Source of the DNA: a virus
Strand: one strand, 5' to 3'
Length of the DNA stretch: 64,000 nt
IMG/VR virus record: IMGVR_UViG_3300042261_001312
Coordinates: 1-64,000 of that record
Shown here piece after piece: positions 1 to 64,000 of this stretch (positions are counted from its first letter, which is position 1; the number at the start of each line of letters is the position of its first letter). Under the pieces are notes generated by a model. That model saw only the letters and a program-made list of their open reading frames with translations, did no database searches and had not been told where the DNA came from. Position numbers and translations under genes: made by a program.

Positions 1-27
1 TAATAGTAGTTGTTCAAAAGAATAACA

Positions 28-39
28 CCCCCCCCCCCC
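28..39. repeat. 12-base C/G homopolymer
   Basis: Twelve consecutive C on the plus strand (G on the minus strand) in an A/T-rich genome. On the minus strand the tract lies ten bases into a possible reading frame starting with ATG at 49 that runs off the window edge. Its length decides which frame is open, so it could be a phase-variable tract or a sequencing artefact. Confidence 0.6.
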
Positions 40-55
40 ATGTACTCATTTTTAA

Positions 56-199
56 TTATCGAAATATTGTTGGTCTTGGAGTTTTTGAATTTGTCACATA
101 ACAACCATGATGTTTGTTATTATGTTGTGAATTGACATATCTGTCTGTTGAACATGACATGAATAATATTATTATAAATAAAGCCAATAGTGTTCTCAT
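56..199 (-). CDS. small lipoprotein (47 aa)
   Basis: Begins MRTLLALFIIILFMSCSTD: a short basic start, a hydrophobic stretch and a lipobox-like FMSC, so the mature protein would be a tiny acylated lipoprotein from Cys16. The remainder is polar with no recognised domain. It follows the membrane-anchored glucosaminidase-like gene directly. That neighbour suggests an envelope or lysis role such as an outer spanin, which is inference from position and signal alone. Confidence 0.6.
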   Translation of the reverse strand: MRTLLALFIIILFMSCSTDRYVNSQHNNKHHGCYVTNSKTPRPTIFR

Positions 200-205
200 A
201 TAATT

Positions 206-766
206 TTAATTAAAAAATGATTTTAAATTTTTCTCTTTGATTAATGTTTTTAATTTAGACACGTACTTTTTATCCTCGGCATAATTCTGTTGAAGGTAAT
301 CAAAGTAGTCATCTTCTGATTTTAAATCGTACAGATATGTGGCGGAATAAAGAGCATAATCATGCACAGATTCAATCCAGTCTTCATAATATGCGTGTTC
401 ATTATTCGTGCCTTTGGTAAGGTTAATTCTTACACTTGCTTCTTTCATTCCAAAGAGGTTATGATTCTCTTTGAAGATAGGTGAAGTAAAGAATGAAGTT
501 TCATGCATTGCTTGAGCAAGCACGATGTGAGGGAATTTAAAATGCAATCCCTTAATCTCTTTAACCAACTTTTCTTGATTAAAAGAATTATACTTGCCCA
601 TAATCAATTTGACTTCTGTTTCGGTATAATTGCTTTTGATGTTTGGTTTAACGGACAATCCCAATATCAAAGATATTAGTACAATGCCACCAAATGCTTT
701 CAATCCAACATCAAGCCATTTGACTTTGACGAATTGAAGTTTCTGTTTGTCATACTTGTAGAACAT
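206..766 (-). CDS. membrane-anchored glucosaminidase-like hydrolase (GH73 type)
   Basis: 186 aa. One transmembrane segment at about residues 22-38 is followed by a domain with AQAMHETSFFTSPIF and NHNLFGMK, typical of the GH73/FlgJ C-terminal glucosaminidase family. Glu89 in the HET motif is the expected general acid. The enzyme would cleave glycan strands of peptidoglycan from a membrane-tethered position. Next to a small lipoprotein gene it could serve lysis or local wall opening; which one cannot be decided here. A weaker copy of the left-region promoter lies just upstream. Confidence 0.75.
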   Translation of the reverse strand: MFYKYDKQKLQFVKVKWLDVGLKAFGGIVLISLILGLSVKPNIKSNYTETEVKLIMGKYNSFNQEKLVKEIKGLHFKFPHIVLAQAMHETSFFTSPIFKENHNLFGMKEASVRINLTKGTNNEHAYYEDWIESVHDYALYSATYLYDLKSEDDYFDYLQQNYAEDKKYVSKLKTLIKEKNLKSFFN

Positions 767-794
767 AGCAATATTATTTTAGTTGTACATTGGT

Positions 795-825
795 ATTATA
801 CGTACATTGATTAATAATTGTTACA
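795..825 (-). promoter_or_regulatory. left-region promoter, weak copy
   Basis: CGTATAAT box intact, but the upstream box reads TGTAACA rather than TGTAACC. Precedes the glucosaminidase-like gene. Confidence 0.45.
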
Positions 826-838
826 ATACGTTTTTTAA

Positions 839-1156
839 TTAATAATCACTAACACGTTCTGTTGTGCCAACGTACAATGCGCCAACACGTTCTGCGGTTT
901 TATTATATCTTTTGTTGAAGTAGATTAACAATTCAGATTCGAATTTACTTATATCAAAATCTTTTATTAATTTATTAATCTCAATCATATCCCACCAATA
1001 GTACAATAGTGTATTAGGTTTATGGAAATAACCATATGGGTCAAAACCAAATTTTAATTTCTTATTTATACCATCGGTGAATTTAGACATGGTGATTATG
1101 CCACTCTTACGTTCATTTAAATTACCATACAACTTTTTAAATAATTCTTCGTACAT
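839..1156 (-). CDS. hypothetical protein (105 aa)
   Basis: Not recognised. A mixed-charge soluble protein with aromatic-rich centre (LLYYWWDMIEIN) and no signal or membrane segment. It is one of a run of small minus-strand genes of the left region, each with its own A/T-rich leader. Confidence 0.6.
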   Translation of the reverse strand: MYEELFKKLYGNLNERKSGIITMSKFTDGINKKLKFGFDPYGYFHKPNTLLYYWWDMIEINKLIKDFDISKFESELLIYFNKRYNKTAERVGALYVGTTERVSDY

Positions 1157-1176
1157 TGGTATATGTGTATTATTAA

Positions 1177-1329
1177 TTAAAAATGATTACGATTGTCTTT
1201 ACGACTATATGCTTTCTTTGATTTATGTACTTTGGTGACGGATTTAAATCTACCATCATTCTCCATTTCAGCATCACGTGAACCTTTACGACTTGCTTTA
1301 ATAAATGGGTCAAGTTTTTTCTTCTTCAT
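1177..1329 (-). CDS. small basic protein (50 aa)
   Basis: Very lysine/arginine-rich: starts MKKKKLDPFIKASRKGSRDA and ends SKKAYSRKDNRNHF. From memory, short proteins with the VHKSKKAYSRK pattern recur in Bacteroidota and their mobile elements; function unknown. The leader carries a copy of the conserved RNA hairpin (1347-1386) about 18 nt before the ATG, so its expression may be controlled by that structure. Confidence 0.65.
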   Translation of the reverse strand: MKKKKLDPFIKASRKGSRDAEMENDGRFKSVTKVHKSKKAYSRKDNRNHF

Positions 1330-1346
1330 TGTTTTTAAATTAAAAA

Positions 1347-1386
1347 AGGTGCAGTTGCTATGGTAGGCAAAAATTCTGCACCCTTG
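1347..1386 (-). ncRNA. conserved hairpin element, copy 1
   Basis: Outer stem GGTGCAG/CTGCACC (plus strand) enclosing the conserved core GTTGCTATGGTAGGC + AAAAATTC with an inner TTGC/GCAA stem. Lies in the leader between promoter 1414-1443 and the 50-aa gene. Confidence 0.65.
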
Positions 1387-1413
1387 TAGATTAAAACAAA
1401 AACATTGAATTTG

Positions 1414-1443
1414 TTATACGTACATTGGTACAGAAAGGTTACA
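1414..1443 (-). promoter_or_regulatory. left-region promoter
   Basis: Minus-strand TGTAACC then CGTATAAC about 17 nt later. Drives the hairpin element and 50-aa gene. Confidence 0.65.
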
Positions 1444-1444
1444 A

Positions 1445-1609
1445 CTACTTACTATCATTAACTTCATAGTCCAGAATTTCGCTATCAAGTACATCGAATC
1501 CTTCACCCGAATTGAATGAGTAATCAATTTGTTCCATTACTTCAGATAGTTCAATATCTGTGTCAATGACAAGTCATACTTTTACTTCCAAGAATATTTT
1601 GCGTGACAT
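1445..1609 (-). pseudogene. small acidic protein with in-frame TGA (54 codons)
   Basis: Frame reads MSRKIFLEVKV, TGA at 1574-1576, then LVIDTDIELSEVMEQIDYSF and an acidic C-terminus ending in TAG. The frame is open and protein-like on both sides of the TGA, and the pattern RKIFLEVKVRLVID... is familiar to me from small Bacteroidota proteins, where an Arg sits at this point. It is therefore either a CGA-to-TGA nonsense change, a sequencing error, or read through. No convincing UGA-reading tRNA was found. Confidence 0.5.
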
Positions 1610-1640
1610 AACTTTAATTTAAAATTGTACATTATATTAA

Positions 1641-1674
1641 ATGTCCCAACCATTTTAATTAGTGGTTGGGACAT
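1641..1674 (-). terminator. 12-bp hairpin after the 191-aa gene
   Basis: Perfect inverted repeat ATGTCCCAACCA/TGGTTGGGACAT directly downstream of the stop at 1682. No strong U-tract follows, so termination is likely but not certain. Confidence 0.5.
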
Positions 1675-1681
1675 TATTAAT

Positions 1682-2257
1682 TTATCTCCACAAATATCTC
1701 TGATATGCATTCTCATTAAGAAGGATTTCTTGCAACTTCACCAATTTCCTTGTTGTGTTTGCAGACGAAAGTGCTTCCTCAACAGAATTATACTTCTCTT
1801 CACCCGAACCACTATTTGTACGTATTCTGACCAAAATTTGTTCTTTGTAAGTAGTACCAAATTCGGTATTCCACCAATCGTTCCACAACTCAATCCTGAA
1901 GGAATAATCACTATGTCTCGGAATCTCAGGATTGCCTTCATTGTGTGCTTGAACTTTTATTCGATTATTATCGAAAGAATCAATTACTGCTTCAAACGGC
2001 AGATTGCCTTTCTCAAAATCGGCATTAAGCCTTTCAGCGACACTCTTGGCAGTTTGAGTGGTCAATTGACGAATTGCTTTCTGTTGAATTCCATGCTGAA
2101 TTCTGCCATTGTTGAATCTGTTGATTTCAGCACTCAGTTTATTGATGTCGATAATGCTGAATGGTTGGTCTTCCTGACTCTTATTCAGAGCAAGAAATTC
2201 ACTTTCAAGTTTTGCAATAATTTCAACTTGTTCTTGTGTTAAAGTCTTGTTTGCCAT
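1682..2257 (-). CDS. hypothetical protein (191 aa)
   Basis: Not recognised. An N-terminal helical half (residues 1-90, EQVEIIAKLESEFLALNK) is followed by a mixed C-terminal half with RIELWNDWWNTEFG and a potential strand-rich segment. Soluble, no signal. It begins the pair with the 92-aa gene on the same strand. Confidence 0.65.
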   Translation of the reverse strand: MANKTLTQEQVEIIAKLESEFLALNKSQEDQPFSIIDINKLSAEINRFNNGRIQHGIQQKAIRQLTTQTAKSVAERLNADFEKGNLPFEAVIDSFDNNRIKVQAHNEGNPEIPRHSDYSFRIELWNDWWNTEFGTTYKEQILVRIRTNSGSGEEKYNSVEEALSSANTTRKLVKLQEILLNENAYQRYLWR

Positions 2258-2274
2258 GTCGTTATAGATTTTAA

Positions 2275-2553
2275 TTAAAGATATTGTTCAAGTTCTTGGA
2301 AGCCTTCAAGGAAGTCTTTTTCGTAAAGTTTTTTGCGAAGGACTTGACCGACCACTTGGTCAGTGTAGCCAAGTTCATCCAATAGGAATTCAGCAGTTTC
2401 GCCATCCATGCCAATTGACTTTAATGTTTCAATAGCCATGTTAAATCTGACTGCATTGTTGAAAGAAGAGAGTTGAGCAGTCTTTTTGAAATACTTTGGT
2501 AAATCAAAATCTTCGGGTTTAAGGGCATTGCCCAATGTTTCAAATAAGTTCAT
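2275..2553 (-). CDS. hypothetical protein (92 aa)
   Basis: Not recognised. Acidic and helical throughout. It lies just upstream of the 191-aa gene in transcription order, 17 nt apart, probably the same transcript from promoter 2578-2607. Confidence 0.6.
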   Translation of the reverse strand: MNLFETLGNALKPEDFDLPKYFKKTAQLSSFNNAVRFNMAIETLKSIGMDGETAEFLLDELGYTDQVVGQVLRKKLYEKDFLEGFQELEQYL

Positions 2554-2577
2554 GGTAATTGTGTATTGGTTATGACA

Positions 2578-2607
2578 ATTATACGGACATTAATTAAAAA
2601 TGGTTAC
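2578..2607 (-). promoter_or_regulatory. left-region promoter
   Basis: TGTAACC and CGTATAAT boxes upstream of the 92-aa and 191-aa genes. Confidence 0.65.
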
Positions 2608-2608
2608 A

Positions 2609-3040
2609 TTATATTTCAACAATATCATTAACCCTTTTAATTAAATTCTTCTCTATATTTTCTGAAACGTTTGAAGAATTAGGAAGAAATTCAACTTCTT
2701 CATCAAAACCAATGCGATAATACTCGGTAACAATATACCTATTATACTTCGTTTTATGATAGTTTGACCAAGCCAGAGCATTTGCAACCACAATGAACAA
2801 TGTGAACTTACGCAAAGTTACAACATTTTTTAAATTAAGTTGAATGACTTCACCATTGTAAAGAGTTAAGGTAAGAAACTCGCTACCTTTTTCCCTGTCA
2901 ACCTTTGTACAATAGTACGTTTCATTTGCACCACCCATGCCACCACCATAACTGAACAATACTGCTGTACAATCCTCAATGGTTTCTGTTGAAATAATGG
3001 TGGACGGACTATATGTACGTCCAATTTTAATCTTCTTCAT
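2609..3040 (-). CDS. hypothetical protein (143 aa)
   Basis: Not recognised. Strand-rich N-terminal half (KIKIGRTYSPSTIISTETIE) with a Gly-rich turn GGGMGGANETYYC, then a hydrophobic segment FTLFIVVANALAW around residue 80 that could be buried or membrane-associated. Its 3' end lies against promoter 2578-2607 of the next unit. Confidence 0.6.
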   Translation of the reverse strand: MKKIKIGRTYSPSTIISTETIEDCTAVLFSYGGGMGGANETYYCTKVDREKGSEFLTLTLYNGEVIQLNLKNVVTLRKFTLFIVVANALAWSNYHKTKYNRYIVTEYYRIGFDEEVEFLPNSSNVSENIEKNLIKRVNDIVEI

Positions 3041-3062
3041 GTTATTGGTTTTTAATTAAAAA

Positions 3063-3260
3063 TTACATTGCAGTTGCCTTTATAACGGATTCAAGATCAT
3101 ACCCGTACTTTCGAGTATAGACGTGTTTAAAGTAATCTATGCCATTGGCTGAATGCATATACATAAAATTACCTACGTAGTTTATATCGCTTCGATTTAG
3201 GCTGAAAATGCCTTTTGCAATAGCATTGTCAAAGGCAGTATTTAAGTCAATAAATTCCAT
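3063..3260 (-). CDS. hypothetical protein (65 aa)
   Basis: Not recognised. Small soluble protein with a YxxNFMYMHSANGIDYFKHV core. Promoter 3285-3315 lies 25 nt upstream; it is followed 22 nt later by the 143-aa gene, probably in one transcript. Confidence 0.6.
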   Translation of the reverse strand: MEFIDLNTAFDNAIAKGIFSLNRSDINYVGNFMYMHSANGIDYFKHVYTRKYGYDLESVIKATAM

Positions 3261-3284
3261 AGGACAATATTTAATTGTGTATCT

Positions 3285-3315
3285 ATTATACGGATATTAA
3301 TTAAAAAAGGTTACA
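3285..3315 (-). promoter_or_regulatory. left-region promoter
   Basis: TGTAACC and CGTATAAT boxes upstream of the 65-aa gene. Confidence 0.65.
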
Positions 3316-3332
3316 CAAATATAAAAAAGAAA

Positions 3333-3356
3333 TCCCGCAGTTAAGGGAACTGCGGG
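3333..3356 (-). terminator. terminator of the 3333-3437 small transcript
   Basis: Stem TCCCGCAGTT/AACTGCGGGA, ten perfect pairs, followed on the minus strand by TTTCTTTTTT. Confidence 0.75.
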
Positions 3357-3437
3357 ACTCTAACCTAACCTAATTTAAACCCAATACATGACAAAACAAT
3401 TAAACGAGCGAGAAAGAAATATTTTTGTTACATTCAA
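3333..3437 (-). ncRNA. candidate small RNA between promoter and terminator
   Basis: About 100 nt between promoter 3437-3467 and terminator 3333-3356 with no credible reading frame. Contains tandem AACCTAACCTAA (plus strand). Function unknown. Confidence 0.45.
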
Positions 3438-3467
3438 TTATACGAACATTAGTTCATAAAGGTTACA
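3437..3467 (-). promoter_or_regulatory. left-region promoter
   Basis: TGTAACC and CGTATAAT boxes; the downstream unit holds no gene and ends in a strong terminator. Confidence 0.65.
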
Positions 3468-3476
3468 TAAAAAGCA

Positions 3477-3500
3477 AAAAAAAAGGAAGATTTCTCTTCC
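3477..3500 (-). terminator. terminator of the DUF932 gene
   Basis: Stem GGAAGA/TCTTCC with a four-base loop followed on the minus strand by a run of nine T. Confidence 0.75.
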
Positions 3501-3517
3501 CTTTTCTTAACTCCCTT

Positions 3518-4388
3518 TTAATTAAGGGAGTGGAGCATATATTCCAAGACTGTGGAATCGGTCATCATCCGCTTTTCGGGGATTGCAATATTGCGATTGT
3601 CATCGAAGATGTACTGATTTACTGCATTGTAAATGAGCCAGTCATTGATCACTCCGTTGTAGCCTAAATTCGGCTTGTCGGCTTCTTCCCTGATCTTCAG
3701 CATAATTGCGTTGATCGTATTGAATTTGGCGTTATCGACTGCCACGATGCCTGATGCCTTCAGAACTTCCTCAACTCTGTTGGTTGGGTTCATTGGGATT
3801 GACTTTGCCAATGCATTGAAACGACCAGTGATTTTGTCGATGACCAATTCTGCATTGTTGACAAAGAACACCAACATTTGGGTAAGGTCAGCCAAGGACT
3901 TTTTGATGTTGATGGTATGTTTGCCACCAATGGTAAGATTGAATTCCTTCATTTCCTTTACGGGAATGGTAAGACCATTAGTACAGACAAGGCGGAAATA
4001 ACCAAACATGATGCGATAGTTGGTCTTGCCATTGTAGGAGTGCTGAACGTTCAACTTCGGGAACACAACGTCATTTGTGCCTTCAATTGAGTAGGAATAC
4101 CTTTTGTCGGTAATCGTGTAGGATGCGTAGAAACGAACGTGTTTAACGTGCGTGTAAGTGGCTTTGAACTCAATCTCTTGGCTCTCAAGGATTGCTTCAA
4201 TGTTTGGGAAAATCTCTGCATTGGGAACTAACGCATACACGTTGGAGCAGTAGTTGAGTTTCATCTCACCACGTGGAGTTTGACCTACGACGATCTTTGC
4301 GTACTCGCTGTTGGTCAGATAATTCGACAGGGAAAAGAATGTCATTCAATCCGCAAGTTGTTGCACCTTCTTTAATTCTCTTTGCCAT
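3518..4388 (-). pseudogene. DUF932-family protein, frameshifted near its N-terminus
   Basis: The long frame from 4345 encodes GQTPRGEMKLNYCSNVYALV and a body typical of DUF932 phage/plasmid proteins, but it starts abruptly. A second frame from ATG 4388 reads MAKRIKEGATTCGLNDILFP-VELSD and joins the first after a one-base skip near 4310-4325 (GAC, skip C, AAC AGC GAG). The joined protein has the expected N-terminus and a promoter (4421-4451) correctly spaced upstream. So the gene is one ORF broken by a +1 frameshift, true or from sequencing. DUF932 function is unknown; members occur on phages and plasmids. Confidence 0.7.
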
Positions 4389-4420
4389 GATAAATAATTT
4401 TTAATTGGTTTGTATATGCA

Positions 4421-4451
4421 ATTATACGAATTTTAATTTAAAAAGGTTACA
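4421..4451 (-). promoter_or_regulatory. left-region promoter
   Basis: TGTAACC and CGTATAAT boxes upstream of the true start (4388) of the DUF932 gene. Confidence 0.65.
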
Positions 4452-4503
4452 TGATTTTTAATTTATTTTCTTATTTGAACAGATTCTAAATAAGTAGACT
4501 TTC

Positions 4504-4528
4504 GGGTAGGAGTGGATTACTCCCACCC
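4504..4528 (-). ncRNA. hairpin-bearing short transcript
   Basis: Between promoters 4556-4586 and 4421-4451 there is no gene beyond an 11-codon frame. A ten-pair hairpin, GGGTGGGAGT/ACTCCTACCC on the minus strand, is the only structure. Confidence 0.4.
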
Positions 4529-4555
4529 ATTTCTGACCTCGCCCATTCCCATACA

Positions 4556-4586
4556 AATATACGAATTTAAATTAAAAAAGGTTACA
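4556..4586 (-). promoter_or_regulatory. left-region promoter
   Basis: TGTAACC and CGTATATT boxes; downstream only the hairpin at 4504-4528 before the next promoter. Confidence 0.6.
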
Positions 4587-4607
4587 TTTCTGCAACCTTT
4601 TTTTAAT

Positions 4608-4955
4608 TTATTTTTGAAGATAATCAACAACAAATTTCCATGCAGTATCAATATCATCACATAATAGTGCATGTTTTAATCCATCAAGTTCTTCGGGTTC
4701 TTCAGATTCGATTGATATTTTGGCAATCACTTGCATTAACCAATCCCAAGAGCAATCGTATTTTGGTTTATCGACAATTTGAAAATCTTCAATGTCGTCA
4801 TCAAAATAAGTTACAATTTCATCTTCGGGATAATCCTTCATACATTTCTTAATTGAAGAATATACCTCAAAAGAATATAAGTCATCCTTTGGTTCTTTAG
4901 GTTGATAATAACCCATAAACTTAACGATCAGTTTATTTCCTTCTTTCTTTTTCAT
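4608..4955 (-). CDS. hypothetical acidic protein (115 aa)
   Basis: Not recognised. Strongly acidic with helical C-terminus (EELDGLKHALLCDDIDTAW). Soluble. Has its own promoter at 4979-5009. Confidence 0.6.
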   Translation of the reverse strand: MKKKEGNKLIVKFMGYYQPKEPKDDLYSFEVYSSIKKCMKDYPEDEIVTYFDDDIEDFQIVDKPKYDCSWDWLMQVIAKISIESEEPEELDGLKHALLCDDIDTAWKFVVDYLQK

Positions 4956-4978
4956 GTTAATTTATTTTTGATTTAAAG

Positions 4979-5009
4979 AATATACGCATCTTAATTAAAA
5001 AAGGTTACA
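4979..5009 (-). promoter_or_regulatory. left-region promoter
   Basis: TGTAACC and CGTATAT boxes upstream of the 115-aa gene. Confidence 0.65.
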
Positions 5010-5028
5010 TTTCTGCAACCTTTTTTAA

Positions 5029-5268
5029 TTAAAGTTGAATGAACTCATTAAGCACCCAATCAATTTTGACTTCGTTGTTCTCATTGTGCCAATCAATAAA
5101 ATCTTCAATTGAATAATCACTTTCAAGAACATCACGAAGATAAGGTTGAAAATCTGTCCAAGACTTACGAATTAAGTCCATGAATTTCGTAAAGTTCATT
5201 GGTTCTTCTGGAGTAACTAAACCGATAATATCTTCGGTTTCTGTGTCGTGTAAAGTAACTACATACAT
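5029..5268 (-). CDS. hypothetical acidic protein (79 aa)
   Basis: Not recognised. Begins MYVVTLHDTETEDIIGLVTP; acidic, with a Trp-rich C-terminus. Lies just after the first tRNA-like element in transcription order, so it may be cotranscribed with the tRNA-like group from promoter 5801-5831. Confidence 0.55.
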   Translation of the reverse strand: MYVVTLHDTETEDIIGLVTPEEPMNFTKFMDLIRKSWTDFQPYLRDVLESDYSIEDFIDWHNENNEVKIDWVLNEFIQL

Positions 5269-5288
5269 GATTTTTAATTTAAGTTTGT

Positions 5289-5359
5289 AGTCGGAGCAGG
5301 ACTCGAACCTGCATACATAGCCACGTTCGCCATGCGCTAACCAATTACTATATCCGACT
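5289..5359 (-). tRNA. tRNA-like, anticodon loop atypical
   Basis: Perfect acceptor AGTCGGA/TCCGACT and T-arm GCAGG-TTCGAGT-CCTGC, anticodon stem ATGGC/GCTAT. The loop is GAACGTG with A instead of U at position 33 (formal anticodon ACG) and the D-stem pairs poorly. Possibly degenerate. Confidence 0.5.
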
Positions 5360-5429
5360 AAGAGTCCGTGCTTTCCGAACTGTCAAATGCTTCATAACAC
5401 TTAGGCATTTTAGCATTAACTAACCACGT

Positions 5430-5604
5430 AGTCAGAACAGGACTCGAACCTGTAAGTCACATCTATTCCTACTTTGCTCCCAAGTACCTATCATATGTAA
5501 TTAGTATTAAACCATCTATCTTACATAATCAATATCGAAGCATTTGGTTTTTTATTACTGCCACTCACTCGTAGAGTGTGCGTCTGCCATTCCGCCATCC
5601 GACT
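5430..5604 (-). tRNA. interrupted tRNA-like element (175 nt)
   Basis: Acceptor AGTCGGA/TCTGACT (one G-T), D-stem GCG/CGC and T-arm ACAGG-TTCGAGT-CCTGT frame an interior about 90 nt too long. After the D-arm comes hairpin CACTC-TACGAGT-GAGTG, then A/T-rich insert. The 5' half resembles tRNA-Leu. True anticodon not resolved. Confidence 0.45.
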
Positions 5605-5670
5605 GTGTTCTACTTTTGATTTTTAATTTAGTAATCGCAGAATCAAAAAGTAGTAAAATAACTGCGCTGT

Positions 5671-5795
5671 GATTGGAACAGGAATCGAACCTGTAACCTT
5701 GGCATGTTGCACCACCTGTGCCTCCTACGGGAATTGTGGAATCGAACCACTGCCCACCTCTGCCACCAATGAGTTACCTATTACTCCATCCAACC
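5671..5795 (-). tRNA. tRNA-like with about 61-nt anticodon loop
   Basis: Acceptor GGTTGGA/TCCAATC, D-stem GAGT/ACTC, anticodon stem TTGGT/GCCAA, T-arm ACAGG-TTCGATT-CCTGT all form, but the anticodon loop is about 61 nt instead of 7 and contains a second T-arm-like GTGG-TTCGATT-CCAC. Promoter 5801-5831 ends at the 5' end of the element. Confidence 0.5.
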
Positions 5796-5800
5796 ATTAT

Positions 5801-5831
5801 ATTATACGTTTTTTAATTAGAAAAGGTTACA
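5801..5831 (-). promoter_or_regulatory. left-region promoter of the tRNA-like group
   Basis: TGTAACC and CGTATAAT boxes; the -10-like box ends 5 nt before the 5' end of the element at 5671-5795. Confidence 0.65.
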
Positions 5832-5858
5832 AAGATAATCAATTTTTTTAAAAAGAAA

Positions 5859-5897
5859 AGAGTGCCGTTGCTATGGTGGGCAAAAATTCGGCACTCT
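5859..5897 (-). ncRNA. conserved hairpin element, copy 2
   Basis: Stem AGAGTGCC/GGCACTCT with the same core (one A-to-G change). It sits between promoters 5915-5945 and 5801-5831 with no gene, so it appears to be transcribed alone. Confidence 0.65.
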
Positions 5898-5914
5898 AAC
5901 GATCACAACATCTT

Positions 5915-5945
5915 AATATACGTATGGTAGAAAAGAAAGGTTACA
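5915..5945 (-). promoter_or_regulatory. left-region promoter
   Basis: TGTAACC and CGTATATT boxes directly upstream of hairpin element copy 2. Confidence 0.6.
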
Positions 5946-6180
5946 CTAAATCAGACCAGACGATTGAAATTGTGTAGTCACCATTACTCCACCAACCATC
6001 TTCCAGACATCCTTCCAGATAACTTTCAGCATCTGGACAACCATTCTCAATTGCTTTTGCTTTGAAAAGTGCTTCTGCTTTATCCACAACCTCTTGAGAA
6101 AGTTGTTCTTCCCACACTCCGAAGGATTCTACTCCAGAAATGCTATTGTCAACTACTTCAATAATGTTAATTACTCTCAT
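5941..6180 (-). CDS. hypothetical acidic protein (79 aa)
   Basis: Not recognised. Begins MRVINIIEVVDNSISGVESF and contains EAESYLEGC-like acidic helix; C-terminus Trp-rich. Its stop region overlaps promoter 5915-5945. Confidence 0.6.
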   Translation of the reverse strand: MRVINIIEVVDNSISGVESFGVWEEQLSQEVVDKAEALFKAKAIENGCPDAESYLEGCLEDGWWSNGDYTISIVWSDLV

Positions 6181-6199
6181 ATCGTTTTAAATTAAAAAG

Positions 6200-6379
6200 T
6201 TAATCAAATTCCCATTCAACAGAATCAGCAGTTTCCCATTTATCATCAATTAAAACTTGAAACTCTTCACCAATCCAACGATATGGTAATGGTTCTGAAT
6301 CAAGATAATATAACTTTCCAACGTGAACTGCAAGATTTGATTCTTGTAAATCTTTCCGTATTCTCGCTAATTTACTCAT
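6200..6379 (-). CDS. hypothetical protein (59 aa)
   Basis: ATG at 6379, TAA at 6200; encodes MSKLARIRKDLQESNLAVHV and a Trp/acidic tail. Not recognised. Its leader carries hairpin element copy 3 about 24 nt before the ATG, the same arrangement as for the 50-aa gene at 1177-1329. Confidence 0.6.
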   Translation of the reverse strand: MSKLARIRKDLQESNLAVHVGKLYYLDSEPLPYRWIGEEFQVLIDDKWETADSVEWEFD

Positions 6380-6402
6380 GTCGTTTTAATTAAAAAGGTT
6401 AA

Positions 6403-6444
6403 AAGGGTGCAGTTGCTATGGTAGGCAATAAATTCTGCACCCTT
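6403..6444 (-). ncRNA. conserved hairpin element, copy 3
   Basis: Stem AAGGGTGCAG/CTGCACCCTT with core GTTGCTATGGTAGGC and AATAAATTC. In the leader of the 59-aa gene. Confidence 0.65.
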
Positions 6445-6461
6445 GCTGAAAACCAGACTCT

Positions 6462-6581
6462 TTAATGCGTTATATATAAAATAAAAACCATTGTCGCTAA
6501 TGTCACAAAGAAAAGAATGATTCCAATGGATTCAATTGATTTTGATTTCTTTGCTTTTGATTTCTTTGCTTTTGCTTTCAT
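6462..6581 (-). CDS. small single-pass membrane peptide (39 aa)
   Basis: MKAKAKKSKAKKSKS followed by a hydrophobic segment IGIILFFVTLATMVFIL. A basic N-terminus with one membrane span and a four-residue tail. Promoter 6605-6635 lies 24 nt upstream. Role unknown. Confidence 0.6.
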   Translation of the reverse strand: MKAKAKKSKAKKSKSIESIGIILFFVTLATMVFILYITH

Positions 6582-6604
6582 TGTGTTTATTATTGGTTGT
6601 ATCT

Positions 6605-6635
6605 ATTATACGAATATTGATTAAGAAAGGTTACA
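6605..6635 (-). promoter_or_regulatory. left-region promoter
   Basis: TGTAACC and CGTATAAT boxes upstream of the 39-aa membrane peptide gene. Confidence 0.65.
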
Positions 6636-6644
6636 TAAAAAAGC

Positions 6645-6673
6645 GAAGGTGCGGTCATTCACTCCGCACCTTC
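6645..6673 (-). terminator. terminator of the 6645-6811 transcript
   Basis: Stem GAAGGTGCGG/CCGCACCTTC followed on the minus strand by GCTTTTTT. Confidence 0.75.
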
Positions 6674-6741
6674 TGTTAACCACTAATCATTATTAATCTA
6701 AAAATTGCTATGGAAGCAATACGTATAATCTTTTAAAGGGT

Positions 6742-6780
6742 GGAGTGCCGTTGCTATGGTAGGCAAAAATTCAGCACTCC
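6742..6780 (-). ncRNA. conserved hairpin element, copy 4
   Basis: Stem GGAGTGC/GCACTCC with core GTTGCTATGGTAGGC and AAAAATTC. Stem sequence differs from copies 1-3 but pairing is kept. Confidence 0.65.
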
Positions 6781-6810
6781 AAGTAGAATAGTAACGTTTC
6801 TAACTGATAT

Positions 6811-6841
6811 ATTATACGTATATTGGTACAGAAAGGTTACA
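6811..6841 (-). promoter_or_regulatory. left-region promoter
   Basis: TGTAACC and CGTATAAT boxes about 30 nt before hairpin element copy 4. Confidence 0.65.
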
Positions 6842-6853
6842 TATAAAAAGAAA

Positions 6854-6881
6854 AAACCTTCACTTTATTTTGTGAAGGTTT
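6854..6881 (-). terminator. terminator of short transcript
   Basis: Stem AAACCTTCAC/GTGAAGGTTT followed on the minus strand by TTTTTTC. Ends the unit starting at promoter 6993-7023. Confidence 0.7.
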
Positions 6882-6993
6882 TTGTTGTTCGTCTAAATTA
6901 TATATAGATTACCTCTAGGGAGAACCTCTTTCACTATTCGGATTTAGTGTTTTCATACTGACTGACTTTTAATTTGCTAAAAAATGTTAATCA
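6854..6993 (-). ncRNA. short transcript with possible 13-aa peptide
   Basis: About 140 nt between promoter 6993-7023 and terminator 6854-6881. The only frame is MKTLNPNSERGSP, ending in TAG. Could be a small RNA or a leader-type peptide. Confidence 0.4.
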
Positions 6994-7023
6994 TTATACG
7001 TACATTGCGTTGAAAAGGTTACA
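6993..7023 (-). promoter_or_regulatory. left-region promoter
   Basis: TGTAACC and CGTATAAT boxes; the downstream unit holds only a 13-codon frame and a terminator. Confidence 0.65.
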
Positions 7024-7281
7024 TTATCCAGCAGTACTTTTATAAGCAAGATTCCATACGTTATACGTTTTCTTAACCACATACAATTCAAAGTAACTAT
7101 CTGTGTTAGGTTGAACATTGTTAATGTGAATCACCTTATATGTTTCCATACCATACACATACTCAATGGGTTCTACACCTTTGTTAAAGTAATCCTTTAA
7201 GGAAAGTAATAACCATTTGAGGAATTCTTCACCAAAGGCTTCTTTGATTTTGTGTTGATTTCTTAAACTGAAACGTATCAT
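7024..7281 (-). CDS. hypothetical protein (85 aa)
   Basis: Start chosen at MIRFSLRNQHKIKEAFG (7281) because its ATG overlaps the TGA of the upstream 218-aa gene (ATGA), a typical coupled junction; an upstream in-frame ATG at 7311 also exists. Not recognised; soluble. Confidence 0.6.
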   Translation of the reverse strand: MIRFSLRNQHKIKEAFGEEFLKWLLLSLKDYFNKGVEPIEYVYGMETYKVIHINNVQPNTDSYFELYVVKKTYNVWNLAYKSTAG

Positions 7282-7934
7282 TTTGATTTTACCTTTATTG
7301 AATATCCCCATTCTTTCATACCATTCTTTGACATATCGGTATCAGCAACAAACTTAATATTATTGGCTTGTGCTTTGATGAAGTCCATAGGATTGTCATA
7401 ATTGAATCTGTAATTGGGATATTTGTCTGCAATCTTTTTTATGTCAACACTAATCTCAACTACATATCTTTTGGTGAGAATATTCTTCTTGACGACTGGT
7501 TTCTTCTTTGGTTTTGGTATTAAACTTTTAACATCTTTCCATATGAGATCACCCATCTCATCTCCATCCCATAAGCCAATGCTACCATCATCATAATCAA
7601 TCTCACCGATGGTATATGCTTTGCGTTTGTAAACAATCATATCACCTTCACTGAATTGCAGTTGAAGTGGAATGTTTATTAATTTAGAATAATTGCCCTC
7701 ATCATCGATTTTAGTTTCCTCAAACAATTTTGCAAGGAGCGATGCAAGGTATTCAATATTCTTGGCACGTACATTCACGTTCTCATCATCCATTGCAACT
7801 TTATACAAGTGCAATATGCCTTCGAATGTTTTGGATTGTTTCTCATTGAGAGTATGGATATTCTCTTGGAGAATTTCAATGCCGTTCTCAATTGTATACC
7901 ATAATTCTTGGTAGCCATCAATTAATTCTTCCAT
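7278..7934 (-). CDS. hypothetical protein (218 aa)
   Basis: Not recognised. An N-terminal helical half (residues 1-90) precedes a small barrel-like segment FSEGDMIVYKRKAYTIGEID reminiscent of SH3/KOW-type folds, a linker PKPKKKPVVKK and a C-terminal strand-rich end. Translationally coupled to the next gene. Confidence 0.6.
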   Translation of the reverse strand: MEELIDGYQELWYTIENGIEILQENIHTLNEKQSKTFEGILHLYKVAMDDENVNVRAKNIEYLASLLAKLFEETKIDDEGNYSKLINIPLQLQFSEGDMIVYKRKAYTIGEIDYDDGSIGLWDGDEMGDLIWKDVKSLIPKPKKKPVVKKNILTKRYVVEISVDIKKIADKYPNYRFNYDNPMDFIKAQANNIKFVADTDMSKNGMKEWGYSIKVKSK

Positions 7935-7950
7935 CTTAATTAAAATTAGG

Positions 7951-8256
7951 TTAGTACAATCTCATTGTTTTAAGTTTGTCAACATCGACATACCTGTTTG
8001 AACCACCTGTGTAATCCTTGTAGTCCTTTGCAGTTCTGTAAAGCAATTTGGTATAACCAAAGTGTCTTACATCAGAACAACTGAAGTAAAATATTTGACC
8101 AAACTTGTTGGTAAAGAAGCCACTAAAGTAATAGAAGCCATAAGACATCTTTACATTAGTACATTGCATCTCTTTAAGATTTCGCATTATTCTTCGCCTT
8201 TCTCTGCTGAAGAATTCTTTGAAGTCTTGTCCTAAATCTTTTCCTTTGTAATTCAT
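7951..8256 (-). CDS. hypothetical protein (101 aa)
   Basis: Basic N-terminus (FFSRERRRIMRNLKEMQ) then an aromatic-rich body with SYGFYYFSGFFT and FYFSCSDVRHFG. I recall similar small proteins in Bacteroidota mobile elements but know no function. Own promoter at 8286-8316; heads a three-gene run with 7278 and 7024. Confidence 0.6.
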   Translation of the reverse strand: MNYKGKDLGQDFKEFFSRERRRIMRNLKEMQCTNVKMSYGFYYFSGFFTNKFGQIFYFSCSDVRHFGYTKLLYRTAKDYKDYTGGSNRYVDVDKLKTMRLY

Positions 8257-8285
8257 CTCTCTTAATTTAAATTGGTTTGTACATT

Positions 8286-8316
8286 ATTATACGTTTTTAA
8301 ATTAAAAAAGGTTACA
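8286..8316 (-). promoter_or_regulatory. left-region promoter
   Basis: TGTAACC and CGTATAAT boxes upstream of the 101-aa gene. Confidence 0.65.
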
Positions 8317-8350
8317 TTGCTGCAACCTCTTTTAATTTTCTGCTTTTGGT

Positions 8351-9073
8351 TTAGTTTAACCATTCTGCAAATACATCGGAGTAGTCATCCAAACTTTTCT
8401 CCCGAATCTCATTGTAGTTTGCTACATACTTCTCCGTGAATTTCTCCTCATTGAATTGTTTCAAGGAAGAAACATAGTGCAGGGCAAGTGCCATTCGGGA
8501 GGACATCTTGCTTCTCACGATTGCGGAGAGTTTCGCTGCAAGACTCAAAGTGTACTCAGTTTCTTTCAGCATATTCACTTTGAATGTGCCATCTTCGATC
8601 ATATCTGAAACATAACCACGTGACCGCCATCCGTACAACATTGAAGCAATTGTGGTGAAAGTGAAAGTGCAGGTCTTTTTAACATCCCTGAGAGTGATGT
8701 AATCAGGATAGTGCAGGTGGATGAACGTTTTGATGTAGTCACTCGGATTCCATTGCCTTTGTGTTGAATTCAACGATGCTACAAAGTGAACGATTTCCTC
8801 AACAGTTTTGAATTCAACATCAACTACGATGCCCGTGAATTCGATACCCAATTGTGTGGCTGTTGCCGCCCGATTCTGACCATCTGCAACGTAGTAGTAC
8901 TTCTTACCATCCGTGCTGAAAAGATCGGTGTAGATGAGGATGATTGCTCCGACAAAGCCATACTTTGCCATCTTTTCTGCTAACTCATTTCTGAAACCAT
9001 AATCCCTGTTGAAAGGTAAGTGATGTAATTTTTTGTAATCTTCTCTCGTCGTAAAATAAATAACTTTTTTCAT
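8351..9073 (-). CDS. ParB-like domain protein (240 aa)
   Basis: Residues about 1-100 match a ParB/sulfiredoxin-type fold with the conserved DGQNRAATATQLG loop at 64-76, the nucleotide-binding/catalytic segment of that superfamily. The rest is helical with a possible DNA-binding part (YITLRDVKKTC). Phage members act as nucleases, CTP-dependent clamps or DNA-binding adaptors; which applies cannot be told here. Own promoter at 9121-9151, and no partner parA is visible nearby. Confidence 0.6.
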   Translation of the reverse strand: MKKVIYFTTREDYKKLHHLPFNRDYGFRNELAEKMAKYGFVGAIILIYTDLFSTDGKKYYYVADGQNRAATATQLGIEFTGIVVDVEFKTVEEIVHFVASLNSTQRQWNPSDYIKTFIHLHYPDYITLRDVKKTCTFTFTTIASMLYGWRSRGYVSDMIEDGTFKVNMLKETEYTLSLAAKLSAIVRSKMSSRMALALHYVSSLKQFNEEKFTEKYVANYNEIREKSLDDYSDVFAEWLN

Positions 9074-9120
9074 AATGCGTTTGTTTTAAATTGTTGATAC
9101 TTAAATAATTGGTTGTAATA

Positions 9121-9151
9121 ATTATACGAATCTAAATTCAAAAAGGTTACA
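9121..9151 (-). promoter_or_regulatory. left-region promoter
   Basis: TGTAACC and CGTATAAT boxes upstream of the ParB-like gene. Confidence 0.65.
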
Positions 9152-9176
9152 TAAATACTAAACTTTTTTTAATTAA

Positions 9177-9200
9177 AAAAGGGTGAAATTGCTTTCACCC
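9177..9200 (-). terminator. intrinsic terminator
   Basis: Stem GGGTGAAA/TTTCACCC, four-base loop, with T-run on the minus strand; ends the gene at 9221-9621. Confidence 0.7.
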
Positions 9201-9220
9201 TTTTAACCAATTAAAACATA

Positions 9221-9621
9221 TCAACCATAAACAATTTCATCGAACAATGCGTACTGAACAATTAAATCAGCCGTGTTTGCATCGTGATTGTCAAGTAGGT
9301 CTGACAGATTTTCGTTGTACTCGGTACAATACCATTTGATGCCTTCCAACATTTTCTCCCACGTCAACTCCCATTTGTCACTGCTTTCAGCATCGAACAA
9401 TATGAGAGTGCCACCATAACCAATAGCATCACTTGCGAATTGTACATTGGTCCATCTTCCTCAGATATGCCAAGGTAGTTCTTATTCTCATCCAATTTGA
9501 TGATTGCCTTGCGACACCAATAGTTAATGCCACCTTCTAAAGCAGACACAACAAGATTGTTAATATCTTCAGTTGTGAATTCGTGACTCTGCTCAATAGA
9601 TACTTTAAATTTCTTTTCCAT
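9221..9621 (-). pseudogene. conserved small protein, frameshifted in the middle
   Basis: The first frame (from 9621) encodes EFTTEDINNLVVSALEGGIN-YW and then turns into unlikely sequence. A second frame from about 9465 to TGA at 9221 encodes TNVQFASDAIGYGGTLILFD, AESSDKWELTWEKMLEG and IVQYALFDEIVYG. I know this order of motifs (SALEGGINYW, then ASD.IGYGGTL, DAES, IVQYALF) from small conserved Bacteroidota/phage proteins as one polypeptide. So one base is missing near 9465, truly or by error. Function unknown. Confidence 0.6.
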
Positions 9622-9650
9622 AGTATGAATGATTTAATGGTTATATGTAC

Positions 9651-9682
9651 ATTGATACGAACATTAATTAAAAAAGGTTACA
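9651..9682 (-). promoter_or_regulatory. left-region promoter, weak -10 box
   Basis: TGTAACC box intact, downstream box CGTATCA; precedes the frameshifted gene 9221-9621. Confidence 0.5.
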
Positions 9683-9687
9683 AAAAA

Positions 9688-9738
9688 GATAGGACATTGG
9701 CTTCAATGGTTGCACCCACATACTTTCCAATGCCCTAT
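9688..9738 (-). terminator. long-loop terminator
   Basis: GATAGGGCATTGG pairs with CCAATGTCCTATC (one bulge) around a 26-nt loop, followed on the minus strand by TTTTTTG. Ends the 79-aa gene. Confidence 0.6.
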
Positions 9739-9745
9739 CAATAAT

Positions 9746-9985
9746 TTACTTCACCCCTGCCATTTTCTTCAACTCTGCTTTAATTGCCTTGGCGACAGTT
9801 CCTCTCCAAGTTCCCGCATTTGCAAGGAAATAGAGAACGATTGACTTCGCTGAGTCGTGGTAGTAGTTATCCGTGATCTTGTCCAGAGAGGACATTGCAT
9901 CTAAGTAAGGTACTGCACCAAAGTATACCTTTGTCCAGTCTTTTTTGATTTCTTTTGCGATCTGATACAGAGGACGTGTTTCCAT
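9746..9985 (-). CDS. conserved small protein (79 aa)
   Basis: METRPLYQIAKEIKKDW, then YFGAVPYLDAM and SIVLYFLANAGTWRG. This motif order is familiar from small proteins of Bacteroidota phages and mobile elements; helical, soluble, function unknown. It sits directly downstream of tRNA-Arg and promoter 10094-10124, so both probably share a transcript. Confidence 0.65.
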   Translation of the reverse strand: METRPLYQIAKEIKKDWTKVYFGAVPYLDAMSSLDKITDNYYHDSAKSIVLYFLANAGTWRGTVAKAIKAELKKMAGVK

Positions 9986-10015
9986 AATAATGAATTTAAT
10001 TGGTTAATAAATCAG

Positions 10016-10087
10016 TACTCCCACTCAGACTCGAACTGAGATTGACAGATTAGAAATCTGCTGTTCTATCCCTTGAACTATGGGAGC
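10016..10087 (-). tRNA. tRNA-Arg(TCT)
   Basis: Acceptor GCTCCCA/TGGGAGT, D GTTC/GAAC, anticodon stem GCAGA/TCTGT with loop TTTCTAA, T-arm CTCAG/CTGAG. Canonical. Promoter 10094-10124 ends just before its 5' end. Confidence 0.9.
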
Positions 10088-10093
10088 ATATCT

Positions 10094-10124
10094 GTTATAC
10101 GTTTCTTAATTTAAAAAGGTTACA
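10094..10124 (-). promoter_or_regulatory. left-region promoter of tRNA-Arg
   Basis: TGTAACC and CGTATAAC boxes immediately upstream of tRNA-Arg(TCT). Confidence 0.65.
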
Positions 10125-10388
10125 TTAATATGTATAATAATCACGTATTGACATTCCTTGATACTCTTCCAGAGATTTAACAAATATCTCCCACAATTCG
10201 GCTTCGCCTTCCATTATCGCATCCTTAATTGCTTTTTTTGTTTCATATGTACCCATTTTCTCAGCAAACTTACTAACCGCTTCCTCAAAGTTGATTTTTG
10301 ATTGCATTTCACGTGCCTGTACTTTATCCTCAACTAATAATCCGTTTGACAATTTATAGGCTTCTACTTTTACTTTCTCCATTTCCAT
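10125..10388 (-). CDS. hypothetical protein (87 aa)
   Basis: Not recognised. Highly charged, helical (MEMEKVKVEAYKLSNGLLVE). Begins with two ATGs two codons apart; either may start. Own promoter at 10414-10444. Confidence 0.6.
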   Translation of the reverse strand: MEMEKVKVEAYKLSNGLLVEDKVQAREMQSKINFEEAVSKFAEKMGTYETKKAIKDAIMEGEAELWEIFVKSLEEYQGMSIRDYYTY

Positions 10389-10413
10389 AACTAATAATTT
10401 TAATTGGTTATCT

Positions 10414-10444
10414 GTTATACGTTTCTTAATTTAAAAAGGTTACA
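10414..10444 (-). promoter_or_regulatory. left-region promoter
   Basis: TGTAACC and CGTATAAC boxes; 12-base match to the neighbouring copy at 10094 including its A/T spacer. Confidence 0.65.
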
Positions 10445-10447
10445 ATG

Positions 10448-10636
10448 CTACCTCATTTTTTTACTCGCATCTATAATGCTAATTAACTTTGCGTATAAGT
10501 ACAATAGTCCTATTATGATTAGGAAGGTAAACAATCCACCAAATGCTTCCATAATAAAATCGTAAAGGAATACATAAAAGAATAACATTGCTACAAAGAA
10601 TACTGTGGTTACGAACAATACTAAAAATGCTTTCAT
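10448..10636 (-). CDS. small two-pass membrane protein (62 aa)
   Basis: Two hydrophobic segments: residues 1-26 (MKAFLVLFVTTVFFVAMLFF) and about 34-52 (LFTFLIIIGLLYLYAKLI), short basic tail. No recognised family. It follows the sigma-factor gene by about 40 nt in reverse order, so transcription from upstream of the sigma gene is possible only if read-through occurs. Confidence 0.6.
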   Translation of the reverse strand: MKAFLVLFVTTVFFVAMLFFYVFLYDFIMEAFGGLFTFLIIIGLLYLYAKLISIIDASKKMR

Positions 10637-10692
10637 TGTATATGGTTTTAAGCGGTTATTTTTAATTAAAATTGAATGAGTGAACTATGCCC

Positions 10693-11481
10693 TTAATCAA
10701 GGGCATAGTCCTCTCTATACTTCTGTAATTCACTCTGCAAGGTTGCCCTCAATCTGAGTATATTTACCTTAACACTATTCAAAGGCATTTGACAGATTTC
10801 AGCAACTTCCTCATAAGACTTCTGCCTTAAAAAATGTGCTATTGCGATCTTCCTAAACTTCGGCTTCAACGTGCGGAATGCCTTTGCAACATCTGACAAT
10901 ACTTCCTTACTCTCAACACTTGCACTTGTATTGCTTTCAGCATTGATTTGGAAATATTCGTCACCATCAGCATCAACATAGTCGCTGATATTCGTATTGA
11001 TATTCTTGCGAACCTTCTTTGTTGAAGATACACCATATTCATTCTCAACCTCAACTTCTACTACTTTGGTAGCCTTGCGATAGTGGTCAACCATCTGATG
11101 ATAGGCAATACCTTTCAGCCACGTGTTGATCTTACTCATTTCCTTATCGTATGTAGCCAAATGCTTCTTAGCCTTCATAAAGGTATCATCGCAGATTTCC
11201 TCTGCGATTTCATAATGACCATTGCCCATTTTGAACTTCAGAAAGTTCAGAACTTCCTTATAGTATTTTGCATAGATTTCCTCAAAGGAAACTTCGGGAA
11301 TAACCAAACCATTGTCACATACCAAACGAACTGCAATTACAGTTTCAGTTGCAGTACCTTTGGCAATTGCCCAAGATTGTTTCATACAAGCGGAGAACAT
11401 TTCCATAGTCCTAACTGATTGACTACGAAACATTTGCCAAGCCCTTTTCATAATCTCTGATTTGTTGTAGGTCGTTTTCAT
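10693..11481 (-). CDS. sigma-70 family RNA polymerase sigma factor (ECF-like, 262 aa)
   Basis: Start at MKTTYNKSEIMKRAWQMFR (11481). Residues 1-65 resemble a short N-terminal module (SEIMKRAW...FSACMKQSWAIAK) that I know from Bacteroidota plasmid and phage proteins. Then region 2 (YAKYYKEVLNFL, EEICDDTFMKAKKH, WLKGIAYHQMVDHYRK) and, after an acidic linker, region 4 (LKPKFRKIAIAHFLRQKSYEEVAEICQ helix-turn-helix). It would redirect host RNA polymerase, plausibly to one of the two phage promoter classes seen here. It ends the minus-strand early block, divergent from the plus-strand gene at 11708. Confidence 0.8.
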   Translation of the reverse strand: MKTTYNKSEIMKRAWQMFRSQSVRTMEMFSACMKQSWAIAKGTATETVIAVRLVCDNGLVIPEVSFEEIYAKYYKEVLNFLKFKMGNGHYEIAEEICDDTFMKAKKHLATYDKEMSKINTWLKGIAYHQMVDHYRKATKVVEVEVENEYGVSSTKKVRKNINTNISDYVDADGDEYFQINAESNTSASVESKEVLSDVAKAFRTLKPKFRKIAIAHFLRQKSYEEVAEICQMPLNSVKVNILRLRATLQSELQKYREDYALD

Positions 11482-11707
11482 AGCGAATAGATTAAAAAGT
11501 GAATGAATGATTAACAATGCAAATATAACTCTATTTTAATTAAAAACAATAGCCAAACGTAATTTATTCTCATTCTAAATAACAACCACCTTATTTAGAA
11601 TCTGTCTAAATTTCAATCTTAATTAAAAATAATTACATTTTGGAGTATCACGTATTAAAATAATACCTAATATTGTATCAGTTATTCACCACTTAATTTT
11701 TTACATT
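11482..11707. other. divergent intergenic region
   Basis: About 225 nt between the sigma-factor gene (minus) and the gene at 11708 (plus). Very A/T-rich. Holds the palindrome at 11593-11611 and half-sites CATTCTAAAT; no copy of the TGTAACC promoter or of GTATTTAT. Confidence 0.5.
11593..11611. promoter_or_regulatory. operator-like palindrome
   Basis: ATTTAGA-5 nt-TCTAAAT. A near copy lies at 12364-12386, so the pair flanks the plus-strand gene 11708-12319. Reminiscent of metal-regulator boxes, which is only a resemblance. Confidence 0.45.
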
Positions 11708-12319
11708 ATGAAAAACATTATTGATTCAATCGTTAAGAAAGTTGTAAACCTCTTCGCAAACCCAATGACTTCTGCCCTTACGGGTTTATCTTCAGCCTCA
11801 TTCGTAGGCATTCGCAACTACGTTTCCTCTACTTCAGGGGAAATTGCAAACCACGTTATTCTTGCTAACTTTTCTTATGGCAATGCCGTAAAAAATGACC
11901 TGAAAAAATTGCAAAACACAACTCAATCCGACATTCAGGAAATTGTTGAAAAGTTTGGCTTCTCTGTCGAATTAATTAATACTGCAATAGCAAAGTTAAT
12001 TGATTCCTTTGTTAAAAATCAGAACCCCGAAACACGATCAAACCAAAGCAAGGGACAAACTGATGCATACGTTAATATCTCAGATTGCATCCGTTTGCAT
12101 ATCGAATCACAAAAGATTTATATCTATGGCTTGGGCATTAGCAAGGAAATTATCCAAAAAGGTGAATATAAATCTGTTAACTCTCGTGAATTAACACTAT
12201 GCCAAAATGCAGTAAAAAAACACTTCAACTTATCAACTGCCAAATTTAAGCAGTATATAATTGAACCTGACCAAATTGGTTCAGTTAAAGTTAATGGTAC
12301 TGAATATGCGGTGAATTAA
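11708..12319 (+). CDS. hypothetical protein (203 aa)
   Basis: Not recognised. N-terminal 70 residues are hydrophobic-helical and Ser-rich (MTSALTGLSSASFVGIRNYV, EIANHVILANFSYGNAVKND), then a charged helical region and a C-terminal half with strand character. No clear signal peptide. It has its own intrinsic terminator at 12331-12355 and is flanked by palindromes. I have seen similar GEIANHVI segments in Bacteroidota proteins but know no role. Confidence 0.65.
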   Translation: MKNIIDSIVKKVVNLFANPMTSALTGLSSASFVGIRNYVSSTSGEIANHVILANFSYGNAVKNDLKKLQNTTQSDIQEIVEKFGFSVELINTAIAKLIDSFVKNQNPETRSNQSKGQTDAYVNISDCIRLHIESQKIYIYGLGISKEIIQKGEYKSVNSRELTLCQNAVKKHFNLSTAKFKQYIIEPDQIGSVKVNGTEYAVN

Positions 12320-12330
12320 CTACCCAAAGA

Positions 12331-12355
12331 GTGCAGAGAAATCTGCACCCTTTTT
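12331..12355 (+). terminator. terminator of gene 11708
   Basis: Stem GTGCAGA/TCTGCAC, four-base loop, CC then seven T on the plus strand. Confidence 0.8.
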
Positions 12356-12363
12356 TTACTGCC

Positions 12364-12386
12364 TTATTTAGAATTAGTCTAAATAA
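12364..12386. promoter_or_regulatory. operator-like palindrome
   Basis: Nine-base inverted repeat TTATTTAGA-ATTAG-TCTAAATAA, stronger than the copy at 11593. Confidence 0.5.
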
Positions 12387-12850
12387 AAATAACCACTTTA
12401 CTTATAATCATTCTAAATAGATTTCCTTGCCTTGTTTTAGACGATTTAAGCAACTCTGCACTCAACTGATACCTACTATCAACTATCATATAGATATACT
12501 ATCCTATGCCTTATATACCCCTCCTCCTGCAGTATCCCCCCCTCCTCCCCCTCCCCCCAGACCCCCTTCAGGACGGGCGGGGTGCGACGTTCATACCCTT
12601 TCAGAACATATAAAATTTTCTCAAAAAAAATTTTTGCTTTTTCCTAAAATCCTCGATTACAGATAGTTACATAAAATTAATGGCTTGTAAAAAATTTCCA
12701 AAAAATTTTCTGTAAGGGGGTAAAACATGAACCATAATTTTTTTCCAAAAAAATTTCTGTAAGGGTAAAAAATGACTTAATAATTTTTCCAAAAAAATTT
12801 TTTCTACAAGGGTAAAATATGATATAATTAATCTTTGATTTGTACGATGA
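12387..12850. other. regulatory-looking intergenic region upstream of the repeat-protein cassette
   Basis: About 460 nt without a gene. 12517-12590 is a C-rich block (many C4-C7 runs ending GGGCGGGG) unlike anything else in the window. 12695-12822 holds three tandem units. The plus-strand frame through the C-rich block (poly-Pro) and the minus-strand frame through the repeats are judged spurious. Confidence 0.6.
12695..12822 (+). repeat. three tandem units of about 45 nt
   Basis: Each has TTTCC, A6-7, T4-6, CTGTAAGGG or CTACAAGGG, then TAAAA and ATGA. Units start near 12695, 12742 and 12786. They precede the cassette; possibly protein-binding or leader elements. Confidence 0.65.
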
Positions 12851-12858
12851 GTATTTAT
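12851..12858 (+). promoter_or_regulatory. late-type motif GTATTTAT
   Basis: 16 nt before the ATG at 12875. The in-frame ATG at 12857 lies inside this motif and is therefore not the likely start. Confidence 0.55.
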
Positions 12859-12874
12859 GGGTAAAAGTATTGTA

Positions 12875-13450
12875 ATGGATAAGACGCAGAAGCAATTAAT
12901 AGATACTTATTTTCGTAAAAGGAAGATTGCTACGGAGCAAAATGAGGTATATGAATACAAGGGATATGAGATTGTATATGCTTTAGACAATGACATACCA
13001 ATTAATTTAAATAAAGTAAGTAATCATCAAATTGCCATTATTTTAGGTAAGCAACCATCATTAATTAATAAATTTGATTTATCTAAATTAGATGGTGATA
13101 ATATTAATGTAATTTTAAATAATCAACCATCATTAATTGATAAATTTGATTTAGATGGATTAAATGGTTATGATATTGCCACTATTTTAGGCGATCAACC
13201 ACAATTAATTAATAAATTTGATTTATCTAAATTAGATAGGCAAGATTTTGCTTATATTTTACGTAAGCAACCACAATTTGCAGATAGGTTTGATTTAAAT
13301 AAATTAAATGGTGGTTATATTGCTCATATTTTAGGTAAGCAACCATCATTAGTTGATAAATTTGATTTATCTAAATTAGATGGTAATAATATTGCCAAAA
13401 TTTTAAAATATCAACCACAATTAGAAAAATATTTTAAAGGAATATATTAA
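12875..13450 (+). CDS. repeat protein A (191 aa)
   Basis: Start MDKTQKQLIDTYFRKRKIA chosen by homology with the next two genes, all of which share this 20-residue leader. After about 35 residues come five to six units of about 23-24 residues with pattern I..IL..QP.LI.KFDLSKLDG. The repeats are probably an extended helical solenoid. No known family recognised. First gene of a four-gene plus-strand cassette in which copy number of the repeat differs between paralogues; DNA repeats are similar enough for recombination. Confidence 0.75.
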   Translation: MDKTQKQLIDTYFRKRKIATEQNEVYEYKGYEIVYALDNDIPINLNKVSNHQIAIILGKQPSLINKFDLSKLDGDNINVILNNQPSLIDKFDLDGLNGYDIATILGDQPQLINKFDLSKLDRQDFAYILRKQPQFADRFDLNKLNGGYIAHILGKQPSLVDKFDLSKLDGNNIAKILKYQPQLEKYFKGIY

Positions 13451-13461
13451 ATTTTAATATA

Positions 13462-14910
13462 ATGGATAAAGCGCAGAAACAATTAATAGACACATATTAT
13501 CGCAAGAGGAATATTGCTGCGGAGCAAAATGAGATGTATTATTTGAATAAGTCAGAGGCTGAGTATTTGATTAATCATCCAGAAATGTTGTCACAATTTA
13601 AAGACGGGGATAGATTGAATGATAATGTCAGTATTGCGTTATTAAAATATTCTCCAGATAAGGAAGCGACAGCAAAATATATTGGGCATGAATCAACGAA
13701 TAGTGCTTTGTATAATTCAAATTATTTACTGAATGATGGAGATAAGGAAAATGCAAAGAAAATGGCTGAGTTCATTTTAAAGTATCGTGGGGATAATTTG
13801 TATTCGCATGATGTTGCCAATATTGTTGCTGCTGTGCCTGAATTATTAACGCCAGAGCAAATATTATCAAAAAGTGAATATATGGGAGAATGGGATATTG
13901 CCAAGATTATTGCGAATAAGCCTGAGATGATTAATCATTATGACACGAGTAGATTAAATGTTTCCAACATTAATCAGATATTAGCCTTACAGCCGAATTT
14001 ATATATTAAGTTTAAAGATAAGATATCAAAATATGAAGAAAGAGCCAAGAATGATTTAATATATAAAATGAAGGGAAATGAGTATGCTAGCAGCAATCCT
14101 GAAAAGCAAAAATTGATGACTAGTCGATTTTATAAGGTATTATCAAAGAATTCGTTTTATTTCAATTTGCTCAAAGATAGACTAGACGGTTATGATAAAG
14201 AAGATTTATTGATTATGAATCCCAAATTAGCGGATTATCTTAATTTGTCTAATTTAAGCAAATATAATATATCTGATATTTTAATAAAGCAACCTGCCTT
14301 ATTTAATAAATTAGATACGAATAAATTTGATAGATTTGATATTGTTGATTTGATGAAGAAGCAACCATTATTGGTAAATTATTTTGGTGCTGATAGTATC
14401 AATAATTGGGATGTTATTGATATAGTTAAAATACATCCCGAATTATTTGATAAGTTCGACATCTCTAAATTTTCTTCATATAATTTAAAGGAATTAATAG
14501 TAAATCATCCAGATTTATTGGATAAGATTGGTGCTGATAAATTTAATGAGTATACTATTGTTGATGCGATAATAGAGCAGCCAAAATTGGCAAGTAAATT
14601 TGATTTATCTAAATTACATGATATACAAATAGCGAAGATGGTATCTGAGCAGCCTAAAGTTATTAAATATTTATCCAAGGAGATATTGGATAAGTTGGAT
14701 TCATATGATATTAGGGATTTAATAATTAAGCATCCGTCATTGGTTAACTCATTAGATTTAAATAAATTAAGAAAATGGGATGTTAGTGACATACTATCGA
14801 AGAGACCAAAATTGGTAAATAGTTTTGATATTGATAGTTGGAATAGGTGGGATAGAGAAGATTTATTTAAAAGTGTACCGAAAATAAAACAATATATTAA
14901 TCATGGATAA
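13462..14910 (+). CDS. repeat protein B (482 aa)
   Basis: Same leader (MDKAQKQLIDTYYRKRNIAA), then an N-terminal part (residues 30-190) with more divergent units (LLTPEQILSKSEYMG), a Lys-rich bridge about 195-225, and nine or more units of about 23 residues (DIVDLMKKQPLLVNYFGADS type). Largest of the three paralogues. Ends in an overlap of 8 nt with gene C (ATGGATAA), so B and C are translationally coupled. Function unknown; leader shared across paralogues suggests a common destination. Confidence 0.75.
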   Translation: MDKAQKQLIDTYYRKRNIAAEQNEMYYLNKSEAEYLINHPEMLSQFKDGDRLNDNVSIALLKYSPDKEATAKYIGHESTNSALYNSNYLLNDGDKENAKKMAEFILKYRGDNLYSHDVANIVAAVPELLTPEQILSKSEYMGEWDIAKIIANKPEMINHYDTSRLNVSNINQILALQPNLYIKFKDKISKYEERAKNDLIYKMKGNEYASSNPEKQKLMTSRFYKVLSKNSFYFNLLKDRLDGYDKEDLLIMNPKLADYLNLSNLSKYNISDILIKQPALFNKLDTNKFDRFDIVDLMKKQPLLVNYFGADSINNWDVIDIVKIHPELFDKFDISKFSSYNLKELIVNHPDLLDKIGADKFNEYTIVDAIIEQPKLASKFDLSKLHDIQIAKMVSEQPKVIKYLSKEILDKLDSYDIRDLIIKHPSLVNSLDLNKLRKWDVSDILSKRPKLVNSFDIDSWNRWDREDLFKSVPKIKQYINHG

Positions 14911-15556
14911 AGTACAGAAACAATTAATAGATACGTATTTTCGCAAGAGGAACATTGCTGCGAAGAGTAATGATTTTTACATGTTGAAGCATCATGAAGT
15001 AATATATTCTTTAAAGAATGATATTCCCGTAGACATGTCAAATGTAAATAGTTTTGATATTAAGAATATAATAGAAGAAGACCCAATGTTGATTGTTAAA
15101 TTTACTCCTGATAATCTGAATAAATTAACTGGTAGTTATATTGCCAGTATTTTAATTAAGCATCCTCAGTTAGTTGACAAATTGAATTTATCGAAACTTA
15201 ATAATCATCATATTAGAGAAATAATTAAAAATCAACCCAAATTAATTGATTGGTTGGATTTATCGAATCTTAATGGTTATAATATTGAAGAGATATTGAT
15301 TGATCAACCACAATTGGTTGATAAATTTGATTTATCCAAACTTCAGGGGTTTAATATTGAAGAAATATTGAAGAAAAGACCTCGATTGGTGGATAGAATG
15401 GATTTATCAAAACTTGACGGTGATAACATCAGGTTTTTATTATTTTACCAACCTTCATTAATTAATAAATTAGATATATCGAAACTTAATGATGATGAAA
15501 TTGCAAGTGTTATAAGAAAACAACCTGAATTGGCAAAGTATTTCAATAAAAAATAA
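14903..15556 (+). CDS. repeat protein C (217 aa)
   Basis: Leader MDKVQKQLIDTYFRKRNIAA followed by a short linker and about seven units of 23-24 residues (IEEILIDQPQLVDKFDLSKL). Overlaps the end of gene B. Third paralogue of the cassette; no recognised domain apart from the repeats. Confidence 0.75.
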   Translation: MDKVQKQLIDTYFRKRNIAAKSNDFYMLKHHEVIYSLKNDIPVDMSNVNSFDIKNIIEEDPMLIVKFTPDNLNKLTGSYIASILIKHPQLVDKLNLSKLNNHHIREIIKNQPKLIDWLDLSNLNGYNIEEILIDQPQLVDKFDLSKLQGFNIEEILKKRPRLVDRMDLSKLDGDNIRFLLFYQPSLINKLDISKLNDDEIASVIRKQPELAKYFNKK

Positions 15557-15558
15557 AT

Positions 15559-15566
15559 GTATTTAT
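15559..15566 (+). promoter_or_regulatory. late-type motif GTATTTAT
   Basis: 14 nt before the chosen ATG at 15581; overlaps an earlier in-frame ATG at 15557. Confidence 0.55.
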
Positions 15567-15580
15567 ATAAAAAATCAACA

Positions 15581-16663
15581 ATGGACGAAAGGATAAAAAG
15601 GTTATTATACCTTGCAGAATTTGATAACAAAAAAGACAAAAGAATTATTAAGGAAAGTGTTGACGTTTTGTTTGAGTCAAAGCAAACTGAACTGCAGGCA
15701 GCATCAATATTAAAGAATATTGGTGATGAAAGATTGATTAATGATTTAATTAATAAATTTAAGAATGCTGATACGTCAAAGAATCAGGTTTTGTTGCCTG
15801 TTATGGCTAAATCATATCTTGAAGTTGGCAGCAGGGGATTGAATGAAATGCTTATATTATATAAGAGTGTTTCTGAAATGATGAATACAAATAAAATAAC
15901 AACTCCACAAGTTACGCATGCTGGTTATGTTGTTGGCGGAAAAACATTTAAGAATTATTTAGGTTTTGCTGAGTTCATTCATGGTTTGGAAGGTATGTCC
16001 AAAGGTCATGCGGAATGGAAGGGTAAAGTAAATATTGATACGGATGAGCCACCGATTTGGGAAGGTAATGGTATAAAAGTTTATGACGGTAATGATGTTG
16101 GCAAATGTATTAAGTATACTACAGGTGCGTTAACAGGAAAACATTATGGATTTTGTATTGGTCAGCCAGCGAATACGATGTGGCAGAGTTATAGAGATAC
16201 GAAGACAAGTACTTTTTATTATATCATTGATGAAAGCCGTGAGTTAAATGATCCTTTGCATATTGTTGTATTGGATTATACGGAACACGGGATTGAATTA
16301 ACGGATTCAAATAACACGACAGGAAGTATTGCTGAATATGGAAGTGATGTTGATGCATATGTGAATTATTTACGCAGCAAAGGAGTTCCAACCAATATAT
16401 TTGTCAACAAGGCAAAGACACCTGAAGAGAAAGGAGAGCAGGAAAAATTAGGTTTACAAAATAAAGACTTGGGTTGGTTTAAGAATTTATCATTTGAAGA
16501 AAAGTCCAAGTATGTTGGTAGAGGACATTTATTAAGTGATGAACAATTTGACTATCTATGGAATTTCAAAAATGACAAAGGCGGTTTTCACTTATTGCGT
16601 CAGTACTTAGATACAGGTCAAGCAATTCCTGAAGCACAGTTTAATATATTGGTAAGTGATTAA
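15581..16663 (+). CDS. phage protein with FCIGQP/YYI domain (360 aa)
   Basis: Start MDERIKRLLYLAEFDNKKD, a charged leader-like N-terminus. Residues about 30-90 are helical (ASILKNIGDERLINDLINKF), followed at about 165-270 by a compact domain: GKCIKYTTGA, HYGFCIGQPANTMWQSYRD, TFYYIIDESRE, DPLHIVVLDYTEHGIELTD. I recall this Cys-containing domain from proteins of large phages, often beside short repeats, with no established activity. The C-terminus (LLSDEQFDYLWNFK) is again repeat-like. It completes the plus-strand cassette and has its own late-type motif. Confidence 0.65.
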   Translation: MDERIKRLLYLAEFDNKKDKRIIKESVDVLFESKQTELQAASILKNIGDERLINDLINKFKNADTSKNQVLLPVMAKSYLEVGSRGLNEMLILYKSVSEMMNTNKITTPQVTHAGYVVGGKTFKNYLGFAEFIHGLEGMSKGHAEWKGKVNIDTDEPPIWEGNGIKVYDGNDVGKCIKYTTGALTGKHYGFCIGQPANTMWQSYRDTKTSTFYYIIDESRELNDPLHIVVLDYTEHGIELTDSNNTTGSIAEYGSDVDAYVNYLRSKGVPTNIFVNKAKTPEEKGEQEKLGLQNKDLGWFKNLSFEEKSKYVGRGHLLSDEQFDYLWNFKNDKGGFHLLRQYLDTGQAIPEAQFNILVSD

Positions 16664-16664
16664 A

Positions 16665-17174
16665 CTATAGTTCGATATTTTTGTATATTTTGGGAATATA
16701 TTCGTGGAGTTCTGATAATTCTACTGCGTATCTATCACCATATTTAAAATTCATTATTCTTAATTTTTTTCTAAATTCATTGAATGAGATAATACCACAA
16801 ACATAGCCGTATTTTTCCTCTAGGTTGACAATAACAAAAACATAATATCCTTTAGGCGAAGTGGTTATGAGTTTATCAAATTTATCAATATATTCGATTA
16901 AGTGTTTTGCTTTATGTTCTTCACTGGTTTTTACCTGTACATTATATTTAAAATCAAGTCCATTATCACCACCAATTAATATTTTTTTATTCATTGGTAA
17001 TCCACTTAGAAGTGAGAATACTTTTTCACCCATAGCACCAACTAATTCATAATTTGGACTAAATGGTGTACATGATTCATAATTTTTTTTCTGCTCATGA
17101 ATTTTATTAGCGTAATCAACACATTCATCGTATTGTTCGTCGCTTAGATATATTTTATACTCCTCACCTTTCAT
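16665..17174 (-). CDS. PD-(D/E)XK-like nuclease (169 aa)
   Basis: Glu50 in LVGAMGEKVFSLL, Asp74 in GGDNGLDF and Q80-V-K82 in NVQVKTS have the spacing of a PD-(D/E)XK core (the second acidic residue being Q, as in a subset of the superfamily). The rest is strand-rich with a helical end. It would be a metal-dependent DNase; target unknown. Ends in TAG two bases from the convergent stop of the plus-strand cassette. This is one of the few TAG stops in the window. Confidence 0.6.
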   Translation of the reverse strand: MKGEEYKIYLSDEQYDECVDYANKIHEQKKNYESCTPFSPNYELVGAMGEKVFSLLSGLPMNKKILIGGDNGLDFKYNVQVKTSEEHKAKHLIEYIDKFDKLITTSPKGYYVFVIVNLEEKYGYVCGIISFNEFRKKLRIMNFKYGDRYAVELSELHEYIPKIYKNIEL

Positions 17175-17184
17175 ATTTTAACAT

Positions 17185-17583
17185 TTATATTATCGGGTCT
17201 TGTTCGTAATATACTATTTTCCCAATATTATTGGTGTCGAATGTTTCAAGATTTGGTTTAACCACAGAAAAATTATTTCTGTCAAAATTCTTCATGTTAA
17301 TTTGCGAAATAAAATCTGGATTGGATATTGCTTGAGTTTTTGCGTCGTGATCGTCTGTTGCATAGGTATAAAAATACAAAGCACTTCCTTTGAATTCATT
17401 TGGGTTAATATATTTAACAGCAAATACATCTTTAATTTCATTGACATATAATCTGCCTTCTGAGTTGAAATAAAGAATATTGCCATCAATTGATAATGTT
17501 ATGATATTATCATTGATGGTTTCTGTTTTAAATTCTTCTTGAACAAATCCTTGTTTGTTTAATATTTTAAGTTTTATCTTCAT
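17185..17583 (-). CDS. hypothetical protein (132 aa)
   Basis: Not recognised. Strand-rich N-terminus (IKLKILNKQGFVQEEFKTET) with acidic C-terminal tail. Lies between the nuclease and a zinc-ribbon gene, 2 nt from the latter's stop. Confidence 0.6.
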   Translation of the reverse strand: MKIKLKILNKQGFVQEEFKTETINDNIITLSIDGNILYFNSEGRLYVNEIKDVFAVKYINPNEFKGSALYFYTYATDDHDAKTQAISNPDFISQINMKNFDRNNFSVVKPNLETFDTNNIGKIVYYEQDPII

Positions 17584-17584
17584 A

Positions 17585-17908
17585 TTAAAAATTATTTCCG
17601 TTATTGCTTGGAATTATGTGAGAATTTGGATTTCCTGTTCCATCCCAATTTTGAATAGCAGTTATTATTGTAGGTCTACAAATACCAGCAGTCGATATTG
17701 GGTTTTGTATTATGATTTCATAATCTACATACGGATACATTTTATTAAATGTCTCCATGTAGTCACAATTGATATTATTACACTTATGTGGGACTTGTGG
17801 TGGGTCTGTTGTCAATAGAGTTCCTGTTGGTCTTAAATGACCAATTCTACATTTAGGACATTCATAATCAACGTAAACTTGTTTAACGTCTCTTTTTATT
17901 TCTGTCAT
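17585..17908 (-). CDS. zinc-ribbon protein (107 aa)
   Basis: Start MTEIKRDVKQVYVDYECPKC chosen because it sits 4 nt after the stop of the dehydrogenase gene. CPKC near residue 18 and CNNINC near residue 43 form a probable four-Cys zinc ribbon; the C-terminal half is polar and Asn-rich. Role unknown; such ribbons often bind nucleic acid or another protein. Confidence 0.6.
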   Translation of the reverse strand: MTEIKRDVKQVYVDYECPKCRIGHLRPTGTLLTTDPPQVPHKCNNINCDYMETFNKMYPYVDYEIIIQNPISTAGICRPTIITAIQNWDGTGNPNSHIIPSNNGNNF

Positions 17909-17912
17909 AGCA

Positions 17913-19184
17913 TTATAGTGTATATGGATTATATTTTTTATCCACAACTCCTTTTACATCGTAGATGATTGAGTTGGGTAATTTGAGATAATTATATTCA
18001 TATGTTTTGAATTGATTGTGAGCAACTGCCAAAATGATTGCGTCATAATATTTTTCGTTTTTTATTATGAGGTCAATTCCATACTCTTTTTTTACCTCAT
18101 CTTTATTTGCCCAAGGATCATAAATATCAACATGGGTGTTATATGATAACAATTCATGGTAGATATCAACTACTCTTGTGTTTCGAATATCGGTACAATT
18201 TTCTTTGAAAGTAATTCCAAGAATTAAAATTTTGGCATTATCGATTCTAATATGATTCTTTGCCATTACTTTAATTACTTCACCAGCAATATATTTTCCC
18301 ATATTTGAATTAATTCTACGGGCAGTTAGTATTAATTCTGGATTATAGCCATAATCCATTGCTTTTTGGGCAAGATAATACGGGTCTACCCCAATACAGT
18401 GACCGCCAACCAAACCTGCTTTAAATGGCAGGAAATTCCATTTAGAACCTGCTGCTTCCAATACATCATTGGTGTTGATATCCATTAAATGGAAAATCAT
18501 TGCAAATTCATTAACGATGGCGATATTAATATCTCTTTGAGTATTTTCGATTATCTTGGCTGCTTCTGCAACTTTAATTGAAGATGCTTTGAATGTTCCG
18601 TTAAGCAGAACTGAATTATATACGTTATCGATTACAGTTGCAACTTCTGGTGTTGAACCAGAGGTTATTTTTTTGATTTTATCAATGGTATGTATCTTAT
18701 CGCTTGGATTTACACGTTCTGGTGAATACCCGACAAAAAAGTCCTGATTATATTTTAATCCAGACACACGTTCGAGCATTGGTACACATTCTTCTTCCGT
18801 TGCTGTTGGATAGACAGTTGATTCGTAAACGACAATATCTCCTTTTGAGATTACCTGACCGACAGAGTGTGAAGCCATTAATAATGGTCGCATATCAGGA
18901 CAGTTATGTTTATCTACGGGAGTTGGGACAGTGATGATATAAAAATTACAGTCTTCGATATCGTATAAACTGTCTGAGCAATACAAACCGACATTATCAT
19001 TGTTTGATGGTTTGAGAACTTGTTTTAATAGGTTTTCATCTACTTCTAAAGTTCTGTCGATTCCCGAATTGAGTTCATCTATTCTTTCTTTATTAATATC
19101 GACACCGACCACAGAATATTTTGTGGCAAATAGTCTGGCTAATGGCAACCCAACGTAGCCAAGTCCAATAACTGCAATCTTCAT
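17913..19184 (-). CDS. nucleotide-sugar dehydrogenase (UDP-GlcNAc/GalNAc 6-dehydrogenase type)
   Basis: 423 aa, full length for the UDP-Glc/GDP-Man dehydrogenase family. NAD-binding GLGYVGLPLA at 7-16, middle dimer domain, and catalytic Cys263 in VGGHCIGVDPYYLAQ, the variant typical of TviB/WbpO/WecC-like enzymes rather than UDP-glucose dehydrogenase. It oxidises C6 of a UDP-sugar in two NAD+-dependent steps, giving a uronic acid for surface glycan. In a phage it may serve glycan or DNA-sugar modification or be a host-derived metabolic gene; no glycosyltransferase is next to it. Confidence 0.85.
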   Translation of the reverse strand: MKIAVIGLGYVGLPLARLFATKYSVVGVDINKERIDELNSGIDRTLEVDENLLKQVLKPSNNDNVGLYCSDSLYDIEDCNFYIITVPTPVDKHNCPDMRPLLMASHSVGQVISKGDIVVYESTVYPTATEEECVPMLERVSGLKYNQDFFVGYSPERVNPSDKIHTIDKIKKITSGSTPEVATVIDNVYNSVLLNGTFKASSIKVAEAAKIIENTQRDINIAIVNEFAMIFHLMDINTNDVLEAAGSKWNFLPFKAGLVGGHCIGVDPYYLAQKAMDYGYNPELILTARRINSNMGKYIAGEVIKVMAKNHIRIDNAKILILGITFKENCTDIRNTRVVDIYHELLSYNTHVDIYDPWANKDEVKKEYGIDLIIKNEKYYDAIILAVAHNQFKTYEYNYLKLPNSIIYDVKGVVDKKYNPYTL

Positions 19185-19187
19185 GTT

Positions 19188-19367
19188 TTAGTGGTTTACT
19201 TTATGTTTGCGAATATTTTCAATGAGATTTCTGTTTTCTTTCATGAACTTGAGGTTCTCACTGATTAAATGGCTATTTTTACTTATGTTTCTTCTGTTCA
19301 ATTGGATTTGTACAATTGCAATTATTAAAACAACGATATTGACAATTGTTAGTATTGTGATTCCCAT
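19188..19367 (-). CDS. small membrane-anchored protein (59 aa)
   Basis: MGITILTIVNIVVLIIAIVQ is a single membrane span at the extreme N-terminus, followed by a basic, Asn-rich helical tail. Lies between the dehydrogenase and the solenoid protein. Not recognised. Confidence 0.6.
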   Translation of the reverse strand: MGITILTIVNIVVLIIAIVQIQLNRRNISKNSHLISENLKFMKENRNLIENIRKHKVNH

Positions 19368-19400
19368 GATAAATTTTTTCGTAAATCTACAAATAAAATT

Positions 19401-20300
19401 TTATTTCTCCAATTGTTTTTCCAATATTTTTGCCATTTCGTGTAATTTACGAACAACAGAATTTTCGTAGAGTTTTCCAACAATTGTATTTCCGTGCATT
19501 TCTTCAATCATTGATTCTCCATACATTTCCATTACTTTTGATTCTTCGTTCATGTAATTAATTCTTGACTTATCGAACATTTTTTCAACAACGGTATAAT
19601 TCCACATTTCTTCAATTACTGAATAACCGTGCATTTCATCTACTTTAGACATATGGTTTAATTTATCTGCTTGAGACATGTTATACATATCTTCGATATT
19701 TGCATCGCCTTTGAGTATAGCAATGCGTGAATGGTTAAACATTTCCAATACTTTTGTTCTTCCCATCATTTTCATGATTTTGGAATAATCAAACATTTTC
19801 TTAACGATTGCAAAACCAGTCATTTTATTAACTTTTGTACTGTCGTGCATTTCATTGATGATAGTATCATCTGTCATATAATTTATTTCGGAATTGTTAT
19901 CAAAAATTTTCACTTTTGATTTATCATACATTGCGAATATAAGAGAATTTTTTACTTCATCAATAACTGCATTTCCACATAAGATTGCGCCTTCATGCAA
20001 GAGGATTTTTTTGCGTCCTTTTATAATCATTGATTTTATAATATCATTTAATTTATTTACAATATCAATTTTAAATTGACCAGTAAACCATTCAGGCACA
20101 TAAATTTCGTCTATATGTAAATCATATTTTTCCAATTCATCTAATCTTCCTTGGGGCATGTATGTTGCTTTGAAATATGATTTTGTCTTCTCTTCATCGT
20201 ATGATATGTATTTTGATACTAAATCTGTATGGAATTTTGCAAAAACATTATGCACAATTTCGCCATTTTTCTTGATTAATATTAAGTAAAAATTTTCCAT
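19401..20300 (-). CDS. beta-solenoid-like repeat protein (299 aa)
   Basis: Residues 1-110 form a globular N-terminal region. From about 118 to the end there are some 20 short units of 8-9 residues with pattern S.V..M.. (for example SKVDEMHG, YSVIEEMW, NTIVGKLYE). Regular spacing of small hydrophobics suggests a narrow right-handed beta-solenoid. Similar short-repeat solenoids occur in phage proteins; known activity is lacking. Late-type motif 20 nt upstream. Confidence 0.6.
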   Translation of the reverse strand: MENFYLILIKKNGEIVHNVFAKFHTDLVSKYISYDEEKTKSYFKATYMPQGRLDELEKYDLHIDEIYVPEWFTGQFKIDIVNKLNDIIKSMIIKGRKKILLHEGAILCGNAVIDEVKNSLIFAMYDKSKVKIFDNNSEINYMTDDTIINEMHDSTKVNKMTGFAIVKKMFDYSKIMKMMGRTKVLEMFNHSRIAILKGDANIEDMYNMSQADKLNHMSKVDEMHGYSVIEEMWNYTVVEKMFDKSRINYMNEESKVMEMYGESMIEEMHGNTIVGKLYENSVVRKLHEMAKILEKQLEK

Positions 20301-20320
20301 TTTTATATTGTTAACTAAGA

Positions 20321-20328
20321 ATAAATAC
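20321..20328 (-). promoter_or_regulatory. late-type motif GTATTTAT
   Basis: 20 nt before the start of the solenoid-like gene. Confidence 0.5.
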
Positions 20329-20423
20329 TATAAAATTTTTTTTAAATAAGTTGAATTTTTGACCAAACTATTGCAATTTGGATTATAATATATTATATTT
20401 GGATTATAAAATTTGTACTGAAT

Positions 20424-20738
20424 ATGTCAGATAAAAATATGCGTGTAATTGAATCTGCTGTTACACAGAACTACGGAACAAAAGAGGATATTCTCTTATA
20501 TGAAGAATTGTTATTATCGCTTGAACTAATGGAAGATAAGCGATTTAATCTTATTGAAAGCAGTATTGACAAAGGAATTAATTTCGGCATATCCACACCC
20601 TATCCACATGGATTGCCTGTAGAAATTGGAACATTATTTTTCAATGCTGATATGAATTATGATGTCAAGATAAAAGAAACATCAAAATGTGTGTATAATG
20701 TTGAAAGATATTTTGAAATAAAAATTAAGAAAGATTAA
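20424..20738 (+). CDS. hypothetical protein (104 aa)
   Basis: Not recognised. Helical N-terminal half, then STPYPHGLPVEIGTLFF and a lysine-rich end. Isolated plus-strand gene; its 3' end overlaps the convergent SH3-like gene by 14 nt. Upstream has a direct repeat TTTGGATTATAA (two copies 26 nt apart) but no GTATTTAT. Confidence 0.6.
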   Translation: MSDKNMRVIESAVTQNYGTKEDILLYEELLLSLELMEDKRFNLIESSIDKGINFGISTPYPHGLPVEIGTLFFNADMNYDVKIKETSKCVYNVERYFEIKIKKD

Positions 20739-21198
20739 ATAGGTTTTCAATTTCTTCCTGAATAATATTTTCAAGTCTCATTTTTTTCCTTATTTGTTCG
20801 ATTTGTTCAGGTGTAATTCCTGCTTTCTCAACTGCTTCTTTATTCACGTCGGTGAAATCACGAACAAATGATCCTGATTTAAAATATAACAATCTGTCCA
20901 ATCTCACACTGATTGGAGCACCCATCACTGGTCTTCCTGTTTCTGGATTTATAATTGGTTGATAATCTGCACCAAGTTTGGGTTTGTTATTGTCGAAAAT
21001 TGTGATAATATTAGCATCTTCTCTATTCCATTTACCTCTTGGACTATCGCTGGTTGATCCAGCATATATTATTTTTTTTCCGTTGGCGTATCTAATGGAA
21101 TTATCTGCTTTGATGAATGTGACTGAATGAAATTTACCACTGTTGATGATATCTTTCATTTCCTGAACTTCTTCTGGATGGGTTGCAAATAATAACAT
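20725..21198 (-). CDS. SH3-like barrel protein (157 aa)
   Basis: Residues about 20-115 alternate strands: FHSVTFIKADNSIRYANGKK, NIITIFDNNKPKLG, PISVRLDRLLYFKSGS. This matches the layout of small SH3-type/DUF2693-like proteins common in Bacteroidota, where a rewritten loop ends in a LDRLLxxK strand. C-terminal 40 residues are helical. Function unknown. Confidence 0.5.
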   Translation of the reverse strand: MLLFATHPEEVQEMKDIINSGKFHSVTFIKADNSIRYANGKKIIYAGSTSDSPRGKWNREDANIITIFDNNKPKLGADYQPIINPETGRPVMGAPISVRLDRLLYFKSGSFVRDFTDVNKEAVEKAGITPEQIEQIRKKMRLENIIQEEIENLFNLS

Positions 21199-21215
21199 AT
21201 TTATAATCTTTTGTT

Positions 21216-21223
21216 ATAAATAC
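21216..21223 (-). promoter_or_regulatory. late-type motif GTATTTAT
   Basis: 17 nt before the SH3-like gene start. Confidence 0.5.
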
Positions 21224-21238
21224 TGTGTAGAAGTTCTT

Positions 21239-21412
21239 CTAGTCTACGTATCCAATTATTTTCAAACTATCTGAGTCACAAAGCATTTTAACGTCTTTGC
21301 CATCAACTTCAATGTGTACGACAGTTTTTTTATTTATTTTATTTTCTTTGTGGTATGTTCTACCTTTCTTACCTGTTTTTGTTTCAACAAGATATCCTGA
21401 ATCTTTGCTCAT
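21239..21412 (-). CDS. hypothetical small barrel-like protein (57 aa)
   Basis: MSKDSGYLVETKTGKKGRTY then KKTVVHIEVDGKDVKMLCD: short strands with turns, probably a small barrel. Ends in TAG. Its ATG overlaps the stop of the 62-aa gene (4 nt), so the two are coupled. Confidence 0.6.
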   Translation of the reverse strand: MSKDSGYLVETKTGKKGRTYHKENKINKKTVVHIEVDGKDVKMLCDSDSLKIIGYVD

Positions 21413-21597
21413 AATTTTCTCTCCTGTCTTCTACCTAGAACCATTGTTATTAGAATTTCATCTACCAAATTGAAGAGCATTCTTTCATTATAATAGATGA
21501 TATCCCATCCATCAATAACTAAGTCATCAAAAAATTTCTGAGTTTCGCTTTCTTTTACTATTTTGGTAATTCTTTTATATTTGATATATGCTTCCAT
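21409..21597 (-). CDS. hypothetical protein (62 aa)
   Basis: Not recognised. Mixed alpha/beta small protein (FFDDLVIDGWDIIYYNERM), basic end. Coupled to the following 57-aa gene by a 4-nt overlap. Confidence 0.55.
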   Translation of the reverse strand: MEAYIKYKRITKIVKESETQKFFDDLVIDGWDIIYYNERMLFNLVDEILITMVLGRRQERKL

Positions 21598-21654
21598 ATG
21601 AAATTAATTAATCAACAAATATATAAAAACTTAACGATATTATCAAGAGTTTTA

Positions 21655-21662
21655 GTATTTAT
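21655..21662 (+). promoter_or_regulatory. late-type motif GTATTTAT
   Basis: On the plus strand, 33 nt before the plus-strand gene at 21696. Confidence 0.5.
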
Positions 21663-21695
21663 AATAAAAATTAGATTGATTTAAATTTTACCATT

Positions 21696-21860
21696 ATGAG
21701 TAAAGAACGAGACATTGAGATTCTAACCTTCAAAATTGTAGAGATCAAAAAGAAAATCGAGAATTTTAAAAAGTATGGAATTTCCGAAAAGAAAATAAAA
21801 GATTTGGAAATTATGCAAATGAGGTATGAAGACCAACTGGCTGAAATAGAATTAGGATAA
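21696..21860 (+). CDS. small coiled-coil protein (54 aa)
   Basis: MSKERDIEILTFKIVEIKKK and LEIMQMRYEDQLAEIELG: almost entirely charged heptad-like helix. Single plus-strand gene among minus-strand genes with its own motif upstream and a bidirectional terminator after it. Confidence 0.6.
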   Translation: MSKERDIEILTFKIVEIKKKIENFKKYGISEKKIKDLEIMQMRYEDQLAEIELG

Positions 21861-21862
21861 AG

Positions 21863-21892
21863 AAAAAAGGTGGTTTAAATACCACCTTTTTT
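21863..21892. terminator. bidirectional terminator
   Basis: AAAAAAGGTGGT/ACCACCTTTTTT with a six-base loop between two convergent genes; overlaps the last codons of the gene at 21875. Confidence 0.8.
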
Positions 21893-22261
21893 TGTCATAT
21901 GATTAATAAACATACTAACACAATTACTTTCTCTGGCATAATCATCAACGAACATTACAATACTATTCAAATAACTCTGAAATGCTTCTGAATTGATGTA
22001 GACATAGAATTCGTCGATGATTCTATATATGTCAGATTCATTATTGATTTTATCAAATAATTTTTTAATAACCACAATTGCCCAAGCCTTCCAACTTGAA
22101 TTTGCATCATTATATTGTCGATTGACATAATTGACAGCAATATCGAAAGTAACCGCAAATTGTGGAATGTATTGTTTTTGTTCAATCACTTCCAGAAGTG
22201 ATGCGTATTTTTGTATTAATATATTTACTTCTTCAACTGTTTTATTTGTTAAATCTATCAT
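21875..22261 (-). CDS. hypothetical protein (128 aa)
   Basis: Start MIDLTNKTVEEVNILIQKYA (22261) overlaps the end of the GMP reductase-like gene by 20 nt. All-helical, Tyr/Asn-rich, soluble. Not recognised. Confidence 0.55.
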   Translation of the reverse strand: MIDLTNKTVEEVNILIQKYASLLEVIEQKQYIPQFAVTFDIAVNYVNRQYNDANSSWKAWAIVVIKKLFDKINNESDIYRIIDEFYVYINSEAFQSYLNSIVMFVDDYARESNCVSMFINHMTKKGGI

Positions 22262-23309
22262 ATGCACTTTTCGAGATTTGGCAAATCTCAACTTTACCTA
22301 TAAACTCATCTAATGTTTCAGCATTGGCATAACTCATTGCATTTCTAAGATAGTGTTCGAAATTTTCAACCCATCCTTCCAGACGATATTCAACTTTTCT
22401 AAATCTCACAACACCTTCTGATGTTTTAAATGTGTTTTTTCCCATTGCCTTTTGTGCTCCTTTGGTACTCATACCTCTGAAGTACTTTTTGATTGGAAAT
22501 CCTTTATCGAATAAATATCCAGCCAATTTTCTATTAATCTTTATTCCATATAAATAATTGTCTGCACAACTTTCAAGTGATTTGTTAAATATTGACCCAA
22601 CCATCACATAATCAGCACCTAATGCCAATGCTTTGATAATGTCTGAATAGTCTTTCATACCACCGTCAGCAACAATTGCGGGAACTTTTTGACTAATGAA
22701 TTTTTGTTTCTCCAAATATACTTCATGAATTAATGAAGCCATTGGATGACCAACTCCTGATTGTTTTGTTGTTAAGCATCCACCGCCGTTGCCAATACCT
22801 ACACGGATATAATCAACGCAATCTTGTTCAGCATACCAAGTATATGTTTGAGGATTGGCGATATTTCCCACCATGATTTTGATATCTGGTCGAATGTTTT
22901 TTATTTTATTTGCATATTCAACAATTTTCTTCATATGACCGTTTGCAACATCAATCAAAATATGTGTGTTTGGTTGAAAATGCTGTAATTTTTCATATTT
23001 AATATGATAATCTACTTCTTCAAAACCTAAACTTATAAAAATACTCTCAAAGACCGCACGATTATAATAATAATTGCTACTATATTTTAGATAGTCTGGA
23101 TATTTTACAGTTCTTGGTAATGTGACATTAATTTTATTTTCTAAAAAAAAGTCAAAATTATCAAGATTCACAACGGTGTCCATTGGTGCAGTAAAAAGAG
23201 GTAATCTATCTGGTAGGATAACGTCTTTATATCTACTGGTAATATCACTTGAAACTGATGGCATAATTAATATGTCATCAAAGTCGAATTTTGTATTTGA
23301 AATATTCAT
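22242..23309 (-). CDS. IMP dehydrogenase/GMP reductase family enzyme (355 aa)
   Basis: TIM-barrel of the IMPDH/GMPR family without a CBS insertion, near GMP reductase length. APMDTV at 41-46, VGNIANP at 147-153, catalytic-loop Cys178 in GNGGGCLTTKQSGVG, DGGM and GADYVMVGS phosphate-binding segments, and YFRGMSTKGAQ. GMP reductase converts GMP to IMP with NADPH; IMPDH runs IMP to XMP. The loop context (GCLTT) does not settle which. It would adjust purine pools together with the reductase at 41929 and the diphosphohydrolase at 28308. Confidence 0.75.
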   Translation of the reverse strand: MNISNTKFDFDDILIMPSVSSDITSRYKDVILPDRLPLFTAPMDTVVNLDNFDFFLENKINVTLPRTVKYPDYLKYSSNYYYNRAVFESIFISLGFEEVDYHIKYEKLQHFQPNTHILIDVANGHMKKIVEYANKIKNIRPDIKIMVGNIANPQTYTWYAEQDCVDYIRVGIGNGGGCLTTKQSGVGHPMASLIHEVYLEKQKFISQKVPAIVADGGMKDYSDIIKALALGADYVMVGSIFNKSLESCADNYLYGIKINRKLAGYLFDKGFPIKKYFRGMSTKGAQKAMGKNTFKTSEGVVRFRKVEYRLEGWVENFEHYLRNAMSYANAETLDEFIGKVEICQISKSAYDRFNK

Positions 23310-23487
23310 ATTTTTTTAAATTGAAAAAGTGTGTGTTTGCAACTAATTACATATCGAAAATTGAGTTTTAAGTCTTGATTCTTAAATCTTTAAGCCATGA
23401 ATTCAGGATTCTTGAACATTCAAATCTCTATCATTTTATCCATAGCGGAAATGATATAAATTAATTGTCAAACAGCACACTTCTATG
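23310..23487. other. intergenic, no gene seen
   Basis: 178 nt with no credible frame, no promoter copy and only weak inverted repeats. Confidence 0.5.
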
Positions 23488-23940
23488 TTATTCCGCTGTG
23501 TCCCAAGGGATGTCAGTGGTATAATTATATGTGTCGATTTCTTCTTGAAGTGCATCGACTTTCTTTTGATATTCTTTGACGATTTCATTGCGTCTTTTTT
23601 CGTCAATTTGTACCTTATATTCACGTACATTATCTGAGTATCCAATTGTTTGTGAACCTTCAACCACGCTCACTTCATTCCAAAATGCGATAAGTGCTTT
23701 ATATTCAGAAAGAACATAAATTTTTGATTGAATCTCCCTATTGGCTTCATTGATTACGAATTTCAATCCAACGAGTTGATCAATTTTTTCTTGGAGTTCT
23801 TCATATAGTTTATTTACATCGAATTTTTCGCCATTCAATGAACCAACTAAATATGAATTCTTTTCTTTGATTTGTTGTTTTAGTTTGGTGATTTCTCCAA
23901 CTAAATTTTTTCTTAATTTAAGTGCTTTATACAATTTCAT
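23488..23940 (-). CDS. DIP1984-like helical protein (150 aa)
   Basis: MKLYKALKLRKNLVGEITKL followed by long charged helices and a central FWNEVSVVEGSQTIG loop. The starting pattern (KL.KAL.LRK.L...I..LK..I) matches the DIP1984/septicolysin-like family, made of a helical hairpin. Activity unproven for phage members. Confidence 0.5.
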   Translation of the reverse strand: MKLYKALKLRKNLVGEITKLKQQIKEKNSYLVGSLNGEKFDVNKLYEELQEKIDQLVGLKFVINEANREIQSKIYVLSEYKALIAFWNEVSVVEGSQTIGYSDNVREYKVQIDEKRRNEIVKEYQKKVDALQEEIDTYNYTTDIPWDTAE

Positions 23941-23991
23941 ATTGATAAATTTTAGTTTACAATATTAGTAATTTTTTTCAAATAATGCAAG

Positions 23992-24864
23992 TTATATTTT
24001 GGTTTTTATTCTAAAATCAACAGACCATCCATATGGCATGAATTGGGGTTGCATGGTATCGATGAAATGATTTCTCCAGAGTTTCACAAATTCTTTAATT
24101 TTTTCTTCAGTGTCTAGTTTTTGTATAACATAATATCCATGCTCATACAAATGCCTAGAATCTTTCTTAAATTGTTGAACGTCTGAAATATGTTGTTTTT
24201 TCAATAACTGATATAATTTATACATTTGAATATAATTTAAATTCGCTAATTCGTCAAATGATAAATTGCTATTATCTGCAATGAATTGAAGTTTTTCACA
24301 TTTAACTTCTTCTGGCATTTTATTATAGTTCTTGAATAATGAATGCATTACATTCAATAAAACCGAATTATCTTTACCGTTTTCCCGAAGTTTGCTAGTG
24401 TATTCAACATTCAATTCATCAATTGATTTAACGCCGTAAATTCTAGCAATTTCATCTTTATAACAATTAGCCATTTGCTCATATTCGGCATGTTTTTTAT
24501 CGTTAATTAAAACAACGTCATGATGATTTTTTGATTTATATTGCTCTGGAAAATATGTTCTATAGCAATATGGTACAATATGATGGCGTTGCAAGTCGTG
24601 TTCAACACCACTTACAACGCATCTTGCTTCACGACTTCCACGACCAAAATCCTCATTATCTTCAAATCCGTTTCCTTTTGGATCAAATAAAAATTTAATT
24701 TGTCTATCACCAATAATTTCAGCCAAATTTTTGGTGAGATACCAGTAAGCCTTTTTTTCACCACACGTAAACATATGTCTACCATTTGGATGATAAACTT
24801 TCCAATTCTCTGAATTTAAATTCTTACTACCTACTTTTAGTATATTATTATTTAAATTAGCCAT
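23992..24864 (-). CDS. HNH endonuclease-like protein (290 aa)
   Basis: Start MANLNNNILKVGSKN chosen (24864) since the upstream ATG lies inside the previous gene. C-V-V-S-G at about 92 then LQRHHIVPYCYRTYFPEQYK and HHDVVLINDKKHAEYE make an HNH zinc-nuclease core close to the one at the C-terminus of eukaryotic EXD2-type proteins. The C-terminal half is helical and includes LWRNHFIDTMQPQFMPYGW, also seen in that family. A DNA or RNA nuclease; role in the phage unknown. Confidence 0.65.
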   Translation of the reverse strand: MANLNNNILKVGSKNLNSENWKVYHPNGRHMFTCGEKKAYWYLTKNLAEIIGDRQIKFLFDPKGNGFEDNEDFGRGSREARCVVSGVEHDLQRHHIVPYCYRTYFPEQYKSKNHHDVVLINDKKHAEYEQMANCYKDEIARIYGVKSIDELNVEYTSKLRENGKDNSVLLNVMHSLFKNYNKMPEEVKCEKLQFIADNSNLSFDELANLNYIQMYKLYQLLKKQHISDVQQFKKDSRHLYEHGYYVIQKLDTEEKIKEFVKLWRNHFIDTMQPQFMPYGWSVDFRIKTKI

Positions 24865-25873
24865 TATATACTTCAAAAAAACGATTATAGATTTGTGAAA
24901 ATGTTCCATTCAGAACAAATTCATTATAATTATCACCCAAGGCATTTTTAAATTTACCTATTGCTTCACCTAATTCTTTTCCTTTAAGATTTGGAAGCCA
25001 CTCCATTACAATATCACCATTGAATTTTTGTGAGATTATACTATTTTTCCTATCAATTTCATTTAGTTCTTCGAGTTTCTCCATCAGCATTGCTTCTGGG
25101 AAAAAACTATCTATTACATTAAGATAGGAATTTTTATCTCTGTTAAATTCATATTTTTTATCTATGTTATTGTCTTTCAAATAATTTAAGAATATATGAT
25201 ATGAATCACGTTTACGATTTCTTTTCCTATCAATATGTTTAAGATTTTCAATTTGAAACATTTCGGAATCAAAATATTTACCATTGATAGTGAATTTAAG
25301 AATATCTTCTAGAGTTTCAAAACCTTGAAGATATCTGTCATAATCATATCCACCAAATTCAAATATTTTTTTAGTATCTGTTGATATTAATATATCAGCA
25401 ACTTCATTTCCATTAAAATTCCTATACTTGTAATACAGACCTTTCCAGCCATAAGATAGATTGAATTTGTGATAGGTTTTTCCCATGATATTTCCAAGTG
25501 GGTCATATGAATAGTATATATTCGCAATTTCCCACTTGTCGGCATTTATTGGTATAATGTCTATCTGGAAATTCTTATAGTCAAAAGAAAAAACACCACC
25601 ATTGTTATAAATGGCGTTTGGCTTGAAAGTAAATTCAATATAGTTTCTCCAGTTGACGTTATAAGACTTATCACACTTTATAAGCAAATCTAAATCACCA
25701 TGATCTGCTTTAGTATGATAGCATTTAACAACTTGGCTAAACAGTCCTAAATCTAAAGATATCTTATTGTTAATTTCATTAGCAATTTGTCTGAATTCAT
25801 CGGTGTTTTTTCTTTCGGTGAAAACACCGTATTGTTTTAATGCATTTCCTCCCATAACATATTTTTTATGCAA
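24857..25873 (-). CDS. nucleotidyltransferase-like phage protein (338 aa)
   Basis: Begins MHKKYVMGGNALKQYG, then at about 58-64 HGDLDLLIK, the GxDxD-like metal-binding pair of pol-beta nucleotidyltransferases, and a third acidic candidate in FQIDIIPIN. C-terminal helical region with LKGKELGEAIGKFK, like poly(A)/CCA-adding enzyme tails. Overlaps the HNH gene by 8 nt. Specificity unknown; with so many tRNAs, tRNA 3'-end addition is worth considering but not shown. Confidence 0.5.
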   Translation of the reverse strand: MHKKYVMGGNALKQYGVFTERKNTDEFRQIANEINNKISLDLGLFSQVVKCYHTKADHGDLDLLIKCDKSYNVNWRNYIEFTFKPNAIYNNGGVFSFDYKNFQIDIIPINADKWEIANIYYSYDPLGNIMGKTYHKFNLSYGWKGLYYKYRNFNGNEVADILISTDTKKIFEFGGYDYDRYLQGFETLEDILKFTINGKYFDSEMFQIENLKHIDRKRNRKRDSYHIFLNYLKDNNIDKKYEFNRDKNSYLNVIDSFFPEAMLMEKLEELNEIDRKNSIISQKFNGDIVMEWLPNLKGKELGEAIGKFKNALGDNYNEFVLNGTFSQIYNRFFEVYNG

Positions 25874-25908
25874 TGATACGAAAAAGAAATGTAATATGTT
25901 ACTAAAAT

Positions 25909-26244
25909 TTAAAAAATTTTGAAGGAAATTGTATCGTCAATAATTTCAGAATCACTAATAGTCCAATTTTCAGTTTCATCTAACTCATCTAACAACATTT
26001 CAAGTTTTTGAAAATCACCTTCATATGATTCTAATAATAACTCTTCTGAACTTGGTGAATCAAATTGAAAGTCTAATAAATCGTCTTCTTCGTCATCTGT
26101 ATAAATTGTTGAAGTATAGTCGAAATTATCATTTTCTAATTCATATGACCAAGAAATGCAGTTTCCTTGTAATGTAAATTCACCTTTTATATCATCAGCA
26201 GGGAATCTATCTTGTATAATTTCATATAATTCATTAATATTCAT
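25909..26244 (-). CDS. acidic protein (111 aa)
   Basis: Start MNINELYEIIQDRFPADDIK (26244). Strongly acidic middle (DDEEDDLLDFQFDSPSSEEL). Strand-rich first half. Not recognised; acidic phage proteins often mimic DNA or inhibit nucleic-acid-binding proteins, which is only a possibility. Confidence 0.55.
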   Translation of the reverse strand: MNINELYEIIQDRFPADDIKGEFTLQGNCISWSYELENDNFDYTSTIYTDDEEDDLLDFQFDSPSSEELLLESYEGDFQKLEMLLDELDETENWTISDSEIIDDTISFKIF

Positions 26245-26319
26245 AAAAAATAAATTATGGGTAAAAATAATTTTACCCATAAATAGAAAATTTTTTCGAA
26301 AAAACTTTTTTTGCTATAA

Positions 26320-27201
26320 TTAAGTTCCAGATACTACACTTTTCGCATTCCAACTATAATCACTATCACTATAATAACCACTGATATTAGAAAGTGCCCT
26401 AGAACCACCTTCAACAAACCATGTTGCTAAATCAGAACGTTGGTGAACAATATTTAGCATTTTATCAATAATAACAACTTTCTTCTCTGCGTTGTTTTCT
26501 TTTGCTAATTCAAATGCAAGATTAACTAATGGGTCTGTGCCATAATCACTTAGAATATTGTGTCCTTGTGAATCAACGCTATAATATTCATAAAAATGTT
26601 CTGTTAGAATTTCCATTAAATCTTTTTTGATTGTTTGGGGATTTAAATCGTTCTCATGTTCTTCCACATAATTCTGAAATGGAATATTTCTAATATTATC
26701 AAAATTAGAATTTGGTTCAAATGGTTCTCGATATGGTTTTCTTTTATGTGGTTGTGTTGGGTCTTCAAATGGAATTTCTGTTTGGTCTACATCTGCGTAA
26801 GGTTGCGGCATAACTCTACCAATATAATCATCAACATAATAACCCCATGCTTCTTCAAAATCATAATCAGGGTCACTACTGGTATGACCAGCCAATTCTG
26901 TCATTACCTGTAATTTTAATGCATTGGAAATCATGATACTTTCAATCATATCCAGACCTTTTTCATCACGTACAACACCATGACGAATAAAATCTTCCCA
27001 AATCTTTTTCAAACGTGCTGCTGGAACAACTCGCCAAGGAATTCTTTTGGTTAATTCGGGATTATTTCTATATAAAAAATCATGTAGAATTTGGAATTTT
27101 ATATCATTTTGTTTTTCATATAAATCCCAATCAACTTCTTCACCTTCATATTCTTTTAGAAAATTAATAACTTCTTCTTTTATAATTCCAAATATTTTCA
27201 T
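26320..27201 (-). CDS. hypothetical protein (293 aa)
   Basis: Not recognised. Acidic, helical N- and C-terminal parts joined by a Pro-rich linker (EIPFEDPTQPHKRKPYREPF). CTATTTAT, one base off the late-type motif, lies about 18 nt upstream. No signal or membrane span; could be structural. Confidence 0.6.
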   Translation of the reverse strand: MKIFGIIKEEVINFLKEYEGEEVDWDLYEKQNDIKFQILHDFLYRNNPELTKRIPWRVVPAARLKKIWEDFIRHGVVRDEKGLDMIESIMISNALKLQVMTELAGHTSSDPDYDFEEAWGYYVDDYIGRVMPQPYADVDQTEIPFEDPTQPHKRKPYREPFEPNSNFDNIRNIPFQNYVEEHENDLNPQTIKKDLMEILTEHFYEYYSVDSQGHNILSDYGTDPLVNLAFELAKENNAEKKVVIIDKMLNIVHQRSDLATWFVEGGSRALSNISGYYSDSDYSWNAKSVVSGT

Positions 27202-27244
27202 TGCATGATGATTTTTACATAAATAGTTTATGGGAAATAAAAAA

Positions 27245-27261
27245 AGCCAGAAAATCTGGCT
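27245..27261 (-). terminator. hairpin terminator
   Basis: AGCCAGA/TCTGGCT with a three-base loop followed on the minus strand by TTTTTATT; ends the phosphoesterase gene. Confidence 0.6.
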
Positions 27262-27903
27262 TTAAATTTCAATTAGAATCGGATCATATGTTCTTATATA
27301 ATCATCATTCAAAATTGATGCGTTGACGAATAAAGTTGGTGTTGTGTTTTCAACAACTCTAATTCCATATCCATCGTGAATATGACCATAACAATGAACA
27401 GTTGGTTTAACCCTTGTTAGTACTTCTTCACGCAATGAAGGTGAACCTACATGGTCTTTAGTCATTGGAGTATAATCACCAAATCCATATGGTGGTGAAT
27501 GTGTAATTAGAACATCCACATTATCTGGAATTGCTTCCCAATGCTGTTTTAATTTTTCTTCTGGGCGATTGAATGCCCAATTCTCAAATGGTGATTGAAC
27601 AGGTGAGCCATAAAAGTACTTTCCTTCGATTTCAATACCATTGTCTTCAAGATAGATCACATTATCAGGAACAAGACTTCTTGCCAATAGACCATTTTTT
27701 TCAAATAGCCAATCGTGATTTCCCGCAACAAAAATCTTATATTTATATTGACTCAGTTTGGAAAACCATTTCAAAAAACTAATTATTTCATGCTCATAAC
27801 CCATAGAAGTCATATCACCGCAATGGATAATTACATCAGCATTGGGTAAATTTTTAATTCGTTTATGTTTATTGTGAGTATCTGATATAATACAGAGCAG
27901 CAT
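27262..27903 (-). CDS. metallophosphoesterase (213 aa)
   Basis: Complete calcineurin-like motif set: SDTH at 7-10, GD at 29-30, GNHD at 61-64, ITHSPP near 133-138 and GHIH at 173-176. Closest in layout to the MPPED/UshA-independent small phosphodiesterases. It would hydrolyse a phosphodiester or phosphomonoester with two metal ions; in this tRNA- and repair-rich phage a 2',3'-cyclic nucleotide or RNA-end substrate is plausible but unproven. The next gene lies 3 nt upstream. Confidence 0.8.
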   Translation of the reverse strand: MLLCIISDTHNKHKRIKNLPNADVIIHCGDMTSMGYEHEIISFLKWFSKLSQYKYKIFVAGNHDWLFEKNGLLARSLVPDNVIYLEDNGIEIEGKYFYGSPVQSPFENWAFNRPEEKLKQHWEAIPDNVDVLITHSPPYGFGDYTPMTKDHVGSPSLREEVLTRVKPTVHCYGHIHDGYGIRVVENTTPTLFVNASILNDDYIRTYDPILIEI

Positions 27904-27906
27904 GTC

Positions 27907-28260
27907 TTATTTTTTTTGATAGTTATTTGGAATGATATTCATGTTGATGAATTTTTTGAGCATTTCTTTATCATAATTGCCATATTCAATCATCATCATA
28001 TGTTGTCCATTATTTATTATAATTGTTTCATCAAGTTTTTTATTGATATCAGCATCTACTTTATCGATTTTTTTGTTAGTTTCATCGATTTTTTCTTCAA
28101 TGTTATCCAATCTATTAAAGAAATTAGATTTGACTTCTCCAACGGTAAATGCACTAACAATCAATGTTAATGAAACACCAACTATCCATTTAATAATTAA
28201 TTTCGATTTATTCGGTTTAATTTCGATTTCATCTACGATATCATCCAAGACATTACTCAT
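27907..28260 (-). CDS. membrane-anchored coiled-coil protein (117 aa)
   Basis: Start MSNVLDDIVDEIEIKPNKSK (28260). One membrane span near residues 24-42 (KWIVGVSLTLIVSAFTVG), then a heptad-type coil (NRLDNIEEKIDETNKKIDKV). Topology like i-spanins, though position gives no support for lysis. Late-type motif 20 nt upstream. Confidence 0.6.
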   Translation of the reverse strand: MSNVLDDIVDEIEIKPNKSKLIIKWIVGVSLTLIVSAFTVGEVKSNFFNRLDNIEEKIDETNKKIDKVDADINKKLDETIIINNGQHMMMIEYGNYDKEMLKKFINMNIIPNNYQKK

Positions 28261-28280
28261 ATAAACATTTTCACATATCA

Positions 28281-28288
28281 ATAAATAC
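28281..28288 (-). promoter_or_regulatory. late-type motif GTATTTAT
   Basis: 20 nt before the coiled-coil gene start. Confidence 0.5.
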
Positions 28289-28307
28289 GTAAAAATACCT
28301 ATTTGGA

Positions 28308-29204
28308 CTATCGAAGTGATGGAATTTCACTTAGTGAATTGAGTCTCATATGACCGACATTATATTTAACATTCCAAGGTGCGGTATATAAGTAAGTAAA
28401 AATACCATTATTATTTAAATCAACAAAATTATCAAATGAATCGTCAATAAAAATATCAATACCTGCTTCTTTAGCAACATCGACTTTACTTTTCATTATG
28501 TCAATGCTGTATACTGGTCTGGCTGGAAATCCTTTCTCATCCAACCATTTTTGGGTAATTTCCAATGAAACAGGTCTTGATGTAATATAACAATGTGGCT
28601 CAACTAACAAATCCTCTGGTTTTTCCATTGCATCAAGATTAAGATAGAAATCATCCAGCGTACCTTCTTCACGCATTTTTTCAAATCTTTTTCTCATTTG
28701 TCTATCAAAATACCACGATGTTATCATTTCCGTATCTGGATATAATTTATGCCAAGAAGATGTAAAATCTGCCAATACACCGTCAATATCCAATCCAATT
28801 TTTGGCATATTAAGAAATCTCTTTGGTCTATCATCACCTTGAGGAAACGTGTAATAAAACGCATTCAAAAAATGAATATTACAAGCAGCATGTGCAGCAT
28901 GTAAACGACCACTTTCAGGATCATAATCTTCACCCATTTCAATTGCCGCAATATGTCTTTTAAGTGAAGCAAGAACCGATGTCCAACTGAAGCCAAGTTC
29001 CCAACTGCGGTCATAATATTTATTTGCACCATCAGTAAGAACTTCAACAAAATCACGATATGCACGTGGTTCAACCAAGTCATATCTTAATTTTCCTTTG
29101 TTGAATCTAAGACCACCACCTTTTGCGGTAAGAAATTCTTTGTTATCCCTTTTTTCCTGTTCGTTCATTATAATTTCCTTTACAGTTGTTTTGTTGTCTT
29201 TCAT
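28308..29204 (-). CDS. dATP/dGTP diphosphohydrolase-like domain fused to HAD nucleotidase (298 aa)
   Basis: Residues about 30-125 (GLRFNKGKLRYDLVEPRAYR, DGANKYYDRSWE, LKRHIAAIEMGEDYDPESG, HAACNIHFLNAFY) match the DUF5664/MazG-like phage diphosphohydrolase family. From about 136 a HAD domain starts with Asp139 and Asp141 in GLDIDGVLADF and continues to IDIFIDDSFDNF, like 5'(3')-deoxyribonucleotidases. The fusion could take dNTP through dNMP to nucleoside. An in-frame Met at residue 13 is an alternative start. Confidence 0.75.
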   Translation of the reverse strand: MKDNKTTVKEIIMNEQEKRDNKEFLTAKGGGLRFNKGKLRYDLVEPRAYRDFVEVLTDGANKYYDRSWELGFSWTSVLASLKRHIAAIEMGEDYDPESGRLHAAHAACNIHFLNAFYYTFPQGDDRPKRFLNMPKIGLDIDGVLADFTSSWHKLYPDTEMITSWYFDRQMRKRFEKMREEGTLDDFYLNLDAMEKPEDLLVEPHCYITSRPVSLEITQKWLDEKGFPARPVYSIDIMKSKVDVAKEAGIDIFIDDSFDNFVDLNNNGIFTYLYTAPWNVKYNVGHMRLNSLSEIPSLR

Positions 29205-29219
29205 ATTTTTTAATTTAAA

Positions 29220-29345
29220 TCATTTTTTTTTTGAAGAAAAGATTCTTTTTTGCGGAGGTTTTACATATGTGCTTTTAACATGCACTGTTTTGGTAGCACC
29301 ACCGTTTCTTATTTTTTTTGTATATGAACTTCTAAATGTTTTCAT
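29220..29345 (-). CDS. small basic protein (41 aa)
   Basis: MKTFRSSYTKKIRNGGATKT to KKPPQKR-like end; strongly basic, Ser/Thr-rich, TGA stop. Lies upstream of the fusion gene. Not recognised. Confidence 0.5.
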   Translation of the reverse strand: MKTFRSSYTKKIRNGGATKTVHVKSTYVKPPQKRIFSSKKK

Positions 29346-29368
29346 AAAATTTTGAATTAAGATTATTG

Positions 29369-29998
29369 TTATTTTATATCATTTTCTTTTAGAATAATTA
29401 TTTCACATTTTAAAAAATTTTTAATTTCGTTAATTCGCACATTATCTTTTTCAATGAAATATTCATGTGCTTTTTCATAATATTCAATAACCACATTATT
29501 TTTTTTATCATATCCATCAACCCAATAACCTAATTCCTTAATGAAAAATTCACCACCATTTAATGCGTGTTGAAAATCATATCCGTTTTTTTCACCATAC
29601 TCATCAATAATTTTACATGCATTTACATTAAATGATGGATGCCATTTATTATCGTGAATTCGATTAGCACTAATTACTCTCATTTTATCAATTGATTCTT
29701 GTTTATGTTTTTTACCAAGCCAATGATTATATTCTTCAAGTCGTAATTTTGAACTTATCGACATTTTATCTCTGGTTTCATTTGAAAATTTTTGGTCTTT
29801 TCTTTTTTCTTTTATTTTATCTATTGTTTCAATGCTATGTTTTTTTCCAAACATGTGATTTTTTTCACCAATTTTACTTTCGCTCTGAACACAACTTTTA
29901 CATGGTTTATTAATTTTAATCGCTGTTTGTAAAATTTTCTTTGTTTTATATTCAATTTCCTTTCCACATTTAGGACATATTCTTACATATTCTTTCAT
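29369..29998 (-). CDS. homing endonuclease-like: NUMOD3 repeats plus Vsr-like nuclease (209 aa)
   Basis: N-terminal zinc ribbon CPKCGKE...CKSC, then NUMOD3-type motifs (GKKHSIETIDKIKEKRK and LGKKHKQESIDKMR), and a C-terminal GYWVDGYDKKNNVVIEYYEK with an E-Y-Y-E-K-A-H active-site-like segment as in EDxHD/Vsr-type phage endonucleases. Free-standing; it probably cuts a related phage genome at this locus. Late-type motif 33 nt upstream. Confidence 0.65.
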   Translation of the reverse strand: MKEYVRICPKCGKEIEYKTKKILQTAIKINKPCKSCVQSESKIGEKNHMFGKKHSIETIDKIKEKRKDQKFSNETRDKMSISSKLRLEEYNHWLGKKHKQESIDKMRVISANRIHDNKWHPSFNVNACKIIDEYGEKNGYDFQHALNGGEFFIKELGYWVDGYDKKNNVVIEYYEKAHEYFIEKDNVRINEIKNFLKCEIIILKENDIK

Positions 29999-30031
29999 TT
30001 TATCTGATGCGGTTCTTTAGTGAACCCATTT

Positions 30032-30039
30032 ATAAATAC
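30032..30039 (-). promoter_or_regulatory. late-type motif GTATTTAT
   Basis: 33 nt before the NUMOD3 endonuclease start. Confidence 0.45.
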
Positions 30040-30058
30040 TCACAAAAAATCTAAAAAT

Positions 30059-31180
30059 TTATTTTTTACGATGTATCCATATCGGTTCTCCATAAATTCC
30101 AACAGATTCTGATGATATACTCATCGGTCTTTTTGGCATCCTCAAACCAATTGCACCAATATAATCAAATTCATTAGTACTTGCAATATAATCATTCATT
30201 CCATCGCAAATTTTATACAATTTTTTTCTCGTATAAATGTCGCTAATATTGATAACTAAATGTCCACCACTTTTTAAGTTTTTGCTACGAATTTCAATTG
30301 TTTTGAAAAGAAAGTCTTTCATCCAAGTATCAAATCCTTTATACTTAATATATGATTGATTTTCACCTTGGTCATATTTCTCCTTATCAAAATATGGTGG
30401 TGATGTAAATATCAAATCAAACTCATTTTTCAATACGATAGATTCATCTTCAGCACATGCACGACGTATATTAAATGGTTTAATTTTCCCAAGGAATTTA
30501 TTATAGGACAAAATTTGCTTAAAATATCCATCAAATAAAAAGGGATTGGGGTCAAATCCAACGTATCTTTCAACATATTCTGAAGTATGTGCTCCAAGTA
30601 ATCTATCACCCCATCCCACGCTAAAATCCAATACGGTTTTTGCTTGAAAAAAATCATAAACTGCTTTTGCTGCTGATGGTCTGAATTGTGCCGCAATATA
30701 CTTTCTAAGCGAAATTATATTTCTGAAAACTTGTGGATTAATCTCTTTAACTTTGAGAGAGAATAATGCTTTGAATAATGTCAATCTATATCTTTCAGTT
30801 TCCCAAGTCTTTTGCGGGGATGGATATCCAGTTGCATCGCATTTCCAACGTTCTACTTGATGAAAATAATCACTTGCTTTATTGCCAACGTTTGACAAAT
30901 CAATATACTTATCGAGAAATGGGTATTTGTAATCAAACTTACTAACCCATTGACCATCTTTGATTAACTCAGACGCATCTAAATTTTTCAGTGCAGTATA
31001 GTCTTCTATAAGTTCTGATTCTGATATATCCCTATACGGCAGTTTAATTTTATATAATTCAATTGCATCAGAAATCTCTTGTATTATAAATTCTTGTTTG
31101 AACTTACCAACAATATCACTCCAGTTTTCTTTGTCAACAATTAACTCATTGTCAATCACATATTCATGAAATATATTCAT
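30059..31180 (-). CDS. DNA methyltransferase with TSPPY motif (373 aa)
   Basis: SAM-binding motif DFSVGWGDRLLG at 185-196 and catalytic TSPPYFD at 259-265, the order of a beta-type amino-methyltransferase (N4-cytosine or N6-adenine). The first 150 residues are a helical extension. Paralogous in the catalytic part to the gene at 48776 (SGGWGGRLLG, TSPPYFD, NQSYIK). No restriction partner is adjacent. It may protect phage DNA or alter bases; target sequence cannot be read. Confidence 0.75.
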   Translation of the reverse strand: MNIFHEYVIDNELIVDKENWSDIVGKFKQEFIIQEISDAIELYKIKLPYRDISESELIEDYTALKNLDASELIKDGQWVSKFDYKYPFLDKYIDLSNVGNKASDYFHQVERWKCDATGYPSPQKTWETERYRLTLFKALFSLKVKEINPQVFRNIISLRKYIAAQFRPSAAKAVYDFFQAKTVLDFSVGWGDRLLGAHTSEYVERYVGFDPNPFLFDGYFKQILSYNKFLGKIKPFNIRRACAEDESIVLKNEFDLIFTSPPYFDKEKYDQGENQSYIKYKGFDTWMKDFLFKTIEIRSKNLKSGGHLVINISDIYTRKKLYKICDGMNDYIASTNEFDYIGAIGLRMPKRPMSISSESVGIYGEPIWIHRKK

Positions 31181-31539
31181 TATTCAAATACTTTTACACC
31201 AAACAATTCTTCAAGTTCCTTATATGGTGCTTCATAGGTTTGATTTTCAGTTTTTACATCATCACTAATAGAATAAACTTCCAATTCATTGATTTCCATT
31301 TGAAAATCTTCAATTGTTTTAAGTTTTTCTTCTTTGGTTTTTTTACGAATTGAAGTGACATACGTAAAGATAGCACGCAGATACCCGGGTCTGAGGTCGG
31401 GGTGCGAAGCAATTCGCAATGAACCGACAGGCTTATCGGTTTCCTCATCACGGAGTATCCAACGTGCATCTATACGTAATTCACTTACATATCCATGTTG
31501 TCTATCCCAATATGTTTCATTAAGATCAATGGTCTCCAT
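31180..31539 (-). CDS. hypothetical protein (119 aa)
   Basis: Not recognised. Strand-rich N-terminal half (YWDRQHGYVSELRIDARWIL), helical acidic end. Stop and start of the methyltransferase gene abut (shared base), so the two are coupled. Confidence 0.6.
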   Translation of the reverse strand: METIDLNETYWDRQHGYVSELRIDARWILRDEETDKPVGSLRIASHPDLRPGYLRAIFTYVTSIRKKTKEEKLKTIEDFQMEINELEVYSISDDVKTENQTYEAPYKELEELFGVKVFE

Positions 31540-31541
31540 AA

Positions 31542-31898
31542 TTATTTCTTACCGCAACCACAATCTTCTTCGGGACTTGATAATTTTGCGGGAATTTCTT
31601 CCTGTGGCATAATAACGTCACTCTGCGGAACTGGCATAACTCTTGTGGGACAACCATGAATTTCCATTGCCCTTACTGCTAGTGCAGCAACTTTGCGCAT
31701 TTCAGCAAGTGCTCCTTCTGTATCAAGATGATACACACGTTCTTTTGCTTTTGAAATGTGATATTCCACATAATTAATCCATTCAGCCACAGGCTTTTCT
31801 TCATCAGGAGTATTGTCTAATTGACGACGTGTACCCCAAATTGCATCTTGATAACTTCTTTCGATATCAATGTTTGCATAAACATGTTCTCTTTCCAT
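31542..31898 (-). CDS. conserved phage protein (118 aa)
   Basis: IERSYQDAIWGTRRQ, AEWINYVEYHISKAKERVY and AEMRKVAALAVRAMEIHGCP are a pattern I recognise from phage proteins of unknown function, with the family ending in a variable tail, here DCGCGKK. Helical; fold resembles MazG-type helices only loosely. 2 nt upstream of the 119-aa gene. Confidence 0.6.
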   Translation of the reverse strand: MEREHVYANIDIERSYQDAIWGTRRQLDNTPDEEKPVAEWINYVEYHISKAKERVYHLDTEGALAEMRKVAALAVRAMEIHGCPTRVMPVPQSDVIMPQEEIPAKLSSPEEDCGCGKK

Positions 31899-31901
31899 TT
31901 T

Positions 31902-32225
31902 TTATTTATTTAATTTAAAATTTACTAATTCTTTTGTCAATTTAATTAAATTATCAATTTCATTTTCACTTAATCCATCAACTTTTGTTGTGATATACGT
32001 ATGTTGTGCTGGTAAAATTTCAATATTAGTCATTTTTAACAGACTAAAGCCATTTTTCTTTGTATTATTCAATGCCAATAACAAATCATTTTTTGCTTTC
32101 TTGTTAATTCGCATATATTCAACATAAGCAATTATTTGGTCAATATTTTCAAAGAAATGACTATCAGGTTCAACACGATAGTAATACTCTTTGCGTTCTT
32201 CACCACCAGTAACACCAGTTATCAT
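31902..32225 (-). CDS. hypothetical protein (107 aa)
   Basis: Not recognised. Mixed alpha/beta with C-terminal helix LIKLTKELVNFKL. Overlaps the next upstream gene by 4 nt, in the same operon-like run. Confidence 0.55.
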   Translation of the reverse strand: MITGVTGGEERKEYYYRVEPDSHFFENIDQIIAYVEYMRINKKAKNDLLLALNNTKKNGFSLLKMTNIEILPAQHTYITTKVDGLSENEIDNLIKLTKELVNFKLNK

Positions 32226-32539
32226 TTCTTTCGATTTAATTTTCTTGACTTTCTCTGTGCCTGATTTTTACGTCTGCGATTTTCTTTAAAGGCAGCACCA
32301 TATGGATTAATTGTTGTTTTTCCAATATGTTTGATTGGTCTGAAGGTTTTTCTAGCATATTTTAATTGCTCAATTAAAATCTGTTTCTTTTCCTCGTCAG
32401 TAAGTTCACGTTCTTCAACTTCCTGATTTTCTTCTTCAGTAAAATCTTCTTCCGTGAATACTTCTTCAGGAACTTCTGCTACAACAACTTCTTCTTGCAA
32501 TTCTACATCTTGAGTTGTTAAATTTTTTTTCTTTGCCAT
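32222..32539 (-). CDS. acidic-basic bipartite protein (105 aa)
   Basis: Residues 1-50 are almost purely acidic (VFTEEDFTEEENQEVEEREL), residues 60-105 strongly basic (ENRRRKNQAQRKSRKLNRKK). Not recognised; a nucleic-acid-binding tail with an acidic counter-domain. Confidence 0.6.
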   Translation of the reverse strand: MAKKKNLTTQDVELQEEVVVAEVPEEVFTEEDFTEEENQEVEERELTDEEKKQILIEQLKYARKTFRPIKHIGKTTINPYGAAFKENRRRKNQAQRKSRKLNRKK

Positions 32540-32603
32540 TTTATGAAAATGTTTAATAAAATTATTTTTCGTAAAGATACATTATTCATAACACATATGC
32601 AAG

Positions 32604-32632
32604 AAAAAAGGGGAAGTAAATCCCCCTTTTTT
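32604..32632 (-). terminator. hairpin terminator
   Basis: AAAAAGGGGA/TCCCCCTTTTT; ends the 107-aa gene at 32631 on the minus strand. Confidence 0.7.
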
Positions 32633-32954
32633 ATTCAACTTCTTTTAATTCATACTTATTGATCATTTTATCAATTGTGTATTGAAATTTTTTAAGAGGA
32701 TGTTCTTCTTCTGAATAATGATTTTCAATTTGTGAAAAGTTCTTTCCTCTGGCTAAACCATATACTGCATACATGATACGTAATGTTTCTCTGTTTGATT
32801 GATGCATATAAGTTGCATCCTTTGCTTTCATTTCACGTTCACCTACAATATGTTCGGTTTTTCTTTGATTTTTGTAATAAATTTGCTTTGCAGCAAGTTC
32901 TTTAATGTCCGATTTTATTTTTTTAATATCAATTGCTTTAACTAAAGTTTCCAT
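32631..32954 (-). CDS. hypothetical helical protein (107 aa)
   Basis: Not recognised. Entirely helical and basic (IKKIKSDIKELAAKQIYYKN); a central RETLRIMYAVYGLARGKNF. No promoter motif found directly upstream. Confidence 0.55.
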   Translation of the reverse strand: METLVKAIDIKKIKSDIKELAAKQIYYKNQRKTEHIVGEREMKAKDATYMHQSNRETLRIMYAVYGLARGKNFSQIENHYSEEEHPLKKFQYTIDKMINKYELKEVE

Positions 32955-33066
32955 AATAATGTATTTTAAATTTATTTGTTATTTTTAATGCGTTTGTTTT
33001 TAATATTCCGATTTGAAATATCATTATTATGGGGGTCTGATGTCAACCTATGTATTTTTCATGGCT

Positions 33067-33396
33067 TTACTGATTAAGTGCTAAATCTAATTTTTTTGTA
33101 AATTTTCTTGTCTCAGGAGTACCGTAATAACAAAGACTTGTCATCTGGTTATCAATGTCTGGTTCAGTAAATGCCACAACATTAACACCATAATACTTTA
33201 ATTCTTCGTAAAGGTCTTTGAGTTTGTTTTCATCGTCAACTGACAATGCTACGAGATATTTGGATTCTCGCATCCAATCTTGGAAATGATTGGGAAATTC
33301 TTGTGCAAATTCTGCCAGTGAGTGGGCAGATTGAACTAATTGATATCCTGCACTGATATCTTTTCTTGTTACAGTAACTAATTTAACCTACGTCAT
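33067..33396 (-). CDS. PTH2-family protein with in-frame amber codon at position 3
   Basis: Frame from ATG 33396 reads M-T-TAG-VKLVTVTRKDISAGYQLVQS-AHSLAEF, then YLVALSV, FTEPDIDNQMTSLCY and TRKFTKKLDLALNQ: a full peptidyl-tRNA hydrolase 2-type domain (K..TRKD...GYQ.VQSAH; EPD..Q.T). The TAG is at 33388-33390. No other ATG precedes Met at 33273, which would delete the N-terminal third including the QSAH motif. A CTA-anticodon tRNA lies 580 nt away. So readthrough by that tRNA, a non-standard start, or a sequence error are the options. PTH2 enzymes free tRNA from peptidyl-tRNA; some phage relatives have unknown targets. Confidence 0.7.
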
Positions 33397-33414
33397 AACT
33401 TTTAATTTTTAATT

Positions 33415-33422
33415 ATAAATAC
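33415..33422 (-). promoter_or_regulatory. late-type motif GTATTTAT
   Basis: 18 nt before the ATG at 33396, the usual spacing, which supports 33396 as the intended start of the PTH2-like gene. Confidence 0.55.
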
Positions 33423-33433
33423 TAAGTGAATGC

Positions 33434-33467
33434 AAACTTGCATAATATATTTCAATTATGCAAGTTT
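33434..33467. terminator. 13-bp hairpin
   Basis: AAACTTGCATAAT/ATTATGCAAGTTT perfect stem overlapping the end of the gene at 33456; T-run follows only on the plus strand. Confidence 0.5.
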
Positions 33468-33956
33468 TTTTTGAATTTCTTTTATTTTTGCAATTAAATC
33501 ACAAAACTCTGTAAAGGATTTTGCTTTAACATATCCATTTGGATATGCGATTTTATATTCTTCGACGGCTGCATCACCATGTTTTGCCCTTACCTTTTCA
33601 GTAACGTCTTCCATCCATGTAAGATCGTATTGTCTTCTTTTAATGCTGGCAAATGGATGCACTGTAACTGCAATATCACCAACTTTCGCCCAAGCATTGT
33701 TATTGGTGGCATATCCTTTTGTCTTTCCAACAGTCCAACCCATTTCAGTAAATTTTGCAATTTCATTGGCAGAGAATTCGTCTTTTTCATTAAACAAATA
33801 TCCGTCAACAACACCGTCAATTGTTCCTGAATAATAGTTTTTAATAAGGTTTTCATCATCAGTATCAATTACTTGAAGATGACCATATTTGTCGGTATGT
33901 ACTTCAATTACATGCCTTAAAAACAATTTTAATTCTTCTCTTAAATTACAATCCAT
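33456..33956 (-). CDS. hypothetical protein (166 aa)
   Basis: Not recognised. Mixed alpha/beta: GTIDGVVDGYLFNEKDEFSA, GWTVGKTKGYATNNNAWAKV, then basic C-terminal helices. Follows the suppressor tRNA in transcription order and precedes the PTH2-like gene. Confidence 0.6.
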   Translation of the reverse strand: MDCNLREELKLFLRHVIEVHTDKYGHLQVIDTDDENLIKNYYSGTIDGVVDGYLFNEKDEFSANEIAKFTEMGWTVGKTKGYATNNNAWAKVGDIAVTVHPFASIKRRQYDLTWMEDVTEKVRAKHGDAAVEEYKIAYPNGYVKAKSFTEFCDLIAKIKEIQKKLA

Positions 33957-33976
33957 GATTTATAAATTTTTATTTG

Positions 33977-34047
33977 TGATTCTTGAGGGGGTCGAACCCT
34001 CGAATGCTGTTTTAGAGACAGGTGTTTTACCACTAAACTAAAGAACC
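33977..34047 (-). tRNA. suppressor tRNA with CTA anticodon (reads UAG)
   Basis: Acceptor GGTTCTT/AAGAATC, D GTTT/AAAC, anticodon arm CCTGT-CTCTAAA-ACAGC (position 27-43 mismatched), T-arm GAGGG-TTCGACC-CCCTC. Loop has U33, A37 and anticodon CTA. One base away from the CTCTGAA loop of tRNA-Gln(CTG) at 62986. Confidence 0.8.
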
Positions 34048-34113
34048 ATTTTAATATGATACGAAGATAATGATAAAAATGTTACATGCAAATAAAAATT
34101 ATAAAAAAATTAA

Positions 34114-34314
34114 CTAATCCAATATTTCTGGTTTTGGAACGTCTTTTTTCCTTTTTGCCAATATTGTTACTGTAGTACCAGTGCTGTATGAGTTATTAGG
34201 CTTTTCTTCTTTATACTCTACTATTTCCCAATTGTCTGAACCAATTTTATTGAGTTCTTCAGTTAATTCGGGTGATGTTTTATATATAAAAACAATTTTC
34301 TTATATTCCCACAT
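34114..34314 (-). CDS. hypothetical DUF4177-like protein (66 aa)
   Basis: MWEYKKIVFIYKTSPELTEE, LNKIGSDNWEIVEYKEE, TTVTILAKRKK: strand-helix-strand-strand layout of the small family whose members contain LN..G..GWE.V.... Resemblance only; function unknown. Confidence 0.55.
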   Translation of the reverse strand: MWEYKKIVFIYKTSPELTEELNKIGSDNWEIVEYKEEKPNNSYSTGTTVTILAKRKKDVPKPEILD

Positions 34315-34335
34315 AATTATTTACTTTAGTAAAGT

Positions 34336-34343
34336 ATAAATAC
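34336..34343 (-). promoter_or_regulatory. late-type motif GTATTTAT
   Basis: 21 nt before the 66-aa gene start. Confidence 0.5.
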
Positions 34344-34362
34344 TGGAAAATTATTATAATGG

Positions 34363-34452
34363 CGGAAGAAGAGGGATTCGAACCCTCGGTACGGTTTTAC
34401 CCGTACAACAGATTAGCAGTCTGCCCCAATAGTCCAACTCTGGCATCCTTCC
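34363..34452 (-). tRNA. tRNA-Ser(GCT)
   Basis: Acceptor GGAAGGA/TTCTTCC, anticodon arm GCAGA-CTGCTAA-TCTGT, long variable arm GTACGG/CCGTAC, discriminator G. Canonical class II. Confidence 0.9.
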
Positions 34453-34453
34453 A

Positions 34454-35137
34454 TTATTTATTGATTTTACTTTGTCTCATTATTCTTCTTTTTTCACGTC
34501 CACTTCCTTTATTTAAAGCACCATATGTTGGTGTTAATGAATGACAATTTGGACATAAAAGTTCGAGGTTGTTTAGATTATGATTTTCAGAATTACCGTC
34601 TTTATGTTCTAGTTGTATTGGAATCAATCCAGTTATGGGATTCATCTCATTCCAACCACATTTCATGCATTTATTACCAAATTTGAAAATAAGATATTTT
34701 TTGTATGTCATTGAACTAAATGATGTGTTACCGTTATCAATCTCGTTAAATATTAAATTTTGTTTATATTTAACGTCACATTCTTTAGAACAAAATTTAT
34801 GTTGACCCTTTTTGTCTAATTTATTCCCACAATACAAGCAATTGCTTAATTTTTGAAAATTTTTTCTTTTAGGGTATTTTTTATTATTATATTCTGCAGA
34901 ACAAGACAGCGAACAAAATTTTCTATTATCTTTTAATTTTCCACTGAATAAATTTCCACAATTAATGCATGTTATCTCTTCACTAATTAATCGTTTATTT
35001 TCTGAAAATCCCAATCTATTTAATTTAACTTGAACGCTGCGAGTTGTCTTATTTAACTCATTTGAGATTTCATTAAATCTCTTTCCAATTTTATTCAATA
35101 AAATTGCTTTTTCAATTTCATCTTTTTTCCATTTCAT
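34454..35137 (-). CDS. HNH homing endonuclease (227 aa)
   Basis: N-terminal helix-turn-helix (residues 1-45, ISNELNKTTRSVQVKLNRLG), three CxxC zinc ribbons (CINCGNLF, CLYCGNKL, CMKCGWNE) and a C-terminal HNH core LEHKDGNSENHNLNNLELLC-PNCH. Close paralogue of the gene at 36211; both sit between tRNA genes. Starts two bases after tRNA-Ser. Confidence 0.8.
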   Translation of the reverse strand: MKWKKDEIEKAILLNKIGKRFNEISNELNKTTRSVQVKLNRLGFSENKRLISEEITCINCGNLFSGKLKDNRKFCSLSCSAEYNNKKYPKRKNFQKLSNCLYCGNKLDKKGQHKFCSKECDVKYKQNLIFNEIDNGNTSFSSMTYKKYLIFKFGNKCMKCGWNEMNPITGLIPIQLEHKDGNSENHNLNNLELLCPNCHSLTPTYGALNKGSGREKRRIMRQSKINK

Positions 35138-35154
35138 AATATTTGTTTTTATAT

Positions 35155-35162
35155 ATAAATAC
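35155..35162 (-). promoter_or_regulatory. late-type motif GTATTTAT
   Basis: 17 nt before the HNH gene start. Confidence 0.5.
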
Positions 35163-35197
35163 TATAAAATGCAAAAAAAGATTTTCGAAACGATGTG

Positions 35198-35272
35198 AGC
35201 AGATTATGGGACTCGAACCCACTAAACCTTTTGCATGGCAAGCAAATATGCAACCAGTTACACCTAATCTGC
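35198..35272 (-). tRNA. tRNA-Gly(GCC)
   Basis: Acceptor GCAGATT/AATCTGC, anticodon arm TTTGC-TTGCCAT-GCAAA, T-arm GTGGG/CCCAT, discriminator T as usual for Gly. The variable region is 7 nt. Confidence 0.85.
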
Positions 35273-35386
35273 ATAATACAAAGGAATTTCACCTTTGTAA
35301 TTTGTATACCCAACCCTAAACGATATACTTGGTGAACTCCCCATCTATTTCCCATCGGGTCAAAGACCATTCACGTTCCCATTTCT

Positions 35387-35593
35387 TTAAGGCATTAACC
35401 TAAAAGTTTTTAATTTACTTTTTAATTTTTCGTTATCGATCCACCATGCATAACCATCCGCTTTTTCATAAGCGTCAAATTGGGTGAGTGCTTTAACATA
35501 AAAACTTAGGATTTCACCACTCGTAAGCGTGATTTCCACCAACCAATATTTCATTGGTTGTTTCTTGCTACTTTTTGAACTTTCCATAATCAC
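35387..35593 (-). CDS. hypothetical protein (68 aa)
   Basis: MKYWLVEITLTSGEILSFYV and AYEKADGYAWWIDNEKL: small strand-rich domain after a Ser/Lys-rich N-terminus. An internal Met at residue 14 is an alternative start. Between tRNA-Gly and tRNA-Arg. Confidence 0.55.
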   Translation of the reverse strand: MIMESSKSSKKQPMKYWLVEITLTSGEILSFYVKALTQFDAYEKADGYAWWIDNEKLKSKLKTFRLMP

Positions 35594-35655
35594 AATTAAT
35601 CTAAGTAGCAGATTAACTATGACGTATTTACATTTCTCATAAATATAAATATTAG

Positions 35656-35727
35656 TACCCTCGAAGGGAATCGAACCCCCATCTGAACATCCGTAGTGTC
35701 CCGTTTTATCCGTTAAACTACATGGGC
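35656..35727 (-). tRNA. tRNA-Arg(ACG)
   Basis: Acceptor GCCCATG/CGAGGGT (one A-A mismatch), D GTTT/AAAC, anticodon arm GGACA-CTACGGA-TGTTC, T-loop TTCGATT. Confidence 0.8.
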
Positions 35728-35729
35728 AT

Positions 35730-35894
35730 TTATTTAAATCTCTTTTTTATTGCAAGTATATTATTGTGCAATTTTTCACGTTTTTTTAATTTATCACCAA
35801 TAAATAAACAAATTGTACCGAATAATATTGAGCCAAAAAATACCAACATGGTTATTGTTAATAACCCAAATTTTGTAATGTGAAAATTATCCAT
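35730..35894 (-). CDS. small membrane protein (54 aa)
   Basis: MDNFHITKFGLLTITMLVFF then GSILFGTICLFIG: one long or two short membrane segments, basic cytoplasmic tail KLKKREK. Not recognised. Late-type motif 15 nt upstream. Confidence 0.6.
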   Translation of the reverse strand: MDNFHITKFGLLTITMLVFFGSILFGTICLFIGDKLKKREKLHNNILAIKKRFK

Positions 35895-35909
35895 AATATT
35901 GAATTTTAC

Positions 35910-35917
35910 ATAAATAC
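35910..35917 (-). promoter_or_regulatory. late-type motif GTATTTAT
   Basis: 15 nt before the 54-aa membrane protein. Confidence 0.5.
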
Positions 35918-35922
35918 ATTCA

Positions 35923-36030
35923 TTATTTACTATTGATTATAGTAACTTCACCACATGTACAAATGACAAAATCTTTATTATCAGGAACGTATATTGGTTG
36001 TTTACATTTTGGACAAGTTGCTGTTGCCAT
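35923..36030 (-). CDS. zinc-ribbon peptide (35 aa)
   Basis: MATATCPKCKQPIYVPDNKD then CTCGEVTI: two Cys pairs (CPKC and CTC) form a minimal zinc ribbon. Directly downstream of tRNA-Arg(CCT) in transcription order. Confidence 0.6.
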   Translation of the reverse strand: MATATCPKCKQPIYVPDNKDFVICTCGEVTIINSK

Positions 36031-36045
36031 GTTAATTAATTTTTG

Positions 36046-36117
36046 TGCTCTCATTCGGACTCGAACCGAAATTTAAGATTTAGGAAATCCTCGCCCTTTC
36101 CCTTGGACTATGAAAGC
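36046..36117 (-). tRNA. tRNA-Arg(CCT)
   Basis: Acceptor GCTTTCA/TGAGAGC, D GTCC/GGGC, anticodon arm AGGAT-TTCCTAA-ATCTT, T-arm TTCGG/CCGAA. Confidence 0.85.
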
Positions 36118-36126
36118 ATGTATTAG

Positions 36127-36199
36127 TACACCTAGTGAGATTCGGACTCACAATCGCCACTTTAGAAGAGTGATGCATTTCCATTTATGCTACAGGTGC
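36127..36199 (-). tRNA. tRNA-Arg(TCT), second copy
   Basis: Acceptor GCACCTG/TAGGTGT, D GCAT/ATGC, anticodon arm TCACT-CTTCTAA-AGTGG, T-arm GTGAG-TCCGAAT-CTCAC (T-loop TCC instead of TTC). Confidence 0.8.
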
Positions 36200-36210
36200 A
36201 TTTTTTGTAA

Positions 36211-36933
36211 TTAAAAACTCTTTCCTTGTTTATATCGTTCTCTTCGTTTATGTCTGCCTTTACCAACATTCAATGCTCTATATGTAGGCGTTAATGAATG
36301 ACAATTAGGACATAATAAAATTAAATTATTTAAATTATTGTTTTCAGAATTGCCATCGATATGTTCTAGTTCAATCGGGACTTTACCACTAGTCATATTT
36401 CTTTCATCCCATCCACATTTCATGCATTTTTCACCGTGTTTATGTATTAAATATTTTTTATGATATCTGTTTTGAGTGTCATCAGTGTATTCATTCCTTT
36501 CTATTGCGTTAAATATTTGTGTTTGCTTATAATCGAAATGACACGTATGTGAACAAAACTTGTTTTTTCTATTTTTTAATATACATCCACAATTAAGACA
36601 ATACTTTATTGTTTGAACAACTTTATTCTCAAATTTTTTAGTTATATTTTGCTTAATCCTTTTGGGGTAAGCACTATTATTTTTTATTGCTGCGCACGAT
36701 TGTGAACAATATTTTCTTTTTTCATTTACTAATGATGTGAACGATTTGCCACAATTTTCACATATTACATCTTCATAATAATTTTTCTTATTTTGTTTTA
36801 GATTAAATTCAGATAATTTTTCTTTAATTGCTTTTTCTGTTCTATCTAATTTAATACCAATTTCATTAAATGTATTACCAGTATTGTGGTAATTTATTGC
36901 TTTTTTAATTTCCGAATCATCCCATTTTTTCAT
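36211..36933 (-). CDS. HNH homing endonuclease (240 aa)
   Basis: Start MKKWDDSEIKKAINYHNTG (36933) chosen by paralogy with 34454 and because the upstream ATGs overlap the promoter-like TGTTTATA. Same architecture: helix-turn-helix, zinc ribbons (CENCGKSF, CLNCGCIL, CMKCGWDE) and HNH core (ELEHIDGNSENNNLNNLILL, CPNCH). Inserted between tRNA-Arg and tRNA-Thr. Confidence 0.8.
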   Translation of the reverse strand: MKKWDDSEIKKAINYHNTGNTFNEIGIKLDRTEKAIKEKLSEFNLKQNKKNYYEDVICENCGKSFTSLVNEKRKYCSQSCAAIKNNSAYPKRIKQNITKKFENKVVQTIKYCLNCGCILKNRKNKFCSHTCHFDYKQTQIFNAIERNEYTDDTQNRYHKKYLIHKHGEKCMKCGWDERNMTSGKVPIELEHIDGNSENNNLNNLILLCPNCHSLTPTYRALNVGKGRHKRRERYKQGKSF

Positions 36934-36999
36934 ATTTGTAGTTTTCATATAAACACTCCAATAGAGCAAAAAAAATGATTCGAATTAAAATTTATTTTG

Positions 37000-37073
37000 A
37001 GCCTGATGAGGGACTCGAACCCCCAACATCCGCATTACAAGTGCGGAACTCTACCAATTAAAGTTAATCAGGC
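37000..37073 (-). tRNA. tRNA-Thr(TGT)
   Basis: Acceptor GCCTGAT/ATCAGGC, anticodon arm CCGCA-CTTGTAA-TGCGG, T-loop TTCGAGT. Confidence 0.9.
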
Positions 37074-37078
37074 GTTAT

Positions 37079-37333
37079 TTAAAATCCAATTAGTTGTGTA
37101 TGTTTTTTTCCACATCTTTTACAAATATAAATATCTTGAACATATCCTTTTGATTCTGGAAATGGAAAACCATCGATTGGTTTTGTTACACCAATTGGTA
37201 TATCATTTATATAATCAATATCTTCTTCTATACCAAGTATTACAGAACAATAACACCAATCTGGATTATTTTCAATTTCCTTTTTCAATTCATATTTCCT
37301 ACGAATTTCTTTATTTCTTTTTTTATTGCTCAT
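37079..37333 (-). CDS. hypothetical zinc-site protein (84 aa)
   Basis: Basic N-terminal helix (MSNKKRNKEIRRKYELKKEI), then CYC and a C-terminal CKRCGKKH: possible zinc site. Stop of the upstream gene overlaps its start by 4 nt. Confidence 0.55.
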   Translation of the reverse strand: MSNKKRNKEIRRKYELKKEIENNPDWCYCSVILGIEEDIDYINDIPIGVTKPIDGFPFPESKGYVQDIYICKRCGKKHTQLIGF

Positions 37334-37674
37334 ACTATGTGTCCAATTCTTTCTTTTACGTGGCTTTTATATTTTTCAATATTTCGAACTGCTCCACGTG
37401 TTGCAGGATGATAAATGAATTCATGGCGTATTTGGTGCTTTTTAAGTTCTTTTTCGACCTTTCTTCCCATTGCAACTATAACACCACCAAATGATTTAAT
37501 ATCGCTTATATCGTCCTCAAATACGTTTTTAAATTCACATTCATCCCAATTGATTCCAATATTCTCAACTGCTTTTGAAAGATGTGCTGCAGCCAGTCTT
37601 TTATCAACCCAAGTGACATTCATACGAATCGCAGTATCACTTCTTCTTTCACCAACGAATAAAAATTTTTTCAT
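37330..37674 (-). CDS. UDG-like phage protein (114 aa)
   Basis: KKFLFVGERRSDTAIRMNVT, GGVIVAMGRKVEKELKKH and FIYHPATRGAVRNIEKY follow the layout of small uracil-DNA glycosylase-like domains (FxGE at the start, HPA near the end), but the catalytic motif is not certain. Function not claimed. Coupled to the following gene. Confidence 0.4.
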   Translation of the reverse strand: MKKFLFVGERRSDTAIRMNVTWVDKRLAAAHLSKAVENIGINWDECEFKNVFEDDISDIKSFGGVIVAMGRKVEKELKKHQIRHEFIYHPATRGAVRNIEKYKSHVKERIGHIV

Positions 37675-37694
37675 TTTTTTAATTTAGATGTTTG

Positions 37695-37779
37695 CGCTTC
37701 GAGCAGGATTCGAACCTACGATGGGATCACTCCACGGCACATTAACAGTGTGCTGCCTTAACCACTAGGCTATCGAAGC
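37695..37779 (-). tRNA. tRNA with GTT anticodon (Asn) and long variable arm
   Basis: Acceptor GCTTCGA/TCGAAGC, D GCCT/AGGC, anticodon arm GCACA-CTGTTAA-TGTGC, 17-nt variable region with GTGG/CCAT-type stem, T-arm GTAGG/CCTGC, discriminator G. Asn tRNAs are normally class I; see findings. Confidence 0.8.
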
Positions 37780-37789
37780 ATTTTTATTA

Positions 37790-37861
37790 GGTCTCGTATT
37801 GGAGTCGAACCAATGTCTCCCTGCTTGTCGCAAGGCACACTATCCTCTATGCTAACGAAAT
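37790..37861 (-). tRNA. tRNA-like, loop CGACAAG (formal ACA)
   Basis: All arms form (D GCAT/GTGT, anticodon stem CCTTG/CAGGG, T-arm ATTGG/CCAAT, acceptor with a mismatch at the end) but position 33 is G. Anticodon assignment doubtful. Confidence 0.5.
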
Positions 37862-37961
37862 AACTACTAGTCAATCAAATCGGTAAATTTAATTTTTCAT
37901 AGAAGGTATAGAAATACTATCTCATGTTACCGCACTTGAATTCTTTCTCCAACCTTTTTCG

Positions 37962-38034
37962 TAGTGACGGTGGGAATTGAACCCACGACCTCGTGCTTAT
38001 AAGACACCTGCGCTAACCGCTGCGCCACGCCACT
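37962..38034 (-). tRNA. tRNA-Ile(TAT)
   Basis: Acceptor AGTGGCG/CGTCACT, D GCGC/GCGC, loop CTTATAA in a four-pair anticodon stem, T-arm GTGGG/CCCAC. Confidence 0.8.
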
Positions 38035-38086
38035 ATATAATTCAGACAAATGTAATAAATAATTTCTTATATTCCAAATGTTTTGG

Positions 38087-38158
38087 AGCAGGTAAAGAGA
38101 ATCGAACTCTCATTTTCTGGTTGGAAGCCAGACACACTAGCCATTGTGCTATACCTGC
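38087..38158 (-). tRNA. tRNA-Gly(TCC)
   Basis: Acceptor GCAGGTA/TACCTGC, anticodon arm TCTGG-CTTCCAA-CCAGA, discriminator T. Confidence 0.9.
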
Positions 38159-38164
38159 ATATTG

Positions 38165-38244
38165 CTGACAGGGTGGAATTTGAATCCACTTGCTTGCTAC
38201 TATAGTATATGTAAGCGTTTTAACAAATAATAAACTACCCATCA
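38165..38244 (-). tRNA. tRNA-like with 13-nt anticodon loop
   Basis: Acceptor TGATGGG/CCTGTCA, D GTTT/AAAC, T-arm GTGGA-TTCAAAT-TCCAC. Anticodon stem CTTAC/GCAAG (one mismatch) closes a 13-nt loop containing palindrome TACTATAGTA. Anticodon unresolved. Confidence 0.45.
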
Positions 38245-38250
38245 ATTTGG

Positions 38251-38323
38251 TGGAACAGACTGGAATTGAACCAGTATCCACGGATTTTCAGTCCGCCGCA
38301 TAGACCAACTTTGCTACTGTTCC
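38251..38323 (-). tRNA. tRNA-Phe(GAA)
   Basis: Acceptor GGAACAG/CTGTTCC, anticodon arm GCGGA-CTGAAAA-TCCGT, T-arm ACTGG/CCAGT; ACCA follows and appears encoded. Confidence 0.9.
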
Positions 38324-38340
38324 ATAGTTTTAAAAAATAA

Positions 38341-38490
38341 GTTCTGGTGTGAGCCTCATACTCACGACCCCCGTAAACATTACAATCTACTAAATGTCTC
38401 GGAGAATTTTCATACATCATTAGTATTGCCAAGTACCCGTGTATGGGATTCCAACTGAACATTAGGGCAGCGTCCTATGCAGACCAGAAC
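38341..38490 (-). tRNA. interrupted tRNA-like element (150 nt)
   Basis: Perfect acceptor GTTCTGG/CCAGAAC, D-like GCA/TGC and T-arm-like GTGAG-TATGAGG-CTCAC enclose about 75-80 extra nt in the anticodon region. CCC after the D-arm could pair with GGG before the T-arm. Confidence 0.4.
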
Positions 38491-38565
38491 TTCTACATCT
38501 AAAGATTCATGACTTCTTTTCGATGCATAAATCAATGTGATGTAATCCAATGCACATCGATTTTG

Positions 38566-38651
38566 CGGAGGAAGTAGGATTCGGACCCACGCACCTTTTA
38601 CAGCCTAGTTGTTTTCAAGACAACCCTCTTAAACCACTTGAGTATTCCTCC
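38566..38651 (-). tRNA. tRNA-Ser(TGA)
   Basis: Acceptor GGAGGAA/TTCCTCC, anticodon arm GTTGT-CTTGAAA-ACAAC, long variable arm, discriminator G. Confidence 0.9.
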
Positions 38652-38658
38652 ATTTTTG

Positions 38659-38732
38659 TTGTCTTGCTGAGACTTGAACTCAGGACTTCTTCCTTATCAG
38701 GGAAGTGCTCTAACCAACTGAACTACAAGACA
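38659..38732 (-). tRNA. tRNA-Ile(GAT)
   Basis: Acceptor TGTCTTG/CAAGACA, D GTTC/GAGC, anticodon arm CTTCC-CTGATAA-GGAAG. Confidence 0.9.
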
Positions 38733-38737
38733 ATATG

Positions 38738-38808
38738 AGTCGGGTACTGGAATCGAACCAGTGATATTGGTTTTGCAGACCACCGCCTTACCGCTTGGCT
38801 AACCCGAC
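38738..38808 (-). tRNA. tRNA-Cys(GCA)
   Basis: Acceptor GTCGGGT/ACCCGAC, loop CTGCAAA, discriminator T as usual for Cys. Confidence 0.9.
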
Positions 38809-38841
38809 AATTATAATTTTCCAGTATGTCAATGAACAAAA

Positions 38842-38870
38842 AAACCCGAAACTTTTTTGGTTTCGGGTTT
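38842..38870 (-). terminator. hairpin terminator
   Basis: AAACCCGAAA/TTTCGGGTTT with T-rich flanks; lies between the 39-aa gene and the tRNA cluster. Confidence 0.7.
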
Positions 38871-38894
38871 TGTTTTTTTAAGCAACTTCACAGT

Positions 38895-39014
38895 TTAACT
38901 TTTATGAAAACCAAAACCCGTACCTTTAATATTTCTGCCAAAACAGAATATACCATTTCCATTGCGACTTGATGTCGTGAATGTCGATGTTGATATGGTA
39001 CTAATTGCTTTCAT
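38895..39014 (-). CDS. tiny Ser/Thr/Gly-rich protein (39 aa)
   Basis: MKAISTISTSTFTTSSRNGN then GRNIKGTGFGFHKS. ATG follows ACGTATTTA by about 27 nt. One of three similar tiny-gene units (46673, 58883), each upstream of a terminator and a tRNA group. Coding status inferred from the clean frame and upstream motif. Confidence 0.45.
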   Translation of the reverse strand: MKAISTISTSTFTTSSRNGNGIFCFGRNIKGTGFGFHKS

Positions 39015-39123
39015 AATTCTAATATTTTATTCGTTTTTATCTAAATACGTTGCAAAGATATAAAATGTTACAATATCTGCAAACTATTTTTAACTTTTTT
39101 TAAAAAATATTTTTAATTATTTC

Positions 39124-39435
39124 TTAATCATTTGATTTTGAGGCAGTTTCTTTTGATTTTGATTTTAAACTAAATGTGACAGCATCGATAGTTGTTGAGT
39201 ATCTTTCATAAGAAATCATTTCAAATCTAATTTTGGTAATATCTGAACTATTTTTTAATTTAAAATGACCGTCAAAATCAGTATATGTAGTATCTTTATC
39301 AGTAATGACACTTACACCACATAATGTTTCATGCGTTTGTTTGTCGTAAACAGTACCAGATATTACTGGTTGGGTCATATTACTTGTAAATGTGACCATG
39401 AGTGGAAATAAAAGAGGGAGTAATGTCTTTGGCAT
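39124..39435 (-). CDS. CarboxypepD_reg-like domain protein (103 aa)
   Basis: N-terminal signal-like segment (LLPLLFPLMVTFTSN) followed by PVISGTVYDKQTHETLCGVS, TYTDFDGHFKL: the carboxypeptidase regulatory-like beta-sandwich seen at the start of Bacteroidota TonB-dependent receptors and in some virion proteins. Possibly exported or a cell-surface-mimic; partner unknown. Confidence 0.6.
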   Translation of the reverse strand: MPKTLLPLLFPLMVTFTSNMTQPVISGTVYDKQTHETLCGVSVITDKDTTYTDFDGHFKLKNSSDITKIRFEMISYERYSTTIDAVTFSLKSKSKETASKSND

Positions 39436-39520
39436 AATTTTCTGTTTACAAATAATTACCCATTCAATTTCAAATATTGGTTACAAAATGATTACTTTAT
39501 AGTTACATTAATATAACAAA

Positions 39521-39545
39521 AAATCCCGAATAAAATTCGGGATTT
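39521..39545 (-). terminator. hairpin terminator
   Basis: AAATCCCGAA/TTCGGGATTT followed on the minus strand by TTTGTT; ends the large VWA gene. Confidence 0.7.
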
Positions 39546-39566
39546 AATTATTCAACATTCAGTCTT

Positions 39567-41810
39567 TTAGATTTTCACTTCTTTTTCAGATTGATCAAAA
39601 GTGAACTCTAAATCCTGATCATCCAGTTTAATATTCAACTTATTTTCGTCAAAAGATTTAAATTCTGTAAACCATTTTTTGGAAAGAATAAGAGCAAACT
39701 TGATTTGTGCAATTTCTTGCATAACTCTGCGTTTGTTTTTATTCAAAATGTCAGATTTGGTAATCAAGTATGTTTTTAACACACCTTCTTTTTGCTCATC
39801 TGACAGTGAGGTAAACATATCAGACTGTGTTTGTGCAATATATTTATTAATTGCATCAGACATAATCCATTCATTTAATTTTAATGGTTTACCATCTTTA
39901 ATTTTGGCAACAACATCTTCTACTTTTGGTAGTGAAGACAATCCCTTGACCTTGGTTGCCAAATTAACTGACATGTAGAAGTCTGTTGATTCTTCTTCTG
40001 TTACTTTTGGTACGAATCCATTGAAATCGGTGATACCAATTTCTTTAAGCCAATCTGCACATTCCTGACCCAACATTTCAACAAATGATTTGCTTGTTTT
40101 TGGGAATAAAGATTTTCTGTAATAATCATAAACCTTTTTATCGGCTTGTAATTTCAAAAGTTCCCATTCTTGTTTTGCAAGTCCATTTGCAGATACTGCT
40201 TTCACCATACCTTTATTAACAATAGGAAGTGAAGTAAGATCAATAACAACAGTATTGTCGAAGTTATCTTTCATGCTATAAACTTTATACTTCACGCCAT
40301 TTGCATTCAATATTGAAAGCAACTCAGGTGAATTACTTACTGGAAGTTTATCAACATTAACAATACCATCTTTTACGAGCGTAAAGGTATTGTATTTAAA
40401 AGAAGCAACTTTGTCGATATTATATTTATTTTTAGGTAGAATTGCTTCACCTTCAATATAGATACGAATACTGAGATTTGCACGTTCTTCATTCCAAACC
40501 AAATCAGTCAAAGGATAACCTCTATCTGGATTGGAGTTAACAAATTTAACTTCGACATTTTTCTCTTTGAGTTCTTCGAGAATTTTGTTTGCTTCTTCAA
40601 CATTCTTTGCTTCAGATAGCCTTTGTTTATCTGCATCAGATAAATTACCACCTTTTGCAACACGTTTTCTACCAATCCTGTTGTAAGTAAAATCAGGATG
40701 GTTTGAGTAGAATAGACAATTTTCAATATTGCCCAAATCATTAATAAGATTCATAAAGCAATATGCGTTATCGTCTACTTTTTGGATTTTTGCAACTCCT
40801 TCAGGAAACCTTTTGGACACGTCTGCGACACATTCTTTGATTGCGGTTTTAAACGCATTCAATTTCTGTTTTCCAAATGCATTGGCTAACATTTTGTAGT
40901 AATGATTGTCGCCAAGTGCGTAGAAAACTTTCTCCGCATCGTCATTCATAAGTTTATCTGCGAGAACATAAATTCCAGCATACATTGCTGTGTGAGGAAG
41001 ACTTTCCACACCAACTTTTTGCGGTGCAAAGAAATAGACTTCTTTAACATCTGAACTAACCATGATTTTGTTGTCAACAATATTGTATAACAATACACTT
41101 CCATTGTTTACACTAAATGCAAAATCATACAGATATTTGTCAGCAATTTCAACAACCGTTTTTTTGCCACCCATAATTTCCGAAGAAATTTTGCTGTCAA
41201 ATACGGGTTCAAAATCATCAAAGCCATCACAACTGATTTTTTCACCACCAAGTACGGATGCCATTTGAGTTAGTTTTTGTGTATCTGCATAATAGCCATA
41301 TTCAACAAATGTTGAGGATACGATGTCATTTTCAAGGTTTTTTAACGCCTTAATAACTTCATTCCAAGGACAGTCGTTGTTATAACCATCAGTAAGGAAT
41401 ACCATTGAGAATACACTGTCAGGTCTGTTTTTCTTGATTCTTTCAACCAACTCTTTTACAAGTTCCAACGGTTTCAAAAACGCCGTTAAACCGACAGTTT
41501 GAAGCCATTTGTCAATAGCGTTGTTCAAATCACTAAGTGTTTTAAGTGATTTTACTTCAACCTCTTCTTTCAAGATTCCAGCATCATGTCTTCCAGAAAA
41601 CCAAACAATTGAAATGGTATCACCATCCCTCATAATGTTGGACAATTTGTTTTTCAATTGGGTTCTGATTAATGGTAACTCGCTATACATCGAGCCAGAT
41701 ACGTCAACCACGAAGATGTGGTTTGTTTTCTTTGCAACTTCTACAGTTACATCACTATTGACCTCTTGTGTAGCAAGGTAATAGTTTTCGTCAAGTTTTA
41801 CATGTTTCAT
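39567..41810 (-). CDS. VWA-domain protein (747 aa)
   Basis: Start MKHVKLDENYYLATQEV (41810), since upstream codons are A/T-rich leader. MIDAS site DVSGSM with Asp36, Ser38, Ser40, and TDGYNND further on, so a metal-dependent protein-binding A domain (about 30-200). The remaining 550 residues are unassigned, with several strand-rich stretches. Paired with a second VWA gene (44685) on the other side of the reductase gene. In bacteria and phages such proteins often act with AAA ATPases, none of which is in the window. Confidence 0.7.
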   Translation of the reverse strand: MKHVKLDENYYLATQEVNSDVTVEVAKKTNHIFVVDVSGSMYSELPLIRTQLKNKLSNIMRDGDTISIVWFSGRHDAGILKEEVEVKSLKTLSDLNNAIDKWLQTVGLTAFLKPLELVKELVERIKKNRPDSVFSMVFLTDGYNNDCPWNEVIKALKNLENDIVSSTFVEYGYYADTQKLTQMASVLGGEKISCDGFDDFEPVFDSKISSEIMGGKKTVVEIADKYLYDFAFSVNNGSVLLYNIVDNKIMVSSDVKEVYFFAPQKVGVESLPHTAMYAGIYVLADKLMNDDAEKVFYALGDNHYYKMLANAFGKQKLNAFKTAIKECVADVSKRFPEGVAKIQKVDDNAYCFMNLINDLGNIENCLFYSNHPDFTYNRIGRKRVAKGGNLSDADKQRLSEAKNVEEANKILEELKEKNVEVKFVNSNPDRGYPLTDLVWNEERANLSIRIYIEGEAILPKNKYNIDKVASFKYNTFTLVKDGIVNVDKLPVSNSPELLSILNANGVKYKVYSMKDNFDNTVVIDLTSLPIVNKGMVKAVSANGLAKQEWELLKLQADKKVYDYYRKSLFPKTSKSFVEMLGQECADWLKEIGITDFNGFVPKVTEEESTDFYMSVNLATKVKGLSSLPKVEDVVAKIKDGKPLKLNEWIMSDAINKYIAQTQSDMFTSLSDEQKEGVLKTYLITKSDILNKNKRRVMQEIAQIKFALILSKKWFTEFKSFDENKLNIKLDDQDLEFTFDQSEKEVKI

Positions 41811-41928
41811 TTTTACAATTTTTAAAATTACAGTTATTAATATTTCAATTATCAATTGCAATTGAAGTGTTCAAAATACAAAAGATTTCTAACACTTCAA
41901 AGCATTTTTTATTTATTTTCATTCTAAA

Positions 41929-44493
41929 TTAGCCACATTTTGAATTTCCACATGCCATACAGGTTAAGCATCCTTCTTTATATTCAAGATGGTCTGAACT
42001 GCCACAATTCTGGCACTTACCTTTGCCCTTTTCGCCATCCTTGATGTATCTTTTGATGACACGAGCGACACCATTCTTCCAAGTATTAATATAATCTTCT
42101 TTGAAGTTCAATGAAGCAACCAATTCATATTGATATATCACTGGCATACCATGTCTCATAATACCCGAAATTAATTTAGCATAGTTCCAAAATTCAGGAT
42201 TGAATGCATGATTAAGTCCAGTATGTACTTGCTTATTACCATCGATGTCAATATATTCGATATCATATCTCTTAATTCTTTCAACATTACCTTCAGCATC
42301 GACTTTTTCAATGATGTTTTTAACAACTTCACATTCTTTTACATGTGGCGGTAATTTGCTTAAACCATTTTCAAATTTACCAGTAAAGATTTCGTATGGT
42401 CTTCCATCTTTCAAACCAACAACTGCAATCCATTTTTCCAATGCATTTTGGAAACGATGAATTTCTGCTTTCAATCTTTTTGGACGTTTTGGCGCATGAT
42501 TTTCGTGCAATTTGGCATCTTTTTCTTTATTTTCTTCAACACCAACAAGTACACCGCTACGTGAACCATCACGATATACGGTAATACCTTTACAACCTGA
42601 ACGCCATCCAGTTTCATATACTTTGGCAACAATCTCTTCAGTTGTTTCTTTTGGAAGATTAACTGTAACTGAGATTGAATGGTCAATGTGTTTTTGTATG
42701 CGACCTTGCATTTCAACTTTTTTCACCCAATCGACATCATTTGATGTTGCTTTATAATATGGTGATTTCTTAATGATTTCATCGAGTTGTTCTTTGTTCA
42801 TGCTTTTAACAACTTTGATGTCATAACCATTAATTTCTAACCACATTTCAAATTTGTGGTGAAATACTGGATATTCCATCCAAGCAATGCCTTCCTCATC
42901 AACAAAATCAATACGGACATCTTTTTCCTGTGGATTGATTTTTCTTCTTCTCATATATAATGGTAAGAAAACTGGCTCAATACCTGATGTTGTTTGTGTC
43001 ATAAGACTTGCTGTACCAGTTGGAGCAAGTGTCAACAAAGCAATATTCCTACGACCATATGTAACCATTTCGGCATATAATTGAGGGTCTTCATTTAAAA
43101 TCCTAGTAATGAATGGATTATTCAATTCTCTTTCTGCATTCCAAATTGGAAATGCTCCACGTTCTTTAGCCATGATAACTGATGAACGATATGCACTTAA
43201 TTTCAACGTTTTATGAATTTCTTCACTAACTGCAGTTGCTTCATCAGTTCCATAACGATAACCTAAAGCAGCAAGCATATCACCTTCAGCAGTTACACCA
43301 AGACCAGTTCTACGACCATTGATTGTCATTTGCTTAATCTTTTCCCACAAATTGATTTCATATAACTTAATGAATTCATCTTCAGGGTCTGCCTTTATTT
43401 TGGCAATAATTGAATCAATCTTTTCAATTTCCAAATCAATGAGGTCGTCCATATATCTTTGGGCAATAATTACATCATGAATAAATAATTCCCAATCAAA
43501 ATACGCATGTTGAGTAAATGGATTGATAATATATCCAAATAAATTGATTGCGATTAATCTACAACTATCATTCGGACATAAAGGAATTTCACCACATGGA
43601 TTTGTTGATACTGTTTTAAAACCTAAATCTGCGTAACAGTCAGGAACGCTTTCACGTATGATGGTATCCCAGAATAAGATACCCGGTTCGGCTGATTTCC
43701 ATGCATTAAAAATGATTTTTTTCCAGATTTTTTGTGCATCTACTTCCTTAACATATTTGGGATTTGAACCTTCGATTGGATATTGTTGTGTGAATGATTC
43801 ACCGTTTAGTGCGGCGTTCATGAATTCATCAGTCAATTTTACTGAAATATTTGCACCTGTAACTTTTCCCTGCTCTAATTTAGCATCAATGAATCTTTCT
43901 GAATCTGGATGTTTAATTGATGTACTAAGCATTAATGCACCTCTTCTACCATCTTGTGCAACTTCTTTGGTACTATTGGAATATCTTTCCATAAATGGAA
44001 CAACTCCTGTTGATGTGATTGCGGAGTTTTTAACAGGACTTCCTGTTGGTCGGATGAATGATAAATCTAATCCAACACCACCACGTCTTTTTTGCAACTG
44101 AACCATTTCTTGGTCAAGTTTCATAATTCCGCCGTAACTGTCGCTGTCTTTCTCATTTCCAATAACAAAGCAATTAGATAAAGAAACCACTTGGAAATCA
44201 TTACCAATGCCTGACATTGGAGACCCTTGTGGTACAATTCTTTTGAAATTTTTGAATGTTTCGTAAATTTCGTCTTCAGTAAGTGGATTTGGATATTTTG
44301 CTTCTATTCTTGCGAATTCTTTTGCCATCCTTCGATGCATGTCGTCTGGAGTTAGTTCGTAATATTCTTTATCATCCTTTAAACAGTACTTATTCGCCCA
44401 GACATTTGCGGCAAGTTCATCGCCATTAAAATACTGTGAGGTAGCCTTTTCGACCTCTTGTTTTGTATAAGTTTTGATTTTTTTTTCTGTCAT
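41929..44493 (-). CDS. nrdJ: adenosylcobalamin-dependent (class II) ribonucleotide reductase
   Basis: 854 aa, one chain. N-terminal SPMSGIG, Cys108 in SLSNCFV, finger-loop NPCGEIPLC at 298-306 with Asn298, Cys300, Glu302, RRGALM near 184, and APTGTASLM. C-terminal Cys-rich tail CQNCGSSDH...CLTCMACGNSKCG is typical of NrdJ of this group and may bind zinc or relay electrons. It reduces ribonucleotides to deoxyribonucleotides without a small subunit, needing B12 from the host. Probably supplies dNTPs for phage replication. Confidence 0.92.
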   Translation of the reverse strand: MTEKKIKTYTKQEVEKATSQYFNGDELAANVWANKYCLKDDKEYYELTPDDMHRRMAKEFARIEAKYPNPLTEDEIYETFKNFKRIVPQGSPMSGIGNDFQVVSLSNCFVIGNEKDSDSYGGIMKLDQEMVQLQKRRGGVGLDLSFIRPTGSPVKNSAITSTGVVPFMERYSNSTKEVAQDGRRGALMLSTSIKHPDSERFIDAKLEQGKVTGANISVKLTDEFMNAALNGESFTQQYPIEGSNPKYVKEVDAQKIWKKIIFNAWKSAEPGILFWDTIIRESVPDCYADLGFKTVSTNPCGEIPLCPNDSCRLIAINLFGYIINPFTQHAYFDWELFIHDVIIAQRYMDDLIDLEIEKIDSIIAKIKADPEDEFIKLYEINLWEKIKQMTINGRRTGLGVTAEGDMLAALGYRYGTDEATAVSEEIHKTLKLSAYRSSVIMAKERGAFPIWNAERELNNPFITRILNEDPQLYAEMVTYGRRNIALLTLAPTGTASLMTQTTSGIEPVFLPLYMRRRKINPQEKDVRIDFVDEEGIAWMEYPVFHHKFEMWLEINGYDIKVVKSMNKEQLDEIIKKSPYYKATSNDVDWVKKVEMQGRIQKHIDHSISVTVNLPKETTEEIVAKVYETGWRSGCKGITVYRDGSRSGVLVGVEENKEKDAKLHENHAPKRPKRLKAEIHRFQNALEKWIAVVGLKDGRPYEIFTGKFENGLSKLPPHVKECEVVKNIIEKVDAEGNVERIKRYDIEYIDIDGNKQVHTGLNHAFNPEFWNYAKLISGIMRHGMPVIYQYELVASLNFKEDYINTWKNGVARVIKRYIKDGEKGKGKCQNCGSSDHLEYKEGCLTCMACGNSKCG

Positions 44494-44545
44494 TTTAAAA
44501 TTATTTTTATTAAAATTATTTTTACAAATATATTTACAAGTTCCT

Positions 44546-44553
44546 ATAAATAC
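44546..44553 (-). promoter_or_regulatory. late-type motif GTATTTAT
   Basis: 52 nt before the nrdJ start; spacing longer than usual. Confidence 0.4.
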
Positions 44554-44621
44554 AAGGGTTTAGTGAAATATTGCAAAAAATTTTTAAATATTTTTTAATT
44601 GATTATCCCATAAACATTTAC

Positions 44622-44652
44622 AAAAAAAGGGTGCAAAATGCACCCTCTAAAA
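44622..44652 (-). terminator. hairpin terminator
   Basis: AGGGTGCA/TGCACCCT, three-base loop, T-run on the minus strand; ends the smaller VWA gene. Confidence 0.7.
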
Positions 44653-44684
44653 AAAACGGAAATATATACAAAACAAAAAATTAT

Positions 44685-45476
44685 TTACTTGTGTTTGCTT
44701 AAATTGCTGCTGTTAGTGACAGATGTACTTGAGCCACTACTATCAGTAGATGCAATACCAGAACTTGAAATAGTACCTGCGCTATAATCATCATCAATAA
44801 GATTTTTTGATTTCTTTTTGAAGTCAGCATCATTGCTACTCATACTTCTGTAAGAAAAGGAAGCATTGTTTAATGTCATTGACATATTTGCGACACCAAC
44901 TGAATTTGCGGTATAAGTATATGTGTTGCTTGTGCTAATACCAAATCCAGACCCGACAGTCATTGCATCTTGATTTGCTGCCAAGTAGATGAAGTTCCAA
45001 TCTTCTTCTTCACATTGCTTAATTAATTTTTTAATATTGTCCTTGTTGTATTCTTTACTTGCATTTTCAAGACCGTCAGTTACAATGCAAACCAATACTT
45101 TGGCTGGTTTTTCGTCGCCAAGTTTGACAAAATTTGCTTTTTCATTGCTAATTGTCTTTCCAATTGCGTCATACAATGCAGTCATTCCCCTTGGCATCCA
45201 AGTTTTTTCTGTAAGTTCCTCTGCTTTCTTAATATCTACATTATCATAAAGCAAATCATATTTATCATCGAATAACGCAACTGTGATTGTTGCTTCATCT
45301 GGAAGTTTCTTCTGTTCTTTCAAAAATGTATTAAATCCACCAATGGAATCGCCAATAATGCTTGACATTGAACCACTGCGGTCTAGAATACATATAATGT
45401 GAGTTTTTTCATTTGTTGAAATGAATTCTTCTGTAACTGTTGTGGTCGTTGTCACCTTCTTTATTTTTTTAGCCAT
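44685..45476 (-). CDS. VWA-domain protein (263 aa)
   Basis: MIDAS residues in ICILDRSGSMSSI (near residue 32), GMTALYDAIG and IVTDGLENAS match the TerY/Mg-chelatase-type A domain commonly seen in phages. C-terminal 70 residues are Ser/Thr/Asn-rich low complexity (SSGIASTDSSGSSTS). Binding partner unknown. Confidence 0.75.
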   Translation of the reverse strand: MAKKIKKVTTTTTVTEEFISTNEKTHIICILDRSGSMSSIIGDSIGGFNTFLKEQKKLPDEATITVALFDDKYDLLYDNVDIKKAEELTEKTWMPRGMTALYDAIGKTISNEKANFVKLGDEKPAKVLVCIVTDGLENASKEYNKDNIKKLIKQCEEEDWNFIYLAANQDAMTVGSGFGISTSNTYTYTANSVGVANMSMTLNNASFSYRSMSSNDADFKKKSKNLIDDDYSAGTISSSGIASTDSSGSSTSVTNSSNLSKHK

Positions 45477-45579
45477 TTGTTATAAAATATTTAAGCATAA
45501 AATAATTTTGTAACAAATATACAACATTTAAATCAAAAATGCAAGGATTATTTTTATTTAGACTAAATTAATTTAATGT

Positions 45580-46239
45580 TCAATTTTTATTTAAAATTTC
45601 AACTACTTTAGTTATGCAATTTATGACATTTTCTTTAACTTCTTTGGCAGTAAATCGAACAACAATCCATCCATTATCAATACTGAATTTATCTCTACGC
45701 TCGTCAATTTTTATTACCCGTTCTTGCTTATGTGTTCCACCATCGATTTCAATATCAATTTTATGTTCTGGAAATGCAAAATCATATGAATAAATGCCGT
45801 TTCGATAATTATACATCCATCCAGTAATATTGGCAGAAATCAAGGCGTTTTCAAATATTTTTTCAGGATAACTCATTTTACTTGAGTGGTTAATGACATA
45901 AGGGACTCTATCTGGATGTTCATTTAAATATTTTAACATTCCATCACTTATTCTCTTTTTGTCTTCATCAGACCATTTAAAATTTTTATTTTGATTAGAC
46001 TTGGTGACTTTTTCTAAATTATTGTTGTAATTTGGGTTTTGTTTGCAATGGGGTATATGTCCACCTAATTTAAAAGCATTGTCAAATTCAATACCACAAT
46101 GTTGACACGTAGTTTTTGGTAATTTATTTTTTCTTGAACTTGATTTTAAAGGTCTAATGTAATTTGAATGTATACGGCAATGTGCAATATATGATTGACG
46201 TTTTTCAAATTCTTTATTACATTTATCGCAATTGTACAT
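45580..46239 (-). CDS. zinc-finger/Vsr-like homing endonuclease (219 aa)
   Basis: Two N-terminal C2H2-type fingers (CDKCNKEFEKRQSYIAHCRIH and CQHCGIEFDNAFKLGGHIPHC, shown here shortened), a NUMOD3-like spacer and a C-terminal DUF559/Vsr-like nuclease: SYPEKIFENAL, YSYDFAFPEHKIDIEIDGGTH. Asp and Glu in DIEIDGG and a lysine-rich end fit a PD-(D/E)XK fold. Probably a free-standing mobile endonuclease; sits next to tRNA-Lys. Confidence 0.65.
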   Translation of the reverse strand: MYNCDKCNKEFEKRQSYIAHCRIHSNYIRPLKSSSRKNKLPKTTCQHCGIEFDNAFKLGGHIPHCKQNPNYNNNLEKVTKSNQNKNFKWSDEDKKRISDGMLKYLNEHPDRVPYVINHSSKMSYPEKIFENALISANITGWMYNYRNGIYSYDFAFPEHKIDIEIDGGTHKQERVIKIDERRDKFSIDNGWIVVRFTAKEVKENVINCITKVVEILNKN

Positions 46240-46256
46240 ATTTATTTGATTTTATC

Positions 46257-46264
46257 ATAAATAC
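46257..46264 (-). promoter_or_regulatory. late-type motif GTATTTAT
   Basis: 17 nt before the zinc-finger endonuclease start. Confidence 0.5.
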
Positions 46265-46331
46265 GTGGCAAAATAAAAAAGCATCGCACTCATTCAATTT
46301 TTTTGGAATAGGTGTGATGCTTAACATTTTG

Positions 46332-46404
46332 TGTACCCGGGCAGATTCGAACTGCCAGTCTCGCATATTAAAAGTATGGGGTTTTACCATTAAACTACGG
46401 GTAC
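46332..46404 (-). tRNA. tRNA-Lys(TTT)
   Basis: Acceptor GTACCCG/CGGGTAC, D GTTT/AAAC, loop CTTTTAA in a four-pair stem, T-arm GGCAG/CTGCC. Confidence 0.85.
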
Positions 46405-46435
46405 ATCAATAAATATCACCATTTTTTGGTAACAG

Positions 46436-46520
46436 TGAGAGTAGAGGGATTCGAACCCCCTGAGTATCAAAGTCTTGGTTTTACAGACCAGTGCCACTCC
46501 GCCATCGTGACCGTACTCTC
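46436..46520 (-). tRNA. tRNA-Tyr(GTA)
   Basis: Acceptor GAGAGTA/TACTCTC, unusual five-pair D-stem GTCAC/GTGGC, loop CTGTAAA, long variable arm as normal for bacterial Tyr. Confidence 0.85.
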
Positions 46521-46530
46521 AAATAAATTG

Positions 46531-46604
46531 TGCATCCAGAGGGATTCGAACCCTCGACTCTCGCATTAAAGGTGCGATACTCTAGCCAACTGAGTTACGG
46601 ATGC
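46531..46604 (-). tRNA. tRNA-Lys(TTT), second copy, C33
   Basis: Acceptor GCATCCG/TGGATGC, anticodon arm TCGCA-CCTTTAA-TGCGA; position 33 is C instead of U. Other arms canonical. Confidence 0.8.
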
Positions 46605-46616
46605 ATACAAAATAAA

Positions 46617-46644
46617 AAAACCCGAATCTTTCGAATCGGGTTTT
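46617..46644 (-). terminator. hairpin terminator
   Basis: AAAACCCGA/TCGGGTTTT; lies between the 29-aa gene and the tRNA-Lys group. Confidence 0.65.
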
Positions 46645-46672
46645 ATATTGCTTAGTTAGTTATGTATTTTGT

Positions 46673-46762
46673 TTACATACTATTTTGGCAAACCAATCCC
46701 GATTCCATAAGATGTTTCTTATAAGATTTATAACCGTAATATGATTTACCAAATGTTTTCAT
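46673..46762 (-). CDS. tiny Tyr/Lys-rich protein (29 aa)
   Basis: MKTFGKSYYGYKSYKKHLME then SGLVCQNSM. GTATTTAT 33 nt upstream. Second of three tiny-gene units with similar leaders; coding status tentative. Confidence 0.4.
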   Translation of the reverse strand: MKTFGKSYYGYKSYKKHLMESGLVCQNSM

Positions 46763-46795
46763 CGCTTTAATTATTAAATTTTTACAAAGATACAC

Positions 46796-46803
46796 ATAAA
46801 TAC
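46796..46803 (-). promoter_or_regulatory. late-type motif GTATTTAT
   Basis: 33 nt before the 29-aa gene; extended ACGTATTTAT. Confidence 0.5.
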
Positions 46804-46843
46804 GTAACTTCCAAATAAAAAGTTACAAAAATTGAAATTATTT

Positions 46844-47632
46844 TTATTCAACCAATCTTATTGTCCAGAAGTCAGATGCTAAGTTGTTGGTAATGTAGCC
46901 ATAAGGTAAATAAAAATATCCATTTAATCCCCACTTAGTTCCCCAACTATTTCTAATAATAAACGATTCTTTTGAATCATCGTATCCGACAGCCATGATT
47001 GCATGACCGCCTTGAGGTCGTTCATTATTCCTTGGCATTTCAGCAATACCTGTGCGTGCAACTTTTGGTGACATGAATGATTCGTATATCATAAATCCAA
47101 ATACAACGGGATATCCTTCTGCAAGACATTGCTTAACATCACGTACCGTTTTATTAACACTATAATATGACAATACTTGGTTATTTAATGCAGCGTCATA
47201 ACATTCTTGTGGTGGTTTCTGACTAAATTTGCTTGGTATGTATTCCCACATCGTTTCTGGACAAACTCCATCTTTAACCAATGTTTTCATACCGTCCCTA
47301 ATTATTGCACCAGCATCTTCATAAATTGTTCCTTCCATTGCCCTTTCATTATAATAAACAAAAAGTCTTGATGGAATGAAGTTTTCCTTACCTTGTTTCA
47401 TTTCCTCAAACTGATAAGCAGCATTTAATGCATTCGCTGTACAACTACCAAGTTCACCTTGATCGTATACTGGTGGACATTTTGGACGTAAATCAATTAA
47501 TGGTGGTAAGTCAATAGGTGCACTAACCTTATACTTGTAATCTCTGTCGTCAATAGGGTCAGGTTTCCATCCTAATTTTCTTGGTATTGGCTTTTTCTTA
47601 AAAAGACCTAAAATAAATTTAAATAGTTTCAT
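46844..47632 (-). CDS. papain-like cysteine protease (262 aa)
   Basis: Start MKLFKFILGLFKKKPIPRKL (47632), with late-type motif 16 nt upstream. After a short pro-like segment ending DLRPKCPPVYDQG come Gln58 and catalytic Cys64 (ELGSCTANA), His210 (QGGHAIMAVGY) and Asn228 (IRNSWG): complete C1A set. No signal peptide by simple inspection, though the first 11 residues are hydrophobic. Could process phage proteins or act on host cells; no substrate suggested by neighbours. Confidence 0.8.
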   Translation of the reverse strand: MKLFKFILGLFKKKPIPRKLGWKPDPIDDRDYKYKVSAPIDLPPLIDLRPKCPPVYDQGELGSCTANALNAAYQFEEMKQGKENFIPSRLFVYYNERAMEGTIYEDAGAIIRDGMKTLVKDGVCPETMWEYIPSKFSQKPPQECYDAALNNQVLSYYSVNKTVRDVKQCLAEGYPVVFGFMIYESFMSPKVARTGIAEMPRNNERPQGGHAIMAVGYDDSKESFIIRNSWGTKWGLNGYFYLPYGYITNNLASDFWTIRLVE

Positions 47633-47648
47633 AATATTTCGTTTTATC

Positions 47649-47656
47649 ATAAATAC
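47649..47656 (-). promoter_or_regulatory. late-type motif GTATTTAT
   Basis: 16 nt before the protease start. Confidence 0.5.
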
Positions 47657-47679
47657 TGTGAAACCACTCAAATCAAAAA

Positions 47680-47703
47680 AAATGGCTGTAAAATACAGCC
47701 ATT
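47680..47703 (-). terminator. hairpin terminator
   Basis: TGGCTGTA/TACAGCCA, three-base loop, flanked by A/T runs; ends the RNA ligase gene. Confidence 0.6.
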
Positions 47704-47706
47704 TAA

Positions 47707-48798
47707 TTATGCAATATATTCGTATCCATCTTTGAATGGTTTACTATATACTGGTCTTATTTCTTTCCAAATTATTTCATCATATGGTTTTTTGTCATAT
47801 AATTTGAATAATATGGAACGATATTTTGATTTTATTGCTTCCATTGCAAATTTTTTACGTTCAACGATGTCATTGACATGATAAATTCTTATAAAATCTA
47901 TCAAAGCAAGTCTTTCAATTTCATTATATTCAATTTGCAAGTGCTTGATTGTTCTTTTCAACCAGTCGTAAAATTCGTCAGGTACTCTATCGAGTAATAT
48001 GTTGAAATCATAGTTATTTTTCAAGTGTTCCCATACAGTTAAGTTTGAAACATTTGTTAAAATACCGTGCAACCTAACATATTCGCTGAATTTAACCTTA
48101 ACTCTCATACCACTTGAAAACTTAACAACAAAACCTTCCATGTTATCTTCTTCAAGTCTTTTCAATTCCATCAAATTTTTGACATTATTCATGTCATATC
48201 TATTTACAATTGTAAAGTACTTGTGATAATTAACAGCCATGTCTCTGTATGTTAATTCCAAACCAGTTTTAGTGTCAATTACTGTAAGCAGTATCAAGTC
48301 ACGCATGTCGCCATAGTTGACAACGATTCTGTTTTCAGGATATATGACTTCAAAAACATATGTGAATAACTTATTTAATTTATCAAAAACATTCGTTTTT
48401 GATATTAGCATTTTTGTTGCTTCAGTCATTTGTTCAGAAATAAATGATCCTCTAGATGCAACAATCCATTTATTAACTGCTTCGTAATGAAACAATAAAA
48501 TCAACGAACCATCCATCTTTTCAAAAACTTCAAAGTCTTGCGACATATCAATTTCTGATGGATCATGTTCTTCATAATTTTTGAACTTAACCATTGGTCT
48601 TGCCAATATGTTACCTTCAGCATCAACAACCATTCCACGACATGAAAGCGTATATTCATCCCAAAATTTCTGTGATTGAGTTTTTGGTGAATAGTTTAAT
48701 ATCCAAATGTCATATTCTGGATGCTTATTTGATACAATAAGATTATTTTCAATGTATTCATTTAATACATTCCAATCAATTTTCTTCAATAATTCCAT
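47707..48798 (-). CDS. rnlA: T4 Rnl1-type RNA ligase (363 aa)
   Basis: Nucleotidyl-lysine Lys94 in FEKMDGSLI (motif I KxDGS), upstream SCRGMVVD, motif III-like FTYVFEVIYPENRIVV, motif IV EGFVVKF and motif V RVKVKFSEY. Length matches T4 RNA ligase 1. The enzyme seals 5'-phosphate to 3'-OH RNA ends and in T4 repairs tRNA cut by host anticodon nucleases. No polynucleotide kinase-phosphatase is in the window, but a cREC domain (60854) and a metallophosphoesterase are. Overlaps the methyltransferase gene by 23 nt. Confidence 0.85.
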   Translation of the reverse strand: MELLKKIDWNVLNEYIENNLIVSNKHPEYDIWILNYSPKTQSQKFWDEYTLSCRGMVVDAEGNILARPMVKFKNYEEHDPSEIDMSQDFEVFEKMDGSLILLFHYEAVNKWIVASRGSFISEQMTEATKMLISKTNVFDKLNKLFTYVFEVIYPENRIVVNYGDMRDLILLTVIDTKTGLELTYRDMAVNYHKYFTIVNRYDMNNVKNLMELKRLEEDNMEGFVVKFSSGMRVKVKFSEYVRLHGILTNVSNLTVWEHLKNNYDFNILLDRVPDEFYDWLKRTIKHLQIEYNEIERLALIDFIRIYHVNDIVERKKFAMEAIKSKYRSILFKLYDKKPYDEIIWKEIRPVYSKPFKDGYEYIA

Positions 48799-49846
48799 CT
48801 CTTTTTACTATATATTGTGATTCATATTTTTTTACAAATAAAAACATTGGTTCATATTTAAACTTTACATCTTTGTTACGTAAATTTACGTTAGATAATG
48901 CTAAATAAAATTTTTTAATCAATTTAAAGCCAACTTTTTCTGCTACAGCAATTGTTTCATTCTCAAGATTGAGATTATTTTTCCCCTGAACGTCTGCAAT
49001 ATTGATAATCATACATCCATCAGGTTTTAAGCCAAAATGACAATTTTCAAATGTTTGAGTTAGAAAACCATCAACCCATTCCTTCTTTGTTGGAAATTTA
49101 ATGTAACTTTGATTACGTTCATCACTATATTTTTCCAAATCGAAATATGGAGGTGAAGTAAAGCATAAATCCAAAGAATTGCGCAGTGGTCGATACTCCT
49201 CACTTCCACAATTCAAAAAACTCCAATTCATTTTAGTTGGAAAATCATTTACAATATTAACCAATCCGTCTAATGTTAATGATGATGGTTCTGTCGCAAT
49301 ATAGGTATCAACACCACTTGCGATTGCACCAAGCAATCTTCCACCCCATCCGCCTGACATATCCCAAACAACACCGTTATTTGCAAACATGTCATAAATG
49401 ACTGCTGCAGCAGTTGGTCTGAAATTTGAAACACCTTGAACTCCAGAATATATCTTCAACATTTTTCTAATTCCCGAATCAGATATATATGTGCCCATTT
49501 TCAATCTTTTACGTATGATCTTTATAAAGATTTCATCATCCATAAATGCTTCATATGGTGTTAATCTGCCATTGCACTTGACGTTGAATGCGTGTGGAAA
49601 ATATGACCAAGCAAGACCTAATCCGTGCATTGATTGTTTAACAACATCATCTTCGAAAAGTTTGCTTCTATCATACTCCATCAATGAATTAAAATCTTTG
49701 ACTCTGATTTCCCTATCCGTTGGATGATACGGGAATCCGTTCTCACGATAATAATCAAATATTTTCGTAGCAAATGCATTCAACTCACTTTCTGACATAT
49801 TTCTCCAGTGGCTTTCATTTACAAATATTTCTTCTTTTCTAATCAT
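48776..49846 (-). CDS. DNA methyltransferase with TSPPY motif (356 aa)
   Basis: SAM motif DMSGGWGGRLLG, catalytic TSPPYFDLEKY and NQSYIKFP match the gene at 30059; N-terminal helical part differs. Likely N4/N6 amino-methyltransferase. Start overlaps the stop of the next upstream gene (ATGA). Two such paralogues 18 kb apart suggest different target sites. Confidence 0.75.
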   Translation of the reverse strand: MIRKEEIFVNESHWRNMSESELNAFATKIFDYYRENGFPYHPTDREIRVKDFNSLMEYDRSKLFEDDVVKQSMHGLGLAWSYFPHAFNVKCNGRLTPYEAFMDDEIFIKIIRKRLKMGTYISDSGIRKMLKIYSGVQGVSNFRPTAAAVIYDMFANNGVVWDMSGGWGGRLLGAIASGVDTYIATEPSSLTLDGLVNIVNDFPTKMNWSFLNCGSEEYRPLRNSLDLCFTSPPYFDLEKYSDERNQSYIKFPTKKEWVDGFLTQTFENCHFGLKPDGCMIINIADVQGKNNLNLENETIAVAEKVGFKLIKKFYLALSNVNLRNKDVKFKYEPMFLFVKKYESQYIVKRDGIIEEN

Positions 49847-50349
49847 TTTGTTGCAAATATTATTCCACGTTTCAATTTTGCATTCGGAAATATTTCCTTA
49901 ACAATTTCGAGATAATCTTTCTGTTTTAAATAATGCTGAAATGTACCAGATTTGGTCACTCCAGAGGCTTTATTTGGATTCATATATGTTGATCGAACAA
50001 ATATATATCCACCATCTTTTAGTGCATCAAAAGCCAATTTAAGCGTGTTTATTTGTATCTCACGTTCTTTAATAACATTTAGCACGTTGAAAATTGTTAC
50101 TGTTTCAACTTTACGTGACATACAAAATTCTAACATAAGTGCATTATGCACTTCGCTCCTATTATACGGATCATATATGCAATTTGTTACACTTTTTTCT
50201 GATAATTTTTCAGACATCAAATCGTATTTTCCGCCACCAATATCAAAATTAACAGTGTTGGCTTTCCACCCAAAATATTTATCAATGATTCCAAAACCTG
50301 CTGGAACTTGTTTCATTGAAGTTTTGGCTGACGTATATTCTTGTTCCAT
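49843..50349 (-). CDS. SAM-methyltransferase-like protein (168 aa)
   Basis: NFDIGGGKYDLMSEKL (motif I), IYDPYNRSEVHN (motif II acidic end), TIFNVLNVIKERE and LKDGGYIFVRSTYMN follow a class I SAM fold. No TSPPY. Family members in phages lie beside DNA methyltransferases. Possible earlier or later start (Met12). Coupled to the methyltransferase. Confidence 0.6.
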   Translation of the reverse strand: MEQEYTSAKTSMKQVPAGFGIIDKYFGWKANTVNFDIGGGKYDLMSEKLSEKSVTNCIYDPYNRSEVHNALMLEFCMSRKVETVTIFNVLNVIKEREIQINTLKLAFDALKDGGYIFVRSTYMNPNKASGVTKSGTFQHYLKQKDYLEIVKEIFPNAKLKRGIIFATK

Positions 50350-50400
50350 ATTATACCGTATTAAGGTACAAATCTACACAGAATTTTAAACAAAAGCAAA

Positions 50401-50408
50401 GTATTTAT
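50401..50408 (+). promoter_or_regulatory. late-type motif GTATTTAT
   Basis: 18 nt before the plus-strand gene at 50427. Confidence 0.55.
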
Positions 50409-50426
50409 GTAAAAATTGTGATAATT

Positions 50427-50858
50427 ATGAAGTTAAATGAAATAATTCAAGAAGAAATGGTAAATGTTCTGAATGAAGCATATTCAATGGAACATGAAAA
50501 TTTCAGATTTCGTCAAAGGGTTAGAGATTCTTGGTTTAATAATTATGAAGGATTCTCAAATGATTATGATACCGATATTACTGAAAGTGATATTATTGTT
50601 AATTGGCATATTATTTTTTGGTTAAATGATTTTGGCGTTGAAAATTTTGTTATTAATGTTGACAGTGTTGAAGGTATTTATAGAGTTCAATTACTTAATA
50701 AACAGACTGATATGACTGAACAAGAAGTAGATAAAGACATTTCAGAAATTGATTGGAAATTTGAAGTTGGTGATGCTGCACTTCAATTAAATGGAAGTCT
50801 TTATGTTACTGGATTGAATTTCGATTTTAAAACTAATGTTTGTAGAGTACAATTTTAA
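50427..50858 (+). CDS. hypothetical protein (143 aa)
   Basis: Start MKLNEIIQEEMVNVLNEAYS chosen from the upstream motif. N-terminal amphipathic helix of the NEIIxEE type as in the next gene, then an acidic strand-rich domain. Not recognised. First of a four-gene plus-strand run. Confidence 0.6.
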   Translation: MKLNEIIQEEMVNVLNEAYSMEHENFRFRQRVRDSWFNNYEGFSNDYDTDITESDIIVNWHIIFWLNDFGVENFVINVDSVEGIYRVQLLNKQTDMTEQEVDKDISEIDWKFEVGDAALQLNGSLYVTGLNFDFKTNVCRVQF

Positions 50859-50862
50859 ATCA

Positions 50863-51690
50863 ATGAGTAAATTAATTGAAATAATCAACGAAGAAATAGT
50901 AAAGTCATTCAGAAATATTGAGTATGATGACGATGATATTATAAATCCAGATGAAATTGATTTGCGTAGTGAGTACAACAAATTAAATGCACAATTATTT
51001 AATGATAGATTACCAGAAGTTCCAATAATGTGGGGTGGTAGAAAAACTGCATTGGGACATGTTACTGCAAATATTAATAAAAGAACTGGCGAAATTATTA
51101 TAAAATCTTTAACAATATCAAACTTCCGTGCATTACCATACAGATCATTTTTAAATGTTTTAGCACATGAAATGATTCATGTTGAATTATTTGATGATGG
51201 ATATTATAATCCAAATGATCACCATGACTATAGATTTATGTCAGAAGCACGTAGAATTAATGGAATGGGTCTTGGACTTAATATTACTAAAAGAAATGAC
51301 GAACCATTAGGTGTTTCGGATGTGGTCAAAGCGAGGACAAAAGGAAAACGAATGATTGCAGTTCTTTTGAATATTGACGGCAAAACATTTGGATGTACAA
51401 CAACAGAAAGTGCATATAATTCTGAATTCGGCAGCATTGTTTACATGTATCAGAATTTTGTTAATCAGGGAAAATACAATACTGTGGAAATAACTGTGAT
51501 TAATTCAGCGAATAGTGAATTATTGAGATTTCCAATGAAAAGAACATTTAGGAGGGGAATTTCATATGTACCAATTTCAAGAGAATTATATGATCAATTG
51601 TTGGGTGACTATGAACTATTCCACAAAAAAATAGTAAAAGGCGCATTATACGAAGAAGATAGTGAATGGGAAGAAATAATAGTAAGTTAA
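50863..51690 (+). CDS. SprT-like metallopeptidase (275 aa)
   Basis: Begins MSKLIEIINEEIVKSFRNIE, a leader helix like that of its neighbour. Residues 37-145 match SprT: LNAQLFNDRLPEVPIMWGG, then zinc-binding HEMIH at 102-106 with a third ligand likely in HHDYRF. C-terminal half unassigned, strand-rich. SprT-like proteases in cells cut DNA-protein cross-links (Spartan); a phage role is unproven. Confidence 0.7.
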   Translation: MSKLIEIINEEIVKSFRNIEYDDDDIINPDEIDLRSEYNKLNAQLFNDRLPEVPIMWGGRKTALGHVTANINKRTGEIIIKSLTISNFRALPYRSFLNVLAHEMIHVELFDDGYYNPNDHHDYRFMSEARRINGMGLGLNITKRNDEPLGVSDVVKARTKGKRMIAVLLNIDGKTFGCTTTESAYNSEFGSIVYMYQNFVNQGKYNTVEITVINSANSELLRFPMKRTFRRGISYVPISRELYDQLLGDYELFHKKIVKGALYEEDSEWEEIIVS

Positions 51691-51702
51691 AAAATATAGA
51701 AA

Positions 51703-52398
51703 ATGAAAGATAGTAAACAAAGACTTTTTGAAGTCATGCAAAGAGTAGACCCCAACTTTAAACCCAAAATGGTTGAAATAACACCTAAAATGGCTGGGGT
51801 TGCAATAAATCGTAATTTAGGGGGTGATTTGAGAACTAAAAGAATATCAAAAGATGCTATTACAAGTTTATTCAGTAAATATATTGGCAAAAGTATTCCA
51901 TTTTATCTCAAGGTTAGTGATACTGATAAACCAACAAAATATGAATTGGTTGAAGTCACATTTAATCGAGACCCTTCAATGCGTACCGATTATTCTTCTC
52001 TTGATGAAGGTGGAGATTATGTATTAAAATTATATTTCTATAATGATGCAGGCACTGATGATGACGCACCGTATGCAGAAAATAAGAAAAATATTGTATT
52101 GTCGTATGTTTTAATAAATGATAAATATGACTCACCAGAAAGGAGTTTCTATTATAATCAATTTGCAATCAATTTATTACTATATGCAGCAAACGTTATA
52201 AGAAAAGCATACTTCAGTGCATTTCCAATACGTACTGAACTTGGAGATGGTAGTTATGGCATCAACACTAGCGTAACAGAAGAAAAAATGAAATCTAATT
52301 TGACTAAACAAAGTTTTAGACAATTCCCGTTTAGTTCAAGTGATATGGAAAATCGAAGTAACATTAAACCAGAACCAACTGAAGATGGTTACTTCTAA
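51703..52398 (+). CDS. hypothetical protein with KQRLFEV leader (231 aa)
   Basis: First 22 residues MKDSKQRLFEVMQRVDPNFK are shared with two otherwise unrelated genes at 59227 and 59364. The rest is alpha/beta (SIPFYLKVSDTDKPTKYELV) with a polar tail. Not recognised; possibly a virion-packaged protein if the leader is a targeting peptide. Confidence 0.6.
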   Translation: MKDSKQRLFEVMQRVDPNFKPKMVEITPKMAGVAINRNLGGDLRTKRISKDAITSLFSKYIGKSIPFYLKVSDTDKPTKYELVEVTFNRDPSMRTDYSSLDEGGDYVLKLYFYNDAGTDDDAPYAENKKNIVLSYVLINDKYDSPERSFYYNQFAINLLLYAANVIRKAYFSAFPIRTELGDGSYGINTSVTEEKMKSNLTKQSFRQFPFSSSDMENRSNIKPEPTEDGYF

Positions 52399-52427
52399 AA
52401 ATAATAGTAATTTAAATTAAAATTTGT

Positions 52428-52622
52428 ATGAGAAAATTGTGGGAAAAGGTAAAAGCGTGGTTCTTGAAAAATTGGCTTATGGTAGTAAATTATTTAGTAA
52501 TACTTATTGCATATTCTAATGTACAAGGAAAAGACGGTGTTGTATTAGCAGAAGTTCTTTTAGGACTTTGGATATTTACATCAGTTGCATATGGCGGATA
52601 TAAATGGTTTAAGAAACAATAA
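52428..52622 (+). CDS. small two-pass membrane protein (64 aa)
   Basis: Basic amphipathic start (MRKLWEKVKAWFLKNW), membrane spans around 17-28 and 43-58, basic end YKWFKKQ. Followed by a strong terminator. Holin-like shape, but size and position alone are not evidence. Confidence 0.6.
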   Translation: MRKLWEKVKAWFLKNWLMVVNYLVILIAYSNVQGKDGVVLAEVLLGLWIFTSVAYGGYKWFKKQ

Positions 52623-52625
52623 ATA

Positions 52626-52653
52626 AAAAAACCCTGAATTTCTTCAGGGTTTT
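52626..52653 (+). terminator. terminator of plus-strand run
   Basis: ACCCTGAA/TTCAGGGT, four-base loop, TTTTTTG. Confidence 0.8.
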
Positions 52654-52656
52654 TTG

Positions 52657-52727
52657 TTGCGACAATGGAAGTCGAATCCATATCAACTCCTTATGAGAGA
52701 GGTGTCCTACCTTTGGACGATATCGCA
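52657..52727 (-). tRNA. tRNA with CAT anticodon (Met or lysidine Ile)
   Basis: Acceptor TGCGATA/TGTCGCA, D GTCC/GGAC, loop CTCATAA, T-arm ATGGA/TCCAT. First acceptor pair T-A, so not a standard initiator. Confidence 0.8.
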
Positions 52728-52729
52728 GT

Positions 52730-53017
52730 TTAAAATTTTACTTTAAAATGTGAAAATTCATTGTGTTTAATTACTTCTTCCAAAACCAACGATTTTTCCA
52801 TCCATTGTTTTCTATTTTTAGAAACAAGTTTCCAATTAGGAAATCTAACCTCATTTCTAATAAAACCGCCATACCATTTACCATCATAATTTTCATTGCT
52901 GTGATATTTACAATATGAACAATGAATACCATTTTTTCTGTGCGTCAAATATGACTTGTATGCACGATTATAATCACCACGATTAGTGGTATTTTCAACA
53001 ATTTTTTTCGACTTCAT
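52730..53017 (-). CDS. conserved phage protein (95 aa)
   Basis: IHCSYCKYHSNENYDGKWYG resembles a small Cys/His motif I have seen in phage proteins of unknown function (CxYCxxH), followed by PNWKLVSKNRKQWM. Possible zinc site. Basic. Confidence 0.5.
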   Translation of the reverse strand: MKSKKIVENTTNRGDYNRAYKSYLTHRKNGIHCSYCKYHSNENYDGKWYGGFIRNEVRFPNWKLVSKNRKQWMEKSLVLEEVIKHNEFSHFKVKF

Positions 53018-53072
53018 TTCTTATAAGCCGCATTAGAGCGAACTTATAAGACTTTAAATTTTTCTTTCATAA

Positions 53073-53555
53073 TTATCTACCTAACTTTAATTGTATATGT
53101 TTAACAAATAATGCATCTGCCACTTCTTTTGACAACGGTGTTGATCCAACAGCCGACCCCATCAATTTTGATCTTTCATCATGCGGAATTGAAAATGCTG
53201 CATGTAAAATTTCATGAAAAACCACTTGTCTTAAATAACCTTGATACATTCCACTCAAACAATCTTCGGGAATCCAAATCTCTTTAGCACCCATTGTTGC
53301 AGTCCCTAAAGAATGTTTACGAATAACTTCGTTTGGGTCTTTATCAACAACTCTTGCCTGAATTCTAGGCAAATCAACGCCAATGCTTGCAGCCAATCTT
53401 TTGGCTTCATAAATTACATCAATGACTTTCCTTCTTTTTTCATATACTTCTGGATTCATTTCTTTTTTAATGTAACCAGCAGGTGTATATTCTTTACGTC
53501 TTGGTCTATCACCGTAATCACGTCTTGGTCTGTTTCCGTATTCTTCAATTGCCAT
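53073..53555 (-). CDS. zinc metallopeptidase-like protein (160 aa)
   Basis: Basic Arg-rich N-terminus (RPRRDYGDRPRRKEY), then IYEAKRLAASIGVDLPRIQA and HEILH at 114-118 (FHEILHAAFSIPHDER), a SprT/ImmA-type HExxH. C-terminal VADALFVKHIQLKLG. Late-type motif 15 nt upstream. A second HExxH protein beside the SprT-like one. Confidence 0.65.
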   Translation of the reverse strand: MAIEEYGNRPRRDYGDRPRRKEYTPAGYIKKEMNPEVYEKRRKVIDVIYEAKRLAASIGVDLPRIQARVVDKDPNEVIRKHSLGTATMGAKEIWIPEDCLSGMYQGYLRQVVFHEILHAAFSIPHDERSKLMGSAVGSTPLSKEVADALFVKHIQLKLGR

Positions 53556-53570
53556 GTTAAATGTTTTAAG

Positions 53571-53578
53571 ATAAATAC
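53571..53578 (-). promoter_or_regulatory. late-type motif GTATTTAT
   Basis: 15 nt before the metallopeptidase-like gene. Confidence 0.5.
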
Positions 53579-53588
53579 ACTAATGGTT

Positions 53589-53711
53589 TTATTTAGGTGA
53601 TTTTTTCTTTATGATTTTTTTAACACCAGCGTTTTTTCTTCGTGGATCATTAATCTTTAATGGTTTTCCGCAACCACAATCATCTTCTTTACTATTCTTT
53701 GTATTTGCCAT
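53589..53711 (-). CDS. small basic protein with CxCG motif (40 aa)
   Basis: MANTKNSKEDDCGCGKPLKI then Arg/Lys-rich tail KKIIKKKSPK. The DCGCGK motif is also at the C-terminus of the 118-aa protein at 31542. Overlaps the upstream gene by 20 nt. Confidence 0.5.
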   Translation of the reverse strand: MANTKNSKEDDCGCGKPLKINDPRRKNAGVKKIIKKKSPK

Positions 53712-53889
53712 GACTAAGCCTTATTTCATCATTTTTATTTACTTTGCACAAACCCATGCCATCGTGCTCATAAAGTCTGCCTTCTGCTTTTAATTCACGA
53801 ATACGTTCAGGGTCTTCAACTTTTGTATATCCATACCCATCATCTTCGTAATATCCCTTATCAAGCCAATTATGAAATAATAAACTCAT
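53692..53889 (-). CDS. hypothetical protein (65 aa)
   Basis: MSLLFHNWLDKGYYEDDGYG with acidic, Tyr-rich body. Not recognised. Directly downstream of the interrupted tRNA-Leu. Confidence 0.5.
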   Translation of the reverse strand: MSLLFHNWLDKGYYEDDGYGYTKVEDPERIRELKAEGRLYEHDGMGLCKVNKNDEIRLSHGKYKE

Positions 53890-53909
53890 ATATCATCAAT
53901 AATAATTTG

Positions 53910-54016
53910 TAGCGGGGAAGGGATTTGAACCCTCACGGTCATTACTGACCACCAGATTTGGGTTACTTTGTATGAAGTACTAAGTCTGGGATGTCTACCA
54001 ATTTCATCACCCCGCC
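53910..54016 (-). tRNA. tRNA-Leu(TAG) with 21-nt insertion in the anticodon loop
   Basis: Class II frame intact: acceptor GGCGGGG/CCCCGCT, D ATG/CAT, anticodon stem CCAGA/TCTGG, variable stem TGGTCA/TGACC, T-arm GAGGG-TTCAAAT-CCCTT. The loop (53957-53984) is 28 nt: CTTAG, an insert with hairpin TACTT/AAGTA, then ...AA. Confidence 0.75.
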
Positions 54017-54021
54017 ATTTT

Positions 54022-54453
54022 TTATATCGCCAAAACCAATCTCAAATCTTCTTTGTTATAGATATGAACTACTGTACCTTGACCAAATATCATTTGAAAA
54101 TAATAGCCATTGAAATCACAGACTTCATTTGGAAATGAACAATCTAATTTTGGTACTTTAACAGATTCACCATTTCTAAAAACATAGTCAATAATAAATT
54201 GCATTTTGTTATTTGGATATGGCATAAATCCATTATGATAGCAATTAGTGATATAATTATCATCATGCTCTAAAATAACCCGATACATTAATTTATCGAA
54301 ATCATTATGTTTCAGCCATTTCCCAAATCGTTTAAAACGATTTAATTTAATATCTTCTTCTTTATTTTTAGACCCAAAATATTCTTTACCTTCTTCAGAT
54401 TCTGCCCATTCTTTGAGTTCTTTAATAATAATATCTATGTTAATTTTACTCAT
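54022..54453 (-). CDS. hypothetical protein (143 aa)
   Basis: Not recognised. Helical N-terminal half, then a strand-rich part with FGQGTVVHIYNKEDLRLVL. Four nt after the next upstream gene. Confidence 0.55.
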   Translation of the reverse strand: MSKINIDIIIKELKEWAESEEGKEYFGSKNKEEDIKLNRFKRFGKWLKHNDFDKLMYRVILEHDDNYITNCYHNGFMPYPNNKMQFIIDYVFRNGESVKVPKLDCSFPNEVCDFNGYYFQMIFGQGTVVHIYNKEDLRLVLAI

Positions 54454-54456
54454 TTA

Positions 54457-54810
54457 TCAATTATTAATATGTCCAACAATAGTTCTTTTCATTCCATTTT
54501 TATCAACAACAACTGCGGTTGAGTCACTTCCAATGAAATCAATTCTACATTTTCTCACGGATTGAAATGCAAACCAATTATTGTCGTCGATTTCAATGTA
54601 ATCACCGACTGAGTACAATTCTCCTCTAAATTCAAATTTTCTTTCCACTTGGTTCTTTTCTAAAACTCCATTTGTCAAATCCGAATTGTTCGATTTTGTA
54701 CTTGTCAGCAACTTCGACAATTTCTTTTTCACCTTTTCCCAAAACGCCACCCAAAAACATTTCAATCTCCTGAAATGCTTGGAATGCATCAAATATTTTA
54801 TAAAATTCAT
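54457..54810 (-). CDS. hypothetical small-barrel protein, start uncertain
   Basis: The credible part is EFRGELYSVGDYIEIDDNNW to KRTIVGHINN (a small barrel). Upstream of it the frame overlaps the 233-aa gene. An ATG exists at 54810, but GTG near 54654, next to that gene's TGA, would give a tidier start. TGA stop. Confidence 0.45.
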   Translation of the reverse strand: MNFIKYLMHSKHFRRLKCFWVAFWEKVKKKLSKLLTSTKSNNSDLTNGVLEKNQVERKFEFRGELYSVGDYIEIDDNNWFAFQSVRKCRIDFIGSDSTAVVVDKNGMKRTIVGHINN

Positions 54811-55333
54811 ATTCTTTCAATATTGGATTGAGATAAAATTTACCATTACGTCTACTATTATAATCATAATCATCATAAACAAAAACAGGCACATTAAATT
54901 CTCTAAAAATTTCAATCGGATTATAATTCATGATATAATTATAGTCTTCAGTTAAATTGGAGTGCCATCCTTCATTTTGAACAATTTCTCGAACCACATC
55001 AAAATCATATGTTGTTAAGACATTATCAACTTCACCGAATTTATGTGGTGTATAAAATTGAAATCCAACATAAAGTTTTCCACAGAATCCAACAATAAAA
55101 TGTGAATATGTTTCATATATTGAACGATATTCTTTCTTGAAAACATTACCTCCCAATCTCGTAAAAGCATTTCTGATTTTGTTTTCAGTACGATTGTCTT
55201 TTAATCTGAACATTGAAGGAAAATCTTTGCTTTCAACTTCAGTCAATTCACGATTATAAACAAGTGTTTTATCAACACCCATTGTACCTACAACACCATC
55301 GTAATAATCTTTTTTCTTTGAAATAATTAACAT
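54632..55333 (-). CDS. hypothetical protein (233 aa)
   Basis: Not recognised. Mixed alpha/beta with GNVFKKEYRSIYETYSHFIV and FVYDDYDYNSRRNGKFYL; soluble. Its promoter (55388-55418) is a stray copy of the left-region family and lies inside the 3' end of the next upstream HNH gene. Confidence 0.6.
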   Translation of the reverse strand: MLIISKKKDYYDGVVGTMGVDKTLVYNRELTEVESKDFPSMFRLKDNRTENKIRNAFTRLGGNVFKKEYRSIYETYSHFIVGFCGKLYVGFQFYTPHKFGEVDNVLTTYDFDVVREIVQNEGWHSNLTEDYNYIMNYNPIEIFREFNVPVFVYDDYDYNSRRNGKFYLNPILKEYEFYKIFDAFQAFQEIEMFLGGVLGKGEKEIVEVADKYKIEQFGFDKWSFRKEPSGKKI

Positions 55334-55387
55334 TGTGATTTTAATTTACGGTTTCAAAAATAAAACATTTATTAATAATAAACAAGC

Positions 55388-55418
55388 GTTATACGTAAAT
55401 AATGTTTAAAAGGTTACA
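55388..55418 (-). promoter_or_regulatory. left-region promoter copy outside the left region
   Basis: TGTAACC and CGTATAAC boxes. The TGTAACC box is the coding sequence for the last residues (NNVTF) of the HNH gene at 55406. Confidence 0.6.
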
Positions 55419-56119
55419 TTATTTTTAATCCATTTTCGAATTGTGTTATCACTAACGCCATATTTTTTGCCTGTAGAAACATAACCAATTTCATTAACAT
55501 ACTTTAATAATTCATTCAAATCTGGTCGTACTTTTAATTTACGTAAATTAATGTGGTGACATTTTTTACATGTAGTACTTTCGTTGTTTATAATTGTACC
55601 ACATTTACAAAAATTATGCTTTGAACTCTTTTTAACTTTTTTGACTTTTTTTGAACATTTATTATTTTTACCACCAAATGTTTCTGATTGTGAATGACAA
55701 TTAGGGCATAAAAACTCCAAATTTTGAATTCTATTATCATTATTCACACCATTTTTGTGTTCTAATTGTAATGATAATTTTTTGCCGTTCCAATGACCAT
55801 TATTACCACATTTACATTTATATTCTAGCAACCCTTCACTTACCAAACGATTTTTTAATGTTGCTCTATTTGTATATGTGGAATTTTCAATTAGAATACT
55901 TTCAATTGGAATTCTATTTTTATTTTTCCCACTCTCGCCATAATAATGGTATTTAGGAATTTCAATGTTTCTTTTTTTTAATTGTGATTTAATTGTTGCA
56001 TATCCACCACTACCATTACTACAATAGCCAAATGTTATTAATGCTTCTCTTAATGATTTACTTTGTGACAATACACAAATAATTTCCTTGTTACTGTACT
56101 TCTCAATTTTACTGCTCAT
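55406..56119 (-). CDS. HNH endonuclease with DNA-binding tail (237 aa)
   Basis: YKCKCGNNGHWNGKKLSLQL-EHKNG, then LEFLCPNCHSQSETFGG: HNH core with zinc ligands; second Cys pair region (FCKCG...CKKCH). C-terminal YGVSDNTIRKWIKNN is a helix-turn-helix. Late-type motif 15 nt upstream. Mobile endonuclease next to tRNA-Trp. Confidence 0.75.
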   Translation of the reverse strand: MSSKIEKYSNKEIICVLSQSKSLREALITFGYCSNGSGGYATIKSQLKKRNIEIPKYHYYGESGKNKNRIPIESILIENSTYTNRATLKNRLVSEGLLEYKCKCGNNGHWNGKKLSLQLEHKNGVNNDNRIQNLEFLCPNCHSQSETFGGKNNKCSKKVKKVKKSSKHNFCKCGTIINNESTTCKKCHHINLRKLKVRPDLNELLKYVNEIGYVSTGKKYGVSDNTIRKWIKNNVTF

Positions 56120-56134
56120 AATAATCTTTTTTAT

Positions 56135-56142
56135 ATAAATAC
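56135..56142 (-). promoter_or_regulatory. late-type motif GTATTTAT
   Basis: 15 nt before the HNH gene start. Confidence 0.5.
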
Positions 56143-56184
56143 GATATCGAACAGCAAAAGTATATTTACAGCATAACTAATTTG

Positions 56185-56256
56185 CACGTCTGGAAGTAAT
56201 CGAAACCTCATCAACGGGTTTGGAATCCGCTATCTTAACCATTAGACGACAGACGT
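56185..56256 (-). tRNA. tRNA-Trp(CCA)
   Basis: Acceptor ACGTCTG/CAGACGT, D GTCT/AGAT, anticodon arm GCGGA-TTCCAAA-CCCGT, discriminator G as in bacterial Trp. Confidence 0.85.
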
Positions 56257-56284
56257 GTATGTTGTCTGGAATCTCCAGACGTTT

Positions 56285-56755
56285 TTAAAATAATGCTTTA
56301 CCTAAAACATAGCATATTGAACCAAACGCAACCAATTCAAGCCACCAAGTTTTATTTTTAATGTTGGTTAATAATATAATCAAACTCATAATGATAAAAA
56401 ATGCATTCACATAATACATTTTAAAATCAAATGCGATTGATAACTGACTGAATATAACTCCAGCAATTGCGCTGACTTCGTGCATTGTTTTATCATTGTC
56501 TTTGAATGCTGCTGCTGCCCCGACAAAACAAATTCCACCTGTTGCTAAAAACATTAGAAAATTATCAGTCAAATCAATACCAACAATCATCGCTGGAAGC
56601 GCAAAACCCCAACAAAATAATGTGAACAAAAAATTAATGTTCTTCGGTAATACATAATAACTATCCGAAATTGATGGCAATACACCATACTTATTCCAAA
56701 TAAATCCAACATATCCTGCAAATACTGCAAGCATAATAAAATAAAGTGCAATCAT
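56285..56755 (-). CDS. polytopic membrane protein (156 aa)
   Basis: Five hydrophobic segments (about 1-20, 42-60, 64-82, 94-108, 112-130 and a weak last one), short loops. Not recognised; late-type motif 16 nt upstream. Confidence 0.6.
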   Translation of the reverse strand: MIALYFIMLAVFAGYVGFIWNKYGVLPSISDSYYVLPKNINFLFTLFCWGFALPAMIVGIDLTDNFLMFLATGGICFVGAAAAFKDNDKTMHEVSAIAGVIFSQLSIAFDFKMYYVNAFFIIMSLIILLTNIKNKTWWLELVAFGSICYVLGKALF

Positions 56756-56771
56756 AATTTATATTTTTTCA

Positions 56772-56779
56772 ATAAATAC
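56772..56779 (-). promoter_or_regulatory. late-type motif GTATTTAT
   Basis: 16 nt before the membrane protein start. Confidence 0.5.
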
Positions 56780-56803
56780 TGATGTCTGGAGATTCCAGAA
56801 ATG

Positions 56804-56876
56804 TATCCCGTCTCAGATTCGAACTGAGAAACTTGGGTTTTGAATCCAATACGGTTGCCAATTACGTCAACGGGAC
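56804..56876 (-). tRNA. tRNA with CAA anticodon (Leu), short variable loop
   Basis: Acceptor GTCCCGT/ACGGGAT, D ACG/CGT, anticodon stem TTGG/CCAA with A-C at the end, loop TTCAAAA, T-arm CTCAG/CTGAG, 4-nt variable loop. If the register is one base earlier the anticodon would read TCA. Confidence 0.65.
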
Positions 56877-56881
56877 ATATG

Positions 56882-56956
56882 TGGAATCGAAGGGCATCGA
56901 ACCCTCACGTCTTCTGAGTGCAAATCAGATGTTTTAGCCAATTAAACTACGACCCC
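56882..56956 (-). tRNA. tRNA-Ala(TGC)
   Basis: Acceptor GGGGTCG/CGATTCC, D GTTT/AAAC, anticodon arm TCTGA-TTTGCAC-TCAGA, T-arm GAGGG/CCCTT. Confidence 0.85.
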
Positions 56957-56968
56957 ATGTTAATTTTG

Positions 56969-57041
56969 TACTCTCGGTGAGATTCGAACTCACAACATTT
57001 TCATTCTAAGTGAAACGACTCTGCCGTTGGTCTACGAGAGC
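56969..57041 (-). tRNA. tRNA with TAG anticodon (Leu), short variable loop
   Basis: Acceptor GCTCTCG/CGAGAGT, D GAC/GTC, anticodon arm TTTCA-CTTAGAA-TGAAA, 5-nt variable loop, T-arm GTGAG/CTCAC. Confidence 0.8.
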
Positions 57042-57047
57042 ATATTG

Positions 57048-57120
57048 TACACTCGGTGAGATTCGAACCCACACTGGACAGTTTCTTAGACTGACGACTC
57101 TACCGTTGGTCTACGAGTGC
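57048..57120 (-). tRNA. tRNA with AAG anticodon (Leu), short variable loop
   Basis: Near-copy of the neighbour: acceptor GCACTCG/CGAGTGT, D GAC/GTC, loop CTAAGAA, T-loop TTCGAAT. Confidence 0.75.
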
Positions 57121-57126
57121 ATATTG

Positions 57127-57200
57127 TGACTCAAGTCGGACTCGAACCGACACTGTATTGCTTTTAAAACAATTGTCTCCTGCCGTTGGACTACTGAGCC
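57127..57200 (-). tRNA. tRNA with TAA anticodon (Leu), short variable loop
   Basis: Acceptor GGCTCAG/TTGAGTC, D GTC/GAC, anticodon arm ATTGT-TTTAAAA-GCAAT, T-arm GTCGG/CCGAC. Confidence 0.75.
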
Positions 57201-57245
57201 ATAATTTATAGGCGAATTAACCGATATTATACATTTATAGGCGAA

Positions 57246-57761
57246 TTAACCGATATAATTCTTATATTTCCTTAAATATATATTTCTTTTAGTTTCTTTT
57301 ATATTATTAATACCACCTTTATTTGTAATTTGTTGTGAATGACAATTAGGACAAATTAATCTAAGATTATCTGGCATACAATTATCTGAATTTCCATCAA
57401 TATGGTCAACTTCTAATGTTAACGGCTTGTCATTCCATTCATTTCCACATCCACATTCAACACAATTTTCGCCATGTAATTTAATCAATATTTTTCGTAA
57501 TGTGACATTCTGATATACTTTACCAGCATAAAACTTAGTCAATGTCTTATTTTCGTATTGAAAATTATTATAACATTTTATGTCACAAAATCTATTAATA
57601 TTTTTCTCTAAAATATTTCCACAATACAAACAATTTTTTATTTCTTTGTTTTTTTTCGGATAAATTTTGTTATTATATTTAGTCGCACAACTTTTATTAC
57701 AAAATTTATTATTTTGATTATTTAAATCATTACCACATTCTAAGCATTTTTTCGAATTCAT
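57246..57761 (-). CDS. HNH homing endonuclease (171 aa)
   Basis: Start MNSKKCLECGNDLNNQNNKF (57761). Two zinc ribbons (CLECG, CLYCG), CVECGCGNEW and an HNH core VDHIDGNSDNCMPDNLRLIC-PNCHSQ. Smaller relative of the genes at 34454 and 36211 without their helix-turn-helix. Sits directly beside the Leu-anticodon tRNA group. Confidence 0.8.
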   Translation of the reverse strand: MNSKKCLECGNDLNNQNNKFCNKSCATKYNNKIYPKKNKEIKNCLYCGNILEKNINRFCDIKCYNNFQYENKTLTKFYAGKVYQNVTLRKILIKLHGENCVECGCGNEWNDKPLTLEVDHIDGNSDNCMPDNLRLICPNCHSQQITNKGGINNIKETKRNIYLRKYKNYIG

Positions 57762-57829
57762 GATTATTAATTTTTTTATAAATACTCGATAATTCGAAAT
57801 ATGCAAACATTCTGAAGAAAAAATATTGT

Positions 57830-57900
57830 GGAAGATAACAGAATCGAACTGTTTCCATGTGCGTGTAGAACACAGACGCTACCATTACATCAATCTTCCT
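57830..57900 (-). tRNA. tRNA-Val(TAC), C33
   Basis: Acceptor GGAAGAT/ATCTTCC, D ATGT/GCGT, anticodon arm TGTGT-TCTACAC-GCACA, with C at 33. A shifted register would read CTA but fits the arm lengths worse. Confidence 0.7.
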
Positions 57901-57906
57901 TATTGT

Positions 57907-57977
57907 ATTCGGTACGGGGTTCAAACCCGTGTCTTCTGATAGAAAGTCAGACGTATTATCACTTTACCAACCGAACA
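57907..57977 (-). tRNA. tRNA-Glu(TTC)
   Basis: Acceptor GTTCGGT/ACCGAAT, anticodon arm TCTGA-CTTTCTA-TCAGA, T-arm ACGGG-TTTGAAC-CCCGT. Confidence 0.85.
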
Positions 57978-58006
57978 TTTTATCTCATATTGTTTATGAG
58001 ATTTGA

Positions 58007-58654
58007 TTATATTTTTCTCCCAAGAATCCAACCATCACATATATATTTATTTAATTCAACCTTCTTTATTTTTTTATTTATATTATCTTTAAAAATCCAG
58101 CAAGTTCCAAATTGTGAATTTTCACTTCCAGTAAATCTATTTTTCTTTTTTTCACTCATCTTCTTTTTGGCTTCTTCAGTATGTGTTTTTCCCGCAAATG
58201 TATTATAGTTATATTTTCCCAATTTATGGTTATTAGTTACTTGTTGCTTTAAGTTCTCTTTTGCTTTAGTTCTAAAATCACCATTATTTTTCCATCTTTC
58301 CTTACAATATATTGAAGATGCTTCTCTTATTTTTTTCAACGATTCGTCAGACAATCCACGTAATCCACCGCTTCCACCCACTTTTAAATTCATGCAATTT
58401 TCTTTAGCAATTTCGTTCAAATTTACAATTTCTTTTTCTCTGTTAATCAGTTCAGTTTTACTAGATAGAAATTCAATAATTTCAACCTTATGATTTTCCT
58501 TACCATGTTTATTTATTGAATATCTTAATCTTTTTCCCGAACCCATATAACCGTCTTTTAAATCATTGGTAGAATGCATTCCATAATAATATTTCCCATT
58601 TAATAAATTTGTTGTTTTATAAATGAAGTGATACTTTTTTTCTTTTCTTGCCAT
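58007..58654 (-). CDS. GIY-YIG homing endonuclease (215 aa)
   Basis: Residues 7-90: YHFIYKTTNLLNGKYYYGMH is the GIY-YIG motif (here HFIYKT..YYYGMH), SKRLRYSINKHG and NREKEIVN the following conserved segments. NUMOD3-like repeats and a basic tail (MSEKKKNRFTG) follow. Next to tRNA-Glu; motif ATAAATGC (one-base variant of the late-type motif) 16 nt upstream. Confidence 0.8.
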   Translation of the reverse strand: MARKEKKYHFIYKTTNLLNGKYYYGMHSTNDLKDGYMGSGKRLRYSINKHGKENHKVEIIEFLSSKTELINREKEIVNLNEIAKENCMNLKVGGSGGLRGLSDESLKKIREASSIYCKERWKNNGDFRTKAKENLKQQVTNNHKLGKYNYNTFAGKTHTEEAKKKMSEKKKNRFTGSENSQFGTCWIFKDNINKKIKKVELNKYICDGWILGRKI

Positions 58655-58706
58655 ATCTGTACTTTTAAATATAAATGCTTAGTAAGTACAAAAACGACCA
58701 CAGGGC

Positions 58707-58777
58707 AGAACGTGGGGGAATCGAACCCCAACCCTTGGTGTGACAGACCAATATACAACCCATTATACGACACGTCC
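58707..58777 (-). tRNA. tRNA-Asp(GTC)
   Basis: Acceptor GGACGTG/CACGTTC, D GTAT/GTAT, anticodon arm TTGGT-CTGTCAC-ACCAA, T-arm TGGGG/CCCCC. Confidence 0.85.
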
Positions 58778-58819
58778 TATTTTATTTCTCAAACATTTCA
58801 AAGAACCTCCCTAACAAAA

Positions 58820-58852
58820 AAAAGACCCAACTCTGCACGTGTCGGGTCTTTT
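58820..58852 (-). terminator. hairpin terminator
   Basis: AAAGACCC/GGGTCTTT around a 15-nt loop; flanked by A and T runs. Confidence 0.6.
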
Positions 58853-58882
58853 GTAAAAGAAAGGAGTAATTAATATATAAAC

Positions 58883-58969
58883 TTACCCGACAGTATATAG
58901 CATATCCTCTGCATCCCATAATAGGACTGCTTCCAATGCCACCATTAATATGTCGAGTACTTTTTTCAT
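58883..58969 (-). CDS. tiny helical protein (28 aa)
   Basis: MKKVLDILMVALEAVLLWDA then EDMLYTVG: hydrophobic helix with acidic end. ACGTATTTA lies about 25 nt upstream. Third of the tiny-gene units; coding status tentative. Confidence 0.4.
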   Translation of the reverse strand: MKKVLDILMVALEAVLLWDAEDMLYTVG

Positions 58970-59053
58970 CACTTTAATTTTTACTTGTTTTTCATTAAAT
59001 ACGTTGCAAATATACAAAAAGTTACAATATGTGCAAACTTTTTTTAAAAAAAA

Positions 59054-59236
59054 TTAATTATTTTCATTTATTTTCCATTCACTGCTGTCTAATGCATCGT
59101 CTTCTCTTGGTTGGTAAAGATTGCAACATCCTCTGGATAAGTCAATTAACGCCACTATTTTTTTATTTTTGCATTCACCCTCTTTTGTTGAAAAAATACA
59201 TGCACCACAAACAAATTTACTGTGTTTTAGTTCCAT
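59054..59236 (-). CDS. Cys-rich small protein (60 aa)
   Basis: FVCGACIFSTKEGECKNKKI and RGCCNLYQP: five Cys in a pattern that could bind a metal. Not recognised. Overlaps the 46-aa gene by 10 nt. Confidence 0.5.
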   Translation of the reverse strand: MELKHSKFVCGACIFSTKEGECKNKKIVALIDLSRGCCNLYQPREDDALDSSEWKINENN

Positions 59237-59367
59237 ATATATGCAACATCATTAGATTCCAAACGCTTAATTGCGTCAACAACATCGGTATTTTCATTCA
59301 GTTTTAATTTGAATGTTTTATCAAGTCTTGATGTTACTTCGAAAAGTCTTTGTTTACTATTTTTCAT
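59227..59367 (-). CDS. small protein with KQRLFEV leader (46 aa)
   Basis: MKNSKQRLFEVTSRLDKTFK: same leader as 51703 and 59364, followed by only 25 further residues. Start overlaps the stop of the cupin gene (ATGA). Confidence 0.6.
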   Translation of the reverse strand: MKNSKQRLFEVTSRLDKTFKLKLNENTDVVDAIKRLESNDVAYIWN

Positions 59368-59858
59368 TTTTCAGTAGTTTTACCGTCAAATTTTTCTTTA
59401 CTTTTTTCTGCTTCTGATTTTGTTTTAAATACTACACCGTCTTTATGATTTGGTGGTGTGTAAATTGTATACATCTTTAATGGTTTATCGCCAGTATTAA
59501 TTATATTGTGTTTTGAACCTGCTGGGACAATTATCACATCATCTGCTTTAACATTATATTCATTGTCATTAATAACACATTTTCCTTCACCTTCTTCAAA
59601 TCTAAAGAACTGGTCAATTGTTGGGTGCACTTCTGCACCAATTTCTTCACCTTTCTTCAAAGTCATTAATACTAATTGAAGTTTTTCCCCTGTATACAAT
59701 ACCTTTCTGAAATTATTATTGTCAACAGTCTCTTTTTCAATGTTGGCATGAAAGCCTTTTTTATTTGATTTCTTTTCTTCATTTAATGCGGGTTTGAATG
59801 TTTTATCCAACTTACCCACCATTTCGAAAAGCATTTGTTTAGTTTCTTGTTTTTTCAT
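59364..59858 (-). CDS. cupin-domain protein with LFEM leader (164 aa)
   Basis: Leader KQMLFEMVGKLDKTFKPALN (about residues 7-26), then a single cupin barrel: GAEVHPTIDQFFRFEEGEGK and DDVIIVPAGSKHNIIN hold the expected His/Glu metal ligands. Basic tail. Activity unknown (isomerase, dioxygenase-like or binding). Late-type motif 16 nt upstream. Confidence 0.75.
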   Translation of the reverse strand: MKKQETKQMLFEMVGKLDKTFKPALNEEKKSNKKGFHANIEKETVDNNNFRKVLYTGEKLQLVLMTLKKGEEIGAEVHPTIDQFFRFEEGEGKCVINDNEYNVKADDVIIVPAGSKHNIINTGDKPLKMYTIYTPPNHKDGVVFKTKSEAEKSKEKFDGKTTEK

Positions 59859-59874
59859 GACTGAAATTTTTATA

Positions 59875-59882
59875 ATAAATAC
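59875..59882 (-). promoter_or_regulatory. late-type motif GTATTTAT
   Basis: 16 nt before the cupin gene start. Confidence 0.5.
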
Positions 59883-59983
59883 TTTATACCCAAATAAAAA
59901 GATTTTAGTTAATGATTGTTAAATTCTTTTTAATTAAAATTAATGGCATAGTAATTGCATTATATCATATAAAATTTAATATT

Positions 59984-60868
59984 ATGAAAAAACTATTTTT
60001 ACTTATCTCAGCAATGTTCATCGCAACACTTTTAATAGGAATGGAGCACAGAACAGATTTTACTTACGAAGAATACCAATTTATGAATGAACTTAGGGAA
60101 GAAGGAAACATTATACTTCCAGAAGTATTTGTTTTTGGTAATTACACTGCTAAACAAGATACTGTTAAGCAAGACACTCTCAAATTTGATAGTACTTATC
60201 GTGTATCACAACAAAAACACGTCAATTTGGTGATTAATTATTCTAACGATTATTACAGACCATCATACTATCCATATTTTAACAATTATTGGTATTATGA
60301 TTCATTTTACTATGGTACACCATACTATTATTTTTATCCGCAGCAATATGGTTGGAATCATCATTTCAAGTATAATCAATGGCATAGACATCCGCAGCCA
60401 AAATTTCGTGCTAATCATCAGCCAAAATTTAATCATCCACAAAGACCACCTGTTCATCGTGAATATCGCAGAGGGTATGAACCATCATACAATAAACCAC
60501 GTATGGAAATGAATGGAAGATTCAATGGTGAGCATAGGAAAGAATTCAATCCGCAAGAACGTAAAGGAATGCGTAATCAACCACGTTATTATGTGCCGCA
60601 TAATGAAAACAAACCAATGCATGGAAGCGTGAATTCAATTCATAGACAATCCAATCAACAGCATATGCAAAGACAAGGTAATCCACCAATGCAATGGCAA
60701 AACAATCAGCATATGCAAAGACAAGATAATCCGTCAATGCAGAGACAATCTGGTCAACAACATATGATGAGAAATGATGTTCATTCTCAACCTACAAGAA
60801 GTTCAGAAGGGTCACATCCAATGGGTGGGTCGCAACCAACAAGAATGGGTGAATCACATAGAAGGTAA
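59984..60868 (+). CDS. secreted low-complexity protein (294 aa)
   Basis: Start MKKLFLLISAMFIATLLIGM is a signal peptide. After DTVKQDTLKFD-like repeats comes a Tyr-rich stretch (YWYYDSFYYGTPYYYFYPQ) and a His/Gln/Met/Pro-rich tail (QHMQRQGNPPMQWQ repeats). No enzyme motif. Exported or surface protein, possibly metal-binding; plus-strand gene among minus-strand ones, which may mark a host-derived gene. Its end overlaps the cREC gene by 15 nt. Confidence 0.65.
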   Translation: MKKLFLLISAMFIATLLIGMEHRTDFTYEEYQFMNELREEGNIILPEVFVFGNYTAKQDTVKQDTLKFDSTYRVSQQKHVNLVINYSNDYYRPSYYPYFNNYWYYDSFYYGTPYYYFYPQQYGWNHHFKYNQWHRHPQPKFRANHQPKFNHPQRPPVHREYRRGYEPSYNKPRMEMNGRFNGEHRKEFNPQERKGMRNQPRYYVPHNENKPMHGSVNSIHRQSNQQHMQRQGNPPMQWQNNQHMQRQDNPSMQRQSGQQHMMRNDVHSQPTRSSEGSHPMGGSQPTRMGESHRR

Positions 60869-61264
60869 ACCAAGTGATTTATAATAACTATTGAAAAGTG
60901 ATTTGATATTTAAACTTCCTTGAACATTCATTGAATGAATCAATATTGTTTTGGGAAGTTTAATATTTTCATCCATACAGTATTCAATTAGCCATTTGGC
61001 GCAATGGTATCCCGTTTTTTCCACGTTAATGTGTGCCTTAGTATCATAATGAATATCAGCAAGGTCGTGGTCAAAGGAATAACCGTCGGCAACACCATTC
61101 AATAAGACATCATTAATAAATTCGTTATAATTACGAACAATTTTCCAAGGTAAACCAAGATAAATATTATCACCAGTATATAAATACACATCTTCAGGCA
61201 CTCTTACATCATCAAGAAAAATATACCTTTCTTGTTTTTCGGTTAAATCATGTTCTTTTTTCAT
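60854..61264 (-). CDS. cREC (cyclic-phosphate processing receiver-like) domain protein (136 aa)
   Basis: RYIFLDDVRVPEDVYLY, DGYSFDHDLAD, TGYHCAKWLIEYC and TILIHSMNVQGSLNI match the cREC family: receiver-like fold with LDDxR, SFDHDL and HSxNxxG in place of the phospho-acceptor set. In bacteria these occur with RNA-repair and toxin systems and are proposed to act on cyclic phosphate RNA ends. With the RNA ligase (47707) it fits a tRNA repair role. Confidence 0.7.
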   Translation of the reverse strand: MKKEHDLTEKQERYIFLDDVRVPEDVYLYTGDNIYLGLPWKIVRNYNEFINDVLLNGVADGYSFDHDLADIHYDTKAHINVEKTGYHCAKWLIEYCMDENIKLPKTILIHSMNVQGSLNIKSLFNSYYKSLGLPSM

Positions 61265-61272
61265 TTTAGTTC

Positions 61273-61280
61273 GTATTTAT
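61273..61280 (+). promoter_or_regulatory. late-type motif GTATTTAT
   Basis: 17 nt before the plus-strand LAGLIDADG gene. Confidence 0.55.
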
Positions 61281-61297
61281 TATAAAAATAATATTTA

Positions 61298-62218
61298 ATG
61301 AGAAAAATAATAATTGACAAAGATAGTGTTATTAATGACTACTTGAAAGAAAAATCATTAAAATTTCTAAAAATGAAATATAAACATGGCGTTATATTTT
61401 TAAAAAATATTTTGGTAGAGGCAAATGTTTATGTTTCACCACAAAATAGAAACATTACTAAAGAAACAATTAATAAGATTATTGAAGATTATCAGCAATG
61501 GATTTCAATAAGTAAGATAAGTAAAACATATTCAATTGATAGAAAAAGAATTGTGCGAATATTAAAAGAAAATGGTATTGTCGATCATCAAAATTATAGA
61601 TTTGACTTTGATAGAAACATTTTTAAAAATATTGACAACGAAGTAAAAGCATATTGGCTGGGTTTTTTATATGCTGATGGTAGTGTTTACAAATCTAAAG
61701 ATAATATTTCACATCATTTAACCTTAAAATTGTCATCTAAAGATATTGATCATCTATATGAATTTAAAAAAAATTTTAATTTTCCGCAAGAAATAAAATT
61801 AAGAAAAGAATATGGATTCAATAAAGAATTTGAATCCGCAAGAATAAGAATATGTTCTAAAGAAATTGTTAATGATCTAATAAGTCATGGGTGTTTTCCT
61901 AATAAAACATTTACTTTAGTATTCCCTAAATTAAATGAGGATATGCTAAATCACTTTATGCGAGGATATTTTGATGGGGATGGCTCTATATCGATTTCAA
62001 ATAATAATAAACAAATTACAATATTAGGTAATTATGATTTTTTAAAAAAATATCAAAATTATTTAATGGAATATTGTAATATTAATGAAACTAAAATTGG
62101 TAAAAAAAATAAAATTTATTACTTGCATTATGGTGGGAATATGCAAATAGATAGAATAAAAAAATTTTTATACAAAAATAGTACTGTCTATTTAAAAAGA
62201 AAAAAAGAGGTATTTTAA
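61298..62218 (+). CDS. LAGLIDADG homing endonuclease (306 aa)
   Basis: N-terminal helix-turn-helix (about 65-105, WISISKISKTYSIDRKRIVR), first LAGLIDADG motif WLGFLYADGSVY at about 122-133 and second HFMRGYFDGDGSISIS at about 218-233. Free-standing, with its own late-type motif. Codon use and strand differ from neighbours, as expected for an inserted endonuclease. Confidence 0.85.
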   Translation: MRKIIIDKDSVINDYLKEKSLKFLKMKYKHGVIFLKNILVEANVYVSPQNRNITKETINKIIEDYQQWISISKISKTYSIDRKRIVRILKENGIVDHQNYRFDFDRNIFKNIDNEVKAYWLGFLYADGSVYKSKDNISHHLTLKLSSKDIDHLYEFKKNFNFPQEIKLRKEYGFNKEFESARIRICSKEIVNDLISHGCFPNKTFTLVFPKLNEDMLNHFMRGYFDGDGSISISNNNKQITILGNYDFLKKYQNYLMEYCNINETKIGKKNKIYYLHYGGNMQIDRIKKFLYKNSTVYLKRKKEVF

Positions 62219-62245
62219 AACACATTTTTCTTGTTTTACTCGATG

Positions 62246-62452
62246 TTAAAAATTTCTTTTTGTAATGTCATTTACGTTTACTGTGAATCTTGGCATATAA
62301 CCATTTTCAACTTTTTCCATAATAAAAAATGAAACATTATATTGCAATTTTTCGGGATCATACATAGTTGCTGATACTATTGCTTCATAATCATTACCTA
62401 ATTTTTCTTCAACACATTTCTTGATGTATGTCAAGAGTTCTTCTGCTTCCAT
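62246..62452 (-). CDS. hypothetical protein (68 aa)
   Basis: MEAEELLTYIKKCVEEKLGN then strand-rich end. Small alpha-beta protein, not recognised. 3 nt after the stop of the next gene. Confidence 0.55.
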   Translation of the reverse strand: MEAEELLTYIKKCVEEKLGNDYEAIVSATMYDPEKLQYNVSFFIMEKVENGYMPRFTVNVNDITKRNF

Positions 62453-62455
62453 AAT

Positions 62456-62764
62456 TTAGATATTTTCAATAATCCAATCACTAAGGTTAGTTTCTGCTTT
62501 AATTTGATTATATGACCATGAACAATCTACCCAAACTAAAATATCTTTAGTTTGTTTATAAATTTGACTGTCTTTCTCACAAAATACGGTAAATAGACTA
62601 TTTCTTCCTTTATTTCCATCTGGATTCGATTCAAACATTTTGAATACTCGTGAAAGTCCGTGTGTGTTTGTTTGATAGATTTTACCTCTTTTACTTAAAT
62701 TACTACCACGATGTTTATGTGGTTGATAGTATAATCCAGTTGGTGTGTGTTTTAATTTATACAT
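62456..62764 (-). CDS. hypothetical protein (102 aa)
   Basis: MYKLKHTPTGLYYQPHKHRG start resembles small phage proteins with a KxxxxGLYYxP motif, followed by LSKRGKIYQTNTHG. Basic; function unknown. Confidence 0.55.
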   Translation of the reverse strand: MYKLKHTPTGLYYQPHKHRGSNLSKRGKIYQTNTHGLSRVFKMFESNPDGNKGRNSLFTVFCEKDSQIYKQTKDILVWVDCSWSYNQIKAETNLSDWIIENI

Positions 62765-62821
62765 AAAAATGTTTTTTTACAAATATACGATTATTTTTCA
62801 ATATTTGCAAACATTTTTAGT

Positions 62822-62891
62822 TGCCCTGCGTGGATTCGAACCACGACTCTAAGATTCAAAATCTCATATGCTAGCCGTTACATAACAGGGC
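62822..62891 (-). tRNA. tRNA-Gln(TTG)
   Basis: Acceptor GCCCTGT/GCAGGGC, anticodon arm TGAGA-TTTTGAA-TCTTA, T-arm CGTGG/CCACG. Confidence 0.8.
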
Positions 62892-62895
62892 AGTG

Positions 62896-62979
62896 CAATC
62901 CCCACAGGACTCGAACCTGTAAACCCCGAAGGGTATCTGTTTCAAAGACAGATGTGTTTCCCAATTCCACCAGAGGACT
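62896..62979 (-). tRNA. tRNA with TTG anticodon and long variable arm
   Basis: Acceptor AGTCCTC/GGGGATT, D GTG/CAC, anticodon arm TCTGT-CTTTGAA-ACAGA, variable arm CCC-TTC-GGG, T-arm ACAGG/CCTGT, discriminator G. Class II architecture with a Gln anticodon. Confidence 0.8.
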
Positions 62980-62985
62980 ATTTGG

Positions 62986-63056
62986 TTGTCTCACCAAGAT
63001 TCGAACTTGGAACATATGTTTCAGAGACATGCGTGTTACCATTACACCATGAGACA
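62986..63056 (-). tRNA. tRNA-Gln(CTG)
   Basis: Acceptor TGTCTCA/TGAGACA, D GTGT/ACAC, loop CTCTGAA in a four-pair stem, T-arm CCAAG/CTTGG. Confidence 0.85.
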
Positions 63057-63058
63057 AT

Positions 63059-63820
63059 TTAAAATGCTTCTTCTAAACTAATTAATAATCTTTGCATATC
63101 TGCTTTATAGAATCCAGCACTATTAGTACAACCACATTCAACAATTTTGTATTTGTCATCAGTTAAGCAGACATCCATTACGAATGTGTCATTAAGTTCA
63201 AATAATTTCACCATCTTTTTAACGAAAGTGTGTGCAGATTCATCAACAATATCGCTTGTGCAATATCTACCACCCAAACTATATTGACTTGCTGTTGCAA
63301 TTTTACCTTTAACAATCCAAAATCTAATTTCTTTCTGAATTTTCTTAACAGATGAAATTTGAATTAAAGTGTCTTCATTTAAAATAGTTGAGTGACCATT
63401 GGTCATACATTCTTCTTTAAATTCATGCCATTCATCCATATTGAATACACGTCCAGTGAAAACTTTTGTGTCTTCAGTTGGTCTTGCAAAGAAATCATTA
63501 GTTCTATTGAATTTATCACCAAACCTAACAATTTCAGAATCATAGTTCAATAGATTATCTTTATAATATTTGCTATAAATCTGATAATCATGGTTTTCAG
63601 ATAGTTGTGAACCGGGTATCCAACCGTATTGTTTTGATATTCTCGACATTTTAACTGCACCAAATGGAAATACATCTTTCCTTTTAGTTTTAAATTTAAA
63701 TGTTTCAACAAATGGTTTTATTTTAACGATTTCATATGACAATTTTAATCTTTTTAATGAAGATATTAGATTATCATAATTTTCTTCCCTGAACACATTT
63801 TCTTGAACAACATAATACAT
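63059..63820 (-). CDS. ATP-grasp (DUF4343-like) protein (253 aa)
   Basis: Start MYYVVQENVFREENYDNLIS (63820); the longer frame runs through tRNA-His. EIRFWIVKGKIATASQYSLGG, FVMDVCLTDDKYKIVECGCTNSAGFY (shown in two parts: FVMDVCL..., KIVECGCTNSAG) match the phage ATP-grasp/DUF4343 family, with Asp, Glu and Asn metal ligands. Probably an ATP-dependent ligase of unknown substrate. Confidence 0.7.
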   Translation of the reverse strand: MYYVVQENVFREENYDNLISSLKRLKLSYEIVKIKPFVETFKFKTKRKDVFPFGAVKMSRISKQYGWIPGSQLSENHDYQIYSKYYKDNLLNYDSEIVRFGDKFNRTNDFFARPTEDTKVFTGRVFNMDEWHEFKEECMTNGHSTILNEDTLIQISSVKKIQKEIRFWIVKGKIATASQYSLGGRYCTSDIVDESAHTFVKKMVKLFELNDTFVMDVCLTDDKYKIVECGCTNSAGFYKADMQRLLISLEEAF

Positions 63821-63839
63821 GACAATAATTATTAATTTG

Positions 63840-63912
63840 GGGTGTACGGAGGGAGTCGAACCCTCTTCTTTTGATTCACAGTCAAACACATCACCGAAAT
63901 GCTTCAAACACC
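63840..63912 (-). tRNA. tRNA-His(GTG)
   Basis: Acceptor GGTGTTT/GTACACC (one T-T mismatch), D GCAT/ATGT, anticodon arm TTTGA-CTGTGAA-TCAAA, T-arm GAGGG/CCCTC, discriminator C as usual for His. Confidence 0.85.
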
Positions 63913-63955
63913 ATATAAAAAGTCTAGGTGGTGAGATTCGAAAATAAATTTTCGA

Positions 63956-63963
63956 GTATTTAT
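63956..63963 (+). promoter_or_regulatory. late-type motif GTATTTAT
   Basis: Only 4 nt before the ATG at 63968; either that start is leaderless or the real start lies beyond the window. Confidence 0.4.
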
Positions 63964-63967
63964 TATT

Positions 63968-64000
63968 ATGAAACCACGCTATACAATAGATGAATTTAAT
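63968..64000 (+). CDS. partial plus-strand gene at window edge
   Basis: MKPRYTIDEFN and continuing off the edge. Too short to identify; supported by the upstream late-type motif. Confidence 0.4.
   Translation, partial: MKPRYTIDEFN

Follow-up and report, generated by a model that had tools for sequence, protein, structure and literature searches.

We describe a phage gene of the peptidyl-tRNA hydrolase 2 (PTH2) fold that carries an in-frame TAG as its third codon. Its translation appears to be gated by programmed readthrough of this codon by the phage's own suppressor tRNA, a reading to which we assign a probability of about 0.88. The comparison of sequences on which it is based revealed a conserved stop, a cognate tRNA, joint switching of the two, a permissive 3' context and specificity for a single gene. 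It is also quite probable that many large-phage lineages share a natural module in which a suppressor tRNA has PTH2 as a dedicated, possibly sole, nonsense-gated target, the codon and the anticodon switch together among the three stops, and the inserted amino acid is irrelevant. The initial annotation of this DNA had proposed that a nearby amber suppressor decodes UAG in the PTH2 gene while UAG terminates others, and the conserved TAG and the matched switches support that proposal. What it did not see is the apparent conservation of the gate, which is shared by many phage lineages.

The PTH2 gene and its in-frame TAG

The window, the whole 64,000-nucleotide stretch of DNA that was analysed, is part of an IMG/VR virus record of 327,676 bp in total. 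The PTH2-like gene is located on the minus strand between nucleotides 33,067 and 33,396 and codes for 109 amino acids when UAG is read. Its ATG start codon (33394-33396, minus strand) is followed by ACG as codon 2 (33391-33393, minus strand) and by the in-frame TAG as codon 3 (33388-33390, minus strand), which is conserved in homologues. The next base is a G, the sequence continues with GTT AAA TTA GTT (VKLV), and the frame is open as far as 33067; both the coordinates and the open frame bear out the initial description of a frame that opens with ATG ACG TAG. The product matches the Pfam PTH2 family (PF01981) with 26.4 bits, above the curated cut-off of 23, and 13 of 16 members match this family.

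A position-weight model of start contexts trained on 305 ORFs of the window phage placed the ATG at 33394-33396 in the 95th percentile among the phage's own starts and in the 99.8th among all ATGs. The sole later in-frame ATG (33273, Met42) has a context in the 0.7th percentile. The promoter-like motif AGTATTTA is found at 33416-33423 (minus strand), 20-27 nt 5' of the PTH2 ATG, and recurs 5' of other genes; of the 305 upstream regions of the phage, 50 contain GTATTT and 41 contain AGTATT. The interval between the PTH2 gene and the tRNA described below includes a 166-amino acid ORF (33456-33956, minus strand) without a Pfam match, which the proposed model does not need.

The AlphaFold model of the protein, generated with a 50-sequence alignment, has a pLDDT of 95.5 and a pTM of 0.89. 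The best Foldseek match of this model was the Pth2 structure 2zv3 (E = 5.5e-8), and 3erj, 1wn2, 1q7s and 1xty were also matched. Strand 1 consists of residues 5-11, immediately after the codon-3 TAG. A protein begun at Met42 would lack strand 1 and helix 1, and with them the invariant residues Q22 and H25, so the frame cannot yield PTH2 from an ATG start unless the TAG is passed. Residues Q22, H25, E78-P79-D80 and T86 are invariant in the phage PTH2 family. The lysine of the GKGKxxxQ motif plays a catalytic role in cellular Pth2 proteins, and its position is occupied in the phage family by Y or another residue (PGYQxVQ). Since this lysine is not kept, hydrolase activity is not assured, and the fold makes peptidyl-tRNA hydrolase activity of the phage proteins likely rather than certain.

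Conservation of the TAG among homologues

The TAG and an upstream in-frame ATG were present in all six closest relatives of the window gene, which are found on viral contigs and show 44-72% identity. Homologues with an ATG directly before VKLV would have spoken against the initial proposal; TAG was kept instead in these six and in about a hundred more genes. The arrangement start codon, short leader, TAG, PTH2 domain was found in 103 of 149 distinct PTH2 genes, with no ATG between the TAG and the domain. The leader mostly consists of 0-3 codons between start and TAG (an ATG-to-TAG distance of mostly 1-4 codons). As the same TAG recurs in every close relative, the TAG in the window is, by this comparison, no sequencing error. 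A lone premature stop in one gene usually indicates decay or error, but its recurrence in about a hundred diverged homologues with intact domains already refutes a pseudogene, an assembly error or chance, and we regard these explanations as having a negligible probability.

Among annotated phages the gate is present in mycobacteriophages of the Grungle and ScoobyDoobyDoo groups, Tenacibaculum phage pT24, Cronobacter phage GAP32, Pectobacterium phage CBB, Serratia phage BF, Xanthomonas phage XbC2, Acinetobacter phage ME3 and Salmonella phage Arash, and it is also found in uncultured huge phages. In XacN1 and RAS14 PTH2 forms the C-terminal portion of a larger fusion protein, and ATG AAA TAG opens the fusion. 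The TAG is located in the middle of the PTH2 domain in three genes. A genome scan with the PTH2 profile, for which sub-alignments of the PTH2 alignment were used, gave one match on a Bacillota MAG contig that likewise has the TAG and a CTA tRNA. Among the genes of the mycobacteriophage clade the codon right after the TAG is GTG or ATG, with a Shine-Dalgarno (SD) spacing that suits it, so that this clade may have escaped the gate or lost its dependence on it.

Several irregular loci were observed. In L062, L125, L143 and L208, and possibly L049, a duplicated PTH2 5' end (ATG...TAG...KLxVxTRxDL..) has become joined to an ORF that resembles an endonuclease and in L062 and L125 includes an HNH-like motif. 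These fusion ORFs are found about 0.75-0.98 kb upstream of an intact gated PTH2 gene, and the arrangement in the first four loci looks as if a homing endonuclease had inserted into the 5' region of PTH2. In the GenBank entries MF403008 (198552-198884) and PV764938 (176653-176985) PTH2 begins at an internal codon because of an in-frame TGA or TAG, and its 5' end is lost. In Salmonella phage Arash (L257) the gene is annotated as a 3' fragment and the tRNA at 5301-5375 of this locus as Phe; ARAGORN reads a CTA anticodon in the latter.

The CUA tRNA of the window

Upstream of the PTH2 gene, on the same strand and 580 nt from its ATG, is a tRNA with a CUA anticodon, i.e., an amber suppressor (33976-34047, minus strand). 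A structurally good tRNA with this anticodon had been noticed at first sight, and this impression held: the gene was called by ARAGORN, scored 64.0 bits with the Rfam tRNA model, and its acceptor, anticodon and T stems form. ARAGORN labels it tRNA-Pyl from the anticodon alone. No match to PylS (TIGR02367) was found in the genome of the window phage (G000), and a pyrrolysine system was rejected for lack of this partner of the CUA tRNA. A phage-encoded release factor 1 was also looked for, without a match. With regard to the parentage of the suppressor, no other tRNA in the window is close to it. ARAGORN identified 33 tRNAs within the window in all; one of them, a tRNA-Cys with an ACA anticodon (37790-37861, minus strand), falls below the Rfam tRNA threshold.

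With G1 paired to C72 and an anticodon stem like that of an elongator, the tRNA is not an initiator. This bears on the idea that UAG is itself the start codon, decoded by a CUA-anticodon initiator tRNA; in its favour, strand 1 of the fold comes right after the TAG in most homologues. Nearly all homologues, however, have an in-frame ATG or GTG a few codons upstream, the TAG can be in the middle of a gene, and the context of the ATG is strong. With the upstream ATG, the elongator-like tRNA and the mid-gene TAGs all against it, an amber initiator codon was rejected as very improbable.

Linkage of the cognate tRNA and joint switching

A CTA tRNA was found in the searched stretch, mostly ±5 kb, of 86 of the 103 TAG-gated genes, and a TTA tRNA in none of the 103. 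Every one of the 124 CTA tRNAs counted shares its strand with PTH2. Among 123 clusters below 80% identity the association between TAG and CTA was 76/15 versus 9/23 (Fisher P = 2e-8, uncorrected for phylogeny); a tree-based sign test had only three supported independent pairs, too few for significance. In the searched stretch, mostly ±5 kb, no CTA tRNA was found at 17 gated loci. When whole records were searched for these and similar loci, several proved to carry one elsewhere, some short contigs excepted; XacN1, the L054 genome, RAS14 and LR756511 have a CTA tRNA elsewhere in the genome. Conversely, no in-frame TAG was detected in the PTH2 gene of eight loci that have a CTA tRNA. Unusual tRNA-like genes whose anticodon loop includes CTA were observed in LR745206 (L231, 1462-1541), LR756502 (L263, 280-339) and LR756504 (L264, 246-321), the last of which has an eight-base anticodon loop. 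One of the three is tRNA-Sec-like and one is matched solely by the tmRNA model.

Two PTH2 genes, L193 and L196, are gated by TAA. They have TTA tRNAs 121 and 885 nt upstream, respectively, and no CTA tRNA. L196 is nested in the clade of the window gene, all other members of which are TAG/CTA (SH-aLRT 84). In Agrobacterium phage Atu_ph07 the sequence ATG ATT GGC GAA CAC TTT TGA precedes PTH2 and a UCA tRNA is located at 430,713; UCA is the sole suppressor tRNA listed in the description of this phage (PMC6102473). The PTH2 of Sinorhizobium phage Phosso, which came from the search of annotated phages, is 72% identical to its Atu_ph07 orthologue, opens with ATG AAA TAT TAG and has a CTA tRNA 4.4 kb upstream. 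Scans of viral contigs for sequences closer to the TAA- and TGA-gated genes returned only the same contigs. As far as these sequences tell, the codon has changed along with the anticodon between sister genes, and each of the three stops is represented. Matched switches of this kind (TAG/CUA, TAA/UUA, TGA/UCA) are what decoding by a cognate suppressor predicts. The bodies of the CTA tRNAs are very diverse between phages, so selection appears to act on decoding itself rather than on one particular amino acid.

The ATG-stop gate was absent from the PTH2 genes of RaK2, Hallingskeid, Vibrio phage F86, PX29, Aeromonas phage 65 and Mx1, and no CTA tRNA was found in the same six genomes by a non-exhaustive pattern search and ARAGORN. 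Klebsiella phage RaK2 (L033) has TAG GTA AAC AAT ATG upstream of PTH2, with the TAG present and a new ATG after it, which is possibly an escaped gate. In the Lak phages Lak-B7 (L029) and Lak-A1 (L261) PTH2 has a clean ATG start, and a tRNA with a TTA anticodon is located some 0.6-0.7 kb upstream of the gene; in Lak-B7 the clean ATG is preceded by ATG AAT ATC TAA, perhaps a remnant ochre gate. The PTH2 frame of Myxococcus phage Mx1 (L260) is without a start codon, and in the frame from which a +1 shift would lead into PTH2 an ATG precedes a TGA by six codons, a possible frameshift gate of the RF2 type. Such a frameshift was rejected for the window gene, where the upstream ATG and PTH2 share one frame.

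The short leader could instead be a minigene or uORF attenuator of the lambda bar type, in which ATG-X-TAG sheds short peptidyl-tRNAs and senses hydrolase activity, while PTH2 itself would arise through reinitiation or from a non-AUG codon behind the UAG. The leader has the size of a minigene, with 0-3 codons after the ATG, and the GTG or ATG directly after the TAG in the mycobacteriophage clade would suit this arrangement. Short ORFs are known to cause peptidyl-tRNA drop-off that is resolved by Pth (review PMC8012679). The drop-off products of the lambda bar minigenes are Pth substrates. Yet such an attenuator predicts neither a nearby cognate suppressor tRNA nor the joint switching of codon and anticodon, nor does it fit the three genes with a TAG in mid-domain or the location of SD-like motifs, seen before the upstream ATG in 30 genes versus the post-TAG codon in 2. 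The likeness of the leader to lambda bar may matter, but by this analogy the matched anticodons could not be explained, and we consider the attenuator improbable.

Use of TAG in the rest of the genome

The initial annotation had regarded TAG as still being a stop elsewhere in this phage, and indeed 16 of its 306 ORFs of at least 100 amino acids end in TAG. A scan of the whole genome of the window phage for in-frame TAG found no start-proximal TAG with a coding-like frame behind it other than that at 33388, and reading TAG as sense adds almost no coding density. Across the other loci TAG is the end of 144 of 1,396 ORFs, i.e., an ordinary stop in most of them, and Lak alone is clearly code 15. 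When further gated families were sought around the tRNAs, candidates other than PTH2 were at background (20 TAG, 17 TAA, 11 TGA), and PTH2 is the only gene family with the putative gate found in the loci examined. Code-15 phages typically have CTA tRNAs (PMC11210395) and the Lak phages of our set use this code, which would make PTH2 one among many genes with an in-frame TAG in a genome with whole-genome amber reassignment. For the window phage this was rejected, and has a very small probability, since many genes with an in-frame TAG were not found and TAG is in use as a stop.

Proposed mechanism

The preferred reading remains readthrough by the phage suppressor. Initiation is, on the sequence evidence, at the upstream ATG; SD-like motifs were found before this codon in 30 of the 103 gated genes, compared with 2 before the post-TAG codon. 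A purine after a stop codon favours suppression over termination. At +4, directly behind the gate TAG, 102 of the 103 genes have A or G and none has T, which is the commonest base after TAG genome-wide in the phage. Among representatives the 3' context is TAG-[AG]-T-n-n-A, with a purine at +4 in 81/82, T at +5 in 67/82 and A at +8 in 67/82, and may be a cis readthrough signal.

In three respects the model goes beyond the comparison and is inferred, namely that UAG is read through in vivo, which residue is incorporated there and what the gate is for. The ribosome would initiate at the ATG and then encounter UAG at codon 3. When the phage CUA tRNA is absent, release factor 1 would terminate translation after two residues and no PTH2 would be made, because a product of the next in-frame ATG would lack strand 1 and helix 1. 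Once the suppressor tRNA has been transcribed, matured and charged, UAG would be decoded and full-length PTH2 produced, and the dose of PTH2 would track suppressor activity in the manner of an AND gate or a coherent feed-forward loop.

Normal stops are also read through when suppressor tRNAs are present, which generates non-stop ribosomes that rescue systems have to handle, according to a study cited in a review (Ueda 2002, cited in PMC8012679). The purpose that we prefer is that PTH2, made in proportion to suppression, would clear peptidyl-tRNAs from ribosomes overrunning UAG stops; a hydrolase scaled to suppression would thus serve as an automatic antidote. Alternatively, the gate could be a delay timer, as the tRNA would have to accumulate first, or could provide feedback, should PTH2 act on the suppressor tRNA.

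Relation to known systems and significance

The closest designs differ in instructive ways. In the leak dampener, a synthetic suppressor-tRNA feed-forward loop (PMC7969014), a gene with a nonsense codon is likewise expressed solely with a co-regulated suppressor tRNA; that circuit is amber, and an opal version works too (PMC7969014). It is engineered, whereas the phage gate is natural, start-proximal, restricted to one gene family and found in many lineages with all three stops. Autoregulation of RF2 (prfB, PMC12421855) is similar in that an early stop in the gene of a translation factor ties its synthesis to decoding at that stop, but it operates by a programmed frameshift at a premature stop that is not TAG, while the phage gate would use one frame and a stop read by a phage tRNA. 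Phages with code 15 or 4 also decode a stop with their own CUA or UCA suppressor tRNAs (PMC11210395, PMC9523058), but the recoded stop is in many genes, whereas the PTH2 gate concerns one gene and the codon is still a stop elsewhere.

The tRNAs involved are the same as the orphan suppressor tRNAs of the jumbo phages XacN1 (PMC5852040), RsoM2USA (PMC8504454) and Atu_ph07 (PMC6102473). The authors of the XacN1 study reported two CUA tRNAs, the targets of which were not identifiable (PMC5852040); both XacN1 and Atu_ph07 were in the set examined, and a gated PTH2 was found in each. The presence of PTH2 throughout jumbo phages has been noted before, together with a proposed role in the rescue of cleaved peptidyl-tRNAs, in a paper that makes no mention of in-frame stops or of a linkage to suppressors (PMC7824862). 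No prior report of the PTH2 gate was found in open-licence PMC papers, a search that left bioRxiv and most subscription journals outside.

The gate offers an explanation for PTH2 being often missed or truncated in GenBank, as in Atu_ph07, Phosso, Serratia phage BF and Salmonella phage Arash. Suppressor tRNAs are common in large phages, and have had no known target where the genome is not recoded, as its authors state explicitly for XacN1 (PMC5852040); the gate would give the orphan suppressor tRNAs of XacN1 and other jumbo phages a target. It would be a natural counterpart to a synthetic-biology circuit, with a stop codon as the lock on a tRNA-recycling enzyme and a phage tRNA as the key, and with it the coupling of translational rescue to nonsense suppression in phages becomes testable.

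Follow-up and report, generated by a model that had tools for sequence, protein, structure and literature searches.

A 21-nt insert inside the anticodon of a giant-phage tRNA-Leu(UAA), a candidate mini-intron

The introns of archaeal and eukaryotic tRNA genes are marked by a bulge-helix-bulge motif (a 4-bp helix with two 3-nt bulges) and by their canonical position at 37/38. Group I introns are recognised by a core of roughly 200 nt or more, by a terminal G at the intron 3' end and by the U that ends the 5' exon; the one in cyanobacterial tRNA-Leu(UAA) sits at U34|A35. T4 Rnl1-type ligases are the class of enzyme that reseals cut anticodon loops. We know of no tiny spliced tRNA intron of the kind considered below in bacteria or their viruses. 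Archaeal tRNA introns are typically 12-25 nt long in the group described in PMC4090602, which also documents unusual intron positions in archaea and describes the introns of bacterial tRNA genes as group I self-splicing. Phage tRNAs with anticodon-loop mutations have been proposed to evade anticodon nucleases (PMC10264068).

The window, by which we mean the whole 64,000-nt stretch of DNA analysed here (G+C 31%), belongs to a virus record of 327,676 bases, from a giant phage. On its minus strand, from 54016 down to 53910, lies a complete class II tRNA-Leu whose sole abnormality is an anticodon loop of 28 nt. Folded alone, the 107-nt strand gives exactly a class II tRNA as its minimum-free-energy structure, with an acceptor stem of 7 bp (G-U at 1:72) and a D arm; the anticodon (CCAGA/UCUGG), variable and T arms each have a stem of 5 bp, and the 28-nt loop encloses a further 5-bp hairpin, UACUU-CAUACA-AAGUA. 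This fold bears out the first-pass annotation, which had described a tRNA-Leu with all stems formed and a 21-nt anticodon-loop insert carrying its own hairpin. The parts of the gene are as follows.

53981..54016, minus strand: 5' exon of tRNA-Leu(UAA), nt 1-36, with the acceptor, D arm, 5' side of the anticodon stem and C32 U33 U34 A35 (from the fold and alignment to insert-free orthologues)
53960..53980, minus strand: insert of 21 nt, GTACTTCATACAAAGTAACCC, between A35 and A36 (MAFFT alignment; length and site matched in L152 and L156)
53964..53979, minus strand: insert hairpin, 5-bp stem UACUU/AAGUA with the 6-nt apical loop CAUACA (from the fold; 5/5 pairs kept in three phages)
53910..53959, minus strand: 3' exon of tRNA-Leu(UAA), nt 58-107, with A36 A37 A38, the 3' side of the anticodon stem, the 5-bp variable arm, the T arm, the acceptor and A73 (from the fold and alignment)

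The gene at 53910-54016 was missed by ARAGORN run without introns and by the fast-filter Rfam search. A laxer Rfam search scored it as a tRNA at 40.8 bits (gathering score 29 bits), and ARAGORN run with introns reported it with a 21-nt intron under the label Trp(CCA), which is ruled out by the class II Leu body, the 5-bp variable arm and the Leu(UAA) orthologues that occupy the same slot. None of the listed open reading frames overlaps it. Among the tRNA genes of the window it was unique, in a structural scan, in combining intact outer stems and a perfect anticodon stem with a loop that cannot be drawn at 7 nt and is longer instead. The fold energy of the 107-nt strand lies at z = -2.6 relative to shuffles. 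The insert hairpin alone is weak evidence, because shuffling the insert 1000 times gave 68 sequences that likewise had 5 or more internal pairs. What exceeds chance is the comparative evidence: the insert recurs with identical length and site in two more independent carriers, and its helix covaries.

Relatives were retrieved with the neighbouring RNA ligase as the probe, which gave about 20 distinct related phage loci; the proteins encoded at 54022-54453 and 53073-53555 retrieved none when used in the same way. The tRNA clusters of these relatives are syntenic with the window, in the order Trp, often tmRNA, the Leu(UAA) gene, Leu(CAA) and/or Met, and RNA ligase, and most of them have, in the Leu(UAA) slot, a class II gene that is uninterrupted and whose loop is the normal CUUAAAA. 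Covariance searching of 27 records gave scores of about 73-98 bits for the insert-free orthologues detected in 13 of them; the full inserted form, at more than 120 bits, came up in only four: the window's, L152's, L156 and L174. As L156 and L174 are two assemblies of one phage, the insert occurs at the same site and length in two other phages on three contigs, and the independent carriers found number only three. Pattern scans of IMG/VR for more carriers returned, as real tRNAs, only the three contigs already found. Across 84,980 prokaryote genomes one pattern gave 0 matches and a relaxed pattern gave 10, with no tRNA among them. A candidate split tRNA-Leu in record LR756501 was rejected, the parts being separate neighbouring tRNAs. 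A phage-encoded tmRNA with a long tag peptide lies in the cluster of most relatives (L138 3485-3849, L139 7349-7712, L145 1144-1497, L152 2742-3093 and others); ARAGORN reported no tmRNA in the window.

In 13 records from related phages, the gene at the syntenic position is an ordinary tRNA-Leu(UAA), its loop being CUUAAAA. When 11 insert-free and 2 insert-bearing orthologues were aligned with MAFFT, the extra 21 nt fell at CUUA|GUACUUCAUACAAAGUAACCC|AAA, that is, between A35 and A36, and the exons of L152 proved identical to those of the insert-free L145 at 84/86 positions (2 differences). Based on this alignment site and exon match, the gene is, as far as sequence can tell, a tRNA-Leu(UAA) split inside its anticodon at A35/A36. 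Since the insert lies exactly at CUUA|AAA, its computed removal yields CUUAAAA, as in the insert-free orthologues, and all seven original loop nucleotides (CUUA/AAA) are intact in the three distinct carriers. The apparent UAG anticodon arises because the first base of the insert is G. Two points of the first-pass annotation are therefore revised: it had read the anticodon as TAG, whereas alignment and synteny give UAA and rule out a Leu(TAG) gene, and it had put the insert after the anticodon, whereas the orthologues place it within, at 35/36.

The three inserts read G-UACUU-CAUACA-AAGUA-ACCC in the window, G-UGCUU-UAAUCA-GAGCA-AAUC in L152 and G-UGCUU-CGAAUA-GAGCA-AAUC in L156. All five pairs of the helix are kept in these distinct carriers, with one pair (39:52) changed on both sides, from A-U to G-C, and another, U-A to U-G, on one side. 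Pairing holds in 96.7% of cells of the complete structure, in which 7 pairs are changed on both sides, a covariation greater than in all 500 shuffles and every slid control; coming from three sequences, this support is modest, though consistent. L152 and L156, the two closest carriers, share 95.3% identity over the tRNA (85/86 positions over the exons), against 77.8% over the HNH gene lying 2 nt upstream, where 13/28 four-fold sites have changed, and 54% over the 3' flank. All four insert differences fall in the 6-nt apical loop (P = 0.0025), and the anticodon stem of L156 has one U-C mismatch. In the same two phages, identity is 100% for the nearby Tyr tRNA and 98.6% for the Met tRNA, and only 71% for a neighbouring Leu(CAA). 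Part of the low L152/L156 divergence may stem from a recent transfer of just the tRNA.

Decay, chance and assembly error appear unlikely as explanations of the insert, because the exons match an insert-free relative at 84/86 positions, the tRNA is 95% identical where the gene upstream of it is 78%, the helix shows compensatory change and other phages carry it. A chance hairpin or an assembly error was rejected because of the independent contigs. Nor does the gene look like a tRNA pseudogene: the stems of the window copy are all intact and the carriers are conserved well above their flanking DNA. The earlier suggestion of a dead tRNA is contradicted by this conservation. It had been proposed that insert-free relatives, together with decay elsewhere in this copy, would count against a working gene; such relatives do exist, but the window copy shows no decay and two more carriers were found.

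Taken together, the insert is probably either a tiny spliced intron or the mark of a tRNA retained for a job other than reading codons. The leading explanation, named in the first-pass annotation as one option, is a protein-processed mini-intron whose removal would restore Leu(UAA), possibly with sealing by the phage's T4-Rnl1-type ligase; we put the chances of this at about even. The insert hairpin would have single-stranded flanks, CUUA|G at its 5' and AxYC|AAA at its 3' side, and after transcription a sequence- or structure-specific ribonuclease would excise it. Joining of the two tRNA halves would then give the canonical loop CUUAAAA, reading UUA, the phage's commonest Leu codon (265/619). 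The cutting enzyme may be host-derived or an unrecognised phage protein, and the phage's own RNA ligase, of the T4 Rnl1 type, may do the joining. The uncut RNA could not read UUA; nor would anticodon nucleases find an intact anticodon in it, and this could be the advantage. The broader claim, that a bacterial virus carries a non-self-splicing, protein-removed mini-intron inside an anticodon and joins the halves with its own RNA ligase, and hence that cut-and-seal splicing occurs outside archaea and eukaryotes, is more tentative, and we hold it to be somewhat doubtful.

The genes that bear on these proposals are the following.

47707..48798, minus strand: T4 Rnl1-type RNA ligase, candidate sealing enzyme (Pfam PF09511, phrog_562), linked to the tRNA by neighbourhood only
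54022..54453, minus strand: 143-aa gene with no assigned function whose end lies 6 nt from the tRNA on its 5' side; many relatives have a homologue upstream of this slot
55406..56119, minus strand: HNH endonuclease (phrog_10822), 1.4 kb 5' of the tRNA
57126..57200, minus strand: second tRNA with anticodon TAA, uninterrupted, 75 nt, with a short variable loop, a possible backup (ARAGORN)

The RNA ligase, whose presence in this phage had been noted earlier and is confirmed by both family matches, lies about 5 kb from the interrupted tRNA. It supplies the Rnl1-type member of a T4-type tRNA repair set, but it is not specific to insert carriers, because insert-free relatives have it equally. An AAA_33 kinase of 178 aa at record position 96570-97106 is the only Pnkp-like candidate, and no clear Pnkp was identified.

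Several features set the insert apart from the established intron classes. A group I intron is ruled out by its length of 21 nt, which cannot accommodate the group I core (RF00028) and was rightly judged far too short from the outset, and by a laxer Rfam search of 48500-58800 that gave no group I match; the same method finds one in Prevotella phage Lak-C1. The ends differ as well, the insert finishing in C in the three carriers and the 5' exon in A. As for the archaeal type, a short intron whose removal gives a normal tRNA loop, CUUAAAA, is what we see, but no bulge-helix-bulge motif is present (the fold is a 5/7-nt internal loop with a 5-bp hairpin) and orthologue alignment puts the insert at 35/36 rather than 37/38. 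Because of these two departures we do not file it with the archaeal and eukaryotic protein-spliced introns. The tRNA-intron endonuclease PF01974 (EndA family) was absent from 12 related phage records, among them the 327,676-base record and several fragments, in a search that detected archaeal positives, and RtcB was not found in 11 related phage records, several of them fragments. An archaeal-type intron with the phage's own endonuclease or RtcB was accordingly set aside.

The match in Lak-C1 (L208 625-1223) is an observation in its own right. It scores 41.8 bits, below the 50-bit gathering score, and downstream of it comes AAAATCC..CCTCGCTA, which resembles the 3' exon of a Leu(UAA) gene; this suggests that a tRNA-Leu of this Lak phage carries one or more group I introns.

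The more serious rival to the spliced mini-intron is that the RNA is never spliced. It would then be a non-decoding, foldable and probably chargeable tRNA-Leu that serves as a decoy or sink for an anticodon nuclease, a synthetase or another tRNA-binding factor, with the hairpin keeping the loop compact. What makes this rival serious is that a short uninterrupted TAA tRNA is found in all three carriers (window 57126, L186 5864, L187 7435), so that loss of decoding by the interrupted gene could be tolerated. The conserved tRNA body and insert helix, and the freely varying apical loop, might also be explained by a need for no more than a compact fold, and the phage tRNAs of PMC10264068 offer a precedent for altered anticodon loops proposed to be nuclease-evading. 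Against it, CUUA/AAA would be free to drift in such an RNA, yet all seven nucleotides have stayed intact in three carriers, and a normal loop would make a simpler decoy. We regard an unspliced role as unlikely, with perhaps one chance in a handful of being correct.

Short tRNAs with Leu anticodons are not confined to this backup gene: at window 56803-57200 and in relatives there are tRNAs with TAA, TAG, AAG and CAA anticodons that are only 74-76 nt long and have no class II variable arm.

Alternatively, the insert could be without function, tolerated or decaying in a tRNA gene that is redundant; gene conversion, or HNH homing endonucleases acting at the slot, would have spread it. On the ligase tree, many branches of which are unresolved, the carriers are scattered and need 3 changes, at least 2 of them forced by well-supported branches; such a distribution, the backup TAA tRNA and the single anticodon-stem mismatch in L156 would all fit. 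So would the presence in L152 and L156, 2 nt upstream of the inserted tRNA, of an HNH gene from the PHROG family seen at 55406-56119. However, this gene also adjoins insert-free tRNAs in L162, L138 and L140 (broken in L140) and is absent from the interrupted-tRNA slot of the window itself; it therefore does not track the insert, and as the cause of the insert it is unsupported. HNH endonucleases may account for a mobile slot, but not for the insert. Conservation of the tRNA, moreover, far exceeds that of the HNH gene and flank next to it, and the insert helix is kept with compensatory change, so that a functionless insertion seems improbable to us.

That the expanded loop decodes as written, as a Leu tRNA with anticodon UAG reading CUA, is very improbable indeed: although UAG directly follows C32 U33 and the hairpin begins right after it, its G is an insert base by orthologue alignment, CUA is rare (30/619 Leu codons), an ordinary TAG tRNA lies at window 56968, and a 21-nt insert beside the anticodon is not expected to fit the ribosomal decoding site.

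A number of other unusual tRNA-like elements were encountered in the window and in other viral contigs. Two clusters of tRNA-like genes (window 5288-5359, 5429-5604 and 5670-5795, minus strand; L013 10224-10392, 10512-10630 and 10641-10715) have an intact acceptor stem, D arm and T arm with aberrant or enlarged interiors, two of them with a nested second T arm. They are resembled by a recurrent tRNA-like RNA, AGTCAGG-TGGCGGAATTGGTAGACGC-[about 40-90 variable nt]-ACAGGTTCGAATCCTGT-CCTGACTA, seen in unrelated viral contigs, sometimes several times per contig (L017, L029 with several, L033, L039, L045, L051, L059, L066, L071, L093, L096, L112, L121 and L131); from its sequence it looks like an undescribed class. 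In L152 (13766-13878) and L147 (13124-13236), 113-nt tRNA-like genes in a Tyr/Lys cluster contain a 46-nt interior hairpin, whose stem is CUACGUG/CACGUAG in one and CUGCUUG/CAAGCAG in the other (two compensatory changes) and whose apical part, GGUUUACAACCUUAA, is identical. The tRNA-like genes after the RNA ligase in L138 (11564), L145 (8042) and L146 (11599) have a 19-20-nt anticodon loop with a small hairpin and the common end ATCNNTAA. Long hairpins also lie inside the anticodon loop of tRNA-like genes in L037 (4432-4538), L111 (6617-6730), L018 (2746-2849), L091 (200-289) and L041 (3151-3247). Within the window, 33976-34047 is a tRNA with anticodon CTA, called Pyl by ARAGORN and a possible amber suppressor, and 37790-37861, called Cys(ACA), is a weak tRNA whose anticodon loop is abnormal.

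Our literature search, which covered few subscription journals, returned no description of such an insert. A conserved insert that splits the anticodon, with neither a ribozyme nor an archaeal motif, would imply that infected bacteria have a cut-and-seal pathway not yet described or that a tRNA has an undescribed non-decoding use, and either outcome matters for the debate over what phage tRNA clusters and RNA ligases are for. Among the known systems, the nuclease-evading phage tRNAs share with our gene a phage origin and an altered anticodon loop, but theirs are loop mutations, and insertions or introns go unmentioned in the main text of PMC10264068. T4 RNA ligase 1/Pnkp repair shares the Rnl1-type ligase encoded by the window phage; repair, however, restores an existing tRNA, whereas the insert would need precise excision of 21 nt. 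The group I introns of tRNA-Leu(UAA), in cyanobacteria and, as a lead, in Lak-C1, interrupt the same tRNA species in the same anticodon region, but our phage's site is one nucleotide 3' of the cyanobacterial U34|A35, and the insert has 21 nt in place of about 200 nt or more, no catalytic core, and a final C in place of G. The protein-spliced introns of archaea and eukaryotes are likewise short, lie in the anticodon loop and leave exons that fold as a normal tRNA around them; they differ in their 37/38 position and bulge-helix-bulge, whereas the insert belongs to a bacterial-type phage (tmRNA in relatives) and the 12 phage records searched yielded no splicing endonuclease. Despite these differences, it is the short protein-spliced tRNA intron that the insert, judged by its sequence and fold, would work most like.
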